Source: Nitrospirota bacterium
GTDB taxonomy: Bacteria; Nitrospirota; Thermodesulfovibrionia; Thermodesulfovibrionales; Magnetobacteriaceae
Assembly: GCA_015233895.1 (NCBI GenBank)
Contig: JADFXG010000008.1
Location: forward strand, 1 to 64,000
Length of the DNA stretch: 64,000 nucleotides
Direction of reading: 5' to 3'
Below, piece after piece: positions 1 through 64,000 of the stretch. The notes under the pieces are model-generated. The model saw nothing but the letters and a program-made list of their open reading frames with translations, did no database searches and was not told the origin of the DNA. Numbering within the stretch: position 1 is the first letter of the stretch; the number at the start of each line of letters is the position of its first letter. The position numbers and the translations under genes were made by a program.

Positions 1-6
1 ACTCAT
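1..6 (-). CDS. start of a gene running off the left edge
   Basis: A possible minus-strand start codon lies at 6-4, preceded by a strong AAGGAGG ribosome binding site at about 16-22 with a spacing of about 9. An ATG closer to the Shine-Dalgarno (14-12) meets a stop after three codons, so the inner ATG is preferred. Only two codons (Met-Ser) are in the window, so no function can be given. Confidence 0.35.
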
Positions 7-280
7 TGTGTCATGCCTCCTTTTTGTTATAACTGATAATATAATTCAGTTAGGCAGTTTCTGAAAATATACTTTCCAAAAAATGCTCTCTAATTAGACT
101 TCATGACACAGTTTTTTGAACACTCTCAGATTTAAGCATAATATGGAAATTAAATATGATGAAAAACAAGAAAATAGAATAATGTAAGAGATTAAAGACA
201 GGTAAATCAAAAAATTTCCTTAATTGGAAAATACTCCTTCTCAGTTCTGAGGATTTCGCAACGGTCTCTAATTGGTATTA

Positions 281-303
281 GGGGAGGGACAGAGTCCCTC
301 CCC
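281..303 (-). terminator. strong GC-rich hairpin after PFOR
   Basis: A perfect 10-bp stem, GGGGAGGGAC / GTCCCTCCCC, closes on a 3-base loop 22 bases after the PFOR stop codon. No U-tract follows on either strand, so it may stabilise the 3' end rather than be a classical intrinsic terminator. A closely related hairpin occurs at 49787-49807, which suggests a dispersed family. Confidence 0.5.
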
Positions 304-324
304 TGACGTATTATCTAATGTTCC

Positions 325-3300
325 TTATTCAGAAGGTGTCCAGCTTGCCCAGTGTTTAAGGATATTCCATCTCCTCTTGACATCGGCTTCGGCTTCTTTC
401 ATAAGCTTTGCTGCAATCTCAGGCTTCGATACCCTCAGTTGCTGGTATCTGTTCTGAGCATAGCAGTAATCGGCCAGTGAGCCAGCCGGTTCTTTGCTGT
501 CTAACTGCATAGGGGTTTTACCCTCAGCCTCAAGTGCAGGGTTATACCTGTATAACGGCCAATAACCTGTGCTGACTGCTTCTTTCATTATTTCTACTGA
601 CTTAGTGGTGTTTATTCCCTGTGCGATACAGGTTGAGTAGGCAATTATAAGCGATGGGCCTTTATACGCTTCAGCCTCAACAAATGCTTTTATTGTCTGA
701 GCCGGATTGCCTCCAAAGGCCACCTGTGCAACATAAACATGGCCGTATGTTGACATGATTAAGCCTATGTTCTTTTTGCCTGTTCTCTTACCACCAGCGG
801 CAAACTGTGCGACAGCTCCCCTAGGTGTTGCCTTTGACATCTGTCCACCGGTATTTGAATAAACCTCGGTGTCCATTATAAGAATATTTATGTTTTCACC
901 GGAGGCCAGCACCTGGTCAACTCCGCCATAACCGATGTCATAACCCCAGCCATCTCCGCCAATCACCCAGACAGATTTTTCAATAAGATAGTCGGCAAGT
1001 GATATGAGACTCTTAGCCTCATCGGAGGTATCTCCTGCAAGGATTTTTTTAAGATCGGCAACCCTTGCCCTTTGTGCCTCAATACCCTCTAAGTTGGTCT
1101 GGTCGGCGTTTTTGATTGCATCAATGAGTGGCTTCTGCCCGGAAAACTTAGGGCTTAATGTGTCAAGAAGTTCGCCTGCCTGTGCGTTAAACTTATCAAC
1201 TGTCTGCCTCATACCGAGACCAAACTCGGCATTGTCCTCAAACAGGGAGTTTGCCCAACTTGGTCCTCTGCCGTCTGCTCTCTTAGCATAAGGCGTGGTA
1301 GGCAGGTTACCGCCATAGATAGAGGAACAACCGGTGGCGTTAGCTACCATAAGTCTGTCGCCAAAGAGCTGAGTGAGAAGTTTAAGATATGGGGTCTCGC
1401 CGCAGCCTGCACAAGAACCGGAGTACTCAAACAGCGGTCTTACGAGCTGACTTCCCTTAAGGGTATTGATTTTGTATTTTGAGGGGTCTGTTTCAGGGAG
1501 ATTTAGGAAGAACTTGTAGTTGTCGGCCTCTTTATAACGAATTGGCTCTTGCAAACCCATGTTGATAGCTTTAACCTCGGTGCGTTTCCCAGCTGCATCT
1601 TTCTTACGGCCAGGGCATACCTCTACGCATGACCCGCAGCCAACGCAGTCCTCAGGCGCTACCTGAACTGTAAACTTCATACCGGCAAATTCCTTACCTG
1701 TAGCATCCACCGATTTGTACTCTTTAGGCGCACTTGCCAGATTGGAGGGATCATAAGCCTTTATTCTTATAGAAGCATGCGGGCATACAAACGAACACGT
1801 GCCGCACTGAATGCAAGCGTCCGGTTCCCACACAGGGATATGCAGCGCTATGTTTCTCTTTTCGTACTGGGTGGTTGCAGTGGGCCACGTACCGTCAATC
1901 GGCATCGCAGATACTGGGAGTGCATCACCGTATCCCTCAATTATTTTAGCCGTTACGTTCTTAACAAACGCCGGAGCATCGTCAGAGACGGCTTTACGCA
2001 TCGTTAACTTACTTGTGGCCTTAGCAGGCACCGGTACTTCTACAATATTGGCGATAGCCTTGTCCACTGCCGCATAGTTCATTTCAACGACTTTATCGCC
2101 TTTCTTCTGATAAGTCTTCTTGATTTCCCGCTTGATGGCTGTGATAGCCTCATCTTTGGTTACAACGCCGGAGATTACAAAGAAGGCTGTCTGCATTATC
2201 ATATTGATTCTGTTACCCAGTCCTAGTTCCTCTGCCAGCGCTATAGCGTCAATTATATAAAACTTCATTTTTTTGGCAATTAACGCCTCTTGCACTTCTT
2301 TAGGTAAACTATCCCACACTTCATCTTTACCGTGGGAGGTGGTCAACAGAAATATGGCGCCCTCCTCGGCATTGCCAAGCATGTTGTATTTTTCGAGAAA
2401 TGACGTGTTATGGCAGGCGATAAAGTTCGCTTTGGATATAAGGTAAGGGGATGTGATATTGCCTTTACCGAAGCGGACATGCGAGGTGGTAATAGAGCCT
2501 GACTTCTTAGAGTCGTACACGAAATAGCCCTGAGCATGATTAGTGGTCTCGCTGCCGATAATTTTAATTGTATTTTTGTTAGCTCCGACAGTGCCGTCTG
2601 CTCCAAGGCCATAGAACATCGCACGTACTGTCCCCTCGCCTTCTATGTCAAATGACGGGTCGTACTTAAGGCTTGTGTTTGTAACATCGTCGTTAATACC
2701 GACGGTGAAGTGGTTTTTGGGTTTGCTCTCCGAGAGGTTGTCAAAGACAGCTTTTGCCATAGCAGGCGTAAAGTCTTTGGAACCAAGGCCGTAACGACCG
2801 CCTACGATTACCGGATACTTCTTAAGTTTGCCGATACCTTGTTCTATAGCCTCACCGACGGCTGTTCTGACGTCAAGGTATAAGGGTTCGCCGGTAGCGC
2901 CTGGCTCTTTCGTTCTGTCCAACACGACGATGGATTTCACTGAGGCAGGTATTTCGGATGCAAATGCTGCCGTATCAAAAGGTCTGTAGAGTCTTACATG
3001 TATAACACCGACTTTTCCGCCCTTAGCGTTTAAATAGTCAACTGTACTTTGTACAACCTCACCGCCGGAGGCCATAACAACAACAATTCGCTCGGCATCA
3101 GGAGCACCGTGATATTCGAAAAGCTTGTACTGACGGCCAACTAGCTTAGCAAACTTATCCATAGCTTTTTGGACTATGCCAGGCACTGAGTTATAGTACT
3201 TATTGACAGTTTCACGACCCTGGAAATAAACATCCGGGTTCTGTGCGGTACCGCGCATAGAGGGTCTGTCAGGAGTTAGACCTCTCATGCGGTGCTCCAC

Positions 3301-3900
3301 AATTTTGCTGTTGTCAATCATGGCCTTCATGTCGTCAAAAGTGACCTCTTCAATTTTTGCAAGCTCATGTGAGGTTCTGAATCCGTCAAAGAAATGCAGA
3401 AAAGGAATACGTGACTCTAAAGTGGCGGCCTGAGCGATGAGAGCAAAGTCCATAGCCTCCTGAACGTTTCTGGAAGCGAGGAGGGCAAAACCTGTGCCTC
3501 TTGTAGCCATAACGTCTGAGTGGTCACCGAATATGGAAAGACCCTGACAGGCAAGTGAACGCGCAGTGATGTGAAACACGGTGGGGGTCAGCTCACCGGC
3601 TATTTTGTACATATTTGGAACCATGAGAAGGAGTCCCTGGGAGCATGTACATGTGGTGGCAACAGCGCCGGCAGCAAGGGAGCCGTGCACAGCACCGGCC
3701 ACACCGGCCTCAGATTGCATCATACCGACTTTTGGCACAGAGCCCCATATGTTGAGCTGTCCGGCGGCTGATTTAGAATCGCAAATTTCCGCTATCGGTG
3801 ATGACGGCGTAATCGGATAAATTGTTATTATTTCGTTTGTAGCATGAACAGTATGTGCGCAAGCCGTACAACCGTCCATAGTTACCATCTTTCTACTCAT
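325..3900 (-). CDS. nifJ: pyruvate:ferredoxin (flavodoxin) oxidoreductase
   Basis: A single-chain homodimeric-type PFOR of 1191 aa, the usual length. It interconverts pyruvate + CoA and acetyl-CoA + CO2 with reduced ferredoxin in the cytoplasm. The N-terminal pyruvate-binding domain carries YPITPSSP. Two ferredoxin-type clusters follow at about residue 695 (CIQCGTC) and 750 (CVGCGSC). A further Cys motif (CAGCGE) lies near 825 and the thiamine-diphosphate motif GDGWGYDIGYGG near 985. The ATG start has a GGAGGG site 6 bases upstream. It is a single-gene unit ending at a strong hairpin, with an extended -10 promoter about 100 bases upstream. The sequence cannot tell whether it runs oxidatively or as pyruvate synthase. 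Confidence 0.95.
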   Translation of the reverse strand: MSRKMVTMDGCTACAHTVHATNEIITIYPITPSSPIAEICDSKSAAGQLNIWGSVPKVGMMQSEAGVAGAVHGSLAAGAVATTCTCSQGLLLMVPNMYKIAGELTPTVFHITARSLACQGLSIFGDHSDVMATRGTGFALLASRNVQEAMDFALIAQAATLESRIPFLHFFDGFRTSHELAKIEEVTFDDMKAMIDNSKIVEHRMRGLTPDRPSMRGTAQNPDVYFQGRETVNKYYNSVPGIVQKAMDKFAKLVGRQYKLFEYHGAPDAERIVVVMASGGEVVQSTVDYLNAKGGKVGVIHVRLYRPFDTAAFASEIPASVKSIVVLDRTKEPGATGEPLYLDVRTAVGEAIEQGIGKLKKYPVIVGGRYGLGSKDFTPAMAKAVFDNLSESKPKNHFTVGINDDVTNTSLKYDPSFDIEGEGTVRAMFYGLGADGTVGANKNTIKIIGSETTNHAQGYFVYDSKKSGSITTSHVRFGKGNITSPYLISKANFIACHNTSFLEKYNMLGNAEEGAIFLLTTSHGKDEVWDSLPKEVQEALIAKKMKFYIIDAIALAEELGLGNRINMIMQTAFFVISGVVTKDEAITAIKREIKKTYQKKGDKVVEMNYAAVDKAIANIVEVPVPAKATSKLTMRKAVSDDAPAFVKNVTAKIIEGYGDALPVSAMPIDGTWPTATTQYEKRNIALHIPVWEPDACIQCGTCSFVCPHASIRIKAYDPSNLASAPKEYKSVDATGKEFAGMKFTVQVAPEDCVGCGSCVEVCPGRKKDAAGKRTEVKAINMGLQEPIRYKEADNYKFFLNLPETDPSKYKINTLKGSQLVRPLFEYSGSCAGCGETPYLKLLTQLFGDRLMVANATGCSSIYGGNLPTTPYAKRADGRGPSWANSLFEDNAEFGLGMRQTVDKFNAQAGELLDTLSPKFSGQKPLIDAIKNADQTNLEGIEAQRARVADLKKILAGDTSDEAKSLISLADYLIEKSVWVIGGDGWGYDIGYGGVDQVLASGENINILIMDTEVYSNTGGQMSKATPRGAVAQFAAGGKRTGKKNIGLIMSTYGHVYVAQVAFGGNPAQTIKAFVEAEAYKGPSLIIAYSTCIAQGINTTKSVEIMKEAVSTGYWPLYRYNPALEAEGKTPMQLDSKEPAGSLADYCYAQNRYQQLRVSKPEIAAKLMKEAEADVKRRWNILKHWASWTPSE

Positions 3901-4001
3901 ATACTTCCCTCCATCATTTTAATTTGTTATTCGTTTTGACTGTCAAATCCGCCAAAATTACTAAAGCCTTTTCGTGCTTTGGTTCCCCGCTTTAAACGGC
4001 A

Positions 4002-4010
4002 ATTATATCA
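4002..4010 (-). promoter_or_regulatory. probable extended -10 promoter of PFOR
   Basis: On the minus strand TGATATAAT reads as an extended -10 (TG-N-TATAAT), about 100 bases upstream of the PFOR ATG. No good -35 sits at the right distance (TTGAAT is 19 bases upstream), as is common for extended -10 promoters. The transcript would carry a leader of roughly 95 bases. Confidence 0.5.
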
Positions 4011-4139
4011 TGCCATTTTTAACTTAATTCAAAATACAGTTGACAAAAGTATAAATTATCACTACAAATAATTTCAAGTAATCATAAATATAAATTTAGG
4101 TTTTTAGCGTTTTTTGTTGGGTAAAATGATTACGTGTTT

Positions 4140-4745
4140 TTACTCAGCTATTTTAACCACTCTGCCTTCAAAAGAAAGTGCACCATCAGCAAAAAGTTTA
4201 ATTGCACGGGGATATATTTCATGTTCATACTTAAGTATCCGTTCTGACAGAGTATCCTCCGTATCATTAGATAATACAGGCACTGCAGCCTGAATTATTA
4301 TTGGCCCCGTATCTAATCCCTCATCTACAAAATGCACAGTGCAGCCAGATATCTTTACCCCGTACTTAAGGGCTTGTCTCTGAGCGTGGAGCCCTTTAAA
4401 GGACGGCAAAAGTGCAGGATGAATGTTCATAATCCTCATCGGAAAGGCCTCAATCAATGCTTTACCAACGAGTTTCATAAATCCGGCTAAAACGACAAGG
4501 TTGACCCCTAATGTTTGAAGTTCGGTTGTTATTTTTCTATAGTAATCGTCTTTAGTTCTAAAATCTTTCTCTAAAATGGCCATTGAGGTAATGCCGTAGG
4601 CTTTTGCCCTTTCTATGGCAAAGGCATCTGCGTTATTTGTAATAAGACACTCAATAGAAACATTCAGATATCCGCTTTTGACGGCATCTATTATAGATTG
4701 AAAATTAGAGCCGCGCCCTGAGGCCAGCACTCCCACTTTTGTCAT
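4140..4745 (-). CDS. purN: phosphoribosylglycinamide formyltransferase
   Basis: A 201-aa GART enzyme of de novo purine synthesis. It transfers the formyl group of 10-formyl-THF to GAR. The N-terminal SGRGSNFQ phosphate-binding loop, the N-I-H catalytic segment in MNIHPALLPSFKG (His near 107) and the catalytic Asp in GLDTGPII (near 144) are all present. The start overlaps the stop of rsmI by 4 bp (ATGA), so the two are probably translationally coupled. It is the last gene of the minus-strand run from nadE. Confidence 0.95.
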   Translation of the reverse strand: MTKVGVLASGRGSNFQSIIDAVKSGYLNVSIECLITNNADAFAIERAKAYGITSMAILEKDFRTKDDYYRKITTELQTLGVNLVVLAGFMKLVGKALIEAFPMRIMNIHPALLPSFKGLHAQRQALKYGVKISGCTVHFVDEGLDTGPIIIQAAVPVLSNDTEDTLSERILKYEHEIYPRAIKLFADGALSFEGRVVKIAE

Positions 4746-5578
4746 ACTATGTTCACTCCGTCAGTTTCTAAGCTTTCCTTATACAGAAGTTTCTTACTGA
4801 TGCCGGTTGCAAGAGAGACCTCTTCAACTGCCTCTTTTCGTTTTGCTCCGGCACTGATTAGCCCTCTGACTTCTTTCAGTGCATCAGCAAAGGAAACGCT
4901 TACCGGCTCTATGCCAGCTACCACAGCTACATACTCACCTGCTATCGTGTGCTCTTTAATTTCCTCCAGCACATATGAAACCGAACCTCTCAGCGTTTCC
5001 TCGTACATTTTTGTGATTTCTCTGGAAAGGGACATTTCCCTGTTACCAAAGACCTCAAGCAGATCATCAAGGAACTCCAAAATCCTGTGCGGTGCCTCAT
5101 AAAACACCAACGTGTTGTCAATCCCCTTAAGCTCAGCAAGCTGCTTTTTCCTGTGTGTGGGTTTACTGGACAGGAAACCGGCAAAGGTGAACCTGCCTGT
5201 GGGAAGCCCTGAGATGGAAAGAGCCGCCGTATGTGCTGTGGCTCCTGGTACTGCTATAACGTTAATTCCGGCAGCTATAGCTTCTTTTACAAGTACCTCA
5301 CCAGGGTCAGATATTCCTGGAGTTCCGGCATCGGTCACAAGTGCTGCGCTGAAACCGTCATTTATCTTATCTATAACCTCCTGCGACCGTACCCGTTCCT
5401 TTTCCCTGTAGTAGCTGATCATTGGTTTAGAGATGTCGAAGTGGTTTAAGAGTTTTATCGTGCGTCTTGTGTCCTCTACCGCTATAATGTCCACCTCTTT
5501 CAGCACCCTAAGAGCTCTGAGTGTGATGTCCTCAAGGTTGCCTATCGGAGTGGATACTACATAAAGGTCGCCTTTCAT
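4742..5578 (-). CDS. rsmI: 16S rRNA 2'-O-ribose C1402 methyltransferase
   Basis: A 278-aa tetrapyrrole-methylase-fold enzyme with the RsmI signatures STPIGNLEDITLRAL at the N-terminus and VEDTRRT near residue 35. GTPGISDPG and the PGATAHTAALSISGLPT segment form the SAM pocket. It methylates the ribose of C1402 in the decoding centre. It lies 10 bases downstream of the ferritin-like gene and overlaps purN by 4 bp. Its C-terminal extension (RKEAVEEVSLATGISKKLLY) is typical of the family. Confidence 0.93.
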   Translation of the reverse strand: MKGDLYVVSTPIGNLEDITLRALRVLKEVDIIAVEDTRRTIKLLNHFDISKPMISYYREKERVRSQEVIDKINDGFSAALVTDAGTPGISDPGEVLVKEAIAAGINVIAVPGATAHTAALSISGLPTGRFTFAGFLSSKPTHRKKQLAELKGIDNTLVFYEAPHRILEFLDDLLEVFGNREMSLSREITKMYEETLRGSVSYVLEEIKEHTIAGEYVAVVAGIEPVSVSFADALKEVRGLISAGAKRKEAVEEVSLATGISKKLLYKESLETDGVNIV

Positions 5579-5588
5579 CTTTTAACAG

Positions 5589-6062
5589 TTAGCCTCTGAC
5601 ATAGTGTTCTTTAAGTTTAGAAAGCCACAGGATGTGTTTTTTCTCTTCATTTATCACCTCATCCAGTATGTTCTTTTCTGTGACAGCATCTCTGAGAGCA
5701 TGGAAAAAAAGCAGGGTTTCCTTTTCAAATCCCATAGCAAGCAACACAGCGCCCATAGGTTCGGTTACATTAGTCATGTGGAGCATTGCCTTGTCTTTGC
5801 CAAGAAAAAACGCAGACTCTACATAAGCCCGCATATACTCTGAAACCTCCTGCCAGCCCTCGGGCTCGTCATTTCCCAGTTTTTCCCGCAACGCTGTAAA
5901 AACCACTATGTGGGACTTCTCAGCATCTGCCAGTTTTGTAAAAAGACTGTTAAATTCAGAATCGTTTTTAAATTTAGCCGCCAACTCGGTATAGTACGAA
6001 TTCCCAAGCATCTCAGTCCTCACTGCCATCTCCAGCACTTCTCTTATCGAATAACTTTCCAT
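5589..6062 (-). CDS. ferritin-like/rubrerythrin-type diiron protein
   Basis: 157 aa, all helical, with the spaced carboxylate/His pattern of the erythrin/ferritin-like family: an E-rich first helix (VRTEMLGNSYY), AEKSH near residue 48, a Glu in FEKETLLFF, and EEKKH near the C-terminus. There is no C-terminal rubredoxin domain, so it is the short form found in many anaerobes. It probably handles peroxide or iron, but the substrate is unknown. The start lies within the 3' end of the lipoprotein gene (50-bp overlap in another frame). Confidence 0.8.
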   Translation of the reverse strand: MESYSIREVLEMAVRTEMLGNSYYTELAAKFKNDSEFNSLFTKLADAEKSHIVVFTALREKLGNDEPEGWQEVSEYMRAYVESAFFLGKDKAMLHMTNVTEPMGAVLLAMGFEKETLLFFHALRDAVTEKNILDEVINEEKKHILWLSKLKEHYVRG

Positions 6063-6411
6063 TCTTACCTCCTTTAGTTAATGCCTCAGGGAATGACTTT
6101 CGCATCTCCCTGTCCAGTTTTATTATATCCTTTATATCATCGCCGCTGAGTTCCCAACTGTAGGAGCCCTTGGCGTCCTTTCTGACCTTTACGTGAGTTG
6201 ATTTCTTCTGAGGCGGTATGGCAGTCAGCTGGGCGTCCTTTCTGACTTCAAACGGAACACTCTGTGCAGTCGCATTATCTTGTATTGCCTTTACCTCAGC
6301 GCTTCTGTTATCTACATTTACAGATGATGCGTTTCCCCCTCCTCCTCCTTTGCTGCAAGCAGCTGAAGTTATAGAAAAGCAGCAGAGGCAAATAATTAAA
6401 AATCGTGCCAT
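6013..6411 (-). CDS. small putative lipoprotein
   Basis: 132 aa with a short hydrophobic N-terminus (residues 2-18) and the lipobox TSAAC, followed by a run of five glycines. A mature exported lipoprotein is therefore likely. The rest is charged, with two KVRKDA/EVRKDA-like repeats, and no known domain was recognised. It begins 11 bases after the nadE stop and its 3' end overlaps the ferritin-like gene by 50 bp in a different frame, an overlap longer than usual. Function unknown. Confidence 0.65.
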   Translation of the reverse strand: MARFLIICLCCFSITSAACSKGGGGGNASSVNVDNRSAEVKAIQDNATAQSVPFEVRKDAQLTAIPPQKKSTHVKVRKDAKGSYSWELSGDDIKDIIKLDREMRKSFPEALTKGGKNGKLFDKRSAGDGSED

Positions 6412-6422
6412 TTATAATCCTC

Positions 6423-8150
6423 TCACACACCACGGTAACCGTTAGTGATGGGAAAACGCCTGTCTTTACCAAAGGCACGTCCGGTTATCTTAACTCCGGG
6501 GGGTGACTGTCTCCTCTTGTACTCGCTTCTGTCTATGAGGCTTATTGCCCTCTTTACCGGCTCTGCCCCAAAGCCATGTGCTGTTATCTCCTCAAAACTC
6601 ATATCATTTTCTATGTAAGCCTCAATGATTGGGTCAAGTGTTTCATAGGGAGGCAAACTATCAGTGTCTTTTTGATTAGCCCTTAGCTCTGCTGTAGGAG
6701 CTTTGGTTAAAACTGACTCAGGAATTACCGCAGTGTTTTTGTTTTTCCATATACACAGCCTATACACCATAACTTTCGGCACATCTTTGATGACGGCAAA
6801 CCCTCCTGCCATATCCCCATATAAAGTGGCATAACCCACCGACATTTCAGACTTATTGCCGGTTGTTAAAACCATGCTGCCAAACTTGTTTGAAAATGCC
6901 ATAAGCAGGTTCCCGCGCACCCTTGCCTGCAGATTTTCCTCTGTTATGTCACGCGGTTTATCCTTAAAAAAACTACCAAGCGAATTGAGATATGAATTAA
7001 AAATATCCGCTATCGGAATCTCATCAACCGATATATCAAGCCGCCGTGCCAAATCATACACGTCAGCTCCTGACTCATCTGATGTAAACATGGAGGGCAT
7101 AAAAACTCCCCGCACATTTTCCTTTCCCAGTGCATCCACTGCAATTGCAGCAACCAGCGAGGAGTCAATCCCTCCGCTTAACCCAATCACGACGGAGTTA
7201 AAACCGTTTTTTTGTATGTAGTCACGGGTGCCGGTAACAAGAGCGGTATATACCTCCTCTTCTTCCGTATCCATTTGCGGCTTTTGAATCTGTGGCAGAA
7301 CAGTCCTGGAATCAGCTTCATTGTCAGATATAAAAACATGCCTGATTTCAAAGTTATTCCCTGAATGTGCAGCTCTTTGCCTGTTTCGCGGATCCTGAAG
7401 CCTAAGGTGAAAGACGCTTTCCAAATCAAGATCGGCTACAATCAACTCCTCGGAAAATGCCGCTCCAGTCATTATTATATCGCCTCTTGGGCTGACAATG
7501 AGGCTGCGACCGTCAAACACGAGCTCATCCTGCCCCCCTGTCATGTTTAAGTATGCCACAAAGGAGCGGCAGTCAAAGGCGCGGGTTTTTAGCATTGCCT
7601 CTTTCATTTTAAATTTATTTAAGCCATACGGAGAGGCGTTAATGTTGATAACTACCTCAGCCCCGTGCAGGGCTTGTGTGTAGGGAGGCCCCTCCGGGTA
7701 CCATATATCCTCACATATACTGACCCCTATCTTACACCCTGCCACCTCATAAATTGGCAGCGAACTGCCCTGTTTAAAATACCGTATTTCGTCAAATACG
7801 CCGTAGTTTGGAAGATACAGTTTATGGTAAACGTCACATAGGTTATAATTATAAAAAATTGCGGCGGCATTATAAATATCCTCTTTCATGTCAACAAATC
7901 CAATAATGGCAGCTATCCCCTGCGTATGTTTTTGAATTTCCTGAAGCGACTTTACGTTATCTCTGATAAAGCCTGGTTTAAGAAGCAAATCCTCCGGAGG
8001 ATATCCAGTTATGGCAAGCTCAGGAAAAGCAACAATATCGGCACAGAGAGTCTTAGACCTCTCGATGTAATCAATGATTTTTTCCGTATTACCCTTAATA
8101 TCCCCAACTGTGGGATTAATCTGGGCAAGGGCAACCCTGAGCGTCTTCAT
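6423..8150 (-). CDS. nadE: glutamine-dependent NAD+ synthetase
   Basis: 575 aa in two domains. An N-terminal nitrilase-type glutaminase spans about 1-250, with Glu in FPELAITGYPPEDLL, Lys in YHKLYLPNYG and the nucleophile Cys in GVSICEDIWYP. A C-terminal ATP-pyrophosphatase carries the P-loop LSGGIDSS near residue 325. It makes NAD+ from deamido-NAD+, ATP and glutamine. It appears to be the first gene of a five-gene run (lipoprotein, ferritin-like, rsmI, purN) with short gaps or overlaps. The ATG at 8150 begins the family-typical KTLRVALAQINPTVGD. Confidence 0.95.
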   Translation of the reverse strand: MKTLRVALAQINPTVGDIKGNTEKIIDYIERSKTLCADIVAFPELAITGYPPEDLLLKPGFIRDNVKSLQEIQKHTQGIAAIIGFVDMKEDIYNAAAIFYNYNLCDVYHKLYLPNYGVFDEIRYFKQGSSLPIYEVAGCKIGVSICEDIWYPEGPPYTQALHGAEVVININASPYGLNKFKMKEAMLKTRAFDCRSFVAYLNMTGGQDELVFDGRSLIVSPRGDIIMTGAAFSEELIVADLDLESVFHLRLQDPRNRQRAAHSGNNFEIRHVFISDNEADSRTVLPQIQKPQMDTEEEEVYTALVTGTRDYIQKNGFNSVVIGLSGGIDSSLVAAIAVDALGKENVRGVFMPSMFTSDESGADVYDLARRLDISVDEIPIADIFNSYLNSLGSFFKDKPRDITEENLQARVRGNLLMAFSNKFGSMVLTTGNKSEMSVGYATLYGDMAGGFAVIKDVPKVMVYRLCIWKNKNTAVIPESVLTKAPTAELRANQKDTDSLPPYETLDPIIEAYIENDMSFEEITAHGFGAEPVKRAISLIDRSEYKRRQSPPGVKITGRAFGKDRRFPITNGYRGV

Positions 8151-8181
8151 CCGTTAATTATACATCATTTTGAGAATATTA

Positions 8182-8256
8182 ATCCGCAGATGACACAGAT
8201 AAACGCAGATGAAAAAAATATAAATCTGCGAAAATCTGGGCAATCTGCGGAAAAAA
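8182..8256. repeat. ATCTGCG-type dispersed repeat, two units
   Basis: Tandem and inverted copies of the ATCTGCG/CGCAGAT word fill the nadE-cheA gap. The first 33 bases match, in reverse complement and with one mismatch, the repeat at 62111-62144. A second unit in opposite orientation (AAATCTGCG, CAATCTGCGG) follows at once. Repeats of this wording are common intergenic elements in many genomes; no coding role is seen. Confidence 0.75.
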
Positions 8257-8355
8257 TCTCTATTTTTCGTCCTTTATTTATAATTTCTATGATGTGGAAA
8301 ATAATCTAAAAAGCAATTACGAGAAAGTTTATAGAAACGAAAATAAGTTTACAGT

Positions 8356-10521
8356 TTACGCACTCAGCGCAGTTTCATACGAGCTGGATTCAATTTTTTC
8401 CACAACGCTGACAAGTTTTGGAATATCCATTATTAATGCAACAGTGCCATCGCCTAAAATTGTAGCGCCTGATATTCCCTCCACATCCCTGTAAATCCGG
8501 CCAAGAGTCTTTATAACCGTCTGGTGTTCACCTATTACGTAGTCAACAACAAATCCAACCCTCTTGTCCTCAACCTCGGTAACCACAATTTGCTCAACCT
8601 CCGGCCTGGGACCATCCACCAAAAAGTGCTCTCTTACCACTATGTAGGGTACAATGGCGCCTCTTACATTAGAAATGTGCCTGTTGTGCATTCTCGCAAT
8701 GTCTTCTTTTGTTAACTCTACGCACTCTTGTACCACAGAAAGCGGAATAACAAAGAAATCATCTGCAACCTTTACCAAAAGTCCGTCTATTATGGCAAGC
8801 GTCAGTGGCAGCTTTAACGTTATTGTTGTTCCAACTCCAAGTGTGCTCTTTATATCAACAGTGCCCCGAAGTGCCTCAATATTTCGCTTCACTACGTCCA
8901 TACCCACACCGCGCCCGGATACGCTTGTCAGCTTCTGTGCGGTTGAAAACCCTGGCGCAAATATTAACGAAAATATCTCCTTTTCACTTAGCTCAGCATC
9001 CGGCTGGATAATGCCCTTTTCCACGGCTTTTGCAAACAACACGTCCTTATCAAGCCCTTTGCCGTCATCCTGTATCTGAATCAACACGTTAGCGCCGGAG
9101 TGCCCGGCTGTCAAATGCACTGTCCCATATCTGCTCTTTCCGGCAGCAACTCTGACATCCGGCTGCTCTATGCCGTGATCCACACTGTTTCTTATAATAT
9201 GTACTAGCGGATCATTGAGCTTCTCTATCACAGTCTTATCCAGTTCCGTATCAGCCCCGTCTGTGGTCAGGTTGACCTCTTTGCCAAGGTCTGCCGACAA
9301 GTCCCTGAGCAGTCTTTTAAACTTACTGAATGTCGAGCCTATCGGAAGCATTCTTATACTCATTGTATTGTCTCTCAGTTCCCACGTAAGCCGTTCTACC
9401 TCTTCTGAAATAGACATGAGCACGCCGTCACTGAAATCCGTAACTGTCTGGCTTAAACGAGCTTGCACTGTAACAAGCTCCCCTACCAAATCCACAAGTT
9501 TATCCAGTTTTTCCGAGGGAACCCTGATTGAAGCAGCGTCTGTCTTTTGTTTCTGTTCTTTTACCTCCTTAATGTGTTTTTGTTCGGCAAGAGCAGATGT
9601 TACATGTGACTCATCAGTAATCCCAAGCTCTACTAAGATCTGTCCTACCTTCTTTTGCTTACCCAAAACACCCTTAAGGTCATCCAGACGGACATCTCCC
9701 CTGGAAAGCAGTATCTCACCAAGTTTCAGATGCCGCTCATCCTCGTCAAATACTCCGCCCTCATCTATTGTCTCTATTTTTACCTCACATAAGTCCTCTA
9801 CAAAAATAAATACATCTTTTATAGCATCAATTCCCTTATCGGTTGTAATTACAATATCCCAGTAGGTAAGACACGTCTCAGGGTCAAAGTCCTCCAAAGT
9901 CGGAATGGCATCGGTTTGGGCTACAATGGTAGCCTTGCCGACCTCCCTGAGTTCATTCAGCAGCAGGATGGGATTTGTGCCGGTAGCAAACAACTCCGGT
10001 GCCGGACGAAATCTCACCCGGTATGTGACAATGGATACGCGCCCTATTGGTGCCTCCTTCTGCGCGGTAGTGCTTGTATCGGTAGCGGTTACACTTTCAG
10101 CGCTGGCAACCTCTTTTTCATCACTGTCTTTGGCCATGACGAGCTTAAAGCCGGATATGATTTCTTTTGATCTGGCCTCATCAACCTGAGGCCCTCCCTG
10201 AGAGGCCTCTATCATTGTTCTGATTTGGTCTCTTGCCATAAGGGTTAGATTAATCAGATTCGTAGTTACCGGTATCTCACCGTTTCTAACCATGTCAAAA
10301 GTTGTTTCCACCTCGTGGGTAAATTTAGCGATATCGTCATAGCCAAACATGGCGCCAGAGCCTTTTATCGTGTGCATTGCTCTAAAGACGCGTCCCACAA
10401 GCTCAGTATCAGCCGGGTTTTCCTCAAGCTCAAGCAATGCAGACTCAAGCTCGGTTAAGAGCTCCTGAGCCTCCTCTATAAATATCTCCCGTCCCTTATC
10501 TAATCCCTCATCGCTGCTCAT
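8356..10521 (-). CDS. cheA: chemotaxis histidine kinase CheA
   Basis: 721 aa. The N-terminal HPt domain has the phospho-accepting His in MHTIKGSGAMFG near residue 50. A variable middle region (170-340) includes a regulator-binding-like part and a KVGQILVELG linker. The dimerisation helix pair starts at RVPSEKLDKLVDLVGELV, then come the HATPase (N box in HIIRNSVDHGIE; GRGVGMDVVK) and a C-terminal CheW-like domain. It phosphorylates CheY in response to the MCP-like partner. The start overlaps the cheY stop by 4 bp. No CheW, CheR or CheB gene lies alongside, so it may serve a process other than flagellar taxis. Confidence 0.93.
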   Translation of the reverse strand: MSSDEGLDKGREIFIEEAQELLTELESALLELEENPADTELVGRVFRAMHTIKGSGAMFGYDDIAKFTHEVETTFDMVRNGEIPVTTNLINLTLMARDQIRTMIEASQGGPQVDEARSKEIISGFKLVMAKDSDEKEVASAESVTATDTSTTAQKEAPIGRVSIVTYRVRFRPAPELFATGTNPILLLNELREVGKATIVAQTDAIPTLEDFDPETCLTYWDIVITTDKGIDAIKDVFIFVEDLCEVKIETIDEGGVFDEDERHLKLGEILLSRGDVRLDDLKGVLGKQKKVGQILVELGITDESHVTSALAEQKHIKEVKEQKQKTDAASIRVPSEKLDKLVDLVGELVTVQARLSQTVTDFSDGVLMSISEEVERLTWELRDNTMSIRMLPIGSTFSKFKRLLRDLSADLGKEVNLTTDGADTELDKTVIEKLNDPLVHIIRNSVDHGIEQPDVRVAAGKSRYGTVHLTAGHSGANVLIQIQDDGKGLDKDVLFAKAVEKGIIQPDAELSEKEIFSLIFAPGFSTAQKLTSVSGRGVGMDVVKRNIEALRGTVDIKSTLGVGTTITLKLPLTLAIIDGLLVKVADDFFVIPLSVVQECVELTKEDIARMHNRHISNVRGAIVPYIVVREHFLVDGPRPEVEQIVVTEVEDKRVGFVVDYVIGEHQTVIKTLGRIYRDVEGISGATILGDGTVALIMDIPKLVSVVEKIESSSYETALSA

Positions 10522-10883
10522 CCAAGCACCTTCTTAACAACTCCTAACAGTTGATCAGGTTTAAACGGTTTCACTATCCAGCCGGTAGCACCTGCCGATT
10601 TACCCTCCTGCTTTCGTGTATCCTGAGACTCTGTCGTAAGCATTATGATAGGGATAAACTTAAAGTCGGGAAGCGCTCTTATTGCCCTTATCAGACCGAT
10701 GCCGTCCAGGTTTGGCATGTTAAGGTCGGTAATCACCATATTTACCGGTGCTCCCGTTATCTTAGTGAGAGCATCCTTACCGTCCACCGCCTCTACAACC
10801 GTATATCCGGCGCCTTTTAAAGTGAAGCTCACCATCTGCCTGACGCTCGCAGAGTCATCCACTGTCATTATTGTTTTACTCAT
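10518..10883 (-). CDS. cheY: CheY-like single-domain response regulator
   Basis: 121 aa from the ATG at 10883, chosen because a GGAGG site lies 8 bases upstream; an in-frame ATG 12 codons earlier has none. It is a receiver domain only: acidic pair D9-D10, phospho-acceptor D53 in MVITDLNMPNLDG, and the conserved Lys in IVKPF near 103. It is translationally coupled to cheA through a 4-bp overlap and is presumably its phosphorylation target. Confidence 0.92.
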   Translation of the reverse strand: MSKTIMTVDDSASVRQMVSFTLKGAGYTVVEAVDGKDALTKITGAPVNMVITDLNMPNLDGIGLIRAIRALPDFKFIPIIMLTTESQDTRKQEGKSAGATGWIVKPFKPDQLLGVVKKVLG

Positions 10884-10928
10884 ATTTAAGCCTCCACGCC
10901 TATTTTTCTGACAAAGCAATGCACCATG

Positions 10929-11207
10929 TCAATGTGCAAAACCAGACTCATCGGCCAGCTCTTGATACCGCTTAGGCACATTTTCAAGTGTCAGTGTTTT
11001 TTCCCTTATTTCACACGATTTTTGGGCTGCTCGCAACAGTTGCAAAAACGAGAAATCCACATCAGCCACCCTGCTTAAATTCAGTGTTACTGCGCTTGCT
11101 TTATTTATCGCATTAAGCAGTGCATCCTTTACATCTTTAATGTTTTGTAAAGTTAAATCGCCTTCTAAAGCCAGCTCACCGCTTTTGTCCAACTTATGAG
11201 AAAACAT
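10929..11207 (-). CDS. STAS-domain protein
   Basis: 92 aa forming one STAS (anti-sigma-antagonist-like) domain. The characteristic loop after the second strand reads LNLSRVADVDFSFLQLL, with Ser53 in the position phosphorylated in SpoIIAA-type proteins. STAS proteins of this kind recur in cheA/cheY/MCP clusters and probably act as a protein-protein switch in the signalling complex. It lies between the MCP-like gene and cheY in the same direction. Confidence 0.8.
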   Translation of the reverse strand: MFSHKLDKSGELALEGDLTLQNIKDVKDALLNAINKASAVTLNLSRVADVDFSFLQLLRAAQKSCEIREKTLTLENVPKRYQELADESGFAH

Positions 11208-11265
11208 AATTGCACCACCTTTTTACCTGAGAATGTGAAAGTATAACAAATCATTATTTGTAAAG

Positions 11266-13071
11266 TCAAAAAAGTTCAATATTATCACCAAGGTCATCTT
11301 CTTTTTGAGAATCTGAGCCGGCGGCACTTTCCTCACCCCATAAAAGCGCATCAGCCCCCTCCTCATCTTGTCCCAACGTGTCTTTATGAATCAACCGTTC
11401 CGAGTCCATGGTGTAGCGCTGAAGCATGTCGTTTAAATCAGGGGTATAATCAATATGATCGTAAATATGATCAGGGATTTTCTCTCTAACCTCATTAAGC
11501 ACACTCTCTATTTCAGCGGCAACAGCGGTTAATTTGTCTCGTATTATTTTGTCAAAATTAATACTTGAGATTACGTGTGCTATTTCTGTTTCTAAGTTCT
11601 TTGCACTATGAGAAATTCCGCTCATTGCCGTCATGAGTTCCTTATCGCCTTCAAGAAGTTTTTCAAGCGCCTTATTGGTCTCCCTTGTAATCATCTCAGA
11701 TGAGCTTACCTGTTGCTTAAGTCTGATGTTAAGGGATTTTGTAAAGTCTGCCGATGTAACTAAAACATCGTTTATTATTTTTGCCCCTTCATCTATCCTG
11801 TTCTGAGCGCTTTTTGATTGCTTACTGATTTCCTCTGCTAACACCCCCAGTCCATGTCCGGCTGAGCCTGTGCGGGCCACCTTGATTATGGAGTTGAGGG
11901 CTAACAAGTTCATATTGTCGCTGATGGTTCGTATATTGGTAACCTGGACTGTCATCCCATCAAGCTTGGATGAGGTTCCGGTTATGTTGTTTATCATTGA
12001 AGTTGTAGTGTAATTCACAGTGGTAAGCACATCTAAGAGCGCCTCAAGCACATGGCCCATTCGCTTTATCCTGTCTTTACCAGACTGCTCCTCATCCAAA
12101 ATGGTAGTGGCATCCTCGGCCTGCGCCCCCTGAAGCTCAGACACTTTAGACAAAGAGGAGGAAATCTTATGTGCTGCTTTTTCGGTCTCTGAAAGCACAA
12201 ACTGTAACTGCGAAATCTGGATCTTCAGAGCATCGTGCATCCATCGAATCAGGGTATATTTCCCCTTTTCGTCCAAATTGTAAAAGTCTGTCATTTTAGC
12301 ATTTATTTCGTGCATGACCTCAGCCACATGCTCCATCTGCTGCCGTGTTATATCGTGAAACTGGATAGCCGTTACAACCTCACCCAGTTCTGGCGATATT
12401 TTGTATGCCCGGTGGCTTATTCGTTCGCAAAGCCATTTGGCCTGATCTGCCATAGCGTGGATTTTTTCAAGTATTCCTTTAATACGGCCTTTGGCGCTGG
12501 CAAGCTCATGCTCATACAGACTGACGAAGGGGGCCCTGAGGTTGTTTATCGCATCAATTGCCGTGTTTGCCTCCTTTATGCTTAACACCATGTCAGCAGT
12601 GCCTTTAATTATCTGCCGGGCAAGGCTGTCAACGACATCGGTGGTTACATTAAAGTCAGCATTACCGGCCCTTGCAGACTCTATACGCATCAGTGTCCCT
12701 ATTATTGATATGGTGCGTGATAATTTTTTAAGAAACTCCTCAAGCTGCAGGATGTTATTAAGGTTCCCTAGTATATCGGTTATGCCCCTTGAGCCTTTAA
12801 CAACTATATCAGCCGTTTTTTCTATTTCATTATAAACCTTTTCAAACAGCTCTCCTATCATAACGACATTAAATGCCTCACCGCTTTCCAAAGCCTGAAC
12901 CAATGTGGCGGCGTGGGAGGCATTTTCAATGCAGGTAAAAGAGAAATTCTGTAAATTAGCCCCGAGCTCAAGAAATTCATTTTCAGTTTCTTTGGATACG
13001 TCAAACAAAACGGCTGCAGCGGCGTCTAAACGCGACGCCCATAAGCTGTTTAACACTAAATCTTCGCTCAC
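11266..13071 (-). CDS. soluble methyl-accepting chemotaxis-like protein
   Basis: 601 aa with no convincing membrane segment, so probably cytoplasmic. Long helical coiled-coil stretches cover 130-550. A divergent MCP hairpin tip reads NLLALNSIIKVARTGSAGHGLGVLAEE near residue 395, where the usual text is NLLALNAAIEAARAGE. A further region (210-270) resembles CheZ/phosphatase-like helices (ITRQQMEHVAEVMHE). The C-terminus is acidic. The GTG at 13071 overlaps its AGGAG site, so a slightly later GTG start (six codons in) is possible. It probably forms the input of the CheA-CheY-STAS system. Confidence 0.75.
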   Translation of the reverse strand: MSEDLVLNSLWASRLDAAAAVLFDVSKETENEFLELGANLQNFSFTCIENASHAATLVQALESGEAFNVVMIGELFEKVYNEIEKTADIVVKGSRGITDILGNLNNILQLEEFLKKLSRTISIIGTLMRIESARAGNADFNVTTDVVDSLARQIIKGTADMVLSIKEANTAIDAINNLRAPFVSLYEHELASAKGRIKGILEKIHAMADQAKWLCERISHRAYKISPELGEVVTAIQFHDITRQQMEHVAEVMHEINAKMTDFYNLDEKGKYTLIRWMHDALKIQISQLQFVLSETEKAAHKISSSLSKVSELQGAQAEDATTILDEEQSGKDRIKRMGHVLEALLDVLTTVNYTTTSMINNITGTSSKLDGMTVQVTNIRTISDNMNLLALNSIIKVARTGSAGHGLGVLAEEISKQSKSAQNRIDEGAKIINDVLVTSADFTKSLNIRLKQQVSSSEMITRETNKALEKLLEGDKELMTAMSGISHSAKNLETEIAHVISSINFDKIIRDKLTAVAAEIESVLNEVREKIPDHIYDHIDYTPDLNDMLQRYTMDSERLIHKDTLGQDEEGADALLWGEESAAGSDSQKEDDLGDNIELF

Positions 13072-13174
13072 TCCTGTGCCGTTTTTCCCTTTTTTTGCAG
13101 AATCATGAAACAGAATTGCAGGACTTATCGGTTAACAAAAATCCGTTAAGGTTAATTAAAATCACTTTGAAAGG

Positions 13175-13465
13175 CTATATCTCGCCTTTTTTGATTTTCT
13201 GGTAAAAAGTGCACTCCTTGCAGCTTTTCAACTGTTTAGCCCTTTCACATTCAGGCTCAGAACCGCTAAGAGTCCCTACGACAAGCCAGCACCTTCTACC
13301 CGCTGATTTTGTAAAAGCAGAACACTTTCTGCTTTTTTCCACTCCACAGTCATAGTACTCCCAGCAATTTTTTCTTTCTGCTCTTACCTCGTCAAATTCC
13401 TCAAGCGCCTTAGAGAAGGCCTCAAAAGCTGCAGCCGCCGTCAAAGGAACCTTTTTTACGGACAT
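13175..13465 (-). CDS. two-CW-domain cysteine-rich protein
   Basis: 96 aa. The C-terminal two thirds carry the two-CW pattern: NCWEYYDCG, later CWLVVGTLSG, and a Cys-rich tail CKECTFY. Eight cysteines in all suggest a metal or redox site. The same domain occurs next to or fused to chemotaxis receptors and histidine kinases, which fits its place at the head of this signalling operon. The exact ligand is unknown. A TTGACA-type promoter lies about 80 bases upstream. Confidence 0.7.
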   Translation of the reverse strand: MSVKKVPLTAAAAFEAFSKALEEFDEVRAERKNCWEYYDCGVEKSRKCSAFTKSAGRRCWLVVGTLSGSEPECERAKQLKSCKECTFYQKIKKGEI

Positions 13466-13543
13466 AACGCTACTCTGTTATAAACACAAAACGCTGTCAA
13501 AACAGACCCTCCATAACATAACTTTAATTACATCCTGTTAGTT

Positions 13544-13573
13544 ACGCTATCAATATTAAAGGCATTTTGTCAA
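13544..13573 (-). promoter_or_regulatory. candidate promoter of the chemotaxis-like operon
   Basis: On the minus strand a perfect -35 TTGACA (13573-13568) is followed after 18 bases by TAGCGT (13549-13544). The same architecture, TTGACA then TAGCTT, precedes the ATP synthase operon. It lies about 80 bases upstream of the two-CW gene. Confidence 0.45.
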
Positions 13574-13665
13574 GCTATTTTTATAGTTTTCCATGTAAAT
13601 CCATCATTAAAATGATTAAAGCGATTTATTCTGGTTCTATTTTACTAGCAAAGGGGCAGTTTTGA

Positions 13666-13704
13666 AACAAAAAAGGCACCGCCGCATCAACAAGCAGTGC
13701 CTTT
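13666..13704 (-). terminator. intrinsic terminator of the phosphofructokinase gene
   Basis: On the minus strand an AAAGGCAC...GTGCCTTT stem (13704-13697 with 13679-13672) is followed directly by a T-rich tail. It lies 36 bases after the stop codon and is a classical Rho-independent terminator. Confidence 0.8.
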
Positions 13705-13739
13705 CCATTAAGTGAGTATTATGTATAGTCTTACTTTAT

Positions 13740-14945
13740 TTATTTAAGATCTGGCTGACCGATTTCTTTAAGCAGATTAGTAAACCAGCCTAATTTTGCA
13801 TTAAACGGTTTGCCGCCTTTAATGCGTGTAAACTCAATGCAGCGCAGCACTCCCTTTTTCTCCTCGTCGTGGCCGATAATCCCCGGGATGCCCTTTCCAG
13901 CCATCTCTACGGCAAGGTCAGTCATGGCTTTAATCAGCATCAGGTCTTGTAGGATTGGACGTGCTGCTCTTGCATAGTAGCCGCTTTTTTGCACAAGGGT
14001 TTTACCGGCATTTGCCTTAGATAGCAATGAGTCGGCGTGCCATTGGCCTACATTTACTTTATCAAGTTTAACATGGCCAAATGCATCCCGCGGTACCTCA
14101 AGTCCTTTTGACTCAAGCTCCTTAACTATACCAAGAGCCCCTGCCCCCTCTGAGATAAATATGTTGGCACAGTCGTTGTCAGTGAGTTTTTTATCTATAT
14201 AAGCGGCCAGTTTATCAATGTCGTATTCCACCTCTGGGATTAAAACGGCATCAACGTCGTATCTTTCTTTTGAAAGCCCAAAAGAATCCATATAATCCAG
14301 ATGCTTTAGTTTTTCGTGGTATACCTCGGCTGTCTTAGCTGTCAGGTATCCGCAGTTACGCCCCATAACCTCGTGCACGATGAGCATACGGGGGTTTGCC
14401 GATGACTCTGCTGCAACGTTTAGAAAGAAATTAGCGCCATGCTCGGCTGCGGTGTAAGCGCCCAGAGTTTGAACTATTGGCACGATGTCGTTATCAACAG
14501 TTTTGGGGAGACCGATTACAGTAAGCTCATAGCCGTTGTCATGAAGGTACTTTGCCAAATCAGCAGCGGTTAAACTTGTATCGTCACCGCCTATTGTGTG
14601 CAACACCTCGATGCCAAGCTCTTTAAGGTTTTCTGCCGCTACCTTAAGAGGATCCTGTCCTTCTTTGACAAGCCCTTTCTTTACACAATCTTTTACATTT
14701 GTGAGTTTTACCCGGCTGTTACCCAGCGGACTGCCGCCAAACTCATAAAACACATGCGCCTTTTCCCGCACCTTCTTATTTACGGTCATAAAGTTTTTTC
14801 TTAAAAGTCCGTCATAGCCGTTGGTAAATCCTATAATTTCCGTTTTTGGGGAAATCTCCGTATAACGCTGTATGAGACCTCCCACGGCTGCGCTTAAGCA
14901 AGGGGCAAGCCCGCCTGCCGTCAGCATTGCTACTTTTTTAGGCAT
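13740..14945 (-). CDS. pfp: PPi-type 6-phosphofructokinase
   Basis: 401 aa from the ATG at 14945, favoured because AGGAGG lies 6 bases upstream; the ATG two codons earlier touches the Shine-Dalgarno. The phosphate-donor loop reads GGDDT, with Asp at the position that is Gly in ATP-PFKs. With PKTVDND and the roughly 400-aa length this points to the pyrophosphate-using, reversible enzyme. It phosphorylates fructose 6-phosphate, or dephosphorylates the bisphosphate in gluconeogenesis. It is monocistronic with its own terminator. PPi specificity is inferred from the Asp. Confidence 0.87.
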   Translation of the reverse strand: MPKKVAMLTAGGLAPCLSAAVGGLIQRYTEISPKTEIIGFTNGYDGLLRKNFMTVNKKVREKAHVFYEFGGSPLGNSRVKLTNVKDCVKKGLVKEGQDPLKVAAENLKELGIEVLHTIGGDDTSLTAADLAKYLHDNGYELTVIGLPKTVDNDIVPIVQTLGAYTAAEHGANFFLNVAAESSANPRMLIVHEVMGRNCGYLTAKTAEVYHEKLKHLDYMDSFGLSKERYDVDAVLIPEVEYDIDKLAAYIDKKLTDNDCANIFISEGAGALGIVKELESKGLEVPRDAFGHVKLDKVNVGQWHADSLLSKANAGKTLVQKSGYYARAARPILQDLMLIKAMTDLAVEMAGKGIPGIIGHDEEKKGVLRCIEFTRIKGGKPFNAKLGWFTNLLKEIGQPDLK

Positions 14946-15160
14946 GTTCATCCTCCTTATTGGCTCTCTTTATGTGCTATCCCTTAACAGGGATTGATTT
15001 TCAATAATCAATATAAAAACAACGCCTAATTATACATGTTTTTTTTTATTTAGTAAAACATCTTAAACTTTCATTTTGAACGGTTTGGTCAAAGGTTGTT
15101 TCATACTCAAAGGCCGGATGTGTTGTACTTTTATCCAAGATAAAACAAAAACCTCTGCCA

Positions 15161-15421
15161 TTATCTATATACTTTACTTCTGTGCCTGATGGCAATTACA
15201 TCCAGTGCTGTATTGAAGTCGTCTATCGAATAGATAACCCTATAGTCTTCTATACGGATACGCCAAAGGTGATTGTTACCTTTTAGTTTGACGCAGCCTT
15301 TTGGCCGTGGTTCTTTTGCCAGCGACTCTATCTTAAGGAATATCCGTAAGACGAGTGGTTCGTCAAAAGATTCAAGTTCTTTACGGGCTGAGCGAGTAAG
15401 CGTAATAGAGTAATCACCCAA
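15161..15421 (-). CDS. RelE/ParE-family toxin
   Basis: 86 aa with the RelE/ParE fold signature: N-terminal SARKELESF, LKGNNHLWRIRIEDYRVIYSI in the middle and basic RHRSKVYR at the end. The conserved R residues of the WRIRIEDYRVIY segment and the C-terminal R/Y are consistent with an active mRNA-cleaving RelE toxin. It overlaps the upstream antitoxin gene by 8 bp, the standard TA arrangement. Confidence 0.87.
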   Translation of the reverse strand: MGDYSITLTRSARKELESFDEPLVLRIFLKIESLAKEPRPKGCVKLKGNNHLWRIRIEDYRVIYSIDDFNTALDVIAIRHRSKVYR

Positions 15422-15605
15422 GAAGTTTTCCTTTTTGTATCAGTTTCCTTTTAACCGTATCGAGGGATTCTCTCGGCTCATCCTTACGCTCAGACGCTGT
15501 GAGGCTGTCATAGAAGTCCTCCCACACATTGCCGTATTTTTTAAGGTCTATGACAACAGCTGTTCTATCACCATTGTCGTCCATCATGTACTGTATCCCT
15601 TTCAT
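15414..15605 (-). CDS. antitoxin of the RelE pair
   Basis: 63 aa, acidic, beginning MKGIQYMMDDNGDRTAVVIDLKKYGNVWEDFYD. This resembles the short Phd/RelB-like antitoxins that accompany RelE toxins. A short N-terminal DNA-binding-like part (1-30) is followed by a charged tail for toxin binding. It precedes the toxin gene by overlap, and an AGAAGAGGTG-like Shine-Dalgarno is present. TA antitoxins commonly autorepress, but no operator was identified here. Confidence 0.75.
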   Translation of the reverse strand: MKGIQYMMDDNGDRTAVVIDLKKYGNVWEDFYDSLTASERKDEPRESLDTVKRKLIQKGKLLG

Positions 15606-15745
15606 GTTACACCTCTTCTAATCTTTTCAATCCCGAACTCTAAAGCACCACATAAGGTATTATAGCAATCTCTTAATTAAAAAAAATCCATGGAAATTTC
15701 ATTTTGCCAAACATTCTCAAAGGCTGAAAGGCAGGTTAAAGAGTT

Positions 15746-17113
15746 CTACTCAACACTGTCTGATAGTTCGTATTTTTTTAGTTTTCGCCAAAGAGACACC
15801 CTGTCAAGGCCAAGAGCTTCCGCGGCTATGGTTTTGTTGCCGTTTAATTCTCTTAACACCCATTTAATGTAGGCCATTTCCTGTTCCTCAAGAGTGAGAA
15901 TTCGTCCCTGCTTTTTCCTGAAGGTTTTTATACTAAGCGAACGGATATCCTCCGGCAGATGATGTTCATCGAGGATATTTCCGTTTGCCATGATAACGCC
16001 GCGCTCTATAATGTTTTCAAGTTCCCTTACATTTCCAGGAAAATCGTAATCCATTAAGATATCCAGTGCCTCTTGTGAGATTTCCCTTATGTCCTTTTTA
16101 AACATGGATGCGTATTTCTTCAGGAAATAATAGCTAAGCAGCGGGATATCGTCTTTTCTTTCACTCAGGGGTGGTAAATGAAGAGTTACCACATTCAGGC
16201 GATAGTACAGGTCCTGGCGGAAATCCCCGCTTTTTATAGAATCGGCTAAATCTCTGTTTGTTGCCGCTATGAATCTTGCATTTATTGTAACCGGCTCGGT
16301 GCCGCCTATCCTTAAAATCTCCTTTTCCTGAATAGCCCTCAAGAGCTTTGCCTGCATAACAGGAGGCATCTCCGTGATTTCATCCAAAAACAGTGTCCCA
16401 TCCTCTGCTATTTCCATGAGCCCCTTTTTGACAGCAGTGGCTCCTGTAAATGCCCCTCTTTCGTGGCCAAAAAGTTCGTTTGCAAGCAGCTCTCCGGTAA
16501 GTGTGCTGCAATTGAGACCTACAAACGGTCCCGCACTTCTTGTGCTGTTTTTATGTATGAACCTTGCAAACAACTCCTTTCCTGTGCCGCTCTCCCCTAT
16601 TATCAAAACGTTACAGTCTGTTGGGGATACCCGATGAGCCGTACTTAACAGTTCCTCTATGCTCTTGCTTTGAGTTATTATCCGCCTTCTTCCTGTGATA
16701 TTTTCTATCTGCTCTTTCAAAGCCTTATTTTCTCTTTTAAGTAAAACCTTCTCCATCGCCTCTTTAACTACCTTTCGTACCTCATCCAGTCTGAATGGTT
16801 TTGCTATGTAGTAAAAAGCCCCCTCTTTTATTGTATTTACCGCCGACTCAAGGGTAGCATAACCGGTTATTATTATCACCTCGGTATCAGGATACTGTTC
16901 CTTACACCTTTTCAGTATCTGCATTCCATCTACAGATTCCATTTTTAAGTCTGTAAGGACAACATCGAAATCGTTCTCAGCTAAAAGCTTAAGTGCATGG
17001 GAGCCGCTTTGGGTACTCATCACATCATACGATTCCTTTTTCATTACGTGTTTAAGGTTTTCCATTGCTATTTTTTCATCATCTACAATTAGTATTTTCC
17101 GGATACGTTCCAT
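15746..17113 (-). CDS. sigma-54-dependent response regulator (NtrC family)
   Basis: 455 aa: receiver (1-120, D11-D12 and phospho-acceptor D55), AAA+ domain with GESGTGKE near 172 and the sigma-54 contact loop GAFTGA near 214, and a Fis-type helix-turn-helix at the C-terminus (GNKTIAAEALGLDRVSLWRKLKKY). It activates RNA polymerase-sigma54. The gene follows the histidine kinase by 1 base. The palindromes upstream of the divergent USP gene at 18672-18762 are its likely binding sites. Confidence 0.92.
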   Translation of the reverse strand: MERIRKILIVDDEKIAMENLKHVMKKESYDVMSTQSGSHALKLLAENDFDVVLTDLKMESVDGMQILKRCKEQYPDTEVIIITGYATLESAVNTIKEGAFYYIAKPFRLDEVRKVVKEAMEKVLLKRENKALKEQIENITGRRRIITQSKSIEELLSTAHRVSPTDCNVLIIGESGTGKELFARFIHKNSTRSAGPFVGLNCSTLTGELLANELFGHERGAFTGATAVKKGLMEIAEDGTLFLDEITEMPPVMQAKLLRAIQEKEILRIGGTEPVTINARFIAATNRDLADSIKSGDFRQDLYYRLNVVTLHLPPLSERKDDIPLLSYYFLKKYASMFKKDIREISQEALDILMDYDFPGNVRELENIIERGVIMANGNILDEHHLPEDIRSLSIKTFRKKQGRILTLEEQEMAYIKWVLRELNGNKTIAAEALGLDRVSLWRKLKKYELSDSVE

Positions 17114-17114
17114 G

Positions 17115-18650
17115 CTAACACCCCTGTGTTTTAATTAAATTACCCTTTGACGGAATTCTTATTTTAAATGTTGTCCCCTCGCCGGCAGTGCTTTTTACAC
17201 TTATACAGCCGCCGTGGTCCCCTACTATTTCATGTACTATATAAAGTCCCAGCCCCGCCCCTTTACCCACATCCTTAGTTGTGAAAAACGGATCGAATAT
17301 CTTGTGCAAAACCTCTTCAGAAATACCCTGTCCCGTATCTTTTATTTCAATATCAACAGATTCCCCCCCATAGATACATTTCTTACGCCCGGTTTTTATA
17401 CACTCCCCCTCATCTAATCCCATAAGCGGTAATACAGCAACCGGGTTAAGAGCGTTAGATTTGGCACTTATTGAAATTTGCCCCTGTTCATTTATAGCAT
17501 CTGCCGCATTGCTTATAAGATTTAGAAACACCTGCTGAAGTTTCTGTTTGTCGGCCAAAACTGTTATATCCTCCGCAATATCAATAACTACGGATATTTT
17601 ATTGAGTAACCGGTTTCTTATAAAAACAATTACCTCCTCCACCAATTCTTTAAGAGGGATCGGGTCTTGTGAAAAATCCTTGTCCCTTGAAAAGTCAAGC
17701 AGAGACCTTACTATGTTTCTGGCTCTTACCGTTTGTTCATCTATCTGACAGATGAGTTGTTTCTTATAATCCAGGTCTGTCTCTTCAATTTCCTCTGACA
17801 GTATCTGGCAGGAGGTTGATATGTTTGAAAGGGGATTGTTAAGCTCATGGGCAACTCCGGAAAGGAGGGTCCCAAGGGAGGCAAGTTTCTCGGAATGAAT
17901 CAGATGCTGGTGTTTTAGTTCTATGTCCTGAAGCATTTTATTAAAGGTGTCTATTAAAGAAAGGATCTCGCCGTCGTTTGAATTAACATAGAGCTTTGTA
18001 AGTCCTCCCTCCGATATTATTTTCATGCTGTCCTCAAGTTGTTTCAGAGGTTTTACCACCATCTTTGAAATTATGTGCCCTATGGCCGCTAACATCAGAG
18101 TTATTGCTATTATTAAGGCGGCTATAAATACCCGGGCCTTTGCAAGAGTACGCTTATGATTGGTTTTTTCAATTATTGATATATTACCTGCAGCCGTCAT
18201 TATGTTTTTACCAAGAGTCCTTATCTTATTTTCTAATGCATCACGCTCTGGAAATTTGGTATCTGCGATAAACAGACTGTAAAAGTTTTCACTTAACTTG
18301 TTGTACTGTCTGAGTTTGTCCTCAATCTCATTAATTTTATCTTTGCTTACCACTGTTTCAAATATTTCTTTATTGCTATTTAGCAAGTCTAATGCCTTAA
18401 AGGTATATTTGACATTTTCCTCCCTGTCGGCAGACTTACCATAGAGAAAATAGTTTTTTTCAAAACGCCTGATCTCAAGTGTTGTATCTACAAATTCAGA
18501 CACTGTCTCAAGGGAAACTATCTTTTTTTCCATAAACCCGATTTCTACAAAGGCAAATATGGAAATCAAAAAGAGCATAGCCAGAATTACAATGTAGCTG
18601 GCCACTATTTTTCTTCTTATACTGGATTTCTTTTTAAATATACCTAACAT
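17115..18650 (-). CDS. membrane sensor histidine kinase
   Basis: 511 aa. TM1 spans about residues 14-35. A periplasmic helical sensor (40-165) contains RRFEKNYFLYG, a motif of helical-bundle sensors. TM2 (about 172-195) leads to a HAMP domain, HisKA with the phospho-His in GVAHELNNPLSN near 266, and HATPase with N box NLISNAADAIN and G boxes DTGQGIS and GAGLGLYIV. It is co-transcribed with the sigma-54 regulator. The signal is unknown; the neighbouring target genes (USP, TauE/SafE) suggest stress or sulfur-anion sensing. Confidence 0.9.
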   Translation of the reverse strand: MLGIFKKKSSIRRKIVASYIVILAMLFLISIFAFVEIGFMEKKIVSLETVSEFVDTTLEIRRFEKNYFLYGKSADREENVKYTFKALDLLNSNKEIFETVVSKDKINEIEDKLRQYNKLSENFYSLFIADTKFPERDALENKIRTLGKNIMTAAGNISIIEKTNHKRTLAKARVFIAALIIAITLMLAAIGHIISKMVVKPLKQLEDSMKIISEGGLTKLYVNSNDGEILSLIDTFNKMLQDIELKHQHLIHSEKLASLGTLLSGVAHELNNPLSNISTSCQILSEEIEETDLDYKKQLICQIDEQTVRARNIVRSLLDFSRDKDFSQDPIPLKELVEEVIVFIRNRLLNKISVVIDIAEDITVLADKQKLQQVFLNLISNAADAINEQGQISISAKSNALNPVAVLPLMGLDEGECIKTGRKKCIYGGESVDIEIKDTGQGISEEVLHKIFDPFFTTKDVGKGAGLGLYIVHEIVGDHGGCISVKSTAGEGTTFKIRIPSKGNLIKTQGC

Positions 18651-18671
18651 GATTTAGATTAAACCACATTC

Positions 18672-18762
18672 GTTGCAAAATGCAACAGGGGCTCTGGAAA
18701 TGCAACAGGGGTATTTTCCCTGATTTTATTAGGTACTTATATCGGGCATTGCATAATGCAAC
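18672..18762 (+). promoter_or_regulatory. upstream activator sites for a sigma-54 regulator
   Basis: Two palindromes share the same core: GTTGCA-AAA-TGCAAC at 18672-18686 and TTGCA-TAA-TGCAA at 18749-18761, centred 76 bases apart. The direct repeat AATGCAACAGGGG occurs at 18680-18692 and 18699-18711, giving an extra half site. They lie about 80-165 bases upstream of a -24/-12 promoter, the usual distance for enhancer binding, and between the divergent kinase and USP genes. Confidence 0.75.
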
Positions 18763-18837
18763 AACCGATTGCCCCGTATTATCCCATAAATTTCAAAACA
18801 TTTACAATAATCGTTATATATCAGCCAGTTACACCTT

Positions 18838-18852
18838 TGGCACGGTTTTTGA
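18838..18852 (+). promoter_or_regulatory. sigma-54 (-24/-12) promoter
   Basis: TGGCACG, 4 bases, then TTGA closely fits the sigma-54 consensus TGGCACG-N4-TTGC; only the last base of the -12 box differs. It is 40 bases upstream of the USP-like start codon and is followed by a strong AAAGGAGG ribosome site. Confidence 0.7.
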
Positions 18853-18891
18853 AATACATATAATCAGAAGAAACTTAAAGGAGGTAAAAAA

Positions 18892-19377
18892 ATGGTATTA
18901 AAAAAGTTTTCAGAGAAGATGGATAAAATGTTTACAGCTATAACATTTGCAGAGGAGGGTGAATTCGATTCGGCAAGAGAGTTTATGGCTGACAACAGGA
19001 AGGTGCTGCTTGCCCTCACCGATAGAGGGATTGACAGGAAAACCCTGTTGTACACAATAAATACCTGTAAGAGAATAAATGCCGAACTCGATGTCCTGTA
19101 CTTAACTAAAACAAAGGAAAAGAGTGCTTTTCTGGACAAATTCTTCTCGGAGCTGGATAGTGAGAGAATCAAACACAAGCTCATGGTAAAAACCGGAAGC
19201 CTGAGAAAGGAGATAGTAGCTTACACGGAATCCAACAAGGAAATTCTTTATGTCATCGTGGACTCATCAGATAACTGGGACACGGCAGATGAAGAGAAGG
19301 AAAGAGAATTCCCCGATCTGTTTAAAAATCTGAGATGCCCGCTGGTTGTAATAACAGAAAGTGCGGTAAGGACATAG
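18892..19377 (+). CDS. universal stress protein-like protein
   Basis: 161 aa. After a 35-residue N-terminal extension, the sequence VLLALTDRGIDRKTLLYTINTCKRINAELDVLYLT matches a USP-like Rossmann fold, and the C-terminus CPLVVITE matches the family's last strand. The usual G-X2-G-X9-G(S/T) ATP motif is not visible, so nucleotide binding is doubtful. An AAAGGAGG ribosome site precedes the ATG. It is the likely first target of the adjacent two-component system through the sigma-54 promoter. Confidence 0.65.
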   Translation: MVLKKFSEKMDKMFTAITFAEEGEFDSAREFMADNRKVLLALTDRGIDRKTLLYTINTCKRINAELDVLYLTKTKEKSAFLDKFFSELDSERIKHKLMVKTGSLRKEIVAYTESNKEILYVIVDSSDNWDTADEEKEREFPDLFKNLRCPLVVITESAVRT

Positions 19378-19699
19378 TTTAATGCCAATCGGTTCTTGTG
19401 GCTAAAAACGGTAACTGATAAGAGACAAACACTATTTACAGAGGAGAGAGTAAATGTTGAAGTAAAGATTTTTCTGAAAAATAAATTTGATATATAGATG
19501 ATGGCAGAATGATTTCATAAAAAAGCTGCCATCTCTATATGCGTGAATCTAACAAAATCAATCTGTTAGGTTCATATTTTAAAAGTAGTAGAAAGAATTA
19601 TGGGTGTCCTTCCATTCGGTTTTTTTGATATAGGGGTAGTTTGTAAAAAAAATATTGAAAAAACTATCAAATTTGTTTATACTAACCAAAAATTAGAAT

Positions 19700-19755
19700 A
19701 AAAGTATTTAAAACAGATTTTATCAACTGTTTTTAATACTTTTATATGTTTTTTT
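19700..19755 (+). terminator. intrinsic terminator upstream of TauE gene
   Basis: A 17-bp stem with a single mismatch (AAAAGTATTTAAAACAG at 19700-19716 and its complement at 19727-19743) has a 10-base loop and is followed by ATATG and a run of seven T. It separates the USP-like gene from the TauE cluster, although it lies more than 300 bases after the USP stop. Confidence 0.65.
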
Positions 19756-19810
19756 AAGCTAATCTTGTTACCGGGGAGATAAAATGCTCAAAAAAACCTA
19801 AAAAAATAAT

Positions 19811-19837
19811 TTGAGGAATAATAAGGTTACGTATAAT
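19811..19837 (+). promoter_or_regulatory. candidate promoter of the TauE-USP operon
   Basis: A perfect -10 TATAAT at 19832-19837 is preceded by TTGAGG (spacing 15, slightly short). It is about 40 bases upstream of the TauE gene. No -24/-12 element was found here, so this operon may not share the sigma-54 control of the USP-like gene. Confidence 0.4.
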
Positions 19838-19875
19838 TACAAAATACAAGTAATCCAATAAGGAGGCCAATGTAG

Positions 19876-20838
19876 ATGCCGTTTTTGAAAAAGTTTCTGT
19901 TGGTAACAATGGTAGTTGTAGTAGTGCTTAGTGTATGTACCTGTGTATTTGCGTCATCAGGAGTGGATGAACCAGTTAAAAAAGCAGCAGATGTATCCTG
20001 GTGGGTGTGGCCGCTTTCCCTGTTTGTATTAACCTTTGTGCTTGGGATTGTAGCGGTGCTTGGAGGTGTAGGGGGCGGAGTGCTTTTTGTACCAATTGTG
20101 GGAGGGTTTTTCCCATTTCACCTTGATTTTGTAAGAGGTTCAGGGTTGTTGGTGGCATTAGCCGGGGCATTGGCAGCAGGTCCGGGGCTTTTAAAAAAAG
20201 GTATGGCTGATTTACGGCTTGCCCTGCCAGTTGGGCTTATTGCCTCTGCATGTGCTGTAGTGGGTGCGATGATAGGTCTTGCTCTGCCAACTAATGTTGT
20301 TCAGATATCTCTCGGTGTAACAATACTTGGCATAGTAATTATTATCATCATGGCTAAGAAGTCTGAATTCCCTGAGGTTAAAGAGGCTGACGCCCTTTCC
20401 ACAGCTCTGAGAATAACCGGTGTGTATCATGAAGTGTCAACAGGACAGCAGATTAACTGGAAAATCCACAGAACTTTTAAAGGATTTCTTCTGTTTATCG
20501 TAATAGGTGTAATGGCTGGCATGTTTGGCCTTGGCGCAGGATGGGCAAATGTGCCGACACTGAATCTCCTTATGGGAGCGCCTCTTAAGGTGGCTGTATC
20601 GACAAGCAAATTTCTGCTTTCCATAACCGATACATCGGCTGCCTGGATATACATTAATAACGGCGCCGTGCTGCCTATGATAGTGGTTCCCTCAATTATA
20701 GGAATAATGCTCGGCTCTATGGTGGGTGTTAAGATATTGGCAAAGACCAAGCCTTCTGCCGTAAGATATGTTGTTATCACAATGCTTCTTTTTGCAGGTT
20801 TAAGGGCATTGTTAAAAGGCCTTAACGTATGGAAATAA
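19876..20838 (+). CDS. TauE/SafE-family anion exporter
   Basis: 320 aa with about eight to nine membrane segments. The glycine-rich GGVGGGVLFVPIV near residue 65 and GLGAGWANVPTLNLLMGAPLKVAVSTSKFLL near 220 are the two inverted-repeat signatures of TauE/SafE (DUF81) permeases. These export sulfite, sulfoacetate or related anions. A start at ATG 19876 has AAGGAGG about 10 bases upstream. It is followed closely by a small membrane protein and a tandem USP in one operon. Confidence 0.88.
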   Translation: MPFLKKFLLVTMVVVVVLSVCTCVFASSGVDEPVKKAADVSWWVWPLSLFVLTFVLGIVAVLGGVGGGVLFVPIVGGFFPFHLDFVRGSGLLVALAGALAAGPGLLKKGMADLRLALPVGLIASACAVVGAMIGLALPTNVVQISLGVTILGIVIIIIMAKKSEFPEVKEADALSTALRITGVYHEVSTGQQINWKIHRTFKGFLLFIVIGVMAGMFGLGAGWANVPTLNLLMGAPLKVAVSTSKFLLSITDTSAAWIYINNGAVLPMIVVPSIIGIMLGSMVGVKILAKTKPSAVRYVVITMLLFAGLRALLKGLNVWK

Positions 20839-20864
20839 TTTTTCAAATAAAGGAGAGCTAAGTT

Positions 20865-21281
20865 ATGGGAAAAGAAGTACATGCAACTGAGGAACAACTA
20901 AGATATGCTAAAATCCTTGACATAGGAATGAAAGTTGGAATGCTTATGTTGATAGTATCTTTTGCACTTTATTTAACGGGGATATTGCAGCCTCAGGTAC
21001 CGGTGGATGAACTGCCTAAGCTGTGGGGACTGTCAGTGCATAAGTATCTTGAGGTGAAGGGGTTACACGGCGGATGGTCGTGGCTGCACCTTCTTAACAA
21101 GGGTGATTTTCTAAACTTTACAGGTATAGTTTTCCTCGGAGCAGTAACAATTATGTGCTTTCTGGCAATAATCCCCATGTTGTTTAGAAAGAAAGACATT
21201 GCTTATGGGATTATTGCCCTGACAGAAGTGACAGTGCTAATTTTGGCGGCATCAGGATTGTTAAAGACAGGAGGTCACTAA
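20865..21281 (+). CDS. small three-TM membrane protein (DUF1634-like)
   Basis: 138 aa with membrane segments at about 25-45, 86-107 and 114-133. It sits between TauE/SafE and a USP gene, 26 bases after the first and 1 base before the second, which is how DUF1634 proteins accompany TauE/SafE permeases. Assignment to DUF1634 rests on context, size and topology rather than a clear motif. Probably an accessory subunit of the exporter. Confidence 0.6.
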   Translation: MGKEVHATEEQLRYAKILDIGMKVGMLMLIVSFALYLTGILQPQVPVDELPKLWGLSVHKYLEVKGLHGGWSWLHLLNKGDFLNFTGIVFLGAVTIMCFLAIIPMLFRKKDIAYGIIALTEVTVLILAASGLLKTGGH

Positions 21282-21282
21282 T

Positions 21283-22137
21283 ATGGGAAACGATAAGTAC
21301 AGAATGCACCTGATGGGAGATTTAAAATCCATCATTTTGGCTACCGATGGTTCCGATTTTAGTAAAGGCGCAATAACTGAAGGAATTAATTTTGCCTCAG
21401 CCTGCATGACCCGGTTGACGCTTTTGAGGGTTTTTGAGTTTAATCCCGAATTTGAAACATCAGGGATGGCATATGTTGATAAAATGGAGGAGGAAGCCGG
21501 TAAACATTTTGATGCTATTCGGGATTTGGCTGCCGAACAAAATGTTGAGTGCGATATAGTGGTAAGAAGATCAAATCAGCCCTATGAGGCTATAGTAGAT
21601 GAGGCAAAAAAGAGAAAAGCCGACATAATAATAATGGGAAAGCACGGCAGAACCGGGCTAACCCTGATGATGATGGGGAGCCAGACGGCTAAAACCATCG
21701 CCTACTCTCAGTGCAAGGTACTGGTCGTACCTAAAGCCGCAGAAATAAAAGGTGAGAACATTATGTTTGCCACAGATGGCTCAAAGTTTAGTGAAGCTGC
21801 CGAGCTTGAGGCCATCAATATGGCTGCCAGATGTCCTTTTGTTAAGAATTTCCTTGCCGTTTCAGTTGCAACCGGTAAAGATAAAATAGCGGAGGCTGAG
21901 AACAATCTACTAAGAGTCAAGGATAATTGCGCAAAGCGTGGTGTAGCTGTTGAAACCCTTGCTCTGATTGGTGAGCCATATAAGGCAATTGTTAACGCAT
22001 CCATGGAGTCAGGCGCTGATCTGGTTATAATGGGCTCACACGGCAGAACCGGACTACAAAGACTCCTTATGGGAAGCGTTGCCGAGCGTGTCGTATCACT
22101 TGCGCAATGCTCGGTGCTTATTTCTAAAATTTCGTAA
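21283..22137 (+). CDS. tandem universal stress protein
   Basis: 284 aa with two USP domains (about 12-147 and 152-284). Both carry the ATP-binding type motif: GKHGRTGLTLMMMGSQT in the first and GSHGRTGLQRLLMGSVAERV in the second. Each begins with an ATDGS strand-loop (LATDGSDFS, FATDGSKFS). Cytoplasmic and probably ATP-binding. Last gene of the TauE operon; a hairpin terminator follows. Confidence 0.9.
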   Translation: MGNDKYRMHLMGDLKSIILATDGSDFSKGAITEGINFASACMTRLTLLRVFEFNPEFETSGMAYVDKMEEEAGKHFDAIRDLAAEQNVECDIVVRRSNQPYEAIVDEAKKRKADIIIMGKHGRTGLTLMMMGSQTAKTIAYSQCKVLVVPKAAEIKGENIMFATDGSKFSEAAELEAINMAARCPFVKNFLAVSVATGKDKIAEAENNLLRVKDNCAKRGVAVETLALIGEPYKAIVNASMESGADLVIMGSHGRTGLQRLLMGSVAERVVSLAQCSVLISKIS

Positions 22138-22155
22138 TATTTTGTTATACAGAAA

Positions 22156-22185
22156 AAGGCACTGCCCATTCATTGGGCGTGCCTT
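22156..22185 (+). terminator. terminator after the tandem USP gene
   Basis: AAGGCAC-T-GCCCA pairs with TGGGC-GTGCCTT around a short loop, with one bulged T, 20 bases after the stop codon. The downstream sequence is T-rich but has no long uninterrupted T-run. Confidence 0.65.
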
Positions 22186-22278
22186 ACTGTTTACTTTGCC
22201 TTCAGCACTCTTATCATATTTAAATAATAACAATTGCAACATAATAGGTGCATTATGTAACAGTGGTTTAAAAAATAA

Positions 22279-22293
22279 GTAGTGTCTCAGTTT
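22279..22293 (+). repeat. left terminal inverted repeat
   Basis: GTAGTGTCTCAGTTT, identical to the reverse complement of 25421-25435. Outside lies AAAAATA then one base (A); inside, TTGTCCC follows, a sequence not shared by the right end. Confidence 0.75.
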
Positions 22294-22391
22294 TGTCCCA
22301 TAGATAGGCGGAAGCTTCATATGATATAATAAAAACATGTATAGATATGGGGAATTTGACTATACGATAGTATTATAGGTAAGTTATAGCA

Positions 22392-23342
22392 ATGAAATAT
22401 AAATATGAAGATATGTCCCATAATCAATTCGAAGATTTGGTCATTGTAGTTTGTCAAAAACTCCTTGGTATTGGTGTTCAAGGGTTTTCTGAAGGACCTG
22501 ATGGAGGACGTGATGCTAAGTTTATTGGCGTTGCAGAACTTTATCCAAGCAAAGCGAAACCTTGGAGCGGAACAGTGATTATACAGGCTAAACATACAAA
22601 TAACCTCAACAGTAAATTTTCGGACACTGATTTTTTCAGTCCAAATGATGATTCCTCCATCATTGCACAAGAGATTCCCAAAATGATACGACTACGTCAA
22701 AACAATGAACTTGATCATTACATGCTCTTCTCAAACAGAAAACTTACGGCAAAGGCTGAATCTGATATTCGTAAGTACATATCACAAAAAATAAACCTTC
22801 AAGAGGAGTCCATCTGTCTTCGTGGTGTTGAGGAACTTGAAAGATATCTTAAACAGTTTCCTGATATTGTTGAAATAGCAGGCATTGACCCCGTCGACTC
22901 ACCACTAATTGTAAGCCCTGATGAACTCGCAAAGATTATATTAGCACTTGCCGATCATCTGAGAACCGGACAGGTTGTATATAGTAACCCACCTACATCC
23001 CGTATTCCTTATAAAGATAAGAATAATATAAACAACATGACTCCAGAATATGCTAAAGCACAGCTCAAATGTTATTTGAAAGAGACCAGACAAATCGAAG
23101 ATTTCCTTGCTGCCCCTGAAAATGGTGAATTACTTTCGTTATATCAAAGCACCGTAGAAGAATTTCAGCTTAAGATAATTGCAAATAGAAAGGATTATCA
23201 GACATTTGACAACATAATGGAATACCTGAGTGATTCTCTGTTTGACAGGGATGGAGATTTAAGAAAGAATAAGCGTCTTACGAGAGCAACGTTGTTTTAT
23301 ATGTATTGGAATTGCGATATAGGTAACGAGGAAAATGCTTAG
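22392..23342 (+). CDS. ABC-3C-like effector with Mrr-type nuclease domain
   Basis: 316 aa. The N-terminal region reads as a PD-(D/E)xK nuclease of Mrr type: E14 in NQFEDLV, D41 in GPDGGRDAKF and Q65-A-K67 in VIIQAKHT. About 100 residues later a separate C-terminal part (170-316) is unrecognised and would be the partner-binding domain expected of ABC-3C proteins. It overlaps the next gene by 8 bp. Likely role: DNA-cleaving effector of an anti-phage or anti-plasmid system gated by the ATPase encoded two genes on. The nuclease motif is seen directly; the system assignment is inferred. Confidence 0.7.
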   Translation: MKYKYEDMSHNQFEDLVIVVCQKLLGIGVQGFSEGPDGGRDAKFIGVAELYPSKAKPWSGTVIIQAKHTNNLNSKFSDTDFFSPNDDSSIIAQEIPKMIRLRQNNELDHYMLFSNRKLTAKAESDIRKYISQKINLQEESICLRGVEELERYLKQFPDIVEIAGIDPVDSPLIVSPDELAKIILALADHLRTGQVVYSNPPTSRIPYKDKNNINNMTPEYAKAQLKCYLKETRQIEDFLAAPENGELLSLYQSTVEEFQLKIIANRKDYQTFDNIMEYLSDSLFDRDGDLRKNKRLTRATLFYMYWNCDIGNEENA

Positions 23343-23583
23343 ACCAACTAAACATTCCCATCCCGATAGAACCATAATTAATGTTGCGTACATTTTGCTT
23401 AAACGTCTCAAAAAGCGCCGAATAGAGAAGTTCGATGAATTACTTAAATTTACTAAGAGCTCGGTTAAGGGTGGCGGCACTTTATTTTTATCGGCGTTGA
23501 ACTTTCTCTACGTTCTTGGATTGGTTGAATATAGACGACAAACCGACTCTATCGAATATGTAGGTTCAAATGAAACTATCTAG
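23335..23583 (+). CDS. small middle component of the ABC-3C-like system
   Basis: 82 aa, basic, with a winged-helix-like pattern (INVAYILLKRLKKRRIEKFDELLKF, then LFLSALNFLYVLGLVEYRR and a short strand pair). Its size and position between effector and ATPase match the MC6-like middle components of ABC-3C systems. It overlaps the upstream gene by 8 bp and the downstream gene by 14 bp, indicating coupled translation. It probably bridges the ATPase and the nuclease. Confidence 0.65.
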   Translation: MLRPTKHSHPDRTIINVAYILLKRLKKRRIEKFDELLKFTKSSVKGGGTLFLSALNFLYVLGLVEYRRQTDSIEYVGSNETI

Positions 23584-25366
23584 ACTTTATTCAAATAAGC
23601 CTGAGATTTTTGAACCAATTGACTTTATAGCAGGATTGAATGTTATTTTGGCTGAAATCCGATTGCCGGAGAATAAGAAAAAAGACACACACAATCTCGG
23701 CAAAACTACTCTTGGGCGTTTGATCGATTTCTGCCTATTGTCAGGAAGAGATAAAGATTTTTTCTTATTTAAGCATAAAGAAATATTTGAAGATTTTATA
23801 TTTTTCATTGAGATCGAATTACTTGACGGCACATTTATAACTGTAAGACGTAGTGTTGAAAATGCCACTAAAATTAGCTTTAAGAAGCACAATGATAGGA
23901 AGCAAGACTTTTCGGAACTTCCTGAAACCAGTTGGGATCATTTAGATATACCGTTTGAAAAATCAAAAGAACTCTTGGACGGAATTCTCGATCTTCGTTC
24001 GATAAAACCTTGGCCGTATCGAAAAGGGTTGGCTTATTTACTTCGCTCTCAAAAAGATTATATAGATGTTTTTCAGCTTGATAAATTTAAATCTTCTCAT
24101 AAAGACTGGAAGCCATATTTAGCTCAAATCCTTGGTTTCAATGCCGAGATCATTATGGAACACTATAGTAAAGAAGAAGAGCTATCGAGGAAACAGGACG
24201 CTGAGAAAATCATAAAGGATGAACTTGGTGCGTCCGCCGACAATCTTAGTGAAATTGAAGGGATATTATCTTTTAAGCAAATCGACACGGAAAAAAAACA
24301 GAAGTCCCTCGATGCCTTTGATTTCCGAGGTAACGACAAAGAAAAGACTGAACAACTTGTTGATGAAATCGATGATGAAATCGCAGATTTAAATTCAAGG
24401 CGGTATTACCTGATGCACAATAAGAAAAAGATTAACTCCTCACTTGAAGAACAAAGAATTCTTTTCAATCCTGAAGAAGCTAAAATACTATTCGAAGAAG
24501 TCGGTGTTTTTTTTCAAGGACAGATAAAACGTGACTTTGAACAATTAATAAAATTCAATCGTGCAATAACGGAAGAGCGAAGATCGTATTTGCTTGAAGA
24601 ACGTAACGAAATTGATGCTCAGTTAAAAGTTATTGATTCTCAACTTAATGAATTTGGTAAGAAACGTTCCGATACTCTTTCATTTTTAAGTGATACCGAT
24701 GCTTTCTCAAAATATAAGCAGCTAACCAATGAACTGGTCATATTGAAAGCCGAAATAGAAAATCTGGAAGATAAGCGTAAAAAACTTCATCGGCTGCATG
24801 AATTACGAAAAGAAATTCGCACACTTGATAGCGAAAAGAAACAGCTTCAAACACTTATAGAAGAGGATGTCGCAAAACTGAATTCAGACAAAGGTGCTTT
24901 GTTTGACAAGATACGTATTTTATTCAACAAGATAATTGAAGAAATTGTTGATCAAAAGGCAGTTATGAGTGTGGAGCCTAATAAAGAAGGACATCTTGAC
25001 TTCAGAGCAGAGTTTTTAGATAAGGAAGGGAATACAACAAGTGCCGGTATGGGACATACATATAAAAAGCTTCTTTGTATCGCTTTTGATATGGCTATTC
25101 TTCATGCCCACGCCTCCGATCGATTCCCACATTTCGTTTTCCACGATGGAGTTTTCGAATCTCTCGATGACAGAAAAAAAGAGAACCTGCTTCGTGTTAT
25201 CAGAGAATATTCGAATTATGGAATCCAGCATATTATTACTTTGATCGATTCCGATCTCCCCCAACAAATACCATCTGAAGAAACATTATTTGAAGATTCG
25301 GAGATTGTTCTCAAGCTTCACGACGAAAACGAAAGTGGCCGGCTCTTCAAAATGCCATCTTGGTAG
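23570..25366 (+). CDS. SMC/Rad50-like ATPase (DUF2326 type) of the ABC-3C-like system
   Basis: 598 aa. The N-terminal half-ATPase carries an atypical Walker A, NLGKTTLGRLID, near residue 42, followed by SGRDKDFFLFKH. A long coiled coil spans about 200-420. The C-terminal half has SAGMGHTYKKLLCIAFDMA near 490 (signature-like) and FVFHDGVFESLDD near 520 as Walker B. This layout is that of DUF2326 ATPases. It ends 54 bases before the right inverted repeat. It probably senses invading DNA and licenses the nuclease. Confidence 0.8.
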   Translation: MKLSRLYSNKPEIFEPIDFIAGLNVILAEIRLPENKKKDTHNLGKTTLGRLIDFCLLSGRDKDFFLFKHKEIFEDFIFFIEIELLDGTFITVRRSVENATKISFKKHNDRKQDFSELPETSWDHLDIPFEKSKELLDGILDLRSIKPWPYRKGLAYLLRSQKDYIDVFQLDKFKSSHKDWKPYLAQILGFNAEIIMEHYSKEEELSRKQDAEKIIKDELGASADNLSEIEGILSFKQIDTEKKQKSLDAFDFRGNDKEKTEQLVDEIDDEIADLNSRRYYLMHNKKKINSSLEEQRILFNPEEAKILFEEVGVFFQGQIKRDFEQLIKFNRAITEERRSYLLEERNEIDAQLKVIDSQLNEFGKKRSDTLSFLSDTDAFSKYKQLTNELVILKAEIENLEDKRKKLHRLHELRKEIRTLDSEKKQLQTLIEEDVAKLNSDKGALFDKIRILFNKIIEEIVDQKAVMSVEPNKEGHLDFRAEFLDKEGNTTSAGMGHTYKKLLCIAFDMAILHAHASDRFPHFVFHDGVFESLDDRKKENLLRVIREYSNYGIQHIITLIDSDLPQQIPSEETLFEDSEIVLKLHDENESGRLFKMPSW

Positions 25367-25420
25367 AATGACAACAATCGAACGGCGGTTGGCTGTAGTT
25401 CGAGAAAGTAAGAATATTTC

Positions 25421-25435
25421 AAACTGAGACACTAC
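25421..25435 (-). repeat. right terminal inverted repeat
   Basis: AAACTGAGACACTAC, the exact complement of the left repeat. One base (C) separates it from the outer AAAAATA direct repeat. Confidence 0.75.
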
Positions 25436-25512
25436 CAAAAATACAACTTGCGTATTTGTGATTATTGGAGGCTGAGGGATTTAGGTAAACGTAGTGTGAT
25501 ACAATAAATTGG

Positions 25513-25815
25513 ATGCAAATTATAAAGACAATAGATGAGATAAAGACGATAATCAACTCCAACAGGGAGGTGCTTGAGAGCAGATTTAAGGTCAAGACCA
25601 TTGGAGTCTTTGGCTCATATGTCCGCGGAGCGCAAAATAAATGGAGCGATATCGATATTCTTGTTGAGTTTAGTGAACCGGTTGATTTAATCCAGTTTAT
25701 TGAACTTGAGAACTACCTTGCCGGCAAACTTGGGAAAAAAGTTGACCTTGTTACGAAAAACGCTCTAAAACCATTCATAGGAAAGTGCATACTTGATGAG
25801 GTTGTTTACGTATGA
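25513..25815 (+). CDS. mntA: MNT-type nucleotidyltransferase antitoxin
   Basis: 100 aa with the minimal nucleotidyltransferase motif GSYVRG (34-39) and SDID (D46, D48), plus a third carboxylate in KVDLVT. In type VII TA systems MntA adds AMP to a tyrosine of HepT to neutralise it. It overlaps hepT by 4 bp (ATGA). The gene lies 77 bases outside the right inverted repeat of the ABC-3C cassette. Confidence 0.9.
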   Translation: MQIIKTIDEIKTIINSNREVLESRFKVKTIGVFGSYVRGAQNKWSDIDILVEFSEPVDLIQFIELENYLAGKLGKKVDLVTKNALKPFIGKCILDEVVYV

Positions 25816-26159
25816 GCAGGCGACAATACATGGACTTCATAAACGATATCTATGAGTGTATTAATGATGTCGGCGATTTCATTGAAAACATGACGTACGA
25901 AGAATTTCTTAAGGATAAGAAAACGAATTACGCAGTGCTCAGGTGTATTGAGATTATTGGTGAAGCCGCCAAACACATACCCACGGAGATTTGTGATAAG
26001 GCTCCAGATATAAAATGGAACGAGATCAGGGGCATGAGAAACAGGGTAATCCACGAATATTTCGGTGTGGATTATGTCATAGTTTGGAAAACAGCAAGGG
26101 AATACCTGCCGGAACTTAAAGCTAAAGTAGAGGCTCTCATTAAGCTGGTATCTGGATAA
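25812..26159 (+). CDS. hepT: HEPN-domain toxin
   Basis: 115 aa, all helical. The HEPN RNase motif R-x4-H is intact as R76-NRVI-H81, followed by EYFGVDY, which carries the tyrosine modified by MntA in characterised pairs. An RNase toxin is expected. It is coupled to mntA upstream (4-bp overlap) and to hsdR downstream (TAATG, 1-bp overlap), so toxin and restriction subunit are made from one message. Confidence 0.9.
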   Translation: MSRRQYMDFINDIYECINDVGDFIENMTYEEFLKDKKTNYAVLRCIEIIGEAAKHIPTEICDKAPDIKWNEIRGMRNRVIHEYFGVDYVIVWKTAREYLPELKAKVEALIKLVSG

Positions 26160-29044
26160 TGCCCATCGGCGGGGAAAGAGCAGCAGTGCAAAACCCGCTA
26201 ACCAAGTACACCACCGAAGCGGGTTGGACATATTTATCAGCCGAACAATGCCGGACACTCAGAGGAAACGACACAGGGCTTATACTGAAAGACATCTTTA
26301 TCGAACAGGTCTCTAAACTAAATCCCTTTATGACACCGGAGCTTGCCATGGAACTGTCAAAAAAACTCCTCCCGCTTAAAACCGGCATAGAGGGTAATCT
26401 GATAGTATGGGAGTACATAAGAGGGCTTAGACAAATCCATGTACCGGCAGAAAAACGGGAGCGCGATGTAAAACTTATGGATATTAACAATACCTACAAC
26501 AACACCTTCCACGTAACCGATGAATTCACATACTCAAGCGGCACGGCTACTGTCAGGGCAGACGTGCTGTTTTTAATAAACGGAATACCGCTTATAATAG
26601 TAGAAACTAAGGCAGCACACAAGGTGGAGGGGATAGCTGAGGCACTTGACCAGATACGCAGATATCACCGTGAGGGCGTGGAGCTGCTGTCCATGCTTCA
26701 GCTCTACACCTTAACACATTTAATCTGCTACTACTATGGGGCGACATGGAACACCTCACGTAAAGGACTGTTTAACTGGAAAGATGAACAGGGCGGTGAC
26801 TTTGAGACAATCGTTAAAGCATTTTTTGACAAACAACGTGTATTAAGAACTCTGCATGACTACATACTTTTTATCCGGCAAGATGATGAACTTAAGAAGA
26901 TAGTCCTTCGCCCTCACCAGATGCGGGCAGTTGGCAAAGCAATAAAGAGGGCGCTGTCAGACAAAAAGCGCGGCCTTATCTGGCACACACAAGGCTCCGG
27001 AAAGACATATACCATGATTACCACTGCAAAGTTGATTATAGAAAATCCCGCATTTAACAATCCCACCGTGATTATGCTTGTTGACCGTAATGAGCTTGAA
27101 AGCCAGATGTTTGCAAACCTTTCATCGGCGGGTTTTATGCAGCAAGACGTTGAGACAGACAGCAAACTGGCTCTGGAGAACGCTCTTAAAAATGACAAGA
27201 GGGGCTTGATAGTCTCGATGATTCACAAGTTTGATGGAATTAAAGAGGGTATTAACACAAGGCATAACATCTATGTGCTTGTGGATGAGGCTCACAGAAC
27301 TACAGGCGGAAAACTTGGCAACTACCTGATGGGCGCTCTCCCTAACGCTACCTATATTGGATTTACAGGCACGCCGATTGACAGGCTGTCATACGGTCAG
27401 GGAACGTTTTTCACATTTGGTAAAGAAGACCCGCCTAAGGGATACCTCGATAAGTACGGCATAGCAGAGAGCATAGAGGACGGCACAACCGTTGCTCTGC
27501 ACTACACCCTTGCGCCCAATGAGCTTCTTATTGACAGGGAAACGCTGGAAAAGGAGTTTTTGAATCGTTCAGAGGCCGCAGGTGTAAGCGATATAGAGGA
27601 GCTTAACAAAGTGCTGGCTAAAGCGGTAAATCTCCGTAATATGCTTAAAAACCCTGAGCGTATCGAAGAGATTGCCGCTTATGTCGCAAACCACTTCAGG
27701 GAAAACGTGGAGCCGATGGGCTATAAGGCTTTTCTGGTTGCCGTGGACAGGGAGGCGTGTGCTCTTTATAAGTCGGCACTGGATAAACACCTGCCCTCTG
27801 AGTACTCATGCGTGGTCTATAGCAAATCTCAGAATGATGAGGAGCACATGAAGTCATATTATCTTTCAGACGAACAAGAGAAGCTCATCCGTAAGGACTT
27901 CAGAAAACCCGATACCGAATTAAAAATACTGATAGTTACCGAAAAACTTCTGACCGGCTTTGATGCCCCCATCCTCTACTGCATGTATCTGGATAAACCC
28001 ATGCGTGACCATGTGCTCCTTCAGGCTATTGCAAGGGTAAACCGCCCATATGAGGATAGCGCTGGCAGGGCAAAACCTTCAGGGTTTATTGTTGATTTTG
28101 TAGGATTATTCGCTAACCTTCAGAGTGCTCTTGCATTTGATTCCTCTGATATCGAAGGCGTGGTGGAGGATGTGGAGTTTTTAAAGGGAGAGTTTGCAAA
28201 GAGGATGGTACAGGCAAAGGATCAGTATCTGTCAATTGCAATGGGCAAGGCAAGAGATAAGGAGGTTGAGGCTATCCTTGAGCATTTTGTGGATGAGAAA
28301 CTCAGGCATAAGTTTTTTGAGTTCTTTAAAGATATCTCAAGCATGTATGATATCATCTCACCCGATGCGTTTCTAAGGCCGTACCTTGACAACATGGAGG
28401 CGCTTACCCGCATATTTAGGATACTCAAAGAAGCCTACTGCCCAACAATCACGATAGACAGGGAATTTACCCGAAAGACCGCTCAACTTGTTTCCGATCA
28501 AACCAAGGGTGGAAACATTGGGCCAATTATAGGAATCTATGAAATCAATGAAGAGACACTTAAAAGGATTGATGCAAGCCGGGTTTCAGACAGGGAGAAG
28601 GTTTTTAATCTGATAAAAACTATTGTTAAGCATGTAACAGAGGGGGCTGACGAGCTGCCCTATCTGAGGTCAATCGGTGAGAGGGCTGATGAAATTATAC
28701 ATCGTTATAACGAGGGGCAGGAAATGACTCAGGCAACTATTAATGCCTTAAAAAACCTTGTTAACGAAATCAATGATGCAAAGCGGGAGCAAAATTCCAA
28801 AGGGATGCCAAATGAGGTTTTTTCAGTTTACTGGTTATTTAGAAATGAAGGCATTGCAGAACCGGAAAACAGCGCTAACGAGATGAGCGAAGTTTTTAAG
28901 ACAAACCCACATTGGAGGAGTAACGGATCCCATGAGAGAGAGGTACGCAAAAAGTTATATAGCATTCTTAGCAAATGTGGACTATCCGGCTTCATTGAGT
29001 TTGGTAAAAATATAATGGACATCCTCAGGGGCCGGGGAAAATGA
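26159..29044 (+). CDS. hsdR: type I restriction enzyme R subunit
   Basis: 961 aa. The N-terminal PD-(D/E)xK nuclease has D in RADVLFLINGIPLIIVETK near 133 and ExK near 148. The SF2 translocase follows, with Walker A HTQGSGKT near 280, the DEAH-type motif VDEAHR near 375 and a second RecA domain ending in QAIARVNRP. A helical C-terminus completes it. HsdR needs HsdM and HsdS for recognition, and neither is in the window. It overlaps hepT by 1 bp and the metallopeptidase gene by 4 bp. Confidence 0.93.
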   Translation: MPIGGERAAVQNPLTKYTTEAGWTYLSAEQCRTLRGNDTGLILKDIFIEQVSKLNPFMTPELAMELSKKLLPLKTGIEGNLIVWEYIRGLRQIHVPAEKRERDVKLMDINNTYNNTFHVTDEFTYSSGTATVRADVLFLINGIPLIIVETKAAHKVEGIAEALDQIRRYHREGVELLSMLQLYTLTHLICYYYGATWNTSRKGLFNWKDEQGGDFETIVKAFFDKQRVLRTLHDYILFIRQDDELKKIVLRPHQMRAVGKAIKRALSDKKRGLIWHTQGSGKTYTMITTAKLIIENPAFNNPTVIMLVDRNELESQMFANLSSAGFMQQDVETDSKLALENALKNDKRGLIVSMIHKFDGIKEGINTRHNIYVLVDEAHRTTGGKLGNYLMGALPNATYIGFTGTPIDRLSYGQGTFFTFGKEDPPKGYLDKYGIAESIEDGTTVALHYTLAPNELLIDRETLEKEFLNRSEAAGVSDIEELNKVLAKAVNLRNMLKNPERIEEIAAYVANHFRENVEPMGYKAFLVAVDREACALYKSALDKHLPSEYSCVVYSKSQNDEEHMKSYYLSDEQEKLIRKDFRKPDTELKILIVTEKLLTGFDAPILYCMYLDKPMRDHVLLQAIARVNRPYEDSAGRAKPSGFIVDFVGLFANLQSALAFDSSDIEGVVEDVEFLKGEFAKRMVQAKDQYLSIAMGKARDKEVEAILEHFVDEKLRHKFFEFFKDISSMYDIISPDAFLRPYLDNMEALTRIFRILKEAYCPTITIDREFTRKTAQLVSDQTKGGNIGPIIGIYEINEETLKRIDASRVSDREKVFNLIKTIVKHVTEGADELPYLRSIGERADEIIHRYNEGQEMTQATINALKNLVNEINDAKREQNSKGMPNEVFSVYWLFRNEGIAEPENSANEMSEVFKTNPHWRSNGSHEREVRKKLYSILSKCGLSGFIEFGKNIMDILRGRGK

Positions 29045-29307
29045 CCGCATTTCAGCTTAAACAGGAAGTCCATCTGTGGGCAGACAAAATAAATGTCAAA
29101 CCCGTAGAGGTACATATCCGTAAGATGAAAAACAAGTGGGCTAGTTGTTCAGGCAGAGGGCGCCTTACCTTCAACTCAAATATTTTGGATGAGGAGGATG
29201 GGTTTATCAACGAGGTGATAGTGCATGAACTTTTGCACCTGAAATACCCTAACCACGGACGAATGTTTAAAACCTTGCTGAAAACTTATGTTGGTTCAGA
29301 ATTATAA
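29041..29307 (+). CDS. YgjP-like zinc metallopeptidase
   Basis: 88 aa, compact. It shows the YgjP/WLM signature: KWASCSGRGRLTFNSNIL and the zinc motif HELLHLKYPNHGRMF (HExxH plus a third His). It is shorter than the usual roughly 230-aa YgjP, lacking the N-terminal part. Such short metallopeptidases frequently follow hsdR genes. It overlaps hsdR by 4 bp, so it belongs to the same operon. Substrate unknown. Confidence 0.8.
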   Translation: MTAFQLKQEVHLWADKINVKPVEVHIRKMKNKWASCSGRGRLTFNSNILDEEDGFINEVIVHELLHLKYPNHGRMFKTLLKTYVGSEL

Positions 29308-29395
29308 TAACACTGTGAAACATGGGCTTTCTTCTTGACATTTTTTTGCTTTATCTGCTTAAATCAACTGCTTGCTTTGTTTGACCGTTGGCAAT

Positions 29396-30097
29396 ATGAA
29401 AGAAAAAACATCCACCATCACAACGCAACCCGGCCATATAGGCCATAGACAGCGGCTGAGGCAAAGGTACATTAAAGCCGGAATCAGCTCTTTAGCCGAC
29501 TATGAGGCGCTTGAGCTGCTGCTTACATACACACGCCTTCAAAGAGACGTTAAGCCTGAGGCAAAAAAATTAATAAAAACCTTCGGGAATCTTGCCGAGG
29601 TTTTAGACTCCCCGATAGAACAACTGCTTGAAATAGAAGGAATTGGTATTCAAAGCGCTGTTTTAATCAAACTTGTTAAAGACTTGAGTACCAAATACTT
29701 AAATGAAAAACAAATCTACAAAAAAACCATTAAAACCCCACTTGATGTCGTTGACTATCTGAGGACAAAACTTGGCGCTCATAAGAAAGAAACAGTTATG
29801 ACATTATTTTTAAACTCTCAAAACAAAATTGTAGGCGAGGAGATAATAAGCGAGGGAATAGTAAACTACGTCTATGTTCACTTAAGAAACATATTTGAAA
29901 TCGCTCTGAAATATAACTCCACAGCGATTATATACGTCCATAACCACCCGGATGGAAAAATTGACCCCTCCGATGAAGATATAAAGCACACACATCAACT
30001 TGTGGAAACTGCCAAAAACCTCAACATCACAATCCACGACCATATAATTGTAAACAGATACGCATATTTTAGTTTTAGTGAAAAAGGGTTATTATAA
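29396..30097 (+). CDS. radC: RadC-family JAB-domain protein
   Basis: 233 aa from the ATG at 29396; a TTG 24 bases earlier is possible and neither has a strong ribosome site. An N-terminal UPF0758 helical region (HRQRLRQRY, LADYEALELLL) is followed by a helix-hairpin-helix (LLEIEGIGIQSAVLIKLV). The C-terminal JAB/MPN metal-binding motif is E in IISEGIV, then HNHPDGKIDPSDED. RadC proteins have a debated role in repair and are common in mobile regions. Here it lies at the downstream edge of the defence island. Confidence 0.88.
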   Translation: MKEKTSTITTQPGHIGHRQRLRQRYIKAGISSLADYEALELLLTYTRLQRDVKPEAKKLIKTFGNLAEVLDSPIEQLLEIEGIGIQSAVLIKLVKDLSTKYLNEKQIYKKTIKTPLDVVDYLRTKLGAHKKETVMTLFLNSQNKIVGEEIISEGIVNYVYVHLRNIFEIALKYNSTAIIYVHNHPDGKIDPSDEDIKHTHQLVETAKNLNITIHDHIIVNRYAYFSFSEKGLL

Positions 30098-30098
30098 C

Positions 30099-31586
30099 AT
30101 GATGGACAGAAGCTCTCTTGAACTATCAGCCATATATGAAATAAGCAAGATACTTGGCTCATCGCTTGAGATTACCAAAACTCTTAAAAACGCACTCAAG
30201 GTTCTCTCCGTGTTTCTTGACATTGAAAGAGCAGCCATATCGTTAAAAGAAAATGGACAGCTCGTTATAAAAGCGGCACACGGCCTGAGTGCCGATGAGA
30301 TAAAAAGCGGACGATACCTGCCCTCATCCGACATAGAGGCAAACGTGGCGAAGTCCGGATATCCTGTTGTGATTCCCAATGCTGTAGATGATTCGCAACA
30401 CACTGAAAAAAAAGCATTTCTCTGTGTCCCCATGAAATCAAAAAAGGAAATCATCGGAGTCTTGAGTGCTTACAGAATTTACAGGGGTTTTACTAAAGTA
30501 TCTTTGGATGAGGATTTGCGCCTGCTTAAAATCATAGCCTCGCTGATTACCCAGTGGACAGAGCTCTCTGAAAAAGTCGAAACAGAAAAGCAAACTTTGA
30601 TACAGGAGCGGGAATCCCTCAAGCTTGAGCTTAAGGGAAAATACCGGATTGATAACGTAATAGGAAGCTCCGGGGCCATGCAGGATGTCTTTGAAGCCGT
30701 CCATCGTGTGGCAAAGACAAAGGCCACAGTATTGATAACCGGAGAGAGCGGCACAGGAAAAGAACTCATAGCACGGGCAATCCACTACATGGGAAAGCAA
30801 AGCAACGGTGCGTTTATAAAGTTTAACTGTGCTTCAATCCCTGAGGGACTTCTTGAAGCGGAGCTTTTTGGCCATGACAAGGGGGCATTTACGGGTGCTG
30901 TGACGGCAAGAAGGGGACGCTTTGAGCTGGCCCACAAAGGGACCATATTTCTTGATGAAATCGGAGATTTAAGCATGGCACTTCAGCCTAAAATTTTACG
31001 CATTCTTCAGGAGCGGGAATTTGAACGCATAGGGTCAGAAAAAACCATCAAAGTTGACGTCAGAGTGATAGCCGCTACGTCAAAAAATCTTCAACTTCTT
31101 GTCTCACAAAACAGCTTCAGAGAGGATTTGTACTATAGGTTAAACGTAGTGCCGATTTGTTTACCGCCTATGCGTGAGCGTACGGAGGATATTACGGAGT
31201 TAATAGAGTATTTTCTAAAAAAATTCAGCAAAGAAAACGACAGGGCTGTTGAACTCAGTGATGAGGCCTTAAGTTTGATGAAGAAATACCACTGGCCCGG
31301 AAATGTGCGGGAACTGGAGAACACGGTGGAACGAATTGTGATTATGTCGCCAGAGGATGTGGTAAGAGTAAAGCACTTGCCGCTCAATATCAGGGTACTT
31401 AATCAGTCTGCCGTTGCAAATAAAGCAACACTTTCACTTACTGAGACGGAGAGAAATAAAATAACAGAGGCACTGGAAAATGCCGGCTGGGTGCATGCCC
31501 GGGCAGCAGACCTTCTTGGCATAACGCCGAGACAGATTGGATATAAGGTGAAAAAATATGGAATCAGGAGAAAAGATATTTCATGA
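30099..31586 (+). CDS. GAF-domain sigma-54 transcriptional activator
   Basis: 495 aa, NifA/FhlA-like. The N-terminal GAF domain spans about 1-165 ([20 protein letters not shown]). The AAA+ domain has GESGTGKE near 215 and GAFTGA near 263, with Walker B LDEIGD. The Fis-type HTH at the end reads [23 protein letters not shown]. It lacks a receiver, so it would respond to a small ligand bound by GAF. An AAAAAGGG-like site precedes the ATG at 30099. The start lies 1 base after radC, and its 3' end overlaps the next gene by 29 bp. Target genes unknown. Confidence 0.88.
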
Positions 31587-31917
31587 CTGGATGGTCTTGT
31601 ACTTAAAGCAAAAGCTATCGCGGGATTATACGGAGGTTCTTACCAATCTTAAAGAGGAGCACGAATTTGAGGGCATGTATCCGGATTTAATTCTCAATAA
31701 CTACGGGATGACTGTCGGAGTGGTTGAGGTAGAAACTGAAAGCTCCATATCGACAGACAGCGCTAAACGGTGGAGGCAGCTTTCTGGTAAAGGCGTCAAG
31801 TTAATAGTGATGGCGCCGGAAAGGTCAAAACAAAGACTGATGGGTTTACTTTGGGATGAGGGCATAGCTGGCAGTGTCGCTTTGGGCGGCTATGAGTTGA
31901 AAGTTAACATGCCGTAA
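31558..31917 (+). CDS. small PD-(D/E)xK-like hypothetical protein
   Basis: 119 aa with an alpha/beta pattern. YPDLILNNYGMTVGVVEVETE resembles the D...ExE/K core of restriction-endonuclease-fold proteins, although the usual Lys is replaced by Glu. It overlaps the sigma-54 activator by 29 bp. No close family was recognised; a structural or regulatory nuclease-fold protein is possible. Confidence 0.5.
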   Translation: MESGEKIFHDWMVLYLKQKLSRDYTEVLTNLKEEHEFEGMYPDLILNNYGMTVGVVEVETESSISTDSAKRWRQLSGKGVKLIVMAPERSKQRLMGLLWDEGIAGSVALGGYELKVNMP

Positions 31918-32120
31918 TACCATTTATCGTTTATAGTTAGAACCCTAAATCCGCTATAGGTGTGTGAAAAAGAGTTAAAAGCCCTCGTGCTTAAATGTTT
32001 TCAGATTATAAAGAGTGCAAGCGGCGAGTGCCTAAAGTTAAGAGGATTAAAGTGTTCTGGCAGGAATAGAAGACTCGAAAGCGGGTAGAGTTCAGAAACT
32101 TACCTCTCTGAAAACTGTTG

Positions 32121-33335
32121 TCACTTGTAAAATGGATAATGCCGTAAGATAATGTATTGGCTAAGGGAGACAATAAAAAGTATCAAAACTGCAGGGATCA
32201 CCGTTTTGTATAATTTTATGACATCAGCCTTAAAATACTCCCAGGTCACCACAAAACACACGTGTACGGGAGAGAGCAGGACGCCTGCGTATCCTGATAA
32301 AAAGGCAAATGAAAACGCATACGGATCAATCCCCGGTAAGTGCAAAAGCAGTGGAAACGTGCTTCCCACAAAGGCAAGCGTAAAACCGGTTAGAAATCCG
32401 GTTATAAATGGCAGGAGCACAAGAAGCGGAGCAAGTGGAATTCCCTGAGAGTTAAAGAAGCCGCTTAAGTTTGTTACAGCACCAGAGCTTTGGAGAGTCT
32501 CCTTAAATAACACTACTCCCGCAATTAGAAATATAACGTCAGGCTTAAATCCATACTTTATAACCTCATAGATTTCTCTTATGCTGTACCTATAAACAAT
32601 AAAGAGCGAAAAGACCGTTATCATCATAGCCATATGTAGTTTTACCTTAAAGACTATAACAACAAAAAGCAAAAGCGATATTGGTAAGAAGCTCATTATT
32701 GCCCGTCCAGCTTTAATAACGCCTGTCTGTTTTTTATCAAACGAGCCGGTTATTCCTTTCATGCCAAAGATAAAACCAATTGCCAGCATTGAAAGTGAAG
32801 AGGCAAGGTTAAGAAAAATGAAGTGCCTGAGATCGATTTGAGTTATGATGCCAGCCAGCAGGATTCCCGGATAAAGCGGCAGAATCGGCTCCCACGGATG
32901 CCGAAACCAGTAGTTTGTAAAAGCCATATCCTCTTTTGAAAGGTTAAGCCCTTCTGAGGATTCCTCAACCATCGGGCAGGAAAAGTAAGCTCCGCCAATA
33001 GAGGGCAGCATCCCGATAAGCAATGGCATTGAAACTATAACAAACTTTTTTTTACGCAGAAGCCCCTTAACTGCAGTCATCATTTCTTTAAGCACATCCC
33101 GTTCACGCAGAATTTTTTCAACCATCCGGATAAACGTAAGGGCTATCATTAACGCAAAGGTCTCCTGAGATATTATCGCTGTGTAGGCAGTATTTGCAAT
33201 TGCTTTAGGTCCCATCAGATATTCTAAAAACAGGATAACAGAAGCTAAAATCAGCACATATCCCACATCGAGTTTTTTTCTCAGGAGAAACACCATCAGC
33301 ACAAACACTATCAGTATTTTAACTATATCAGACAC
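32121..33335 (-). CDS. DUF401-family integral membrane permease
   Basis: 404 aa from the GTG at 33335, preferred because GGGAG lies 7 bases upstream. Extending further upstream would overlap the cca-like gene by more than 50 bp. About ten membrane segments, with conserved GGAYFSCPMVEE and FRHPWEPILPLYPGILLA motifs seen in the DUF401 (TIGR00529) family. Substrate unknown, possibly an organic or inorganic anion. It overlaps the nucleotidyltransferase gene by 8 bp. Confidence 0.75.
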   Translation of the reverse strand: MSDIVKILIVFVLMVFLLRKKLDVGYVLILASVILFLEYLMGPKAIANTAYTAIISQETFALMIALTFIRMVEKILRERDVLKEMMTAVKGLLRKKKFVIVSMPLLIGMLPSIGGAYFSCPMVEESSEGLNLSKEDMAFTNYWFRHPWEPILPLYPGILLAGIITQIDLRHFIFLNLASSLSMLAIGFIFGMKGITGSFDKKQTGVIKAGRAIMSFLPISLLLFVVIVFKVKLHMAMMITVFSLFIVYRYSIREIYEVIKYGFKPDVIFLIAGVVLFKETLQSSGAVTNLSGFFNSQGIPLAPLLVLLPFITGFLTGFTLAFVGSTFPLLLHLPGIDPYAFSFAFLSGYAGVLLSPVHVCFVVTWEYFKADVIKLYKTVIPAVLILFIVSLSQYIILRHYPFYK

Positions 33336-34638
33336 ACAGGCTCTCCCTGTCGGTTTTAGACAAAATATCTTCAACGGCACTCAGAGCCTCGGAGCGTTTG
33401 GAAATGCTGCCCTCAAGAGTCATTGCCTGCACCTGACCAAGTATTCGGCTAAAGAGCGGGGATGGTTTAAGCCCAAAGGTCTCAATAAGGTCATGGCCGG
33501 TTATGAAATGCCCGGTCATCAGACGCGGTAAGTAGGTTTCTCTGTAAAAGGAGGTTACATCATCGCAAAAAAAGGTAAATCGGTGTGCGTCATTGGAATT
33601 TAAAAACATTTCCGTAAGGGTCAGAACAAGCGAAGCAATAAAATCATCTCCCATGTCAAGCAGAAACCGTACAGTCAAGTCAATTCTCATACCGGATTTA
33701 AAAACGCTGAAAGCCGTTCCATGATGTTTGAGAATTTTATGTACAAAGTCTGCTTCATCAGTAGAGGTTTTTAAACGCATACATGTATCCAATGCTGCAT
33801 CTGCCGAGGTCTTAGCGGCACAAAAAAAGGCGGTGAGTTTTAGAAACGGCAGTCTGTGTGCAGCGCCCGTGATATAAGAGTTCAAGTGGGTCATAAAGAG
33901 CGAATTGGATGTGTTGTTTATAATTTTTTCAACCTCACTATACAGTGCCACAGCTTTTACAAGATCAACGTTTGTGTTTTTTATTTCAAAAAACACCTCG
34001 GCAATCAGTCCGCACTGGTTCATTTGACTCACAGCCGCAGATGAGTTCTTTGCCCTTGTCATTTCTTTTAACTCAAAGATTACTCTTTCAGCAGGGACGT
34101 TTGCAATAAGTTTCTTTAGCTGCATGATGGCCTGGAGCGTTTGCTCATCAATATTAAAGCCCAACTCTGCCATAAATCGAAAGGCTCTCAGCATTCTTAG
34201 CGGATCGTCTTTAAGATTCTTAACTGACACCATTTTGATTAAGCCGTTTTTGAGGTCTTTATAGCCGCCGGTTACATCAACAAGGGATTCAACTCCCTTG
34301 TGAAGTGGAAAAGCCATTGCGTTTATTGTAAAATCCCTCTGGAGCAGATCGTCCTCTATGGTGTTGCCTCTGAAGGCGGTAAAATCAAAATAATAGCCGC
34401 CCTTGACGACTCTTACAGTTTTAAATTTATCATTAAGTTTAACAAAAGTCCCGCGGATTTTATCTGCAAACATTCCTGCCTCAGCATATGGGTTGTAACC
34501 GGGCAGGGCAATGTCAATATCTTTTTGCTTCAGGCCCATAAGAATATCTCTGACCGTGCCCCCCACAACCCAAACGTCACTCCGACCGGAAAGTGTTTCT
34601 TTTAAAACTTCATATAGTGTGCTTAAATCCTGTGACAT
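33328..34638 (-). CDS. tRNA CCA-adding enzyme / poly(A) polymerase family
   Basis: 436 aa. The class II nucleotidyltransferase head shows GGTVRDILMGLKQKDIDIA, with the catalytic DxD (DID), and then LLQRDFTINAMAF and DDPLRMLRAFRFMAELGF. The C-terminal helical body is of HD-less type. CCA-adding and poly(A) polymerase activities cannot be separated by eye; the lack of an encoded CCA in the nearby tRNA makes CCA addition attractive. It begins 18 bases after the DtxR-type gene and overlaps the permease gene. Confidence 0.87.
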   Translation of the reverse strand: MSQDLSTLYEVLKETLSGRSDVWVVGGTVRDILMGLKQKDIDIALPGYNPYAEAGMFADKIRGTFVKLNDKFKTVRVVKGGYYFDFTAFRGNTIEDDLLQRDFTINAMAFPLHKGVESLVDVTGGYKDLKNGLIKMVSVKNLKDDPLRMLRAFRFMAELGFNIDEQTLQAIMQLKKLIANVPAERVIFELKEMTRAKNSSAAVSQMNQCGLIAEVFFEIKNTNVDLVKAVALYSEVEKIINNTSNSLFMTHLNSYITGAAHRLPFLKLTAFFCAAKTSADAALDTCMRLKTSTDEADFVHKILKHHGTAFSVFKSGMRIDLTVRFLLDMGDDFIASLVLTLTEMFLNSNDAHRFTFFCDDVTSFYRETYLPRLMTGHFITGHDLIETFGLKPSPLFSRILGQVQAMTLEGSISKRSEALSAVEDILSKTDRESLCV

Positions 34639-34656
34639 AAAACTAATTTGTCACAC

Positions 34657-35412
34657 TCATTTCCTGCGTTTGCGCAGAAATGGAAATCTCCGCTTTACTG
34701 CAATTTCAGGAGTTTTAGGGTCGTAAGCAAATTCACTTTCGCGCCAAACACAGATATTTTCAGCCAGCTCGTTATCGAGCGCTATGTGCATACCCTCGCA
34801 CTCGATAACAAACGTTGGATAGCTCTGATGCAGTTTTACGGTGACGCCAGGCCGGATGCTAAGACCGTTTAACCGGTGTATGAGCTGGTCGTTAGGGCAG
34901 TTAACATAAGCAATGCGGGCGTACTTACCAATGTCAAGCTCATCAAGATGAATCACCGAGCTGTTAACCGACTTTGCAGAGAGCTCACAACATTTTCCCG
35001 ATGGTATTGGAAGCCCGTGAGGACACTCCTTCGGATGCCCAAGCAGTGTGCAAATACTGTCAACAAGCTCCATTGTCACAATATGTTCAAACTCACACGC
35101 TCCATCCTCTATGTTTTTCCCCATGACATCATAAAGAAGCCTCTCGGCAAGCCTGTGAGCGCGCACTATGTGCCGTGCCCTTTCTAATCCTTTGGGGGTC
35201 AGTCCTATGATTTTGCTGCTGTCGTCAATTTCCACAAGATTATCGGAGACTAATTTTTCAATTACCTCCTCACTCAGCCCGCCGTGCGTATCCTCGCTTA
35301 ACCCTCCAACCGTGTGCTCACAAATATCCGACACGGCTCCTTGCCCTTTTTCGTTTATATACCAGAGGCTCTCCAGATACTCATCAACCTCGGTGCAGTT
35401 ATTATTATTCAT
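34657..35412 (-). CDS. DtxR/MntR-type iron regulator with FeoA-like C-terminus
   Basis: 251 aa from the ATG at 35412 (AAGGGGG site 8 bases upstream). A winged helix occupies 1-80. The metal-binding dimerisation helices contain RAHRLAERLLYDVMG, CEFEHIVTMELVDSI and the C-x-H pair of HPKECPHGLPIP. An SH3/FeoA-like C-terminal domain spans about 165-235. It senses Fe2+ or Mn2+ and represses uptake genes. It lies downstream of feoB on the same strand, with only a 25-base gap, so autoregulation with feoB is likely. Confidence 0.85.
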   Translation of the reverse strand: MNNNNCTEVDEYLESLWYINEKGQGAVSDICEHTVGGLSEDTHGGLSEEVIEKLVSDNLVEIDDSSKIIGLTPKGLERARHIVRAHRLAERLLYDVMGKNIEDGACEFEHIVTMELVDSICTLLGHPKECPHGLPIPSGKCCELSAKSVNSSVIHLDELDIGKYARIAYVNCPNDQLIHRLNGLSIRPGVTVKLHQSYPTFVIECEGMHIALDNELAENICVWRESEFAYDPKTPEIAVKRRFPFLRKRRK

Positions 35413-35437
35413 TGAAATATCCCCCTTTCTCACACTA

Positions 35438-37399
35438 TCATACATGGTTAAAAAATAATAAAACCTTGTTCAATGCTCCCGCTATTACAAGAGATGACGC
35501 AGTTATAAAAAACGCCATTGTTAACGCTCTCCTTAAACCTATTTCTTTAATCATAGCCCCCAGATTGGCAAAACACGGGACAAACATCGTCGTAAGCGTC
35601 ACACTTACAATCGCCTGATTAAAATCCAGCCGGCCTTTGTTTACAAAGTCCATAATAACAGCTGCCGCCGCCTCACGCCGTGCTAAGACCAAAATCAGCA
35701 CATCTACCATTTCATTAGGAAGCCCTAAAAAGTTGTTTATAAGCGGCGCTAAAAACACCTTGGCTATTTTAAGGAACCCAATCTTTTCAAGCGTAAACAG
35801 AAACACCGCAGAAAGCAGAAAAATAGGCAACGCTTCTTTTAAAAACATATATAGCCGATAGTAAGTCTTCTTTAACACCGCAAACACGTTGGGAATTCTT
35901 ATAGCCGGAAGTGCCTGAAGATATGTGTTCTTTGTGTCATCTCTCATTAAGATGTTAAGCAGCACGCCTGCTGTGATTTCCGTTATAAGCAATACCGAAA
36001 ACACAATCAAAAAAGCCTTAAACCCTACCTTGCCAAGCATTCCCATACTAAGTCCTATCTGTGGAGCACACGGCAGCGCAAAGGCTATTAAAAATATGGC
36101 TATGTACTTTTCCTTATCCGAGTTGATAGTTCTTGTTGTAAAAGTTGCCATTGTCTTACAACCAAACCCAAGCACAATAGGCATTATAGAATAGCCGCTT
36201 AAACCAACCTTAGCAAAAAGGCGGCGGGTTAAAACTGTTAAATTGGGCACATATCCCATATCCTCCAAAACATTGAATACAACAAAAAACACCGATAATA
36301 TCGGAAGCACGGTTAAAATAGCTCCACCTAACCCTAAAGAGAGCAGTCCATGGCTACCCAACAAAAACTCCCTCCAAAACTGTGATGGTACCATAGAGCT
36401 AAGCTTGTCCATAACCGGCTTCCACAGATACGACTCCATCAAAGTTGATATCTCATTTGCCACATTAACTACCAAAAGATACGTAATCAGTATTATCATA
36501 CAGAAAATAGGAATCCCGGTTACCACATTTCTGCTCATCTGTGCAAACGTTTTAGCCATGCTTCTTTGGTCAAAGTCCTGAGTTTTAACTATTTTGTCTG
36601 AAAGTTGATCAACCCACTCCGAACGTTTGTAGTAAACGATTTTCCCTATGCTGCCTACAAATTGAGAAGTTATGCCGGATAAGTTTTTTTGAATCTCAGC
36701 GTACTGGTTTTCGCCGAATGCTTCAATCAGGTCTTTTTCTAAAAATCGGTCGTTAAGAAGCAATAGCATTGCAGTTTTACGCTTAAAGGGAAAATCCTCA
36801 GGCAGATCATGAATTACGTTTGCAAGTCCTGCTTCAATCATATCACCATAGTAAATGGATGCTTTTGGCGCTTTGGCTCGTTCTATAGAGCTTTTTAACT
36901 TTCTTGTGCCAATTCCCCTGATTGCAATGGACTCTACAACCGGCACTCCCAGTGTAGAGGAAAGCATGGCAGTATCAATCCAAATTCCTTTTTTTGAGGT
37001 TTCATCAATAGCGTTAAGAGCTATAACCATAGGGATTCCCAGTTCCATAAGCTCTATGCCAAGCATGAGGGATTGCTTAAGGAGATTAGCGTCAAGACAA
37101 AAGAGCAGGACATCCGGCTCCTCGGAAAAAATTAGATTTCTGACTAAAAGCTCCTCCTCCGAGTTTGCAAACAGGCAGTATAGGCCAGGCATATCATAGA
37201 GTTCATATAATACGCCTCCGTGTTCATAATATGCCCTGTTTACATCAATTGTGGTGTGATGGTAGTTGGCAACAAGATTGTATGTACCTGTCAGATTATT
37301 ATAAATCTGTGTTTTTCCACTGTTTGGAAGGCCAAGAATCAGCACCTTCCTCTCTTTGTCCTTTAAACGTGGAGCAGTCTTTTCATCCAATAATCCCAT
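35438..37399 (-). CDS. feoB: ferrous iron transporter FeoB
   Basis: 653 aa. The cytoplasmic G domain carries G1 GLPNSGKTQIYNNLTG, G3 DMPGLY and G4 NAID. After a helical spacer (170-280) a membrane domain of 8-10 segments contains the FeoB repeats (Gate motifs GFGCKTMA and CFANLGA). It imports Fe2+ across the inner membrane. No separate feoA lies next to it; the FeoA-like domain is in the downstream DtxR-type regulator. The ATG start has no strong Shine-Dalgarno. Confidence 0.92.
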   Translation of the reverse strand: MGLLDEKTAPRLKDKERKVLILGLPNSGKTQIYNNLTGTYNLVANYHHTTIDVNRAYYEHGGVLYELYDMPGLYCLFANSEEELLVRNLIFSEEPDVLLFCLDANLLKQSLMLGIELMELGIPMVIALNAIDETSKKGIWIDTAMLSSTLGVPVVESIAIRGIGTRKLKSSIERAKAPKASIYYGDMIEAGLANVIHDLPEDFPFKRKTAMLLLLNDRFLEKDLIEAFGENQYAEIQKNLSGITSQFVGSIGKIVYYKRSEWVDQLSDKIVKTQDFDQRSMAKTFAQMSRNVVTGIPIFCMIILITYLLVVNVANEISTLMESYLWKPVMDKLSSMVPSQFWREFLLGSHGLLSLGLGGAILTVLPILSVFFVVFNVLEDMGYVPNLTVLTRRLFAKVGLSGYSIMPIVLGFGCKTMATFTTRTINSDKEKYIAIFLIAFALPCAPQIGLSMGMLGKVGFKAFLIVFSVLLITEITAGVLLNILMRDDTKNTYLQALPAIRIPNVFAVLKKTYYRLYMFLKEALPIFLLSAVFLFTLEKIGFLKIAKVFLAPLINNFLGLPNEMVDVLILVLARREAAAAVIMDFVNKGRLDFNQAIVSVTLTTMFVPCFANLGAMIKEIGLRRALTMAFFITASSLVIAGALNKVLLFFNHV

Positions 37400-37472
37400 A
37401 AGGCAACTAAAAAGTATATATTATGTCTTAAACTATTTACAAGTGTGTGTCGTCTGGCTTGATATCACTGAA

Positions 37473-37544
37473 AGCCGGGGAAGGGATTTGAACCCTCGAC
37501 CTGCTGATTACGAATCAGCTGCACTACCACTGTGCTACCCCGGC
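37473..37544 (-). tRNA. tRNA-Thr (anticodon CGU)
   Basis: A 72-base cloverleaf on the minus strand: acceptor GCCGGGG/CCCCGGC, D-arm GCAC/GTGC, anticodon arm GCTGA-TTCGTAA-TCAGC giving anticodon CGU, and T-arm GAGGG-TTCAAAT-CCCTT. The 3' CCA is not encoded. It sits alone between feoB and the ATP synthase operon. Confidence 0.92.
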
Positions 37545-37657
37545 ACTTGTCCAGTACCAATTCAATTTTATAATATTAATATCCTAACATAATTAAAATC
37601 GTTTATATAACCCTCAGATAAATTTTTACAATTCCCTGAATTTCTAAAATTTTTTAC

Positions 37658-37686
37658 TTGACAATTTTTCTCAGGTATGTTAGCTT
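37658..37686 (+). promoter_or_regulatory. candidate promoter of the ATP synthase operon
   Basis: A perfect TTGACA (37658-37663) is followed after 17 bases by TAGCTT (37681-37686), about 56 bases upstream of the first start codon. The -10 box is weak but resembles the TAGCGT box of the chemotaxis-like operon. Confidence 0.5.
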
Positions 37687-37741
37687 AGTCGTGCTTTGGT
37701 ATTTACAGATGGCAGAAATTATGAGTTTGGAGAGATGATAC

Positions 37742-38179
37742 GTGGTAGAGTTTAACGCGTTATGGTTTTTTGTACTGGTTACTAACTTTGTCGTTCTGGC
37801 AATTCTTCTAAACTTCATTTTGTTTAAGCCGTTAATTTTACTGTTCAAAGAACGCCAGCGTTTAAAGGATGAGTCTGCCAATGAGGTAAAAGCATTGAAT
37901 GAGAAACGGGACGCAGCCTTTGCAAAGTTAAAGGAAGAGATGAGTGCAGCCTCTGAAAAAGCCAAAGAAGAGTTTTCAAGGTTAAGGAAAGAAGGGCTTG
38001 ATACCCACAGTGAACTGATCTCAAAAGCCCAAAGTGAGGCAGTAGAAAAACTTAATGCCGCTCTCAGGGAAATTTCAACAGAAGCCTCAGCGGCCAAGGA
38101 AAAACTAAAGGCAGGGTTAGCGCTGCTTTCTGCTACCATTGTCAACAAGTTGATGTATGACCATATTAAAGAAAATTAG
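37742..38179 (+). CDS. atpF: ATP synthase F0 subunit b'
   Basis: 145 aa. A single N-terminal membrane helix (residues 7-27) is followed by a long charged coiled coil, the b-type peripheral stalk. It begins with GTG preceded by GGAGAG. A second b-type gene overlaps it by 23 bp, so this one plays the b' part of a heterodimeric stalk. It is the first gene of the operon. The a and c subunit genes, usually upstream, are absent from this window. Confidence 0.82.
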   Translation: MVEFNALWFFVLVTNFVVLAILLNFILFKPLILLFKERQRLKDESANEVKALNEKRDAAFAKLKEEMSAASEKAKEEFSRLRKEGLDTHSELISKAQSEAVEKLNAALREISTEASAAKEKLKAGLALLSATIVNKLMYDHIKEN

Positions 38180-38750
38180 ACTAATTAAAGGTTTTACACT
38201 TTTTTGTGTAATGTGCCTTTTTTTCATCATGGCAGTTAGTTGCTTTGCCTCTGAAGAGGCGGAACACACATCAGGCGCATCACACTGGTTCTGGATGATT
38301 GTTAATTTTGCAGTGTTTCTTTCCGTCATTATCTACTTCCTTAAGAAACCACTGTCGGAGTATTTTGCAAACCGGACGCGCATGATTGAGCAAACGCTGC
38401 AGGAGGCAAAGGAAACCAAAATCCTTGCACAAAAAGCTCTCGATGAAATAGAGAAACAGCTAAAGATGAAAGACAGTGAGATAGAAAGGATAATCCATAT
38501 AGCAAAAACCTCAGGTGAGGAAGAGCGTGACAAGTTGGTTGAAAACGCAAAGCGTATGGCTGATAAAATCAAAGAAATAACCGAACAGAACATAGAGTTT
38601 GAAAAGCGAAAGGCTATTGCTGAGATTAAAAAAAGCGCAGTTGAAAGCGCAATGGGAATGGCAGAAGATACCATCAAAGAAAATATAACCGCAGAGATTA
38701 ATAACAAGCTCTTTGAGGATGCCATTTCACAAATAGGCGGTAAAAATTGA
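38157..38750 (+). CDS. atpF: ATP synthase F0 subunit b
   Basis: 197 aa. An N-terminal hydrophobic segment (10-30) ends in CFASEEAEHTSGASH and may be a cleaved signal. The membrane anchor follows at 43-62 (WFWMIVNFAVFLSVIIYFL), then KPLSEYFANRTRMIEQTL and a long coiled coil. This is the usual longer b subunit of bacteria with a paired b/b' stalk. It overlaps b' and runs into atpH by 4 bp. Confidence 0.85.
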   Translation: MTILKKIRLIKGFTLFCVMCLFFIMAVSCFASEEAEHTSGASHWFWMIVNFAVFLSVIIYFLKKPLSEYFANRTRMIEQTLQEAKETKILAQKALDEIEKQLKMKDSEIERIIHIAKTSGEEERDKLVENAKRMADKIKEITEQNIEFEKRKAIAEIKKSAVESAMGMAEDTIKENITAEINNKLFEDAISQIGGKN

Positions 38751-39289
38751 AGATTAACAACAAAGTGGCAAAAAGATTTGCTAAAGCTCTTTTTGATTCC
38801 CAGGGGCTTGAGAAAACAGAAAAAGCTCTCCATGAATTGGATTCATTTAATGCAGTGCTATTGGCTGATCTTACAATAGCCTCGATATTCACTAATCCCG
38901 CTTTCACTCTTGAGGAACGCACCAACGCAGTATCTGTTATCGCAAAAAAGCTGAAAACCAACGAGATTGTTGAAAAGTTTATTAAAAATTTAACTCTGAA
39001 AAAATATATTACAGGGCTAACCCTGATTATAGAGACACTGAGGGCACTTTACATGGAAAAAGCCAAAAAAGGAAAGGTAACCGTGATAACCGCCTCAGCT
39101 CTTGGTAAGGATAAAGAGGAAAAGTTGAAGAACGCACTGCACAAGCGTTTAAATAAAATGGTTGAAATAGAATATGTGACGGATGAATCCATTTTGGGTG
39201 GATTAGTTGTAAAGGTGGGTGGGTTTGTGCTTGAGACCAGCATCAAGGGCCAGTTGAGGCTTTTAAAAGAAGCTCTATTGAAGGAGTAG
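38747..39289 (+). CDS. atpH: ATP synthase subunit delta
   Basis: 180 aa with the OSCP/delta pattern: KRFAKALFD at the N-terminus, and near the C-terminus [17 protein letters not shown]-like text followed by [25 protein letters not shown]. It starts with TTG. It links the F1 head to the b stalk. Overlaps the b gene by 4 bp and precedes atpA by 4 bases. Confidence 0.92.
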
Positions 39290-39293
39290 CAAA

Positions 39294-40808
39294 ATGCAGA
39301 TTAACATTGAAGAGATTAGTGAGTCTATAAAAAAGGGGATTTACGGGTTCGAGGAAAAGATAGACGTAAGTGAAATCGGAACCGTTGTCAGTGTAGGTGA
39401 CGGTATTGCTAAAATATATGGCCTCACAGATGTTATGGCTGGAGAGTTGTTAAGTTTCCCAAGTGGTATATACGGTATGACGTTAAACCTTGAAACTGAT
39501 TCCGTAGGCGCCGTGCTCTTTGGTGATTCCAAAAGTGTTAAAGAGACAGATGTCGTAAAACGCACAGGACGCATCATGGACGTCCCTGTCGGAGATGCTC
39601 TGTTAGGACGGGTTGTCAACGCTATAGGAATGCCTATTGACGGCAAAGGCCCCATTAATACCACAGAGCGCAGACAAGTTGATGTTATTGCCCCCGGAAT
39701 TATCGAAAGAAAGCCTGTTCATGAACCCCTTCAGACCGGTATTAAGGCTATTGACGCTATGATTCCTATTGGCCGCGGTCAGAGAGAATTAATCATAGGC
39801 GACCGTCAGACCGGTAAAACATCCATAGCGGTTGACGCTATAATTAACCAAAAAGACTCCGGTGTTTTTTGTATATATGTGGCAGTAGGACAAAAAAACG
39901 CAAACGTTGTCCGTGTCGCAAAAAAGCTTGAAGAGTATGGAGCGCTTGACCACACAATTATTGTTAACGCAACGGCAAGTGAACCGGCTCCCCTTCAGTA
40001 CCTTGCCCCATATACCGGGTGTGCGATGGGCGAGTATTTCAGAGACAAGGGAAAACATGCTCTAATCATATATGATGACTTAAGTAAACAGGCAGTTGCA
40101 TACAGACAGTTGTCACTGTTATTAAGGCGACCGCCGGGACGTGAGGCTTTTCCCGGAGACGTATTTTTCTTACACTCAAGGCTGCTCGAAAGAGCCTGTA
40201 AACTTTCCGACGCCCTTGGGGCCGGTTCCCTTACAGCGCTCCCTATCATAGAAACTCAGGCAGGAGACGTTTCTGCCTTTATCCCTACAAATGTTATCTC
40301 TATCACTGACGGACAGATTTACCTTGAACCGGATCTCTTTTATGCTGGCATCAGACCTGCCGTTAACGTGGGACTTTCTGTAAGCCGTGTCGGAAGCGCC
40401 GCTCAGACCAAAGCCATGAAACAGGTGGCAGGCACTCTCAGGCTTGATCTTGCGCAGTTTAGAGAACTTGCTGCTTTTGCCCAGTTTGGCACAGACCTTG
40501 ATAAGGCCACAATTGCTCAGATAGAGCGTGGTAAAAGAATGGTTGAAATTCTAAAACAGTCACAGTACGCTCCTATGCCGTTTGAAGAACAGGTGCTTGT
40601 GCTTTTTGCAGGCGCTCAGGGACATCTTGACGATATACCGGTTGCACAGTTGAAGGAATTTGAGACTAATTTGCTTGCCTTCATGAAGTCACAAAAGCCA
40701 GCGGTACTTAAGGGAATCGCCGAAAAGAAGGCTATTGATGACGAGTTGAAGCAGAACCTTACTGATGCCATTAAGGATTTTAAGAAATCTTTCGTTGTAA
40801 ATAGTTAA
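39294..40808 (+). CDS. atpA: ATP synthase subunit alpha
   Basis: 504 aa, full length. The N-terminal beta barrel, the P-loop GDRQTGKTS near 170 and the arginine-finger region [13 protein letters not shown] near 365 are conserved. It is the non-catalytic nucleotide-binding subunit of F1. Confidence 0.97.
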
Positions 40809-40815
40809 GAAAAAG

Positions 40816-41700
40816 ATGGGCAATTTAAGAGAAATAAGAAATCGTATAGAGTCGGTTAAAAATACCGGCAAAATCACAAGGGCAATGCAGATGATATCTG
40901 CTGCTAAGCTCAGAAAAGCTCAGAGCGCTATGCTTGCCACAAGGCCGTACTCAGACGAGTTGGACAGGCTTATCACTGAGGTTATCCCTAATGTGCAGAA
41001 AGAGAGCTATCCACTTTTAAATCAACGGCCAAAGAAATCTGTGGAAATAATGATTCTTACAAGCGACAGAGGTCTCTGCGGTGCATTTAACACAAACGTT
41101 CTAAAGGAAACTCTACATCTTAACAAAGAGCTGTCTTCTCAGAAGCTTTCAGTAAGTTTGCTTGCTATGGGGAAAAAGGCGCGGGATGGTATGCGCCGTT
41201 TTGAGATAAAGCCGCGGCTTTCCTGGGTGGATTTTTATAAACAATTTACTTTTGACGATGTTAAAGCAGTTGCTGATGAGATAATAGGAAGATATCTTAA
41301 CGAAGAGATTGACGAGTTCATACTTGTCTATAATGAGTTTAAATCTATGATGCTGCAAACCGTAAAATGTGCTAAAATGCTGCCGATTGAGGCTGTGGAT
41401 ACTACATCTGAGCATGATAATGCTGCTTCACAGGCAATTTCAAAATATCTGTACGAACCCTCTGAGGAGGAGTTTTTAAAAAACCTGCTTCCAAAGTATG
41501 TAGAAAACCGGCTGTTTAAGGCTATTTTAGAGTCACGGGTTTCAGAGGAGGCATCACGAATGATGGCTATGGAAAATGCCACTAAAAACACAAAAGAGCT
41601 TCTGACCGCATTGACTCTTCAGTACAATAAGGCACGTCAGGCTACCATTACATCAGAGCTTATGGACATTGTGGGCGGCGCTGAGGCTATTAGCAAATAG
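40816..41700 (+). CDS. atpG: ATP synthase subunit gamma
   Basis: 294 aa. N-terminal RNRIESVKNTGKITRAMQMISAAKLRKAQ and C-terminal RMMAMENATKNTKELLTALTLQYNKARQATIT are the two rotor helices. TSDRGLCGAFN lies near 78. Full-length central stalk subunit. Confidence 0.95.
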   Translation: MGNLREIRNRIESVKNTGKITRAMQMISAAKLRKAQSAMLATRPYSDELDRLITEVIPNVQKESYPLLNQRPKKSVEIMILTSDRGLCGAFNTNVLKETLHLNKELSSQKLSVSLLAMGKKARDGMRRFEIKPRLSWVDFYKQFTFDDVKAVADEIIGRYLNEEIDEFILVYNEFKSMMLQTVKCAKMLPIEAVDTTSEHDNAASQAISKYLYEPSEEEFLKNLLPKYVENRLFKAILESRVSEEASRMMAMENATKNTKELLTALTLQYNKARQATITSELMDIVGGAEAISK

Positions 41701-41745
41701 AGATTATCTCAATTGAGTTTATAATAAGTTTAGGAGGATATATAG

Positions 41746-43167
<1,422 letters not shown>

Positions 43168-43434
43168 GTGGAGGAGGGAAAACTCGCACTTAAGATAATA
43201 ACCCCTGACGGCTTTTCAATAACCGAGGATGTTGACGAGGTTGTTGCTCCAGGCACTGAGGGTGAGTTTGGGGTGCTTTACGGCCACACCCACTTTATCA
43301 CAACGCTTTCAACCGGTATTCTTACCTTCAGGCAAGGCAAAACCGTTAAAAAAGTACAAGTTGCATCTGCATACGCAAAAGTAGAACCCGATAATGTTCT
43401 GATTCTTTCAGACAGCGCCGGGTATGTGGAGTAA
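43168..43434 (+). CDS. atpC: ATP synthase subunit epsilon, short form
   Basis: 88 aa from a GTG directly after the atpD stop. It contains only the N-terminal beta-sandwich (KLALKIITPDG... EFGVLYGHTHFITTLSTGIL) and ends after ILSDSAGYVE. The C-terminal two-helix inhibitory domain found in typical 130-140-aa epsilons is missing. Short epsilons of this kind are known in some phyla (for example green sulfur bacteria), so it is probably native. Confidence 0.88.
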   Translation: MEEGKLALKIITPDGFSITEDVDEVVAPGTEGEFGVLYGHTHFITTLSTGILTFRQGKTVKKVQVASAYAKVEPDNVLILSDSAGYVE

Positions 43435-43449
43435 GCAGACAAACCATTT

Positions 43450-44658
43450 ATGAAATTACCGGAATTGCTTGCTCCGGCAGGGAATTCAGAAAAGCTCCGA
43501 GTGGCTCTGCACTACGGGGCTGATGCAGTGTATTTAGGACTCTCTGAGTTTAGCTTAAGAGCTAAGTCAGGAGGGTTTTCTGAGTTTGAGCTAAAGAACG
43601 CCATAGAGTTGACTCACAGAACGGGTAAAAAAGCATACGTCACCATCAACATTTTCCCTCATAACAGAGATATTGGTTTAATAAAAGATCATATCAGTTT
43701 TTTGGCAGCCACGTCTCCGGATGGCCTAATAATTTCAGACCCTGGTGTGTTTGATATGATGACAAAGTTTGCCCCTCATATCCCTGTTCACATAAGCACT
43801 CAGGCAAACATTACTAATTATAGAAGCGCGCAGTTTTGGGAAAGATTAGGGGCCTCACGTTTGGTGCTTTCAAGGGAGTTATCAATAGAAGAGATTTCAG
43901 AGATACGAGAGCAGGTTAGCATAGAGCTTGAGTGCTTTGTTCACGGCTCAATTTGCATATCTTATTCGGGCAGATGTTACATTAGCAGTTTTTTAGCAAA
44001 CCGCTCAGCTAATGAGGGGCTCTGTACAAATTCCTGCAGGTGGCAATACACGCTTATGGAGGAAAAGCGCCCGGGTGAATACTTTCCCGTCTATGAAAAC
44101 CAACGCGGTAGCTACATCCTGAGTTCTAAAGACTTATGTATGCTCCCGCATTTGGATAGACTCTACAGGGCTGGTGTCAACTCCTTTAAGATAGAGGGCA
44201 GAATGAAGGGAATCAATTATCTCGGAGGTGTAACCGGAGTTTACAGAGAAGCAATAGATTCGCTCCCGGATATTCTGTACAAAGTAGAGGAATCATGGTT
44301 AAATACTATTAAAATGTCATCAAACAGGGGCTTTACAACAGGCATGTTTTTGGGAGAGCATCCTCAGAATAATTATAATCACGAAAGTTCCGAAATATAT
44401 GCGGCAACACACGCACTTGTTGGTATAATCAGAGCAGTCAACCCTGATGGCACTGGGGAGGTTGCACTTAGAAATAATTTAAAAGCCGGTGACAAAATTG
44501 TTTGTCAAATTAAAAATCAACCAAACACAGAATTTGAAGTCTCTCACATAAAAGATATAGAAGGAAATGAGGTAATATCAGCTCATAATGAACAGTCAGT
44601 AACTATTCCCTTACCAGCCAAAGCGTCAGTAAACGACTTAATTCGTCGAAAAAGTTAA
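43450..44658 (+). CDS. peptidase U32-family protein (TrhP/RlhA type)
   Basis: 402 aa. The U32 signature is seen as LLAPAGNSEKLRVALHYGADAVYLG near the N-terminus. A Cys cluster follows: ELECFVHGSICISYSGRC near 160 and NEGLCTNSCRWQY near 192, then FKIEGRMK near 255. These cysteines bind an iron-sulfur cluster in the tRNA or rRNA hydroxylation enzymes TrhP and RlhA, so an RNA-modification role is more likely than proteolysis. It begins 15 bases after atpC. Confidence 0.82.
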   Translation: MKLPELLAPAGNSEKLRVALHYGADAVYLGLSEFSLRAKSGGFSEFELKNAIELTHRTGKKAYVTINIFPHNRDIGLIKDHISFLAATSPDGLIISDPGVFDMMTKFAPHIPVHISTQANITNYRSAQFWERLGASRLVLSRELSIEEISEIREQVSIELECFVHGSICISYSGRCYISSFLANRSANEGLCTNSCRWQYTLMEEKRPGEYFPVYENQRGSYILSSKDLCMLPHLDRLYRAGVNSFKIEGRMKGINYLGGVTGVYREAIDSLPDILYKVEESWLNTIKMSSNRGFTTGMFLGEHPQNNYNHESSEIYAATHALVGIIRAVNPDGTGEVALRNNLKAGDKIVCQIKNQPNTEFEVSHIKDIEGNEVISAHNEQSVTIPLPAKASVNDLIRRKS

Positions 44659-44682
44659 ATTATAATGTGGACGCATTAACAT

Positions 44683-45756
44683 ATGAATAACACAACTCTT
44701 CTAACAGCATTTGTTATTGACCTAATGATTGGCGACCCCGGGTGGATTCCACATCCTGTAAGAGCGATAGGGGTTTTGATTGAACGCTCAGAAAAAATTC
44801 TCCGGAATTTCACAAAAACAAAGCGAGGTGAGTTTTTTTGTGGAGCTGTCATGGCTATATTTGTAGTTTTAATAACTTATGTAGTTTTTTATTTAATGTC
44901 TTACTGGATAAATACTGTCTTTGGCAATTACTTTATAGCTAGCAACAGAATTGCTCTTTCAGATATAATTATTGGCGTTATTGGTTCATTTTCATTGGCA
45001 TATACCGGACTCAGGGACTCAGTGGTTATTATATTAAAGCGGTTAATGGCTGGCGATACTGAGGGAGCACGAAATGCTCTGAGCTCTATCGTGGGGCGTG
45101 ATACAAAACGGCTGGACTCTGATGGAATAGTGAGAGCTGCAATAGAGAGTCTTTCAGAAAATCTCTCAGACGGTGTGATTGCCCCCATGTTTTATTTAGC
45201 AATCGGTGGACTGCCTTTAGCGTTTGCATATAAGGCTATAAACACAATTGACTCTATGGTTGGGTATAAAAATGACAGGTATCTATATTTTGGGAGATTT
45301 GGGGCAAAACTGGACGATGTGGCAAATTATATACCAGCGCGTTTAACAGCTTTATTTATTATTGCTGGCACTATTGCATTAAAGTTACCACTTATGATAC
45401 AATATTCGTTAATTTGTATAGTTAAAAGAGCTGGGGGTACAAAGAGTCGGATGGTAAAGAATCGTCGGCTGTCTATTCGTAACAGTATGAAGGTATTATT
45501 AAGAGATGGCGGTAAGCATCCAAGCCCAAATGCCGGGAGGCCTGAGGCTGCTATGGCAGGTGCGCTTTCAATTGCCCTTGGTGGGGCTTCATACTATGGC
45601 GGCAAAGTAGTTGTCAAGCCTGTCATTGGAAGTGCTGATGAGACAGTTGATTTTACAAAAATATACGATGCACTGAATATTTCATTTTTAGCGGCATTAA
45701 TCGGGTTTGTCTCGATTGCAGCATTATCAGTTTTTCTGAGGGTATCAGTATCTTGA
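44683..45756 (+). CDS. cbiB: adenosylcobinamide-phosphate synthase
   Basis: 357 aa with four or five membrane segments. CbiB/CobD signatures: DLMIGDPGWIPHPVRAIG near 12, GRDTKRLDSDGIVRAAIESLSENLSDGVIAPMFY near 140 and HPSPNAGRPEAAMAGAL near 280. It attaches aminopropanol phosphate to adenosylcobyric acid in cobalamin synthesis. Other cobalamin genes lie 15 kb away at the right edge. Overlaps the next reading frame by 4 bp if the upstream TTG of that gene is used. Confidence 0.93.
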   Translation: MNNTTLLTAFVIDLMIGDPGWIPHPVRAIGVLIERSEKILRNFTKTKRGEFFCGAVMAIFVVLITYVVFYLMSYWINTVFGNYFIASNRIALSDIIIGVIGSFSLAYTGLRDSVVIILKRLMAGDTEGARNALSSIVGRDTKRLDSDGIVRAAIESLSENLSDGVIAPMFYLAIGGLPLAFAYKAINTIDSMVGYKNDRYLYFGRFGAKLDDVANYIPARLTALFIIAGTIALKLPLMIQYSLICIVKRAGGTKSRMVKNRRLSIRNSMKVLLRDGGKHPSPNAGRPEAAMAGALSIALGGASYYGGKVVVKPVIGSADETVDFTKIYDALNISFLAALIGFVSIAALSVFLRVSVS

Positions 45757-45779
45757 AACTCTGTGAAATCAAGTGTTCT

Positions 45780-47078
45780 ATGTTAAACAAGCTGCTCTAT
45801 ATTACAGCATCGGTAGTTTCTTTGTTGTTTTGTGGTAATTTGTACGCAAATGACGGCGGGAATGCCAAACAGCAGTCGCATATAGATTCTCTTTCCGGAA
45901 ATGTCTTTACAGATAACAACAATAATTTTAATGTAATACTCGTAGATAAGCATACAAGCACTCTTTACTCTGTAATAGTTAAAGACACAGTTCCATACAT
46001 AGTGCAGGACTATAAGGTAATCACAGGCGGAAATAACGGCTCAAAGGTAAAAGAGGGGGATTTGAAAACCCCTGAAGGCTTTTATTTTGTAACAAAGTAT
46101 ATTCCTCCGGATAAGCTGGACCATAAACTGTTTGGTGATGGAGCGTTAACACTGAATTATCCCAACATAGTGGACAAAAACATGGGACGCACTGGGCATG
46201 GCATATGGATTCACGGCATGGGTGAAGAGAGAAACGACAACAAGACCAAAGGCTGTGTTGCACTTCAGAACAAGGATTTCGAGCAGTTGAAAACCTTTCT
46301 TATACTGGGCACACCGGTAATTATCTCTGAGCATCTTCATTTCCTTAACAAAGACGAGTACATGAAAAAGAAAAAGAAATACATGGATATATTCAAAAAA
46401 TTTATAACCAGTTGGGAGAAGGGAGATTACGAGGGTTTTGCCAGTTTTTTTGATACAAAGTTTAAAGGAGAGGCTAATGGCAACACTGCCCAACAGTATT
46501 TAGCTGAAAAAAAGAAGCTTATGAAGATATACCCTCACAGAAAAGTGGTAACCTCCGACTTAAACATTTTTACAGAGAATTCAAGTGCGATAATGTACAA
46601 GTTTAATCAGCTCTACTGTGCCGATAATGTGCTTTCCTATGGTACAAAGCTCCTGTATTTGACGGGCGGGGGTGCGCGTGGTGATGAGTATAAGGTGGTT
46701 GCTGAGGAATTCAACAAAATGGATGTTGATCCGATAATAGCCCAGCATGTAACCCATCTTGTGTCCAAATGGAGGGCAGCCTGGGCTGCAAAAGATATTG
46801 AAAAGTATATGAGTCATTACTCAGCAGCGTTTTCATCTGACGGTATGAATGCAAAACAGTGGAAAGCTCATAAGAAGGGGTTATTTAAGGCTTCACGAAG
46901 TTTAAAGGTACACATAAAGGATATAAAATTCAAGGTTCTCTCAGGTAAGCGGATAGAGGTAACTTTCATACAGGAGTACACCTCTGACACAGTTTCAGAT
47001 AAGGGCCTAAAAACATTAGTGCTGCATGGCTGTCCGGGTGATTATAAGATAATCGAGGAAAGCTGGAGACACATCTAA
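45780..47078 (+). CDS. L,D-transpeptidase (YkuD) with two NTF2-like repeats
   Basis: 432 aa from the ATG at 45780, which begins a clean signal peptide (cleavage probably after LYA, residue 23); a TTG 27 bases upstream would be an alternative. The YkuD domain spans about 45-190, with HGMG and the catalytic Cys in NKTKGCVAL. Two copies of an NTF2/SnoaL-like fold follow: about 205-325 (SWEKGDYEGFASFFDTKF) and 330-432 (WRAAWAAKDIEKYMSHYSAAF). It probably crosslinks peptidoglycan or anchors proteins in the periplasm. Ends 8 bases from the convergent ctaB gene. Confidence 0.85.
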   Translation: MLNKLLYITASVVSLLFCGNLYANDGGNAKQQSHIDSLSGNVFTDNNNNFNVILVDKHTSTLYSVIVKDTVPYIVQDYKVITGGNNGSKVKEGDLKTPEGFYFVTKYIPPDKLDHKLFGDGALTLNYPNIVDKNMGRTGHGIWIHGMGEERNDNKTKGCVALQNKDFEQLKTFLILGTPVIISEHLHFLNKDEYMKKKKKYMDIFKKFITSWEKGDYEGFASFFDTKFKGEANGNTAQQYLAEKKKLMKIYPHRKVVTSDLNIFTENSSAIMYKFNQLYCADNVLSYGTKLLYLTGGGARGDEYKVVAEEFNKMDVDPIIAQHVTHLVSKWRAAWAAKDIEKYMSHYSAAFSSDGMNAKQWKAHKKGLFKASRSLKVHIKDIKFKVLSGKRIEVTFIQEYTSDTVSDKGLKTLVLHGCPGDYKIIEESWRHI

Positions 47079-47086
47079 AGGCTGAC

Positions 47087-47953
47087 CTACTTAATCATAT
47101 CCATTACGAGCACAATAAAGACAATAGTTATATAGATAATTGAGTACACAAACAGTATTTTGTCACTTTTACTTTCTGAGAAATAAAACTTAACAGCAAA
47201 CACAATATAGATAATTCCAAGCACTGTACTTGTGATGAGATATATGTAGCCAGCCATAGCCAAAAAATACGGTAGCACACTAAGGGGCAAAAGTATAATG
47301 GTGTAAATCAGAGTTAAGGTTTTGGTTTTCATAATACCCTTTGAAATTGGTAGAATGGGAATCCCTGCCCGTGAGTAATCCTCCTTATACTTAAGTGCAT
47401 AGGCCCAGAAGTGGGGATGCTGCCATATAAACATAATGGCAAACAGTACAAATGCCTGAATATCCACTATTCCTTTAACTGCCACATAGCCAATGACAGG
47501 GGGAAGTGCTCCGGTGATGCTACCTACGTGAGTGACAAGGTGAGTGCGCCGTTTCATTAACACCGTGTACGGGATAACATATATAAACGCACTTATAAAC
47601 GTAAGGATGGCAGAGAGAGTGTTTATATAAATCAAAAAAATTGTAATTGCGGTAACTATAAGCACCAGGCCAAATATCAGTGCCGATGTGGGATAGATGC
47701 GTCCTTGTGGAATAGCTCTGACCATCGTACGCTTCATCAGAGAGTCTATGTCTTTATCAAAAAAGTTATTTAAAACAGCAGAACCGGCAGCCGAAAGCCC
47801 TATCCCAAGCATCGTGGGCAGGATGAGATGAAACGTTGGGAATCCCCTCTGAGCCATATACATACCGTTTAAGGCCGTTACCAGAACAAGCAGCACGATG
47901 CCGGGCTTCATAAGAACCACATGGTCTCTGACTATTGTTCTGTATCTTGTCAT
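47087..47953 (-). CDS. ctaB: protoheme IX farnesyltransferase (heme O synthase)
   Basis: 288 aa, UbiA superfamily, with about eight to nine membrane segments. The first prenyl-diphosphate motif is NNFFDKDIDSLMKRTMVRAIP near 62, and a second lies in ALKYKEDYSRAGIPILPI near 185. It converts heme B to heme O, which implies a heme-copper oxidase elsewhere in the genome. It has its own short promoter region; no oxidase genes are adjacent. Confidence 0.9.
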   Translation of the reverse strand: MTRYRTIVRDHVVLMKPGIVLLVLVTALNGMYMAQRGFPTFHLILPTMLGIGLSAAGSAVLNNFFDKDIDSLMKRTMVRAIPQGRIYPTSALIFGLVLIVTAITIFLIYINTLSAILTFISAFIYVIPYTVLMKRRTHLVTHVGSITGALPPVIGYVAVKGIVDIQAFVLFAIMFIWQHPHFWAYALKYKEDYSRAGIPILPISKGIMKTKTLTLIYTIILLPLSVLPYFLAMAGYIYLITSTVLGIIYIVFAVKFYFSESKSDKILFVYSIIYITIVFIVLVMDMIK

Positions 47954-48058
47954 TAAAGTATGTCCTGATAATTATAGCATTTTTTCATTGTTTTAACCGT
48001 CTATATCAAAACAAAACCAAACTCCATAATTTGTGTTATCCTAACGGGGATACATTAA

Positions 48059-49762
48059 ATGTTAATTGTGGATGATTGGAAAATGACAGATAGTTTGAAA
48101 AAAATTGCTACACTGTTTTTATTTCTCATTTTTGCTATTGTTCTCTATAAATACACACTTAAAGAGCCATACCATTTTGATTCGGTTCTTTACATGAAAA
48201 GTGTTGATGTTTTTAAAGAAACCTCCCGATTTGAGTGTTTCTTTGGCGCCAGGTGTTTAAGTTCATATATTTTAATCCCGTTTTCTATTTTTATTGGCGC
48301 AAAAACCCTTCCGGCTACAACTGTTATTACGGCTCTTTTGGCTTTGTTTTTTTACTATCTCTGGATACGCCGGATATTTAGTTTTAACGAGGGATTTCTT
48401 GCAGCCCTTCTTTTTTTCTTTATCCCCGCAAGCATAATAACCATAACTCACGTTAAAGAGGATTTTACAGCATTTATGTTTCTTTTTGCGGCATTTCTAA
48501 TGGCTTCAAAGGACAAACCGTCGTTTTTAAGACCTGCCTCCGGGCTCTGCTTTGGGTTAGCGTTGGTCTCAAAAGACATGCCAATTATATTTGTCCCGTT
48601 TTACTTTTCATATCTCTACATTATGGGCGCAGAGATTGAACAATCATATAAAAAACTGTTGACTAAGGAAAACATTATAATAGGCTGCAAAAACATCCTG
48701 ACAGCCTTATTACTTTCTCTTATAGTATCGTTTGCTATAGACAGACACCACTTCATAGATCTATTTCATAAAACGGCATCCCCTTATGACGGACAGTTTA
48801 TGGGAGTCTTTTCACAGATACTCCCTATTGGGTTAGCCTCATGGGAGCACGGTGTCGGTTCTTTTTTATTTTACTTGCAGTTTGTCTCTCTTATAGCTCC
48901 ATTTTTTGCTAAAACCAAAAAGGAAACATTAATTTATATATTATTTTGTATCCAGTTTATTGCTCTTTCGATTTTTATTTCTAATCTTACGGTTGTAAAA
49001 TACAGGCACTTTGTGTGGACTTCATTTCTGTGCCTCCCACCTATGCTCTTTACAGTCAGAAGTTTTTTTATGGGTTTTAAGCTTAGCAAAAGAATTACTG
49101 TATCAGTCCTGTATGTGGTTTTTGTAGCAACTGCGGCAGCACTTTTTTGGTCAACATATCCCGCCCTTGATCTGCACAGCCGATATAACACAGTCTCGGC
49201 TATTTATAAAAACTCAGACATTGATAAAAACAACTCTGTCGTTTCCGGTGTTGACGACTGCGTGTTTGCCCGGTACTTTAACGGTCTTACCTGTGTGGTA
49301 CATCCTATAGACCCCACGGAAAGCGAAGCATCAGACTTTTCACAAGAGATTGATAAGTATTTGGATGAGAGGAAAAATGTGTATATCCTTCCGGATTTCT
49401 TTTCGTACGACAGATATAAAAACATGGAAAAGCAGTTTGTTCCGAAATTTAAGTTTTTAACCGGTAAGAACGTCCTCTATAGTGATTTTCACTACATGGA
49501 CTATGGCTTTACCCTTAAGCAGTATGAACATAAACTTTCTCATACGTACTCAGTGAGAACCGGCAGCCAATGTGGAGCCCCATATAATAAAACCGCCGAG
49601 GAGACCATTAAAGACGAACACGGCCAGCCGTTGCCCTTTGAAATATACACATATAATATAATGTGCACACGAGTTTCCACCGCAGTTAAAGTCTATGTTT
49701 ATAAGCACAGAGTGATAACAGACCTCAATATGGGAATGATTGTAAAGGTTGAAAGACCGTAA
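48059..49762 (+). CDS. GT-C-like integral membrane protein
   Basis: 567 aa. About ten membrane segments cover residues 12-360, with an acidic motif after the first (EPYHFDSVLYMKSVDVF) and another in HVKEDFTAFMFL. This resembles GT-C glycosyltransferases of the PMT/ArnT kind. A soluble domain of about 190 residues ends the protein. No exact family was recognised. A start at 48083 (MTDSLKK) is also possible. The gene is followed by a GC-rich hairpin. Confidence 0.5.
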   Translation: MLIVDDWKMTDSLKKIATLFLFLIFAIVLYKYTLKEPYHFDSVLYMKSVDVFKETSRFECFFGARCLSSYILIPFSIFIGAKTLPATTVITALLALFFYYLWIRRIFSFNEGFLAALLFFFIPASIITITHVKEDFTAFMFLFAAFLMASKDKPSFLRPASGLCFGLALVSKDMPIIFVPFYFSYLYIMGAEIEQSYKKLLTKENIIIGCKNILTALLLSLIVSFAIDRHHFIDLFHKTASPYDGQFMGVFSQILPIGLASWEHGVGSFLFYLQFVSLIAPFFAKTKKETLIYILFCIQFIALSIFISNLTVVKYRHFVWTSFLCLPPMLFTVRSFFMGFKLSKRITVSVLYVVFVATAAALFWSTYPALDLHSRYNTVSAIYKNSDIDKNNSVVSGVDDCVFARYFNGLTCVVHPIDPTESEASDFSQEIDKYLDERKNVYILPDFFSYDRYKNMEKQFVPKFKFLTGKNVLYSDFHYMDYGFTLKQYEHKLSHTYSVRTGSQCGAPYNKTAEETIKDEHGQPLPFEIYTYNIMCTRVSTAVKVYVYKHRVITDLNMGMIVKVERP

Positions 49763-49786
49763 TTATGATGAGGAAAGTAGTGTACG

Positions 49787-49807
49787 GGGAAGGACTCTGT
49801 CCTTCCC
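49787..49807 (+). terminator. hairpin downstream of the GT-C-like gene
   Basis: A 9-bp perfect stem GGGAAGGAC / GTCCTTCCC with a 3-base loop ends in TTT. Apart from loop and one stem pair it matches the hairpin at 281-303 after PFOR, so it may be a copy of a dispersed element acting as a terminator. Confidence 0.55.
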
Positions 49808-49910
49808 TTTAGTGGAGGAAAGATCCCTGCAAAACAGATTAAAAACCATTGTCAAAATCTTTTAAAAGCATGTATAGTTAATTAAGAACTCAGCAAAAAA
49901 GGAAGAAATA

Positions 49911-51390
49911 TTGCTAACAAGATTTAAAGTATCCGGGTTTAAAAACCTTGTAGATGTTGACATTAGGTTTGGACCTTTTACGTGTATAGCCGGAGCTAAT
50001 GGTGTCGGGAAATCAAACCTGTTCGATGCCATCCTTTTTTTTTAGTTCTCTTGCCGAAATACCATTTGTTGACGCAGCTATGTCGGTTCGAGATGAAAAT
50101 GGCAGAGCTACGGATGTAAAAAGCATATTTCACAGATCGGGCAATTCTACAGATAATGTGATTACAATGGAAGCAGAGATGATAGTTCCTGAAGCAGACA
50201 TTGACGATCCTGGTCAGAATGCAAAGGCAAGTATTACGTTTCTTAGATATTCTATCGAACTTGGCCTTAATGAAAATGAAGACACAGGCTCTCAAGGCAA
50301 TATTCAGCTGTTCAAAGAGGAACTTTATCGCATAAAAAAGGGTGATGCCTCCAAACATCTGCTCTTTCCACATAAAAAGTCTTGGCGTGATTCTGTAATT
50401 ACAACAGCAAGTAAAGGGGGAAGCCCATTTATTTCAACTGATAAAAGCGGTTCAGATGATAGTATAAAAATACATCAGGATCGTGGAGATAATAAGGGAG
50501 GCGGAAGAACTGGTTCAGTTTTAGCTAAAAATCTAACCAAAACCGTACTATCCACTTTAACAAATGCAGCTGAGACACGCACTGCAATAATAGCAAAAAG
50601 AGAGATGCAGTCATGGAGATTATTGCTCCTTGAGCCAACTGCTCTCCGTAAACCCGATAAATTTAATGCGCCAAAAAAGTTAGGCTCTGATGGCTCTCAC
50701 CTTCCATCAACGTTATACCATTTGCCGCGAACGAGAGAGAATTTTAATAAAGAAAATCAGGTTGAGATCGAAAATCAGGTTTACACAGAGGTTGCAAACC
50801 GGCTCTCAGAGTTAATAGATAACGTCTATGAAATTAGTGTTGACCGTGACGAAAAACGTGAGCTGCTTACGCTTGTACTCACTGATCGAAGTGGTTCCAC
50901 TTTTGCAGCAAGAGATCTGTCCGATGGAACCCTCCGTTTTCTGGCTGCATCAGTGCTTGAGTTGGATACTCAGGCGCAAGGACTCATCTGTTTGGAGGAG
51001 CCAGAAAATGGTATTCATCCTGAACGGATTCCGGCAATGATAAGGCTGCTTAAAGATATAGCCACTGACACTGAATTCCCCGAAGGCTCTGATAATCCGC
51101 TTCGTCAAGTCATAATAAACACTCACTCACCAGCCGTTGTTGCTCAGGTTCCAGATGACTGCCTGATTATTGCACAACTTAGAGAAAACAAACGTGATAA
51201 TAACCGTTTTAAAAGTGTTCGTTTTAGCTGTTTAGATCAAACATGGAGAGCTGAAAAGCAGAAAGGAATTGAAATCGTTAATAAAGGGAAGCTGCTTTCG
51301 TATTTAAACCCTGTAGCTGCAAAAGATGAGAAAATGGAAGAGGGGCAACGGGTAATAGACAGAGATGACATGCAGCAATTGCTTCACTAA
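49911..51390 (+). pseudogene. AAA-family ATPase frameshifted at a T9 tract
   Basis: The reading frame begins at the TTG at 49911 (GGAAG site 5 bases upstream) with LLTRFKVSGFKNLVDVDI and an intact Walker A, GANGVGKSN, near residue 34. It hits a TAG at 50043, right after a run of nine T at 50035-50043. One T fewer restores a 492-aa protein that continues to Walker B LICLEEPENGIHPERI and a D-loop/H-loop region (NTHSPAVV). It resembles the OLD/AAA15-like ATPases of defence systems. It could be inactive, phase-variable, rescued by slippage, or an assembly error. Confidence 0.8.
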
Positions 51391-51408
51391 TTCTTCTGAA
51401 CATTTAAA

Positions 51409-51510
51409 ATGAACGAGATTAAGTACACATTGTTATCAGATGGCAGCTCTGATAAAAGACTTATTCAGATTCTTAACTGGTTGCTCAATGAACACTGTCC
51501 TAAATTAACA
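51409..51510 (+). pseudogene. 5' fragment of the ATPase partner gene, cut by IS630
   Basis: 34 codons beginning NEIKYTLLSDGSSDKRLIQIL, a TOPRIM-like opening typical of nuclease partners of AAA15-type ATPases. Homology stops exactly where the left inverted repeat of the IS630-family element begins. No continuation was found beyond the right end, so the 3' part seems deleted. It starts 18 bases after the ATPase stop. Confidence 0.6.
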
Positions 51511-51522
51511 GTAATTCCAATT

Positions 51523-52463
51523 CTAATTCATGAGAGCATTAATAATCCAGGGCCAGACAACAGTAGAGAGTACCCGCTCTTTATTATTTTCTAAGTCAAA
51601 CAATGATTTTTCAAAGTGATTTTCAAAAGAGTCGAAACAATCAAAAAAGTGACTATGGAAATATTTTTCACGGAAATCATCCCATATATGTTCAACAGGA
51701 TTAAGTTCTGGTGAATATGGGGGGAGATACTTAAATTTCATATTGGATGGAATCTTAAGAGATTTTGTCTTGTGCCAACCTGCGTTATCAAGTATCATGA
51801 CTACTCTGTGGTTGGGATGCCTATATGCGAGCTCATCAATGAAAATCTGCATACAATCAGTGTTAACATGTGGTAGAGTGTATCAATGCTTCCGTCTTCA
51901 ACAGAAACAGCGGCATAAATATATTCTTGACTTACTGTAGCGCTACAGAGAGGGCGAGTTGGTTTTGGACACCAGCAGCGCCTTATATCAGAGATAAGAC
52001 CAAAACGGGCTTCATGTGGATTTCTTTTGTCCGGTGCAATCTTATGCCAGCCATTCCTATGTAGAAGGTTATACACTGATGCTAAAGCTGTCTTACGGCC
52101 TAACTTTTCATCCAACGATTTTTTGACCTCTCCAACAACTAAAATGCCTCCATTTGTAGCCTTCTCAAAAAATGGAGTTAGAAATGCCTTTTCCTCTTCA
52201 TTACTCATGTTTTCCCGCCGCCTACCTCCTCGCTTAGCCTTGTTTGTTATACATGCCCCTCCACTTTTTATAAATTGTGTCCGCAAACGACATGCCCAAC
52301 CTTTTGACACACCTATGACCGACGCCGTTTGCTCTATTGAAAATCCATATTCCAGTGGCAATACTACCGCTTGTGCTTGCTTGAAGTCCCCTACTGTCTT
52401 TGCTTTTGATAGAATCTCTTTGGCTTGTTCCAAGTGTCTCCATCCTTGTGACTTTCTTGACAT
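51523..52463 (-). pseudogene. IS630-family transposase, frameshifted
   Basis: The N-terminal part (52463 to about 51860) contains an HTH (SIEQTASVIGVSKGWACRL) and a second winged region. The C-terminal part (51852-51523) contains the IS630 DDE elements DNAGWHKTK and LPPYSPELNPVEHIW. The frames join by a -1 shift near 51880, where LYHMLT in one frame corresponds to LPHVNTDCMQIF in the other. No slippery heptamer is evident, so this is more likely a decay mutation or sequence error than programmed frameshifting. Confidence 0.82.
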
Positions 52464-52491
52464 ACACTTACCTCCTTTCTTGTAAGTGTAT
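52462..52491 (-). promoter_or_regulatory. hairpin enclosing the transposase ribosome binding site
   Basis: A perfect 10-bp inverted repeat, ATACACTTAC / GTAAGTGTAT, has AAAGGAGG in its 10-base loop and the transposase ATG at its outer edge. Folding of the mRNA could limit translation of the transposase, a way some IS elements avoid activation by read-through transcription. Confidence 0.55.
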
Positions 52492-52524
52492 TATTTCATA
52501 TTTGATTTCGAATTGGAATAACTA

Positions 52525-52830
52525 CAGTTTTAAAATAAAACTACAAAGATGTGTTATTTTCAAAAAAACCATTGCGAAATATATCTGTAAATACTTTTTA
52601 TACCGAGTTGAGACTATTGCAAAAAAAATTTAATGCTTATTGGGTTAACTCCTGTCGAGGGCTTCATGACGTTTACGGATGTAGAGAAAATGACTGGATC
52701 CCGCCTCCACTCAAAAGGGGATTCCCCTGCAAGTGCGGGATGACAATGGAGGAAGGGATTCCTTTTTTGTCATTCATGGAAGGCAGAAATCCAGTCTTTT
52801 ATTATGTCTCTCTGTCCGAGTTAGTTTTAT
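52525..52830. other. gene-free spacer with palindromic repeat
   Basis: About 300 bases without a convincing gene. The left half is AT-rich and may contain debris of the gene cut by IS630. The right half is the palindromic repeat at 52694-52795. A short frame opens but has no ribosome site or recognisable protein. Confidence 0.5.
52694..52795. repeat. REP-like palindromic repeat
   Basis: Begins ACTGGAT and ends ATCCAGT. Inside are paired elements CCCGC / GCGGG, GGCAG and TCCTTTTTTGTCATTC. Sequences of the kind TGGATCCCGC...GCGGGATGACA are common dispersed palindromes in bacterial genomes. Confidence 0.6.
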
Positions 52831-53727
52831 TTAGAAGTTATACGTTAAATTAAGGCCATATGTGACTGTGGAGTCAATTGCACCATTAGGGTTATATGAG
52901 ACACCGTCAACTCCTCTTCCGGCCTGGCTTGAGAGAGGAAACGTGTACATAACCACAGGCTGTGCGGACATACTCTTCGTTATTGGTATCGTTAAGCCTG
53001 TCATTAACATGCCGTCGTGAAAGGCACTGTATTTACTTCCGGTGTAATCACCTATGCCGCCCTCCACAGAGGGTGATATCTCGTAAGTTCTCCAGTAGTT
53101 GGAACTGCCAGCCATATAACCAAAGCTTGCTCCTAAATCAACTGTCATACCTTCTACTTTCGGAATCGGTATTGAGTGGCTGAAAGCCAGATTAAAATAC
53201 GTTCCCGGATAGCCGTCAATGTCTCTGTAAATTGAAAGCACAGGTTTCGTGATTACATCAAATGCACCGGCGACAAATAACTCCTGAGTCTGTTTTGCAT
53301 ACTGAACTCCATAGTAAACATAGCCGCCTGTCAGGCTGAATATACCCCATGAGCGTGTGTAGCTAAGGGTTATATCAGTTTCGTTATAACTTTTATTACC
53401 TGGGTTGTTTGGAACAAAACTCTGAGTGGCGGTTTCGTTTGTGTCCAAATTACCCCAGAATTTAGCCGAAAAACCCTTATAAGCAACCGCTATTGATGGC
53501 TGTAAAACAAGACTGTGAGAGCTTATTTCATATCCTCTGAATACATACCTGTTAAATCCGCTTAATACAAGGGTAGTTGTAGCGTTATCGGGTCCGGCAG
53601 TACCTTCGGGAGGAATTGAGGCTGTGGCCTCCTCCTTAGCTGCAGGTACATCCTTTGCCTCATCTGCATAGACAGGAATGCTGCATAGTACAAATAATAC
53701 TAATAATACAATATAATGCTTTTTCAT
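52831..53727 (-). CDS. putative outer-membrane porin (TIGR02001/TorF-like)
   Basis: 298 aa from the ATG at 53727 (AGGAG site). The signal peptide MKKHYIVLLVLFVLCSIPVYA is followed by a Pro/Ala-rich linker. Amphipathic strands then run to a C-terminal aromatic residue (NLTYNF), as in outer-membrane beta-barrels. The opening VLSGFNRYVFRGYEIS is typical of this porin family. It lies downstream of kdpC in the same direction. It may admit cations to the periplasm; specificity unknown. Confidence 0.7.
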   Translation of the reverse strand: MKKHYIVLLVLFVLCSIPVYADEAKDVPAAKEEATASIPPEGTAGPDNATTTLVLSGFNRYVFRGYEISSHSLVLQPSIAVAYKGFSAKFWGNLDTNETATQSFVPNNPGNKSYNETDITLSYTRSWGIFSLTGGYVYYGVQYAKQTQELFVAGAFDVITKPVLSIYRDIDGYPGTYFNLAFSHSIPIPKVEGMTVDLGASFGYMAGSSNYWRTYEISPSVEGGIGDYTGSKYSAFHDGMLMTGLTIPITKSMSAQPVVMYTFPLSSQAGRGVDGVSYNPNGAIDSTVTYGLNLTYNF

Positions 53728-53819
53728 TCTTTTCTCCTTTGGCTTAATAGTATAGCCCCACACTATGTTTTCTTAGAGGACGTCATGTCCTATTTCACCC
53801 AAAGTTAGGCGATTGAAGC

Positions 53820-54395
53820 CTACCTGGTATTTAACTCATCCAAAGCCATATTTAACTTCACAACGTTAATGACAGGGTCTCCAAAAATTCCAAACTGCCG
53901 CGGCTCAGAGTGTTTCTCAACAAGGGATGCAACGATGGATTCACTCAGCCCTCTGTATTTTGCCACCCGGTGTATCTGATAAAGTGCTGCCGCAGGGCTT
54001 ATGTGCGGGTCAAGTCCACTTCCTGATGACGTGATAAGATCCATCGGGATTGGTTTGGTGTTTTCCGGGTCAGCCGCCTTTAACGCTGAAATCCTGTCGG
54101 CAAGCGCTTTTTGAAGATCTGGATTGTTCTGGCCAAGGTTTGAACCCGATGAGGATGCAGCATTGTACGGATACGGGGTCGTTGCAGACGGTCTGCTCCA
54201 AAAATACCCTGGTGTGCTAAATGGCTGTCCGATGAGAGAAGAGCCGACTGTTTTTCCGTTTTTTACTATAATGCTCCCATTTGCCTTATCCGGAAACACA
54301 GCCTGAGCAATCCCTGTCATAGCAAGAGGATAAATAATCCCTAAAATAACCGTAAAAACAACCAGCGAAACAATTGAAGTCCGTAAAACTGCCAT
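53820..54395 (-). CDS. kdpC: K+-transporting ATPase subunit C
   Basis: 191 aa with one N-terminal membrane helix (10-31) and the KdpC motifs GSSLIGQPF, YFWSRPSATTPYPYNAA, SSGSGLDPHISPAAALYQIHRVA. Chaperone-like subunit of KdpFABC. Starts 15 bases after kdpB. Confidence 0.95.
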   Translation of the reverse strand: MAVLRTSIVSLVVFTVILGIIYPLAMTGIAQAVFPDKANGSIIVKNGKTVGSSLIGQPFSTPGYFWSRPSATTPYPYNAASSSGSNLGQNNPDLQKALADRISALKAADPENTKPIPMDLITSSGSGLDPHISPAAALYQIHRVAKYRGLSESIVASLVEKHSEPRQFGIFGDPVINVVKLNMALDELNTR

Positions 54396-54410
54396 AATTT
54401 ATCTCCTCCC

Positions 54411-56480
54411 TTAGAATATTTTTAATACACTGATTAACATATCAATTGCTTTTATCCCTATAAACGGTACTATCACGCCTCCTAAGCCATATATCAGGAG
54501 ATTGTTCCTTAAGAGCGCCGAGGCGCCAAGCGGACGATATTTTACACCCCTCAAGGCAAGTGGAATCAAAGCTACGATTATAAGCGCATTAAAGATCACG
54601 GCGGACAAAATAGCGCTCTGCGGGGTTGCCAACTTCATAACATTAAGAACGCCAAGAGCCGGATAAATACCCAAAAAAGCTGCCGGCAATATAGCAAAGT
54701 ACTTTGCAACATCGTTAGCAACACTAAAGGTGGTTAAAGTTCCGCGGGTAATCAGTAGTTGCTTTCCAATTTCAACAATCTCTATGAGTTTGGTAGGGTT
54801 AGAGTCCAGATCAACCATATTGCCAGCTTCTTTAGCCGCCTGAGTACCAGTGTTCATTGCAACAGCTACATCAGCCTGAGCAAGAGCCGGGGCATCGTTT
54901 GTGCCATCCCCTGTCATAGCCACAAGTCTGCCTCCTGCCTGATGCTCCCGTATGAGTTTTAATTTAGCCTCAGGAGTTGCCTCAGCTAAAAAGTCATCAA
55001 CTCCGGCATCGGCTGCAACAGCAGCAGCAGTAAGCGGATTGTCTCCTGTAATCATGACGGTTTTGATTCCCATACGCCTGAGCTGCGCAAACCGTTCCTT
55101 TATCCCTCCTTTTACTATATCCTTCAGACGGATTACTCCCAACACTGTTGTCCCCTGTGCCACAACCAAGGGAGTAGCACCCTCACGGGCTATCTCATCA
55201 ACAATGATTCTTGCCTCAGCCGGAAATACCCCACCCTGGTTCTTTACATAATCAGCAACGGCATCACTTGCGCCTTTACGTATTTCTTTCCCGTCCAGGT
55301 TTACGCCGCTCATGCGGGTGTGTGCGGAAAATGCTATGAATTTGGCATGAAGTGTGTTTATATCACGCTCTCTGATTCCGTACAAGTTCTTAGCAAGCAC
55401 AACAATACTGCGTCCCTCAGGGGTTTCATCGGCAAGGGAGGCCAGTTGTGCCGCATCGGCAAGCGCTTTTACATCTGTCCCACGCATTGGGATAAACTCC
55501 GTGGCCTGTCTGTTGCCGAGCGTTATGGTGCCTGTTTTATCTAAAAGCAAAACATCCACATCTCCGGCGGCTTCAACGGCACGCCCCGACATAGCTATCA
55601 CATTAGCCTGTATCATTCTGTCCATACCGGCAATTCCTATTGCCGAGAGCAGCCCGCCAATTGTTGTGGGAATAAGACAAACCAAAAGGGCTGTCACTAT
55701 AGTTACCGAAACCGGAGTTCCCTGTGAAATAGCCTTAACGCTGAAAAATGAAAATGGCACGATTGTAACTGTGGCTATAAGAAAGATGATGGTTAATCCG
55801 GCAAGCAAAATATCGAGGGCTATCTCGTTAGGGGTTTTTTGCCTTTTTGCGCCCTCAACCATAGAAATCATCCTGTCAATAAAGGTCTCGCCGGGGTTTG
55901 CGGTTATCTGGATTATTAACCAGTCGGAGACTATCATCGTACCTCCTGTGACAGCACTTCTGTCACCACCGCTTTCTCTTATAACGGGGGCACTTTCTCC
56001 GGTTATGGCACTTTCATTTACCGATGCGACTCCCTCCGTTACCTCACCGTCACTTGGGATAATATCCCCCGCCTTTACAATCACGTAGTCCCCTTTTCTC
56101 AGTTTTGACGATGATACTACAGTTACTTTTGCGTTACGATCCGGCGTAGGTATTAAGTTTGCCTGAATATCCCGCCTGCTGCTTCTGAGGTTTTCGGCCT
56201 GAGCCTTCCCCCTGCCCTCTGCCATTGACTCAGCAAAGTTAGCAAATATCACAGTAAACCAAAGCCACAAGGAAACTGCCAATATAAAGACGGGCGGTTC
56301 ACCCAATGGTTTAAAAAGACAAGTGATAAAAAGCGCTGTGGTAAGAACGCTTCCAACTTCTACTACAAACATAACCGGCTTACGCATCTGGTATAACGGA
56401 TTTAATTTAACAACCGATTCTATAGCAGCGGTGATGATAAGGTGCCAATCGAAAAGATTTTGTTTTATTTTTTTTGTCAT
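54411..56480 (-). CDS. kdpB: K+-transporting P-type ATPase subunit B
   Basis: 689 aa. The phosphorylation motif DKTGTIT lies near residue 315, TGES in the actuator domain near 160 and [10 protein letters not shown] near 525. It energises KdpA in high-affinity K+ uptake. All P-type ATPase motifs are intact. Confidence 0.97.
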
Positions 56481-56500
56481 AATTTAATCCTCATATTGTT

Positions 56501-58288
56501 TTATTTAATGGCCGTTAAGTGCTCTGCAATTGGTCCTAAGGAAAGGGAGGGCAGAAACGTTAGTGCCCCAACTATAATAATTATTCCTATTAAAAACACT
56601 ACAAAAAGAGGCGTATGGGTAGGTAATGTTCCTGAACCAACCGGCACGTGTTTTTTCTCTGCTAATGAGCCCGCTATCGCAAGCACTGGGACAATGACGC
56701 CGAACCGCCCCAATAACATAACAATTCCAAGCACTATGTTATAGAAAAGAGTATTAGCGGAAAGGCCGGCAAATGCACTGCCGTTGTTGTTGGCACATGA
56801 TGAAAACGCATACAGAATTTCTGAAAATCCGTGGGGGCCGGGATTAGCTATACCAGCTACTCCGTCTTTTGCAATAACTGCTACAGCCGTACCCAAAAGC
56901 ACACACACGGCAGGAATCAGTATTACAAGCGATGACATTTTCATCTCAAACGACTCGATTTTTTTCCCAAGATACTCTGGCGTTCTTCCGACCATAAGGC
57001 CTGCGACAAAGACTGAGATAATGGCAAACACTATCATACCGTAAAGCCCGGAGCCAACACCGCCAAAAATTATCTCTCCCAATTGCATAAGAAAAAGCGG
57101 AATAAGTCCGCCTAACGGGCTGAAAGAGTCGTGCATAGAGTTAACCGAACCATTGGATGCGGCAGTTGTAACGGCAGCCCAGAGGGCTGAGTTTGCTACC
57201 CCAAGGCGCACCTCTTTTCCCTCCATATTGCCGTCAGAGGTTACGGCGGCACTCAGTGTTTTAACATAAGGAGCATCAATCGTTTCGCTGTAATAGCAAA
57301 ATATCAGCAAGGGGATAAGAATGATAAACATAGCCGCAAGCAGTACCCATCCCTGGCGGGTATCTTCCACCATTTTGCCAAACGTATAGCAAAGGGCTGC
57401 AGCGATAAGTAAAATTGCAAGGGACTCCAGAAAATTGGAAAGCGGAGTGGGGTTTTCAAACGGATGTGCGGAGTTTACGTTAAAAAATCCACCCCCGTTT
57501 GTGCCAAGCTGCTTTATTGCAATCTGAGAAGCCGCAGGGCCAAAAGGAATCTGCTGTTCTTTCATCTGAGCAGGTTCCGTCTTGTCTTTACCTGAGGCAT
57601 CTTTAACGGTATTGCCTTTAGAATCCACAACCGGTTTGTCGTACGATACGGTTTGCATAAGAGATGCGGTACGATATGCTTTAAAGTTTTGAACAACCCC
57701 CTGAGAGACCAAAATAATCGTAAAAACTATCGAAAGAGGTAAGAGTATGTACAAAATTGACCGTGTAAAGTCCACCCAGAAGTTACCTATAGTTTGAGCA
57801 TTTCTCCTGACAAATCCCCTTATTAATGCTATAAGCACTGCCATAGCGGTTGCTGCAGAGAGAAAATTCTGGACGCCAAGCCCCATCATTTGGGTCAGGT
57901 AACTCATAGTTGACTCCCCGCCATAGCCCTGCCAATTGGTGTTGGTTATAAAGCTCACTGCCGTGTTAAAGGACGAATCCCATGATACGGCAGGAAATCC
58001 CTGCGGATTTAACGGCAAATGATTTTGAAACCGCTGCAGCAGATATACAACAATTGCACCTAAAATGTTGAACACTAAGACAGATGCCGTATAAGTTTTC
58101 CACGGCATCTCCTCCTCGGAGTGTACGCCAAATATGCGGTACAAGAGTTTCTCAACAGGACTTAGAATTGGAGTTAACAGATTTGGCGTGCCTTCATACA
58201 CCTTTGCCATGTAGCCGCCCAGCGGCTTAATTAATACAGCCAAAACAACAAAATACAACCCAATCTGAAATAACCCGCTTCCAGTCAT
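56501..58288 (-). CDS. kdpA: K+-transporting ATPase subunit A
   Basis: 595 aa with about ten membrane helices and four selectivity-filter-like loops (TNTNWQGYGGES, GTNGGGFFNVNSAHPFENPT, AAVTTAASNGSVN, SCANNNGSAFAG). The K+-selective pore subunit. The start overlaps the kdpF stop (TAATG). Confidence 0.97.
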   Translation of the reverse strand: MTGSGLFQIGLYFVVLAVLIKPLGGYMAKVYEGTPNLLTPILSPVEKLLYRIFGVHSEEEMPWKTYTASVLVFNILGAIVVYLLQRFQNHLPLNPQGFPAVSWDSSFNTAVSFITNTNWQGYGGESTMSYLTQMMGLGVQNFLSAATAMAVLIALIRGFVRRNAQTIGNFWVDFTRSILYILLPLSIVFTIILVSQGVVQNFKAYRTASLMQTVSYDKPVVDSKGNTVKDASGKDKTEPAQMKEQQIPFGPAASQIAIKQLGTNGGGFFNVNSAHPFENPTPLSNFLESLAILLIAAALCYTFGKMVEDTRQGWVLLAAMFIILIPLLIFCYYSETIDAPYVKTLSAAVTSDGNMEGKEVRLGVANSALWAAVTTAASNGSVNSMHDSFSPLGGLIPLFLMQLGEIIFGGVGSGLYGMIVFAIISVFVAGLMVGRTPEYLGKKIESFEMKMSSLVILIPAVCVLLGTAVAVIAKDGVAGIANPGPHGFSEILYAFSSCANNNGSAFAGLSANTLFYNIVLGIVMLLGRFGVIVPVLAIAGSLAEKKHVPVGSGTLPTHTPLFVVFLIGIIIIVGALTFLPSLSLGPIAEHLTAIK

Positions 58289-58377
58289 TAGAACACCTCC
58301 GGTTTTAAGAGCGCCACAGTTAAATAGATAAGCAGCACCACGCTGACAACTCCGCCAATCCAGTAAAAAGTTTCCAT
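58288..58377 (-). CDS. kdpF: K+-transporting ATPase subunit F (29 aa)
   Basis: A short frame just upstream of kdpA reads METFYWIGGVVSVVLLIYL then TVALLKPEVF, a single hydrophobic helix with the KdpF sequence pattern. GGGGGG lies about 8 bases before the ATG, and the stop overlaps the kdpA ATG by one base. It stabilises the Kdp complex. No kdpDE sensor genes are adjacent. Confidence 0.9.
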   Translation of the reverse strand: METFYWIGGVVSVVLLIYLTVALLKPEVF

Positions 58378-58527
58378 AGAAATTACCCCCCGTAACTTTT
58401 ATAACATCGGAACTGATCCAATGCTCAATTCTACCCTAACACGTTATTTCATAAAATAGGTATTAATAAGCAAGTGTTGAGTATAAAGATTTTATAAAAA
58501 TGATACCGTCCACTTTGTTAACATTTT

Positions 58528-58533
58528 ATTATA
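58528..58533 (-). promoter_or_regulatory. candidate -10 box of the kdp operon
   Basis: TATAAT on the minus strand, about 150 bases before kdpF, with no good -35. KdpE or another activator may be needed; no clear KdpE site was recognised. Confidence 0.35.
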
Positions 58534-58575
58534 GTACACTTAAGGCTGGCGTTACCATTTGTATTGGCTTTTTTA

Positions 58576-58620
58576 TAATGCAACAAAATTTATTAAAAAT
58601 AATTTAAAAAAATTGCATTA
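58576..58620. repeat. inverted repeat at the border of a truncated gene
   Basis: TAATGCAA (58576-58583) and TTGCATTA (58613-58620) enclose 29 very AT-rich bases, right where the truncated frame at 58624 opens. It could be a terminator or a scar of a lost element. Confidence 0.4.
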
Positions 58621-58623
58621 GTA

Positions 58624-59487
58624 AATGAAATTTGCTATTATGCCGCAGGGGATGACAAACTACCTTTTGATGTAGCCCCTCTCAGAGTATTACCTTATAA
58701 AATTGATGACGGCAGTAACATAGAAAATATTGAGAAAACTAAATCTAAACTGACAAAACTTCTAAAGTATGCAAAAAATAGCGGAACAGCGGACAGTCCA
58801 ATTTATCAGCTTATCAAGGAGTTTCCAGATGTTGAACACACTAAAACAGATCTCTTCAGAGAGATAGCTGACTACTCTCCGGAGCTAAAGGAACGTCTGA
58901 AAGCTGCAAGAAAAGAGGACGTAGATTCACTGTGTAAGATAGAACAGGAAATTCCCTCATTAGAGGATGCAGAAACAGGTGTTGTCGTTGACTTATTTCT
59001 TTCTTATCGGGCAGTTAAAGCCTATAAAGAGATGATAGCTCTGGTTGATAAGATGTCTAAACCGTTATCCTCACAGCTTATGATTCAGGAACAGCCTGGA
59101 TTTGCATTGAATCGTTATGGTAAATCTGATGAGGCTAAGAAGAGGAAAGAACAGGGCAATGGGAGAAAAACTATGAGGCAAAAATGTGAAGCTGTAATTG
59201 AAGCTGAAGAGGCAATAGGTACAGGAAATATTGAACCAAAGAAAGCTATTGAATTAACCAAAATACTTAAAAATGAGAGAGTTTTTTGGCTTGCAAGAAG
59301 GGTGCTTAAGATTACTATTGATGAGTTATCGAGGCCAGCTCCATCTAAAGAAACAAACAAATTGCATTTGAAGTTAACTCATCAGCTTGCCTTGTGCACC
59401 TATAAAGACCCGGATCTTGCAAATGATACAAAATTTGTCGAAGCTATAAATTGTACTGAACACCATTTAATCGTACAGTGGTTATAA
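58624..59487 (+). pseudogene. 5'-truncated protein with TRAFs-binding-like region
   Basis: A 287-codon frame is open from a stop at 58621 but has no ATG before 59032. It starts YYAAGDDKLPFDVAPLRVLPY, which looks like the end of a TIR- or deoxyribosyltransferase-like domain. It continues with MIALVDKMSKPLSSQLMIQEQ and ALCTYKDPDL, words resembling the MAP3K TRAFs-binding (DUF4071) proteins. The 5' domain is missing and internal segments look deleted. Assignment is tentative. Confidence 0.5.
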
Positions 59488-59494
59488 AACTCCC

Positions 59495-59519
59495 GCCTGA
59501 ACTGTAAGACAGGTCAGGC
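59495..59519. terminator. hairpin between convergent gene remnants
   Basis: GCCTGAACTGT pairs with ACAGGTCAGGC around a 3-base loop with one mismatch. It may be a bidirectional terminator or the end of the IS481-like remnant. Confidence 0.45.
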
Positions 59520-59897
59520 TGTTTGTAAATCTGATTCATTATCATACCCAATCATTTTGATTTGTGCAAGATGTTTATTTTTAGTAAAGCACTCCATAGG
59601 GGTTAATCCGTTACAATGCTTACCTTGATGAGTTCTCATATGGTTATACTCATCAAGCCAGTCATCAAGGTCTTTTTGCAATTGTTCAATGGAGTGATAA
59701 ATCTTTTTATGAAAGGCTACATTGTAGAATTCCTCAAGTACAGTCTTATGGAAGAGTTCACAGATACCATTACTCTGGAGTGATTTAACTTTGCTGTAGG
59801 AGTGTTCAATATCCTCGACTGTCAGATACAACTCATACTCATGGTGTTCTCTTATTCCAATTGTATTCAGAACCTCGGTCTGTAAGTATCCTCAGCA
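59514..59897 (-). pseudogene. C-terminal remnant of an IS481-like transposase
   Basis: The DDE integrase part is recognisable: LLRILTDRGSEY near 59895-59860, a one-base frameshift near 59857, then YELYLTVEDIEHSYSKVKSLQSNGICELFHKTV and DEYNHMRTHQGKHCNGLTPMECF. The N-terminal half is absent. The remnant abuts and overlaps the 3' end of tag. Confidence 0.8.
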
Positions 59898-60469
59898 ATC
59901 TCTTTGTGCCTGAAGCAGTCAATTTGGTGGTCGTTAACAATTCCCACGGCCTGCATAAAAGCGTAGCAGATAGTGGTCCCAAAAAACGTAAATCCGCGTT
60001 TTTTCATATCATGGCTGATAGTGTCGGAAAGTTCAGTGTAGGCTGGAATTTCGCTGAATGTTTTAAAGGTATTTACTATTGGCTTACCGTTTACGAATTT
60101 CCACAGGTATGAAGTAAAACTGCCAAATTCTTCCTGAATTTTTAAAAATTGAGCGGCATTATTGACTGCTGAAATGATTTTCAGCCGGTTTCTGATAATG
60201 CCTGAATCGTTAAGAAGGATTTTTACCTTCTCCTCGGAATAATTTGCAACAATAGCCGGGTCAAAGCGGTCAAAAGCGGCTCTGTAAGAATCACGCCTCT
60301 TAAGAATGGTAATCCAGCTAAGCCCTGCCTGAGCGCCCTCAAGTGTAATCATCTCAAACAATGTTGTGTCGTCATAAACCGGCACTCCCCATTGTTCGTT
60401 ATGGTAGCTAAGATAGAGACCATTATCGTTAGCAACCCAACTACATACGTTTTTACCAACTTCAGTCAT
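59867..60469 (-). CDS. tag: DNA-3-methyladenine glycosylase I
   Basis: 200 aa with the Tag signature NEQWGVPVYDD, FEMITLEGAQAGLSWITILKRR and the Zn/His-Cys elements (Cys9-like CSWVANDN at the start; FFGTTICYAFMQAVGIVNDHQIDCFRHKE at the end). It removes 3-methyladenine from DNA. The last residues, after HKE, are read from the IS481-like remnant in another frame, so the native end has been replaced by roughly ten foreign residues; the catalytic core is intact. Confidence 0.9.
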   Translation of the reverse strand: MTEVGKNVCSWVANDNGLYLSYHNEQWGVPVYDDTTLFEMITLEGAQAGLSWITILKRRDSYRAAFDRFDPAIVANYSEEKVKILLNDSGIIRNRLKIISAVNNAAQFLKIQEEFGSFTSYLWKFVNGKPIVNTFKTFSEIPAYTELSDTISHDMKKRGFTFFGTTICYAFMQAVGIVNDHQIDCFRHKEIAEDTYRPRF

Positions 60470-60716
60470 TTAACGTGCCGTTATCCTCGACTTTAATCGG
60501 CGCTGGATGTCCGTGTTTATGTATCATCCGATATTGTGTGTCAGTCGTAGGTTGTTTTTCTTCTTTGTTTTCCATTTCACCAAAAGTTGTTTCTGAGGAT
60601 GGTACTGTTTGCCTTACTGTAACACCTGTGCTGTTGTCAGAAGCCATCACTATGCTGCTTCGGAGTATGAGTATGAAAACAAAAACCGCTGTTCTTAAGT
60701 TAAATTGATTTTTCAT
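60462..60716 (-). CDS. small secreted hypothetical protein
   Basis: 84 aa from the ATG at 60716. A signal peptide (MKNQFNLRTAVFVFILILR..., cleavage near VMAS) is followed by a polar 60-residue tail with HKHGHP. No family recognised. It overlaps tag by 8 bp and lies 18 bases after cobU. Confidence 0.5.
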   Translation of the reverse strand: MKNQFNLRTAVFVFILILRSSIVMASDNSTGVTVRQTVPSSETTFGEMENKEEKQPTTDTQYRMIHKHGHPAPIKVEDNGTLND

Positions 60717-60734
60717 TTGGCGCATTCCCATGTT

Positions 60735-61274
60735 TTAAGAATTTAATCTAAGCGGCAAACCGCTAACAACTAAGTACGCCTCATCGGACACTGCCGCAAC
60801 ACGTTGATTGAGCACCCCGGCATAGTCTCTAAATAGCCGTGCAAGGCGGTTATCCGGCACTATGGAAAGTCCAACCTCATTTGACACAAGGATAATTGCC
60901 CCATCAGATTTAGTTTGTCTTGCAGTTGTAAGCGAGTCTGTCAGTTTCAAAAAAGCGTCATAGATTTTGTCTTTGGCGGGTTCAGGCTCTGTAAGTATCA
61001 TATTTGTTAGCCACAGAGTCAGACAATCCACTACAATGACCTCATGTGTAGTAACCAGCTCTGTGATACTTTGATGGATGTTAACCGGCTCCTCAACCGT
61101 ATCCCAGCTACCATTGCGCTCCTTTTGGTGCGCTTCTATGCGCCAAGCCATTTCATCATCGAGAGCCTGTGCGGTTGCAACATATGCCCTTTTGCCGCCA
61201 TATCTATCTGCTGTTTTAAGGGCAAACGTGCTCTTGCCGCTTTTAGCCCCTCCGGTTATAAACACTATTTTCAT
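60735..61274 (-). CDS. cobU: adenosylcobinamide kinase/guanylyltransferase
   Basis: 179 aa. P-loop GGAKSGKSTFAL at the N-terminus; VATAQALDDEMAWRIEAHQKER with the GMP-accepting His near 46; DCLTLWLTNM near 84; VSNEVGLSIVP near 120. It phosphorylates adenosylcobinamide and links GMP to it. Follows cbiH by 21 bases. Confidence 0.95.
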   Translation of the reverse strand: MKIVFITGGAKSGKSTFALKTADRYGGKRAYVATAQALDDEMAWRIEAHQKERNGSWDTVEEPVNIHQSITELVTTHEVIVVDCLTLWLTNMILTEPEPAKDKIYDAFLKLTDSLTTARQTKSDGAIILVSNEVGLSIVPDNRLARLFRDYAGVLNQRVAAVSDEAYLVVSGLPLRLNS

Positions 61275-61295
61275 ATTGAACAGATACCTCTTGTA

Positions 61296-62087
61296 TTAAA
61301 CTTCTGCTTGTGGCACAATTTTATACCCACGTGGGGTGACCATCCAGTTTTCCCAGCAAAATGTCTGAGAGTTACCAACAATTACCGTTGTTTGCATATC
61401 TATTTCATGATTGAGCATCTCACCCAGAGTTGTCAGAGTTACGGTTTCATCATCTCGCATGGCGGCTTTTACAATACCTACGGGAGTGTCTTTCGTTTTG
61501 TACTTAAGCATGATGTCCCGCGCTTTGTCTATGTGATGAATTCGCCCTTTACTTTTAGGGTTATACATGACTATGACAAAATCAGCGTCTGAGGCACTGT
61601 GAAGGCGTTTTTCTATCAGTTCCCACGGAGTAAGTCTGTCTGAGAGACTGATCGTGGCAAAATCGTGCATTAGAGGAGCGCCAAGAAGTGAAGCACAAGA
61701 GCAATGGGCAGGAACGCCAGCTATTATCTTAACATCAGGACGATTTCTTATGTCATCTCCCCAAAGAGGTTCCACTTCTGAGGAGTAGTTTTTCATAAGC
61801 TCAAGCACAAGCCCTGCCATGGCATACACACCGGGGTCGCCGCTGCTGATTATTGAAACCACCTTACCGACAGAGGCCAGCTCTATCCCTGCCGCACACC
61901 GCTTTGCCTCATGCGTCATACCGGTTGTCACTACCTCCTTGCCGGTTAACATGTCGCGTATCAGATCGACATAAATCCCGTAACCTACCACTACGTCGGA
62001 CTCCTCTATTGCTTTTTGGGCCTCTGTCGTCATGTGCTGCTGTTTGCCAGGACCTGTACCAACCACATATATCTTACCTTTCTTCAT
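61296..62087 (-). CDS. cbiH: precorrin-3B C17-methyltransferase
   Basis: 263 aa, a tetrapyrrole methylase beginning KIYVVGTGPGKQQHMTTEA and carrying VVSIISSGDPGVYAMAGLVLE and GVPAHCSCASLLGAPLMHDF. Ring-contraction methylase of the corrin pathway. Separated from cbiF by a short gap that contains the ATCTGCG repeat. Confidence 0.93.
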   Translation of the reverse strand: MKKGKIYVVGTGPGKQQHMTTEAQKAIEESDVVVGYGIYVDLIRDMLTGKEVVTTGMTHEAKRCAAGIELASVGKVVSIISSGDPGVYAMAGLVLELMKNYSSEVEPLWGDDIRNRPDVKIIAGVPAHCSCASLLGAPLMHDFATISLSDRLTPWELIEKRLHSASDADFVIVMYNPKSKGRIHHIDKARDIMLKYKTKDTPVGIVKAAMRDDETVTLTTLGEMLNHEIDMQTTVIVGNSQTFCWENWMVTPRGYKIVPQAEV

Positions 62088-62110
62088 TCATAACCCCTGT
62101 GTTTAAAATT

Positions 62111-62144
62111 TTTTCATCTGCGTTTATCTGCGTCATCTGCGGAT
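62111..62144. repeat. ATCTGCG-type dispersed repeat
   Basis: Its reverse complement, starting ATCCGCAGATGACGCAGAT, matches 8182-8214 with one mismatch. It lies in the 65-base gap between cbiH and cbiF. Confidence 0.75.
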
Positions 62145-62152
62145 TAAAATCT

Positions 62153-62914
62153 TTACTTCCTGCAACCGTGGCTGAAACCGGCATCATATAGTTTAGACTT
62201 CTTACCGGTTGGGCTATCTGAGGCACTCAGTGCCTCGCCAACTAATATCAGCGCTGTTTTTTTGATTCCTGCCTCAGTTACCTTTAAGGCAATATCACTC
62301 AGCGTTGCTCTGATTATCCTTTCAGTGGGCCACGAGGCTCTCTCCACTACCACTACCGGCGTTGAATCCTTGTACCCGCCTTTCAAAAGTTCCTCTGCTA
62401 CCCTTTCTATCATTGATATACTTAGAAAAATCACAAGAGTAGCATTGTGAGTAGCAAGAGAGGAAAGCCTCTCCCGTTCAGGTACCGGAGTGTTACCCTC
62501 AAGGCGCGTTATTATTACGCTTTGGCTTATCTCAGGGATTGTCAGCTCTTGCCTTAGAGCCGCAGATGCCGCTGCCAGTGAGGACACACCCGGCACTACC
62601 TCATATTTTATTTGTAACTCCGTCAATCTCTCAATCTGTTCCGATATTGCGCTGTAAAATGACAAATCCCCCGTGTGCAGGCGCACTACGGTTTTATCAG
62701 CCTCTGTCCATTTCTGTATTAATGCCGTTAACTCATCCAGTGTAAGTGCTGAGGAGTCAACCGTCCCGGCTGTTGTGCCCTTAAATATTTCAGGATTAAC
62801 CAGACTGCCGGCATAGATAATTAAATCCGCACTGTCTATTAGTTTCTTTCCTTTAACTGTGATAAGTTCTGGATCCCCCGGTCCTGCCCCCACAAAAAAC
62901 ACCACACCCGGCAT
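62153..62914 (-). CDS. cbiF: cobalt-precorrin-4 C11-methyltransferase
   Basis: 253 aa. VFFVGAGPGDPELITVKGKKLIDSADLIIYAGSLVN at the N-terminus, VVRLHTGDLSFYSAISEQI near 80 and EVVPGVSSLAAASAALRQELT near 110 are CbiF/CobM hallmarks. It methylates C11 of the corrin ring. Starts 3 bases after the CbiG-CbiJ gene. Confidence 0.93.
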   Translation of the reverse strand: MPGVVFFVGAGPGDPELITVKGKKLIDSADLIIYAGSLVNPEIFKGTTAGTVDSSALTLDELTALIQKWTEADKTVVRLHTGDLSFYSAISEQIERLTELQIKYEVVPGVSSLAAASAALRQELTIPEISQSVIITRLEGNTPVPERERLSSLATHNATLVIFLSISMIERVAEELLKGGYKDSTPVVVVERASWPTERIIRATLSDIALKVTEAGIKKTALILVGEALSASDSPTGKKSKLYDAGFSHGCRK

Positions 62915-62917
62915 CTC

Positions 62918-64000
62918 TCAGCCCTCCCGTTCCACTACAAATATAAAAATCCCACACTCCATGGCAGCCGATGCTTTTTCAAAAAAACCGCCCTCTTTAC
63001 CGGTCTTTTTGGTTATCAGACAATCCACACCATATTGCCGGATTATTGCCGTGTTTAACTCTGCACCAAATGGCCCGTGCATACCAATTATGTTTTGAGG
63101 TTTAACCCCATTACTTATACAACTTGATATGGAGTTTTCAAACGGTAGTACCCGCACAAAGACATCATTTATTCCATAAGCTGCCAATTGTTTTACAAAT
63201 CCAAGCTCTTTGCTGCCAGTTGTAAAAAGAGGCTTTCGTATTTTTAGTTCTAAAATTTTCTTTACACATTCATCAAGAGATTTTACAAATATCAGTTTGT
63301 CATACCCCAGATCATCGGTTACATCAGTGCTTCGTGATTTTTGAATGTATTCAATGTCAAGCTCAGCCGATACCCGTTGAGCAAGAGGCGTTATAACCTG
63401 AGCATACGGGTGTGTGCAATCTATGATTCTTTTAATGTGCCGTTCAATTATAAATTTCTTCAGTGAGTTATTGTTAAAATTCTCTAAAACTGCCCTGTCG
63501 CCAAATTTCTCTCTAAACAGGTTGTGGCCATACTCCGTGGCTGTAGATATATAAAACGGTACACTTTCAGAGTCAAGCCTTTGTGCCTCACATACGCCCT
63601 CGGTTGTTCCGCCCAAAATCAATACCATATCCCTGAGTCCGTAGCCGGACTTACGGCTAAATAAGAGAATCTCCCTGGCAACAGCGATTGTAACCTTTTT
63701 AAATATGGTTTTAGGGAGCACAAGTTGAGCATTCTTGCCCGAAAGTACAGCTACGGGCTCAGAGACGCCATGCACACCGATAGACTTAAAGGCAGTTTCA
63801 GACCGGGCTGCCTGTGGCGTAATATTATAATAATGCTCAATCATCCATTTTGGTATATATCTGATATGAAGAGAAAGCTCCTCTGCCGCCTGTAGTAGTC
63901 CATCCTCATTTTTTTTAGCCCAGGCCGTGGCAATACAGCGGATTTTGGCTGTCGTAATTCCCGCCATCTTACAGCCCTCCGTTATGGCATAAATAATGTC
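62918..64000 (-). CDS. CbiG-CbiJ fusion (cobalamin synthesis), 5' end off the window
   Basis: At least 360 codons; the frame is open to the window edge, beyond the first internal ATG at 63967. Its N-terminal part (about 1-115) is a CbiG C-terminal/CobE-like domain (KKNEDGLLQAAEELSLHI; GVSEPVAVLSG). The rest is a CbiJ/CobK precorrin-6x reductase (LILGGTTEGVCEAQRL; IIDCTHPYAQVIT; HGPFGAELN near the end). A CbiG acetaldehyde-releasing half probably continues beyond the window. The fusion would couple two consecutive-branch steps of corrin synthesis. Confidence 0.82.
   Translation of the reverse strand, partial: DIIYAITEGCKMAGITTAKIRCIATAWAKKNEDGLLQAAEELSLHIRYIPKWMIEHYYNITPQAARSETAFKSIGVHGVSEPVAVLSGKNAQLVLPKTIFKKVTIAVAREILLFSRKSGYGLRDMVLILGGTTEGVCEAQRLDSESVPFYISTATEYGHNLFREKFGDRAVLENFNNNSLKKFIIERHIKRIIDCTHPYAQVITPLAQRVSAELDIEYIQKSRSTDVTDDLGYDKLIFVKSLDECVKKILELKIRKPLFTTGSKELGFVKQLAAYGINDVFVRVLPFENSISSCISNGVKPQNIIGMHGPFGAELNTAIIRQYGVDCLITKKTGKEGGFFEKASAAMECGIFIFVVEREG

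Follow-up and report, generated by a model that had tools for sequence, protein, structure and literature searches.

In a 64,000-nt stretch of a Nitrospirota genome (hereafter the window), a putative defence ATPase gene is divided between two reading frames at a tract of nine consecutive T. This raises the question of whether the tract switches the expression of the gene, as the initial annotation proposed, or marks a gene that is being lost. Caution is warranted in reading such a locus: a split that falls exactly on a homopolymer resembles a switch, but whether switching could matter depends on the state of the operon partner.

Two halves of one ATPase gene

The 5′ piece (49911..50045, plus strand) starts at a TTG and encodes the N-terminal strand and the Walker A motif (GANGVGKSN) of an SMC/AbiEii-type ATPase; its translation, LLTRFKVSGFKNLVDVDIRFGPFTCIAGANGVGKSNLFDAILFF, ends after 44 codons at a premature TAG (50043-50045) that uses the last T of a run of exactly nine (50035-50043, plus strand), the point where the frame breaks. 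The remaining ~448 residues are encoded in a second frame (49999..51390, plus strand), which is open to its stop at 51388-51390 and retains the signature-like DLSDGTLRF, the Walker B LICLEEPENG and the INTHSP motifs. No single open frame thus holds both Walker motifs, with the TAG lying between them. Upstream of the 5′ piece is a leader that is common to the window and to an intact relative, G001 (49849..49910, plus strand), with an AGGA (49900-49903) before the TTG and a promoter-like TTGTCA-18-TATAGT, a match by consensus alone (10 of 12 positions).

Against the PADLOC profile PDLC04184 (HEC-01A), the upstream piece scored 54.4 bits (E 2.5e-15) over profile positions 1-43, and the downstream piece 240.7 bits (E 8e-72) over positions 43-397. 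Since both match one profile at adjoining positions, they are halves of one gene and the split is not a chance reading. The annotation was therefore right in calling the product a defence-type ATPase and in placing its Walker A half and the rest in different frames. Its statement that the two are separated exactly at the tract holds by homology only, because the downstream open frame begins 5′ of the T9 run and overlaps it. It was also right that the coding sequence is otherwise well kept: the frameshift aside, the ATPase frame is free of stops and carries few unusual changes.

HEC stands for Hma-embedded candidate, a name that reportedly comes from a guilt-by-embedding study. According to a paper on archaeal immunity, several HECs, HEC-06 included, have antiviral activity (PMC12988326); a literature search found no paper testing HEC-01, and a defence role of the HEC-01 operon is suggested by its family membership. 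The window ATPase resembles HEC-01A over most of the profile, yet departs from HEC-01 in being frameshifted and in having a truncated partner, so that the profile match is present while a single open frame and an adjacent intact HEC-01B are not. The MAD3 ATPase of MADS (NF047739) belongs to the same superfamily, but the downstream piece scored 98.4 bits against it, well short of the curated threshold of 420. A sequence search of the PDB returned no match.

The tract in relatives and the reality of the ninth T

G001 is a complete genome of the same genus and harbours an orthologue that is 84% identical in DNA, with T8 at the tract site. Its ATPase is a single open frame of 506 codons, followed directly by an intact 215-aa partner that matches HEC-01B (PDLC04210; 88 bits) and, weakly, DUF4276; in being adjacent with the ATPase first, the pair is like HEC-01. 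The same-genus orthologue with T8 (L084) begins at a TTG corresponding to 49911.

The comparison also took in 84 homologous loci from many phyla. Of the loci that extend to the Walker A motif, a single one (L081, broken elsewhere) fails to keep it in frame with the rest of the protein, and the partner lies directly downstream of the ATPase in about 77 of the 84 (list read by eye). Outside the genus, every homologue has a run of seven or fewer at the tract position. The T9 tract is thus not maintained across orthologues outside the genus, and a conserved contingency tract was rejected, as homologues lack the tract.

Downstream of the tract, dN/dS of the ATPase relative to G001 is 0.19 and dS is 0.54, the same level as that of the kdp genes (dS from 0.53 to 0.61). 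Changes at conserved positions are not in excess, with 8 in the window ATPase and 10 in the intact G001 orthologue. These values indicate that purifying selection acted on the gene through most of the period after the two species diverged, and therefore that the frameshift is recent.

The annotation had itself named one way in which its reading could fail, namely that the tract is really T8, which would leave the ATPase intact. Homopolymers are the usual site of sequencing and assembly errors, and G001 does have T8. However, two contigs binned in another same-genus assembly, G003, carry the same T9 (seen in L028) and the same IS630-family element as the window (the second contig being L059), with 100% identity to it across the ATPase start and 99.9% across the ATPase end and the following DNA. 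The neighbouring genes that belong to G003 proper share ~91% identity with the window, so that both contigs derive from an organism in the G003 bin that is closely related to that of the window. They amount to a second assembly of this lineage (the name of L028 is SPAdes-style), whose sample need not be an independent one. The comparison of related strains that the annotation had suggested thus gave T8 with an intact operon in another species of the genus and T9 in both assemblies of the lineage, the second of them being no length variant.

Moreover, 40 other 9-base A/T runs of the genome were sampled, each with 1 kb on either side. None was found to split a gene, which argues against systematic homopolymer error, and about 23 are in frame inside open genes. 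An error at this site is therefore scarcely credible and was rejected; the ninth T is very probably real, and the IS630 lesion stands whichever T count holds.

The G003 contigs show further differences from the window. The last 49 bases of L028 open with sequence that matches the window around 35369 (minus strand), and the first 55 bases of L059 match the IS630 element at 51783-51837, inverted. Considered as extra lesions, these contig ends look instead like amplification or assembly chimeras, being short pieces attached to inverted sequence from another part of the region, and were given no weight as evidence. Between the window and L028, ~40 substitutions plus an 11-base indel are all located within 0.7 kb (47504-48217), with identical flanks on both sides, for which recombination and a mixed-strain contig in G003 are proposed as alternatives.

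A partner gene cut short by an IS630-family element

Downstream of the ATPase, the start of a HEC-01B partner gene (51409..51513, plus strand) shares 89% identity with the corresponding part of the intact G001 partner. It is cut short after 35 of 215 codons by an IS630-family element (51514..52518, minus strand), the ends of which are approximate and were set from the inverted ATTCCAATTC/GAATTGGAAT termini and a copy on contig C5. In the sequence 3′ of the element, the remainder of the partner gene is absent. A whole-genome search with the intact G001 partner found no intact copy; all that it recovered was the first 35 residues here and, on C5, the last 39. Trans-complementation by another partner copy was rejected, there being none in the genome. 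With the partner truncated and no intact copy elsewhere in the genome, the operon carries two breaks and cannot be made whole from other loci. Further disabling mutations, in the annotation the mark of plain decay, are hence present, in the operon if not in the ATPase frame.

On C5 (L127, G000:C5:112000-122000), at ~C5:117034-117811, the last 39 residues of HEC-01B are joined to an IS630 fragment that is 99% identical to the window element and is interrupted by ~106 bp of unrelated sequence. This tail could have been displaced from the 3′ end of the window partner, or be debris of a second copy. The transposase of the window element (51523-52463) is itself split into two overlapping ORFs (51801-52463 and 51523-51852) with no obvious slippery run. 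The C5 copy has the identical split, so that either the break is programmed or it arose before these IS630 copies spread.

Pseudogenisation weighed against switching and slippage

Two lesions are therefore observed: an extra T (T9, versus T8 in the intact same-genus orthologue) and the truncation of the partner by IS630 after 35 codons. The locus is best explained, with a probability of about 0.82, as a recently inactivated two-gene HEC-01-type operon of an SMC/AbiEii-like ATPase and a ~215-aa partner. Replication slippage on a T8 run specific to the genus would account for the extra T. With the partner lost, the ATPase frame may have been released from selection, or the reverse; either order of frameshift and insertion fits. 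Provided that the ATPase needs its partner, as the conservation of the latter suggests, the operon is dead as a defence system. On this reading the locus is an ordinary case, a candidate defence operon of known type that has recently become a pseudogene. Two features speak against a pseudogene: the well-kept ATPase frame could be under selection through rare restoration, and a change from T8 to T9 inside one genus would also be expected of a switch.

These same features are what phase variation, the central proposal of the annotation, would call upon. Under it the T8/T9 tract is a contingency locus at which replication slippage turns the ATPase on and off, in line with a nine-base tract in the 5′ part of the gene, a preserved downstream frame and the T8, in frame, of G001. 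A mutable, out-of-frame tract inside the gene is indeed present. A contingency locus should also have an ON state that yields a complete functional system, and here that state would probably be incomplete, given the genome-wide loss of a partner whose conservation suggests that it is needed. T9 is moreover the only length in the two assemblies of the lineage, and runs at the site stay at seven or fewer in all homologues outside the genus. The in-frame 9-base runs of intact genes, common among those sampled, also count against it. Phase variation is thus improbable, the proposed stochastic switch finds no support as a working device, and any switching of the ATPase itself would probably be of little consequence for defence.

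In many bacteria, selection against A or T runs is reported to act at a length of nine (PMC1088944). The window has two 9-base T/A runs, versus 6.4 expected from shuffles, and the whole 3.7-Mb genome has 107 exact ones, so that such a run is unremarkable in both; as the sampled runs in open genes show, the lineage tolerates them in coding DNA.

The second route that the annotation had offered to stochastic expression, transcriptional slippage, would bring part of the mRNA into frame and supply a low, constant dose of ATPase. Slippage of 15-25% on a 9A run of tssM3 (PMC4256274) and of about 50% on 9A in Thermus dnaX (PMC1088944) has been reported, and poly(T) provokes more slippage by the E. 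coli RNA polymerase (PMC6260861). The Citrobacter tssM1 and Yersinia tssM3 genes are like the window ATPase in being interrupted at a 9-11 A/T homopolymer where slippage could restore the frame, but there slippage was measured (PMC4256274), whereas the window is known from its sequence and its partner gene is gone. The tolerance of 9-base runs in intact genes argues against a strong cost of slippage in this genome, and with an unconserved tract and a missing partner any product would likely be incidental. A leak of some full-length ATPase through RNA-polymerase slippage on T9 could thus still occur in principle, as the annotation held, but its product would be left without a partner, and slippage as the explanation of the locus is decidedly unlikely. 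It is highly unlikely, too, that in this lineage the ATPase functions by itself and that slippage between T8 and T9, in DNA or RNA, provides a bet-hedged phage defence in few cells or transcripts.

If pseudogenised, as is likely, the operon clearly illustrates how a candidate defence operon can turn over inside a genus: one species has it whole, another has it with two lesions, and in a third no copy was detected. G003 has its own copy of the gene upstream of the operon, and the operon does not come after it. The neighbours of the operon also differ between species: in G001 (C1:1602310-1604500) they are selA-like and glnB-like genes (read by eye), unlike those around 49849-51513 in the window.
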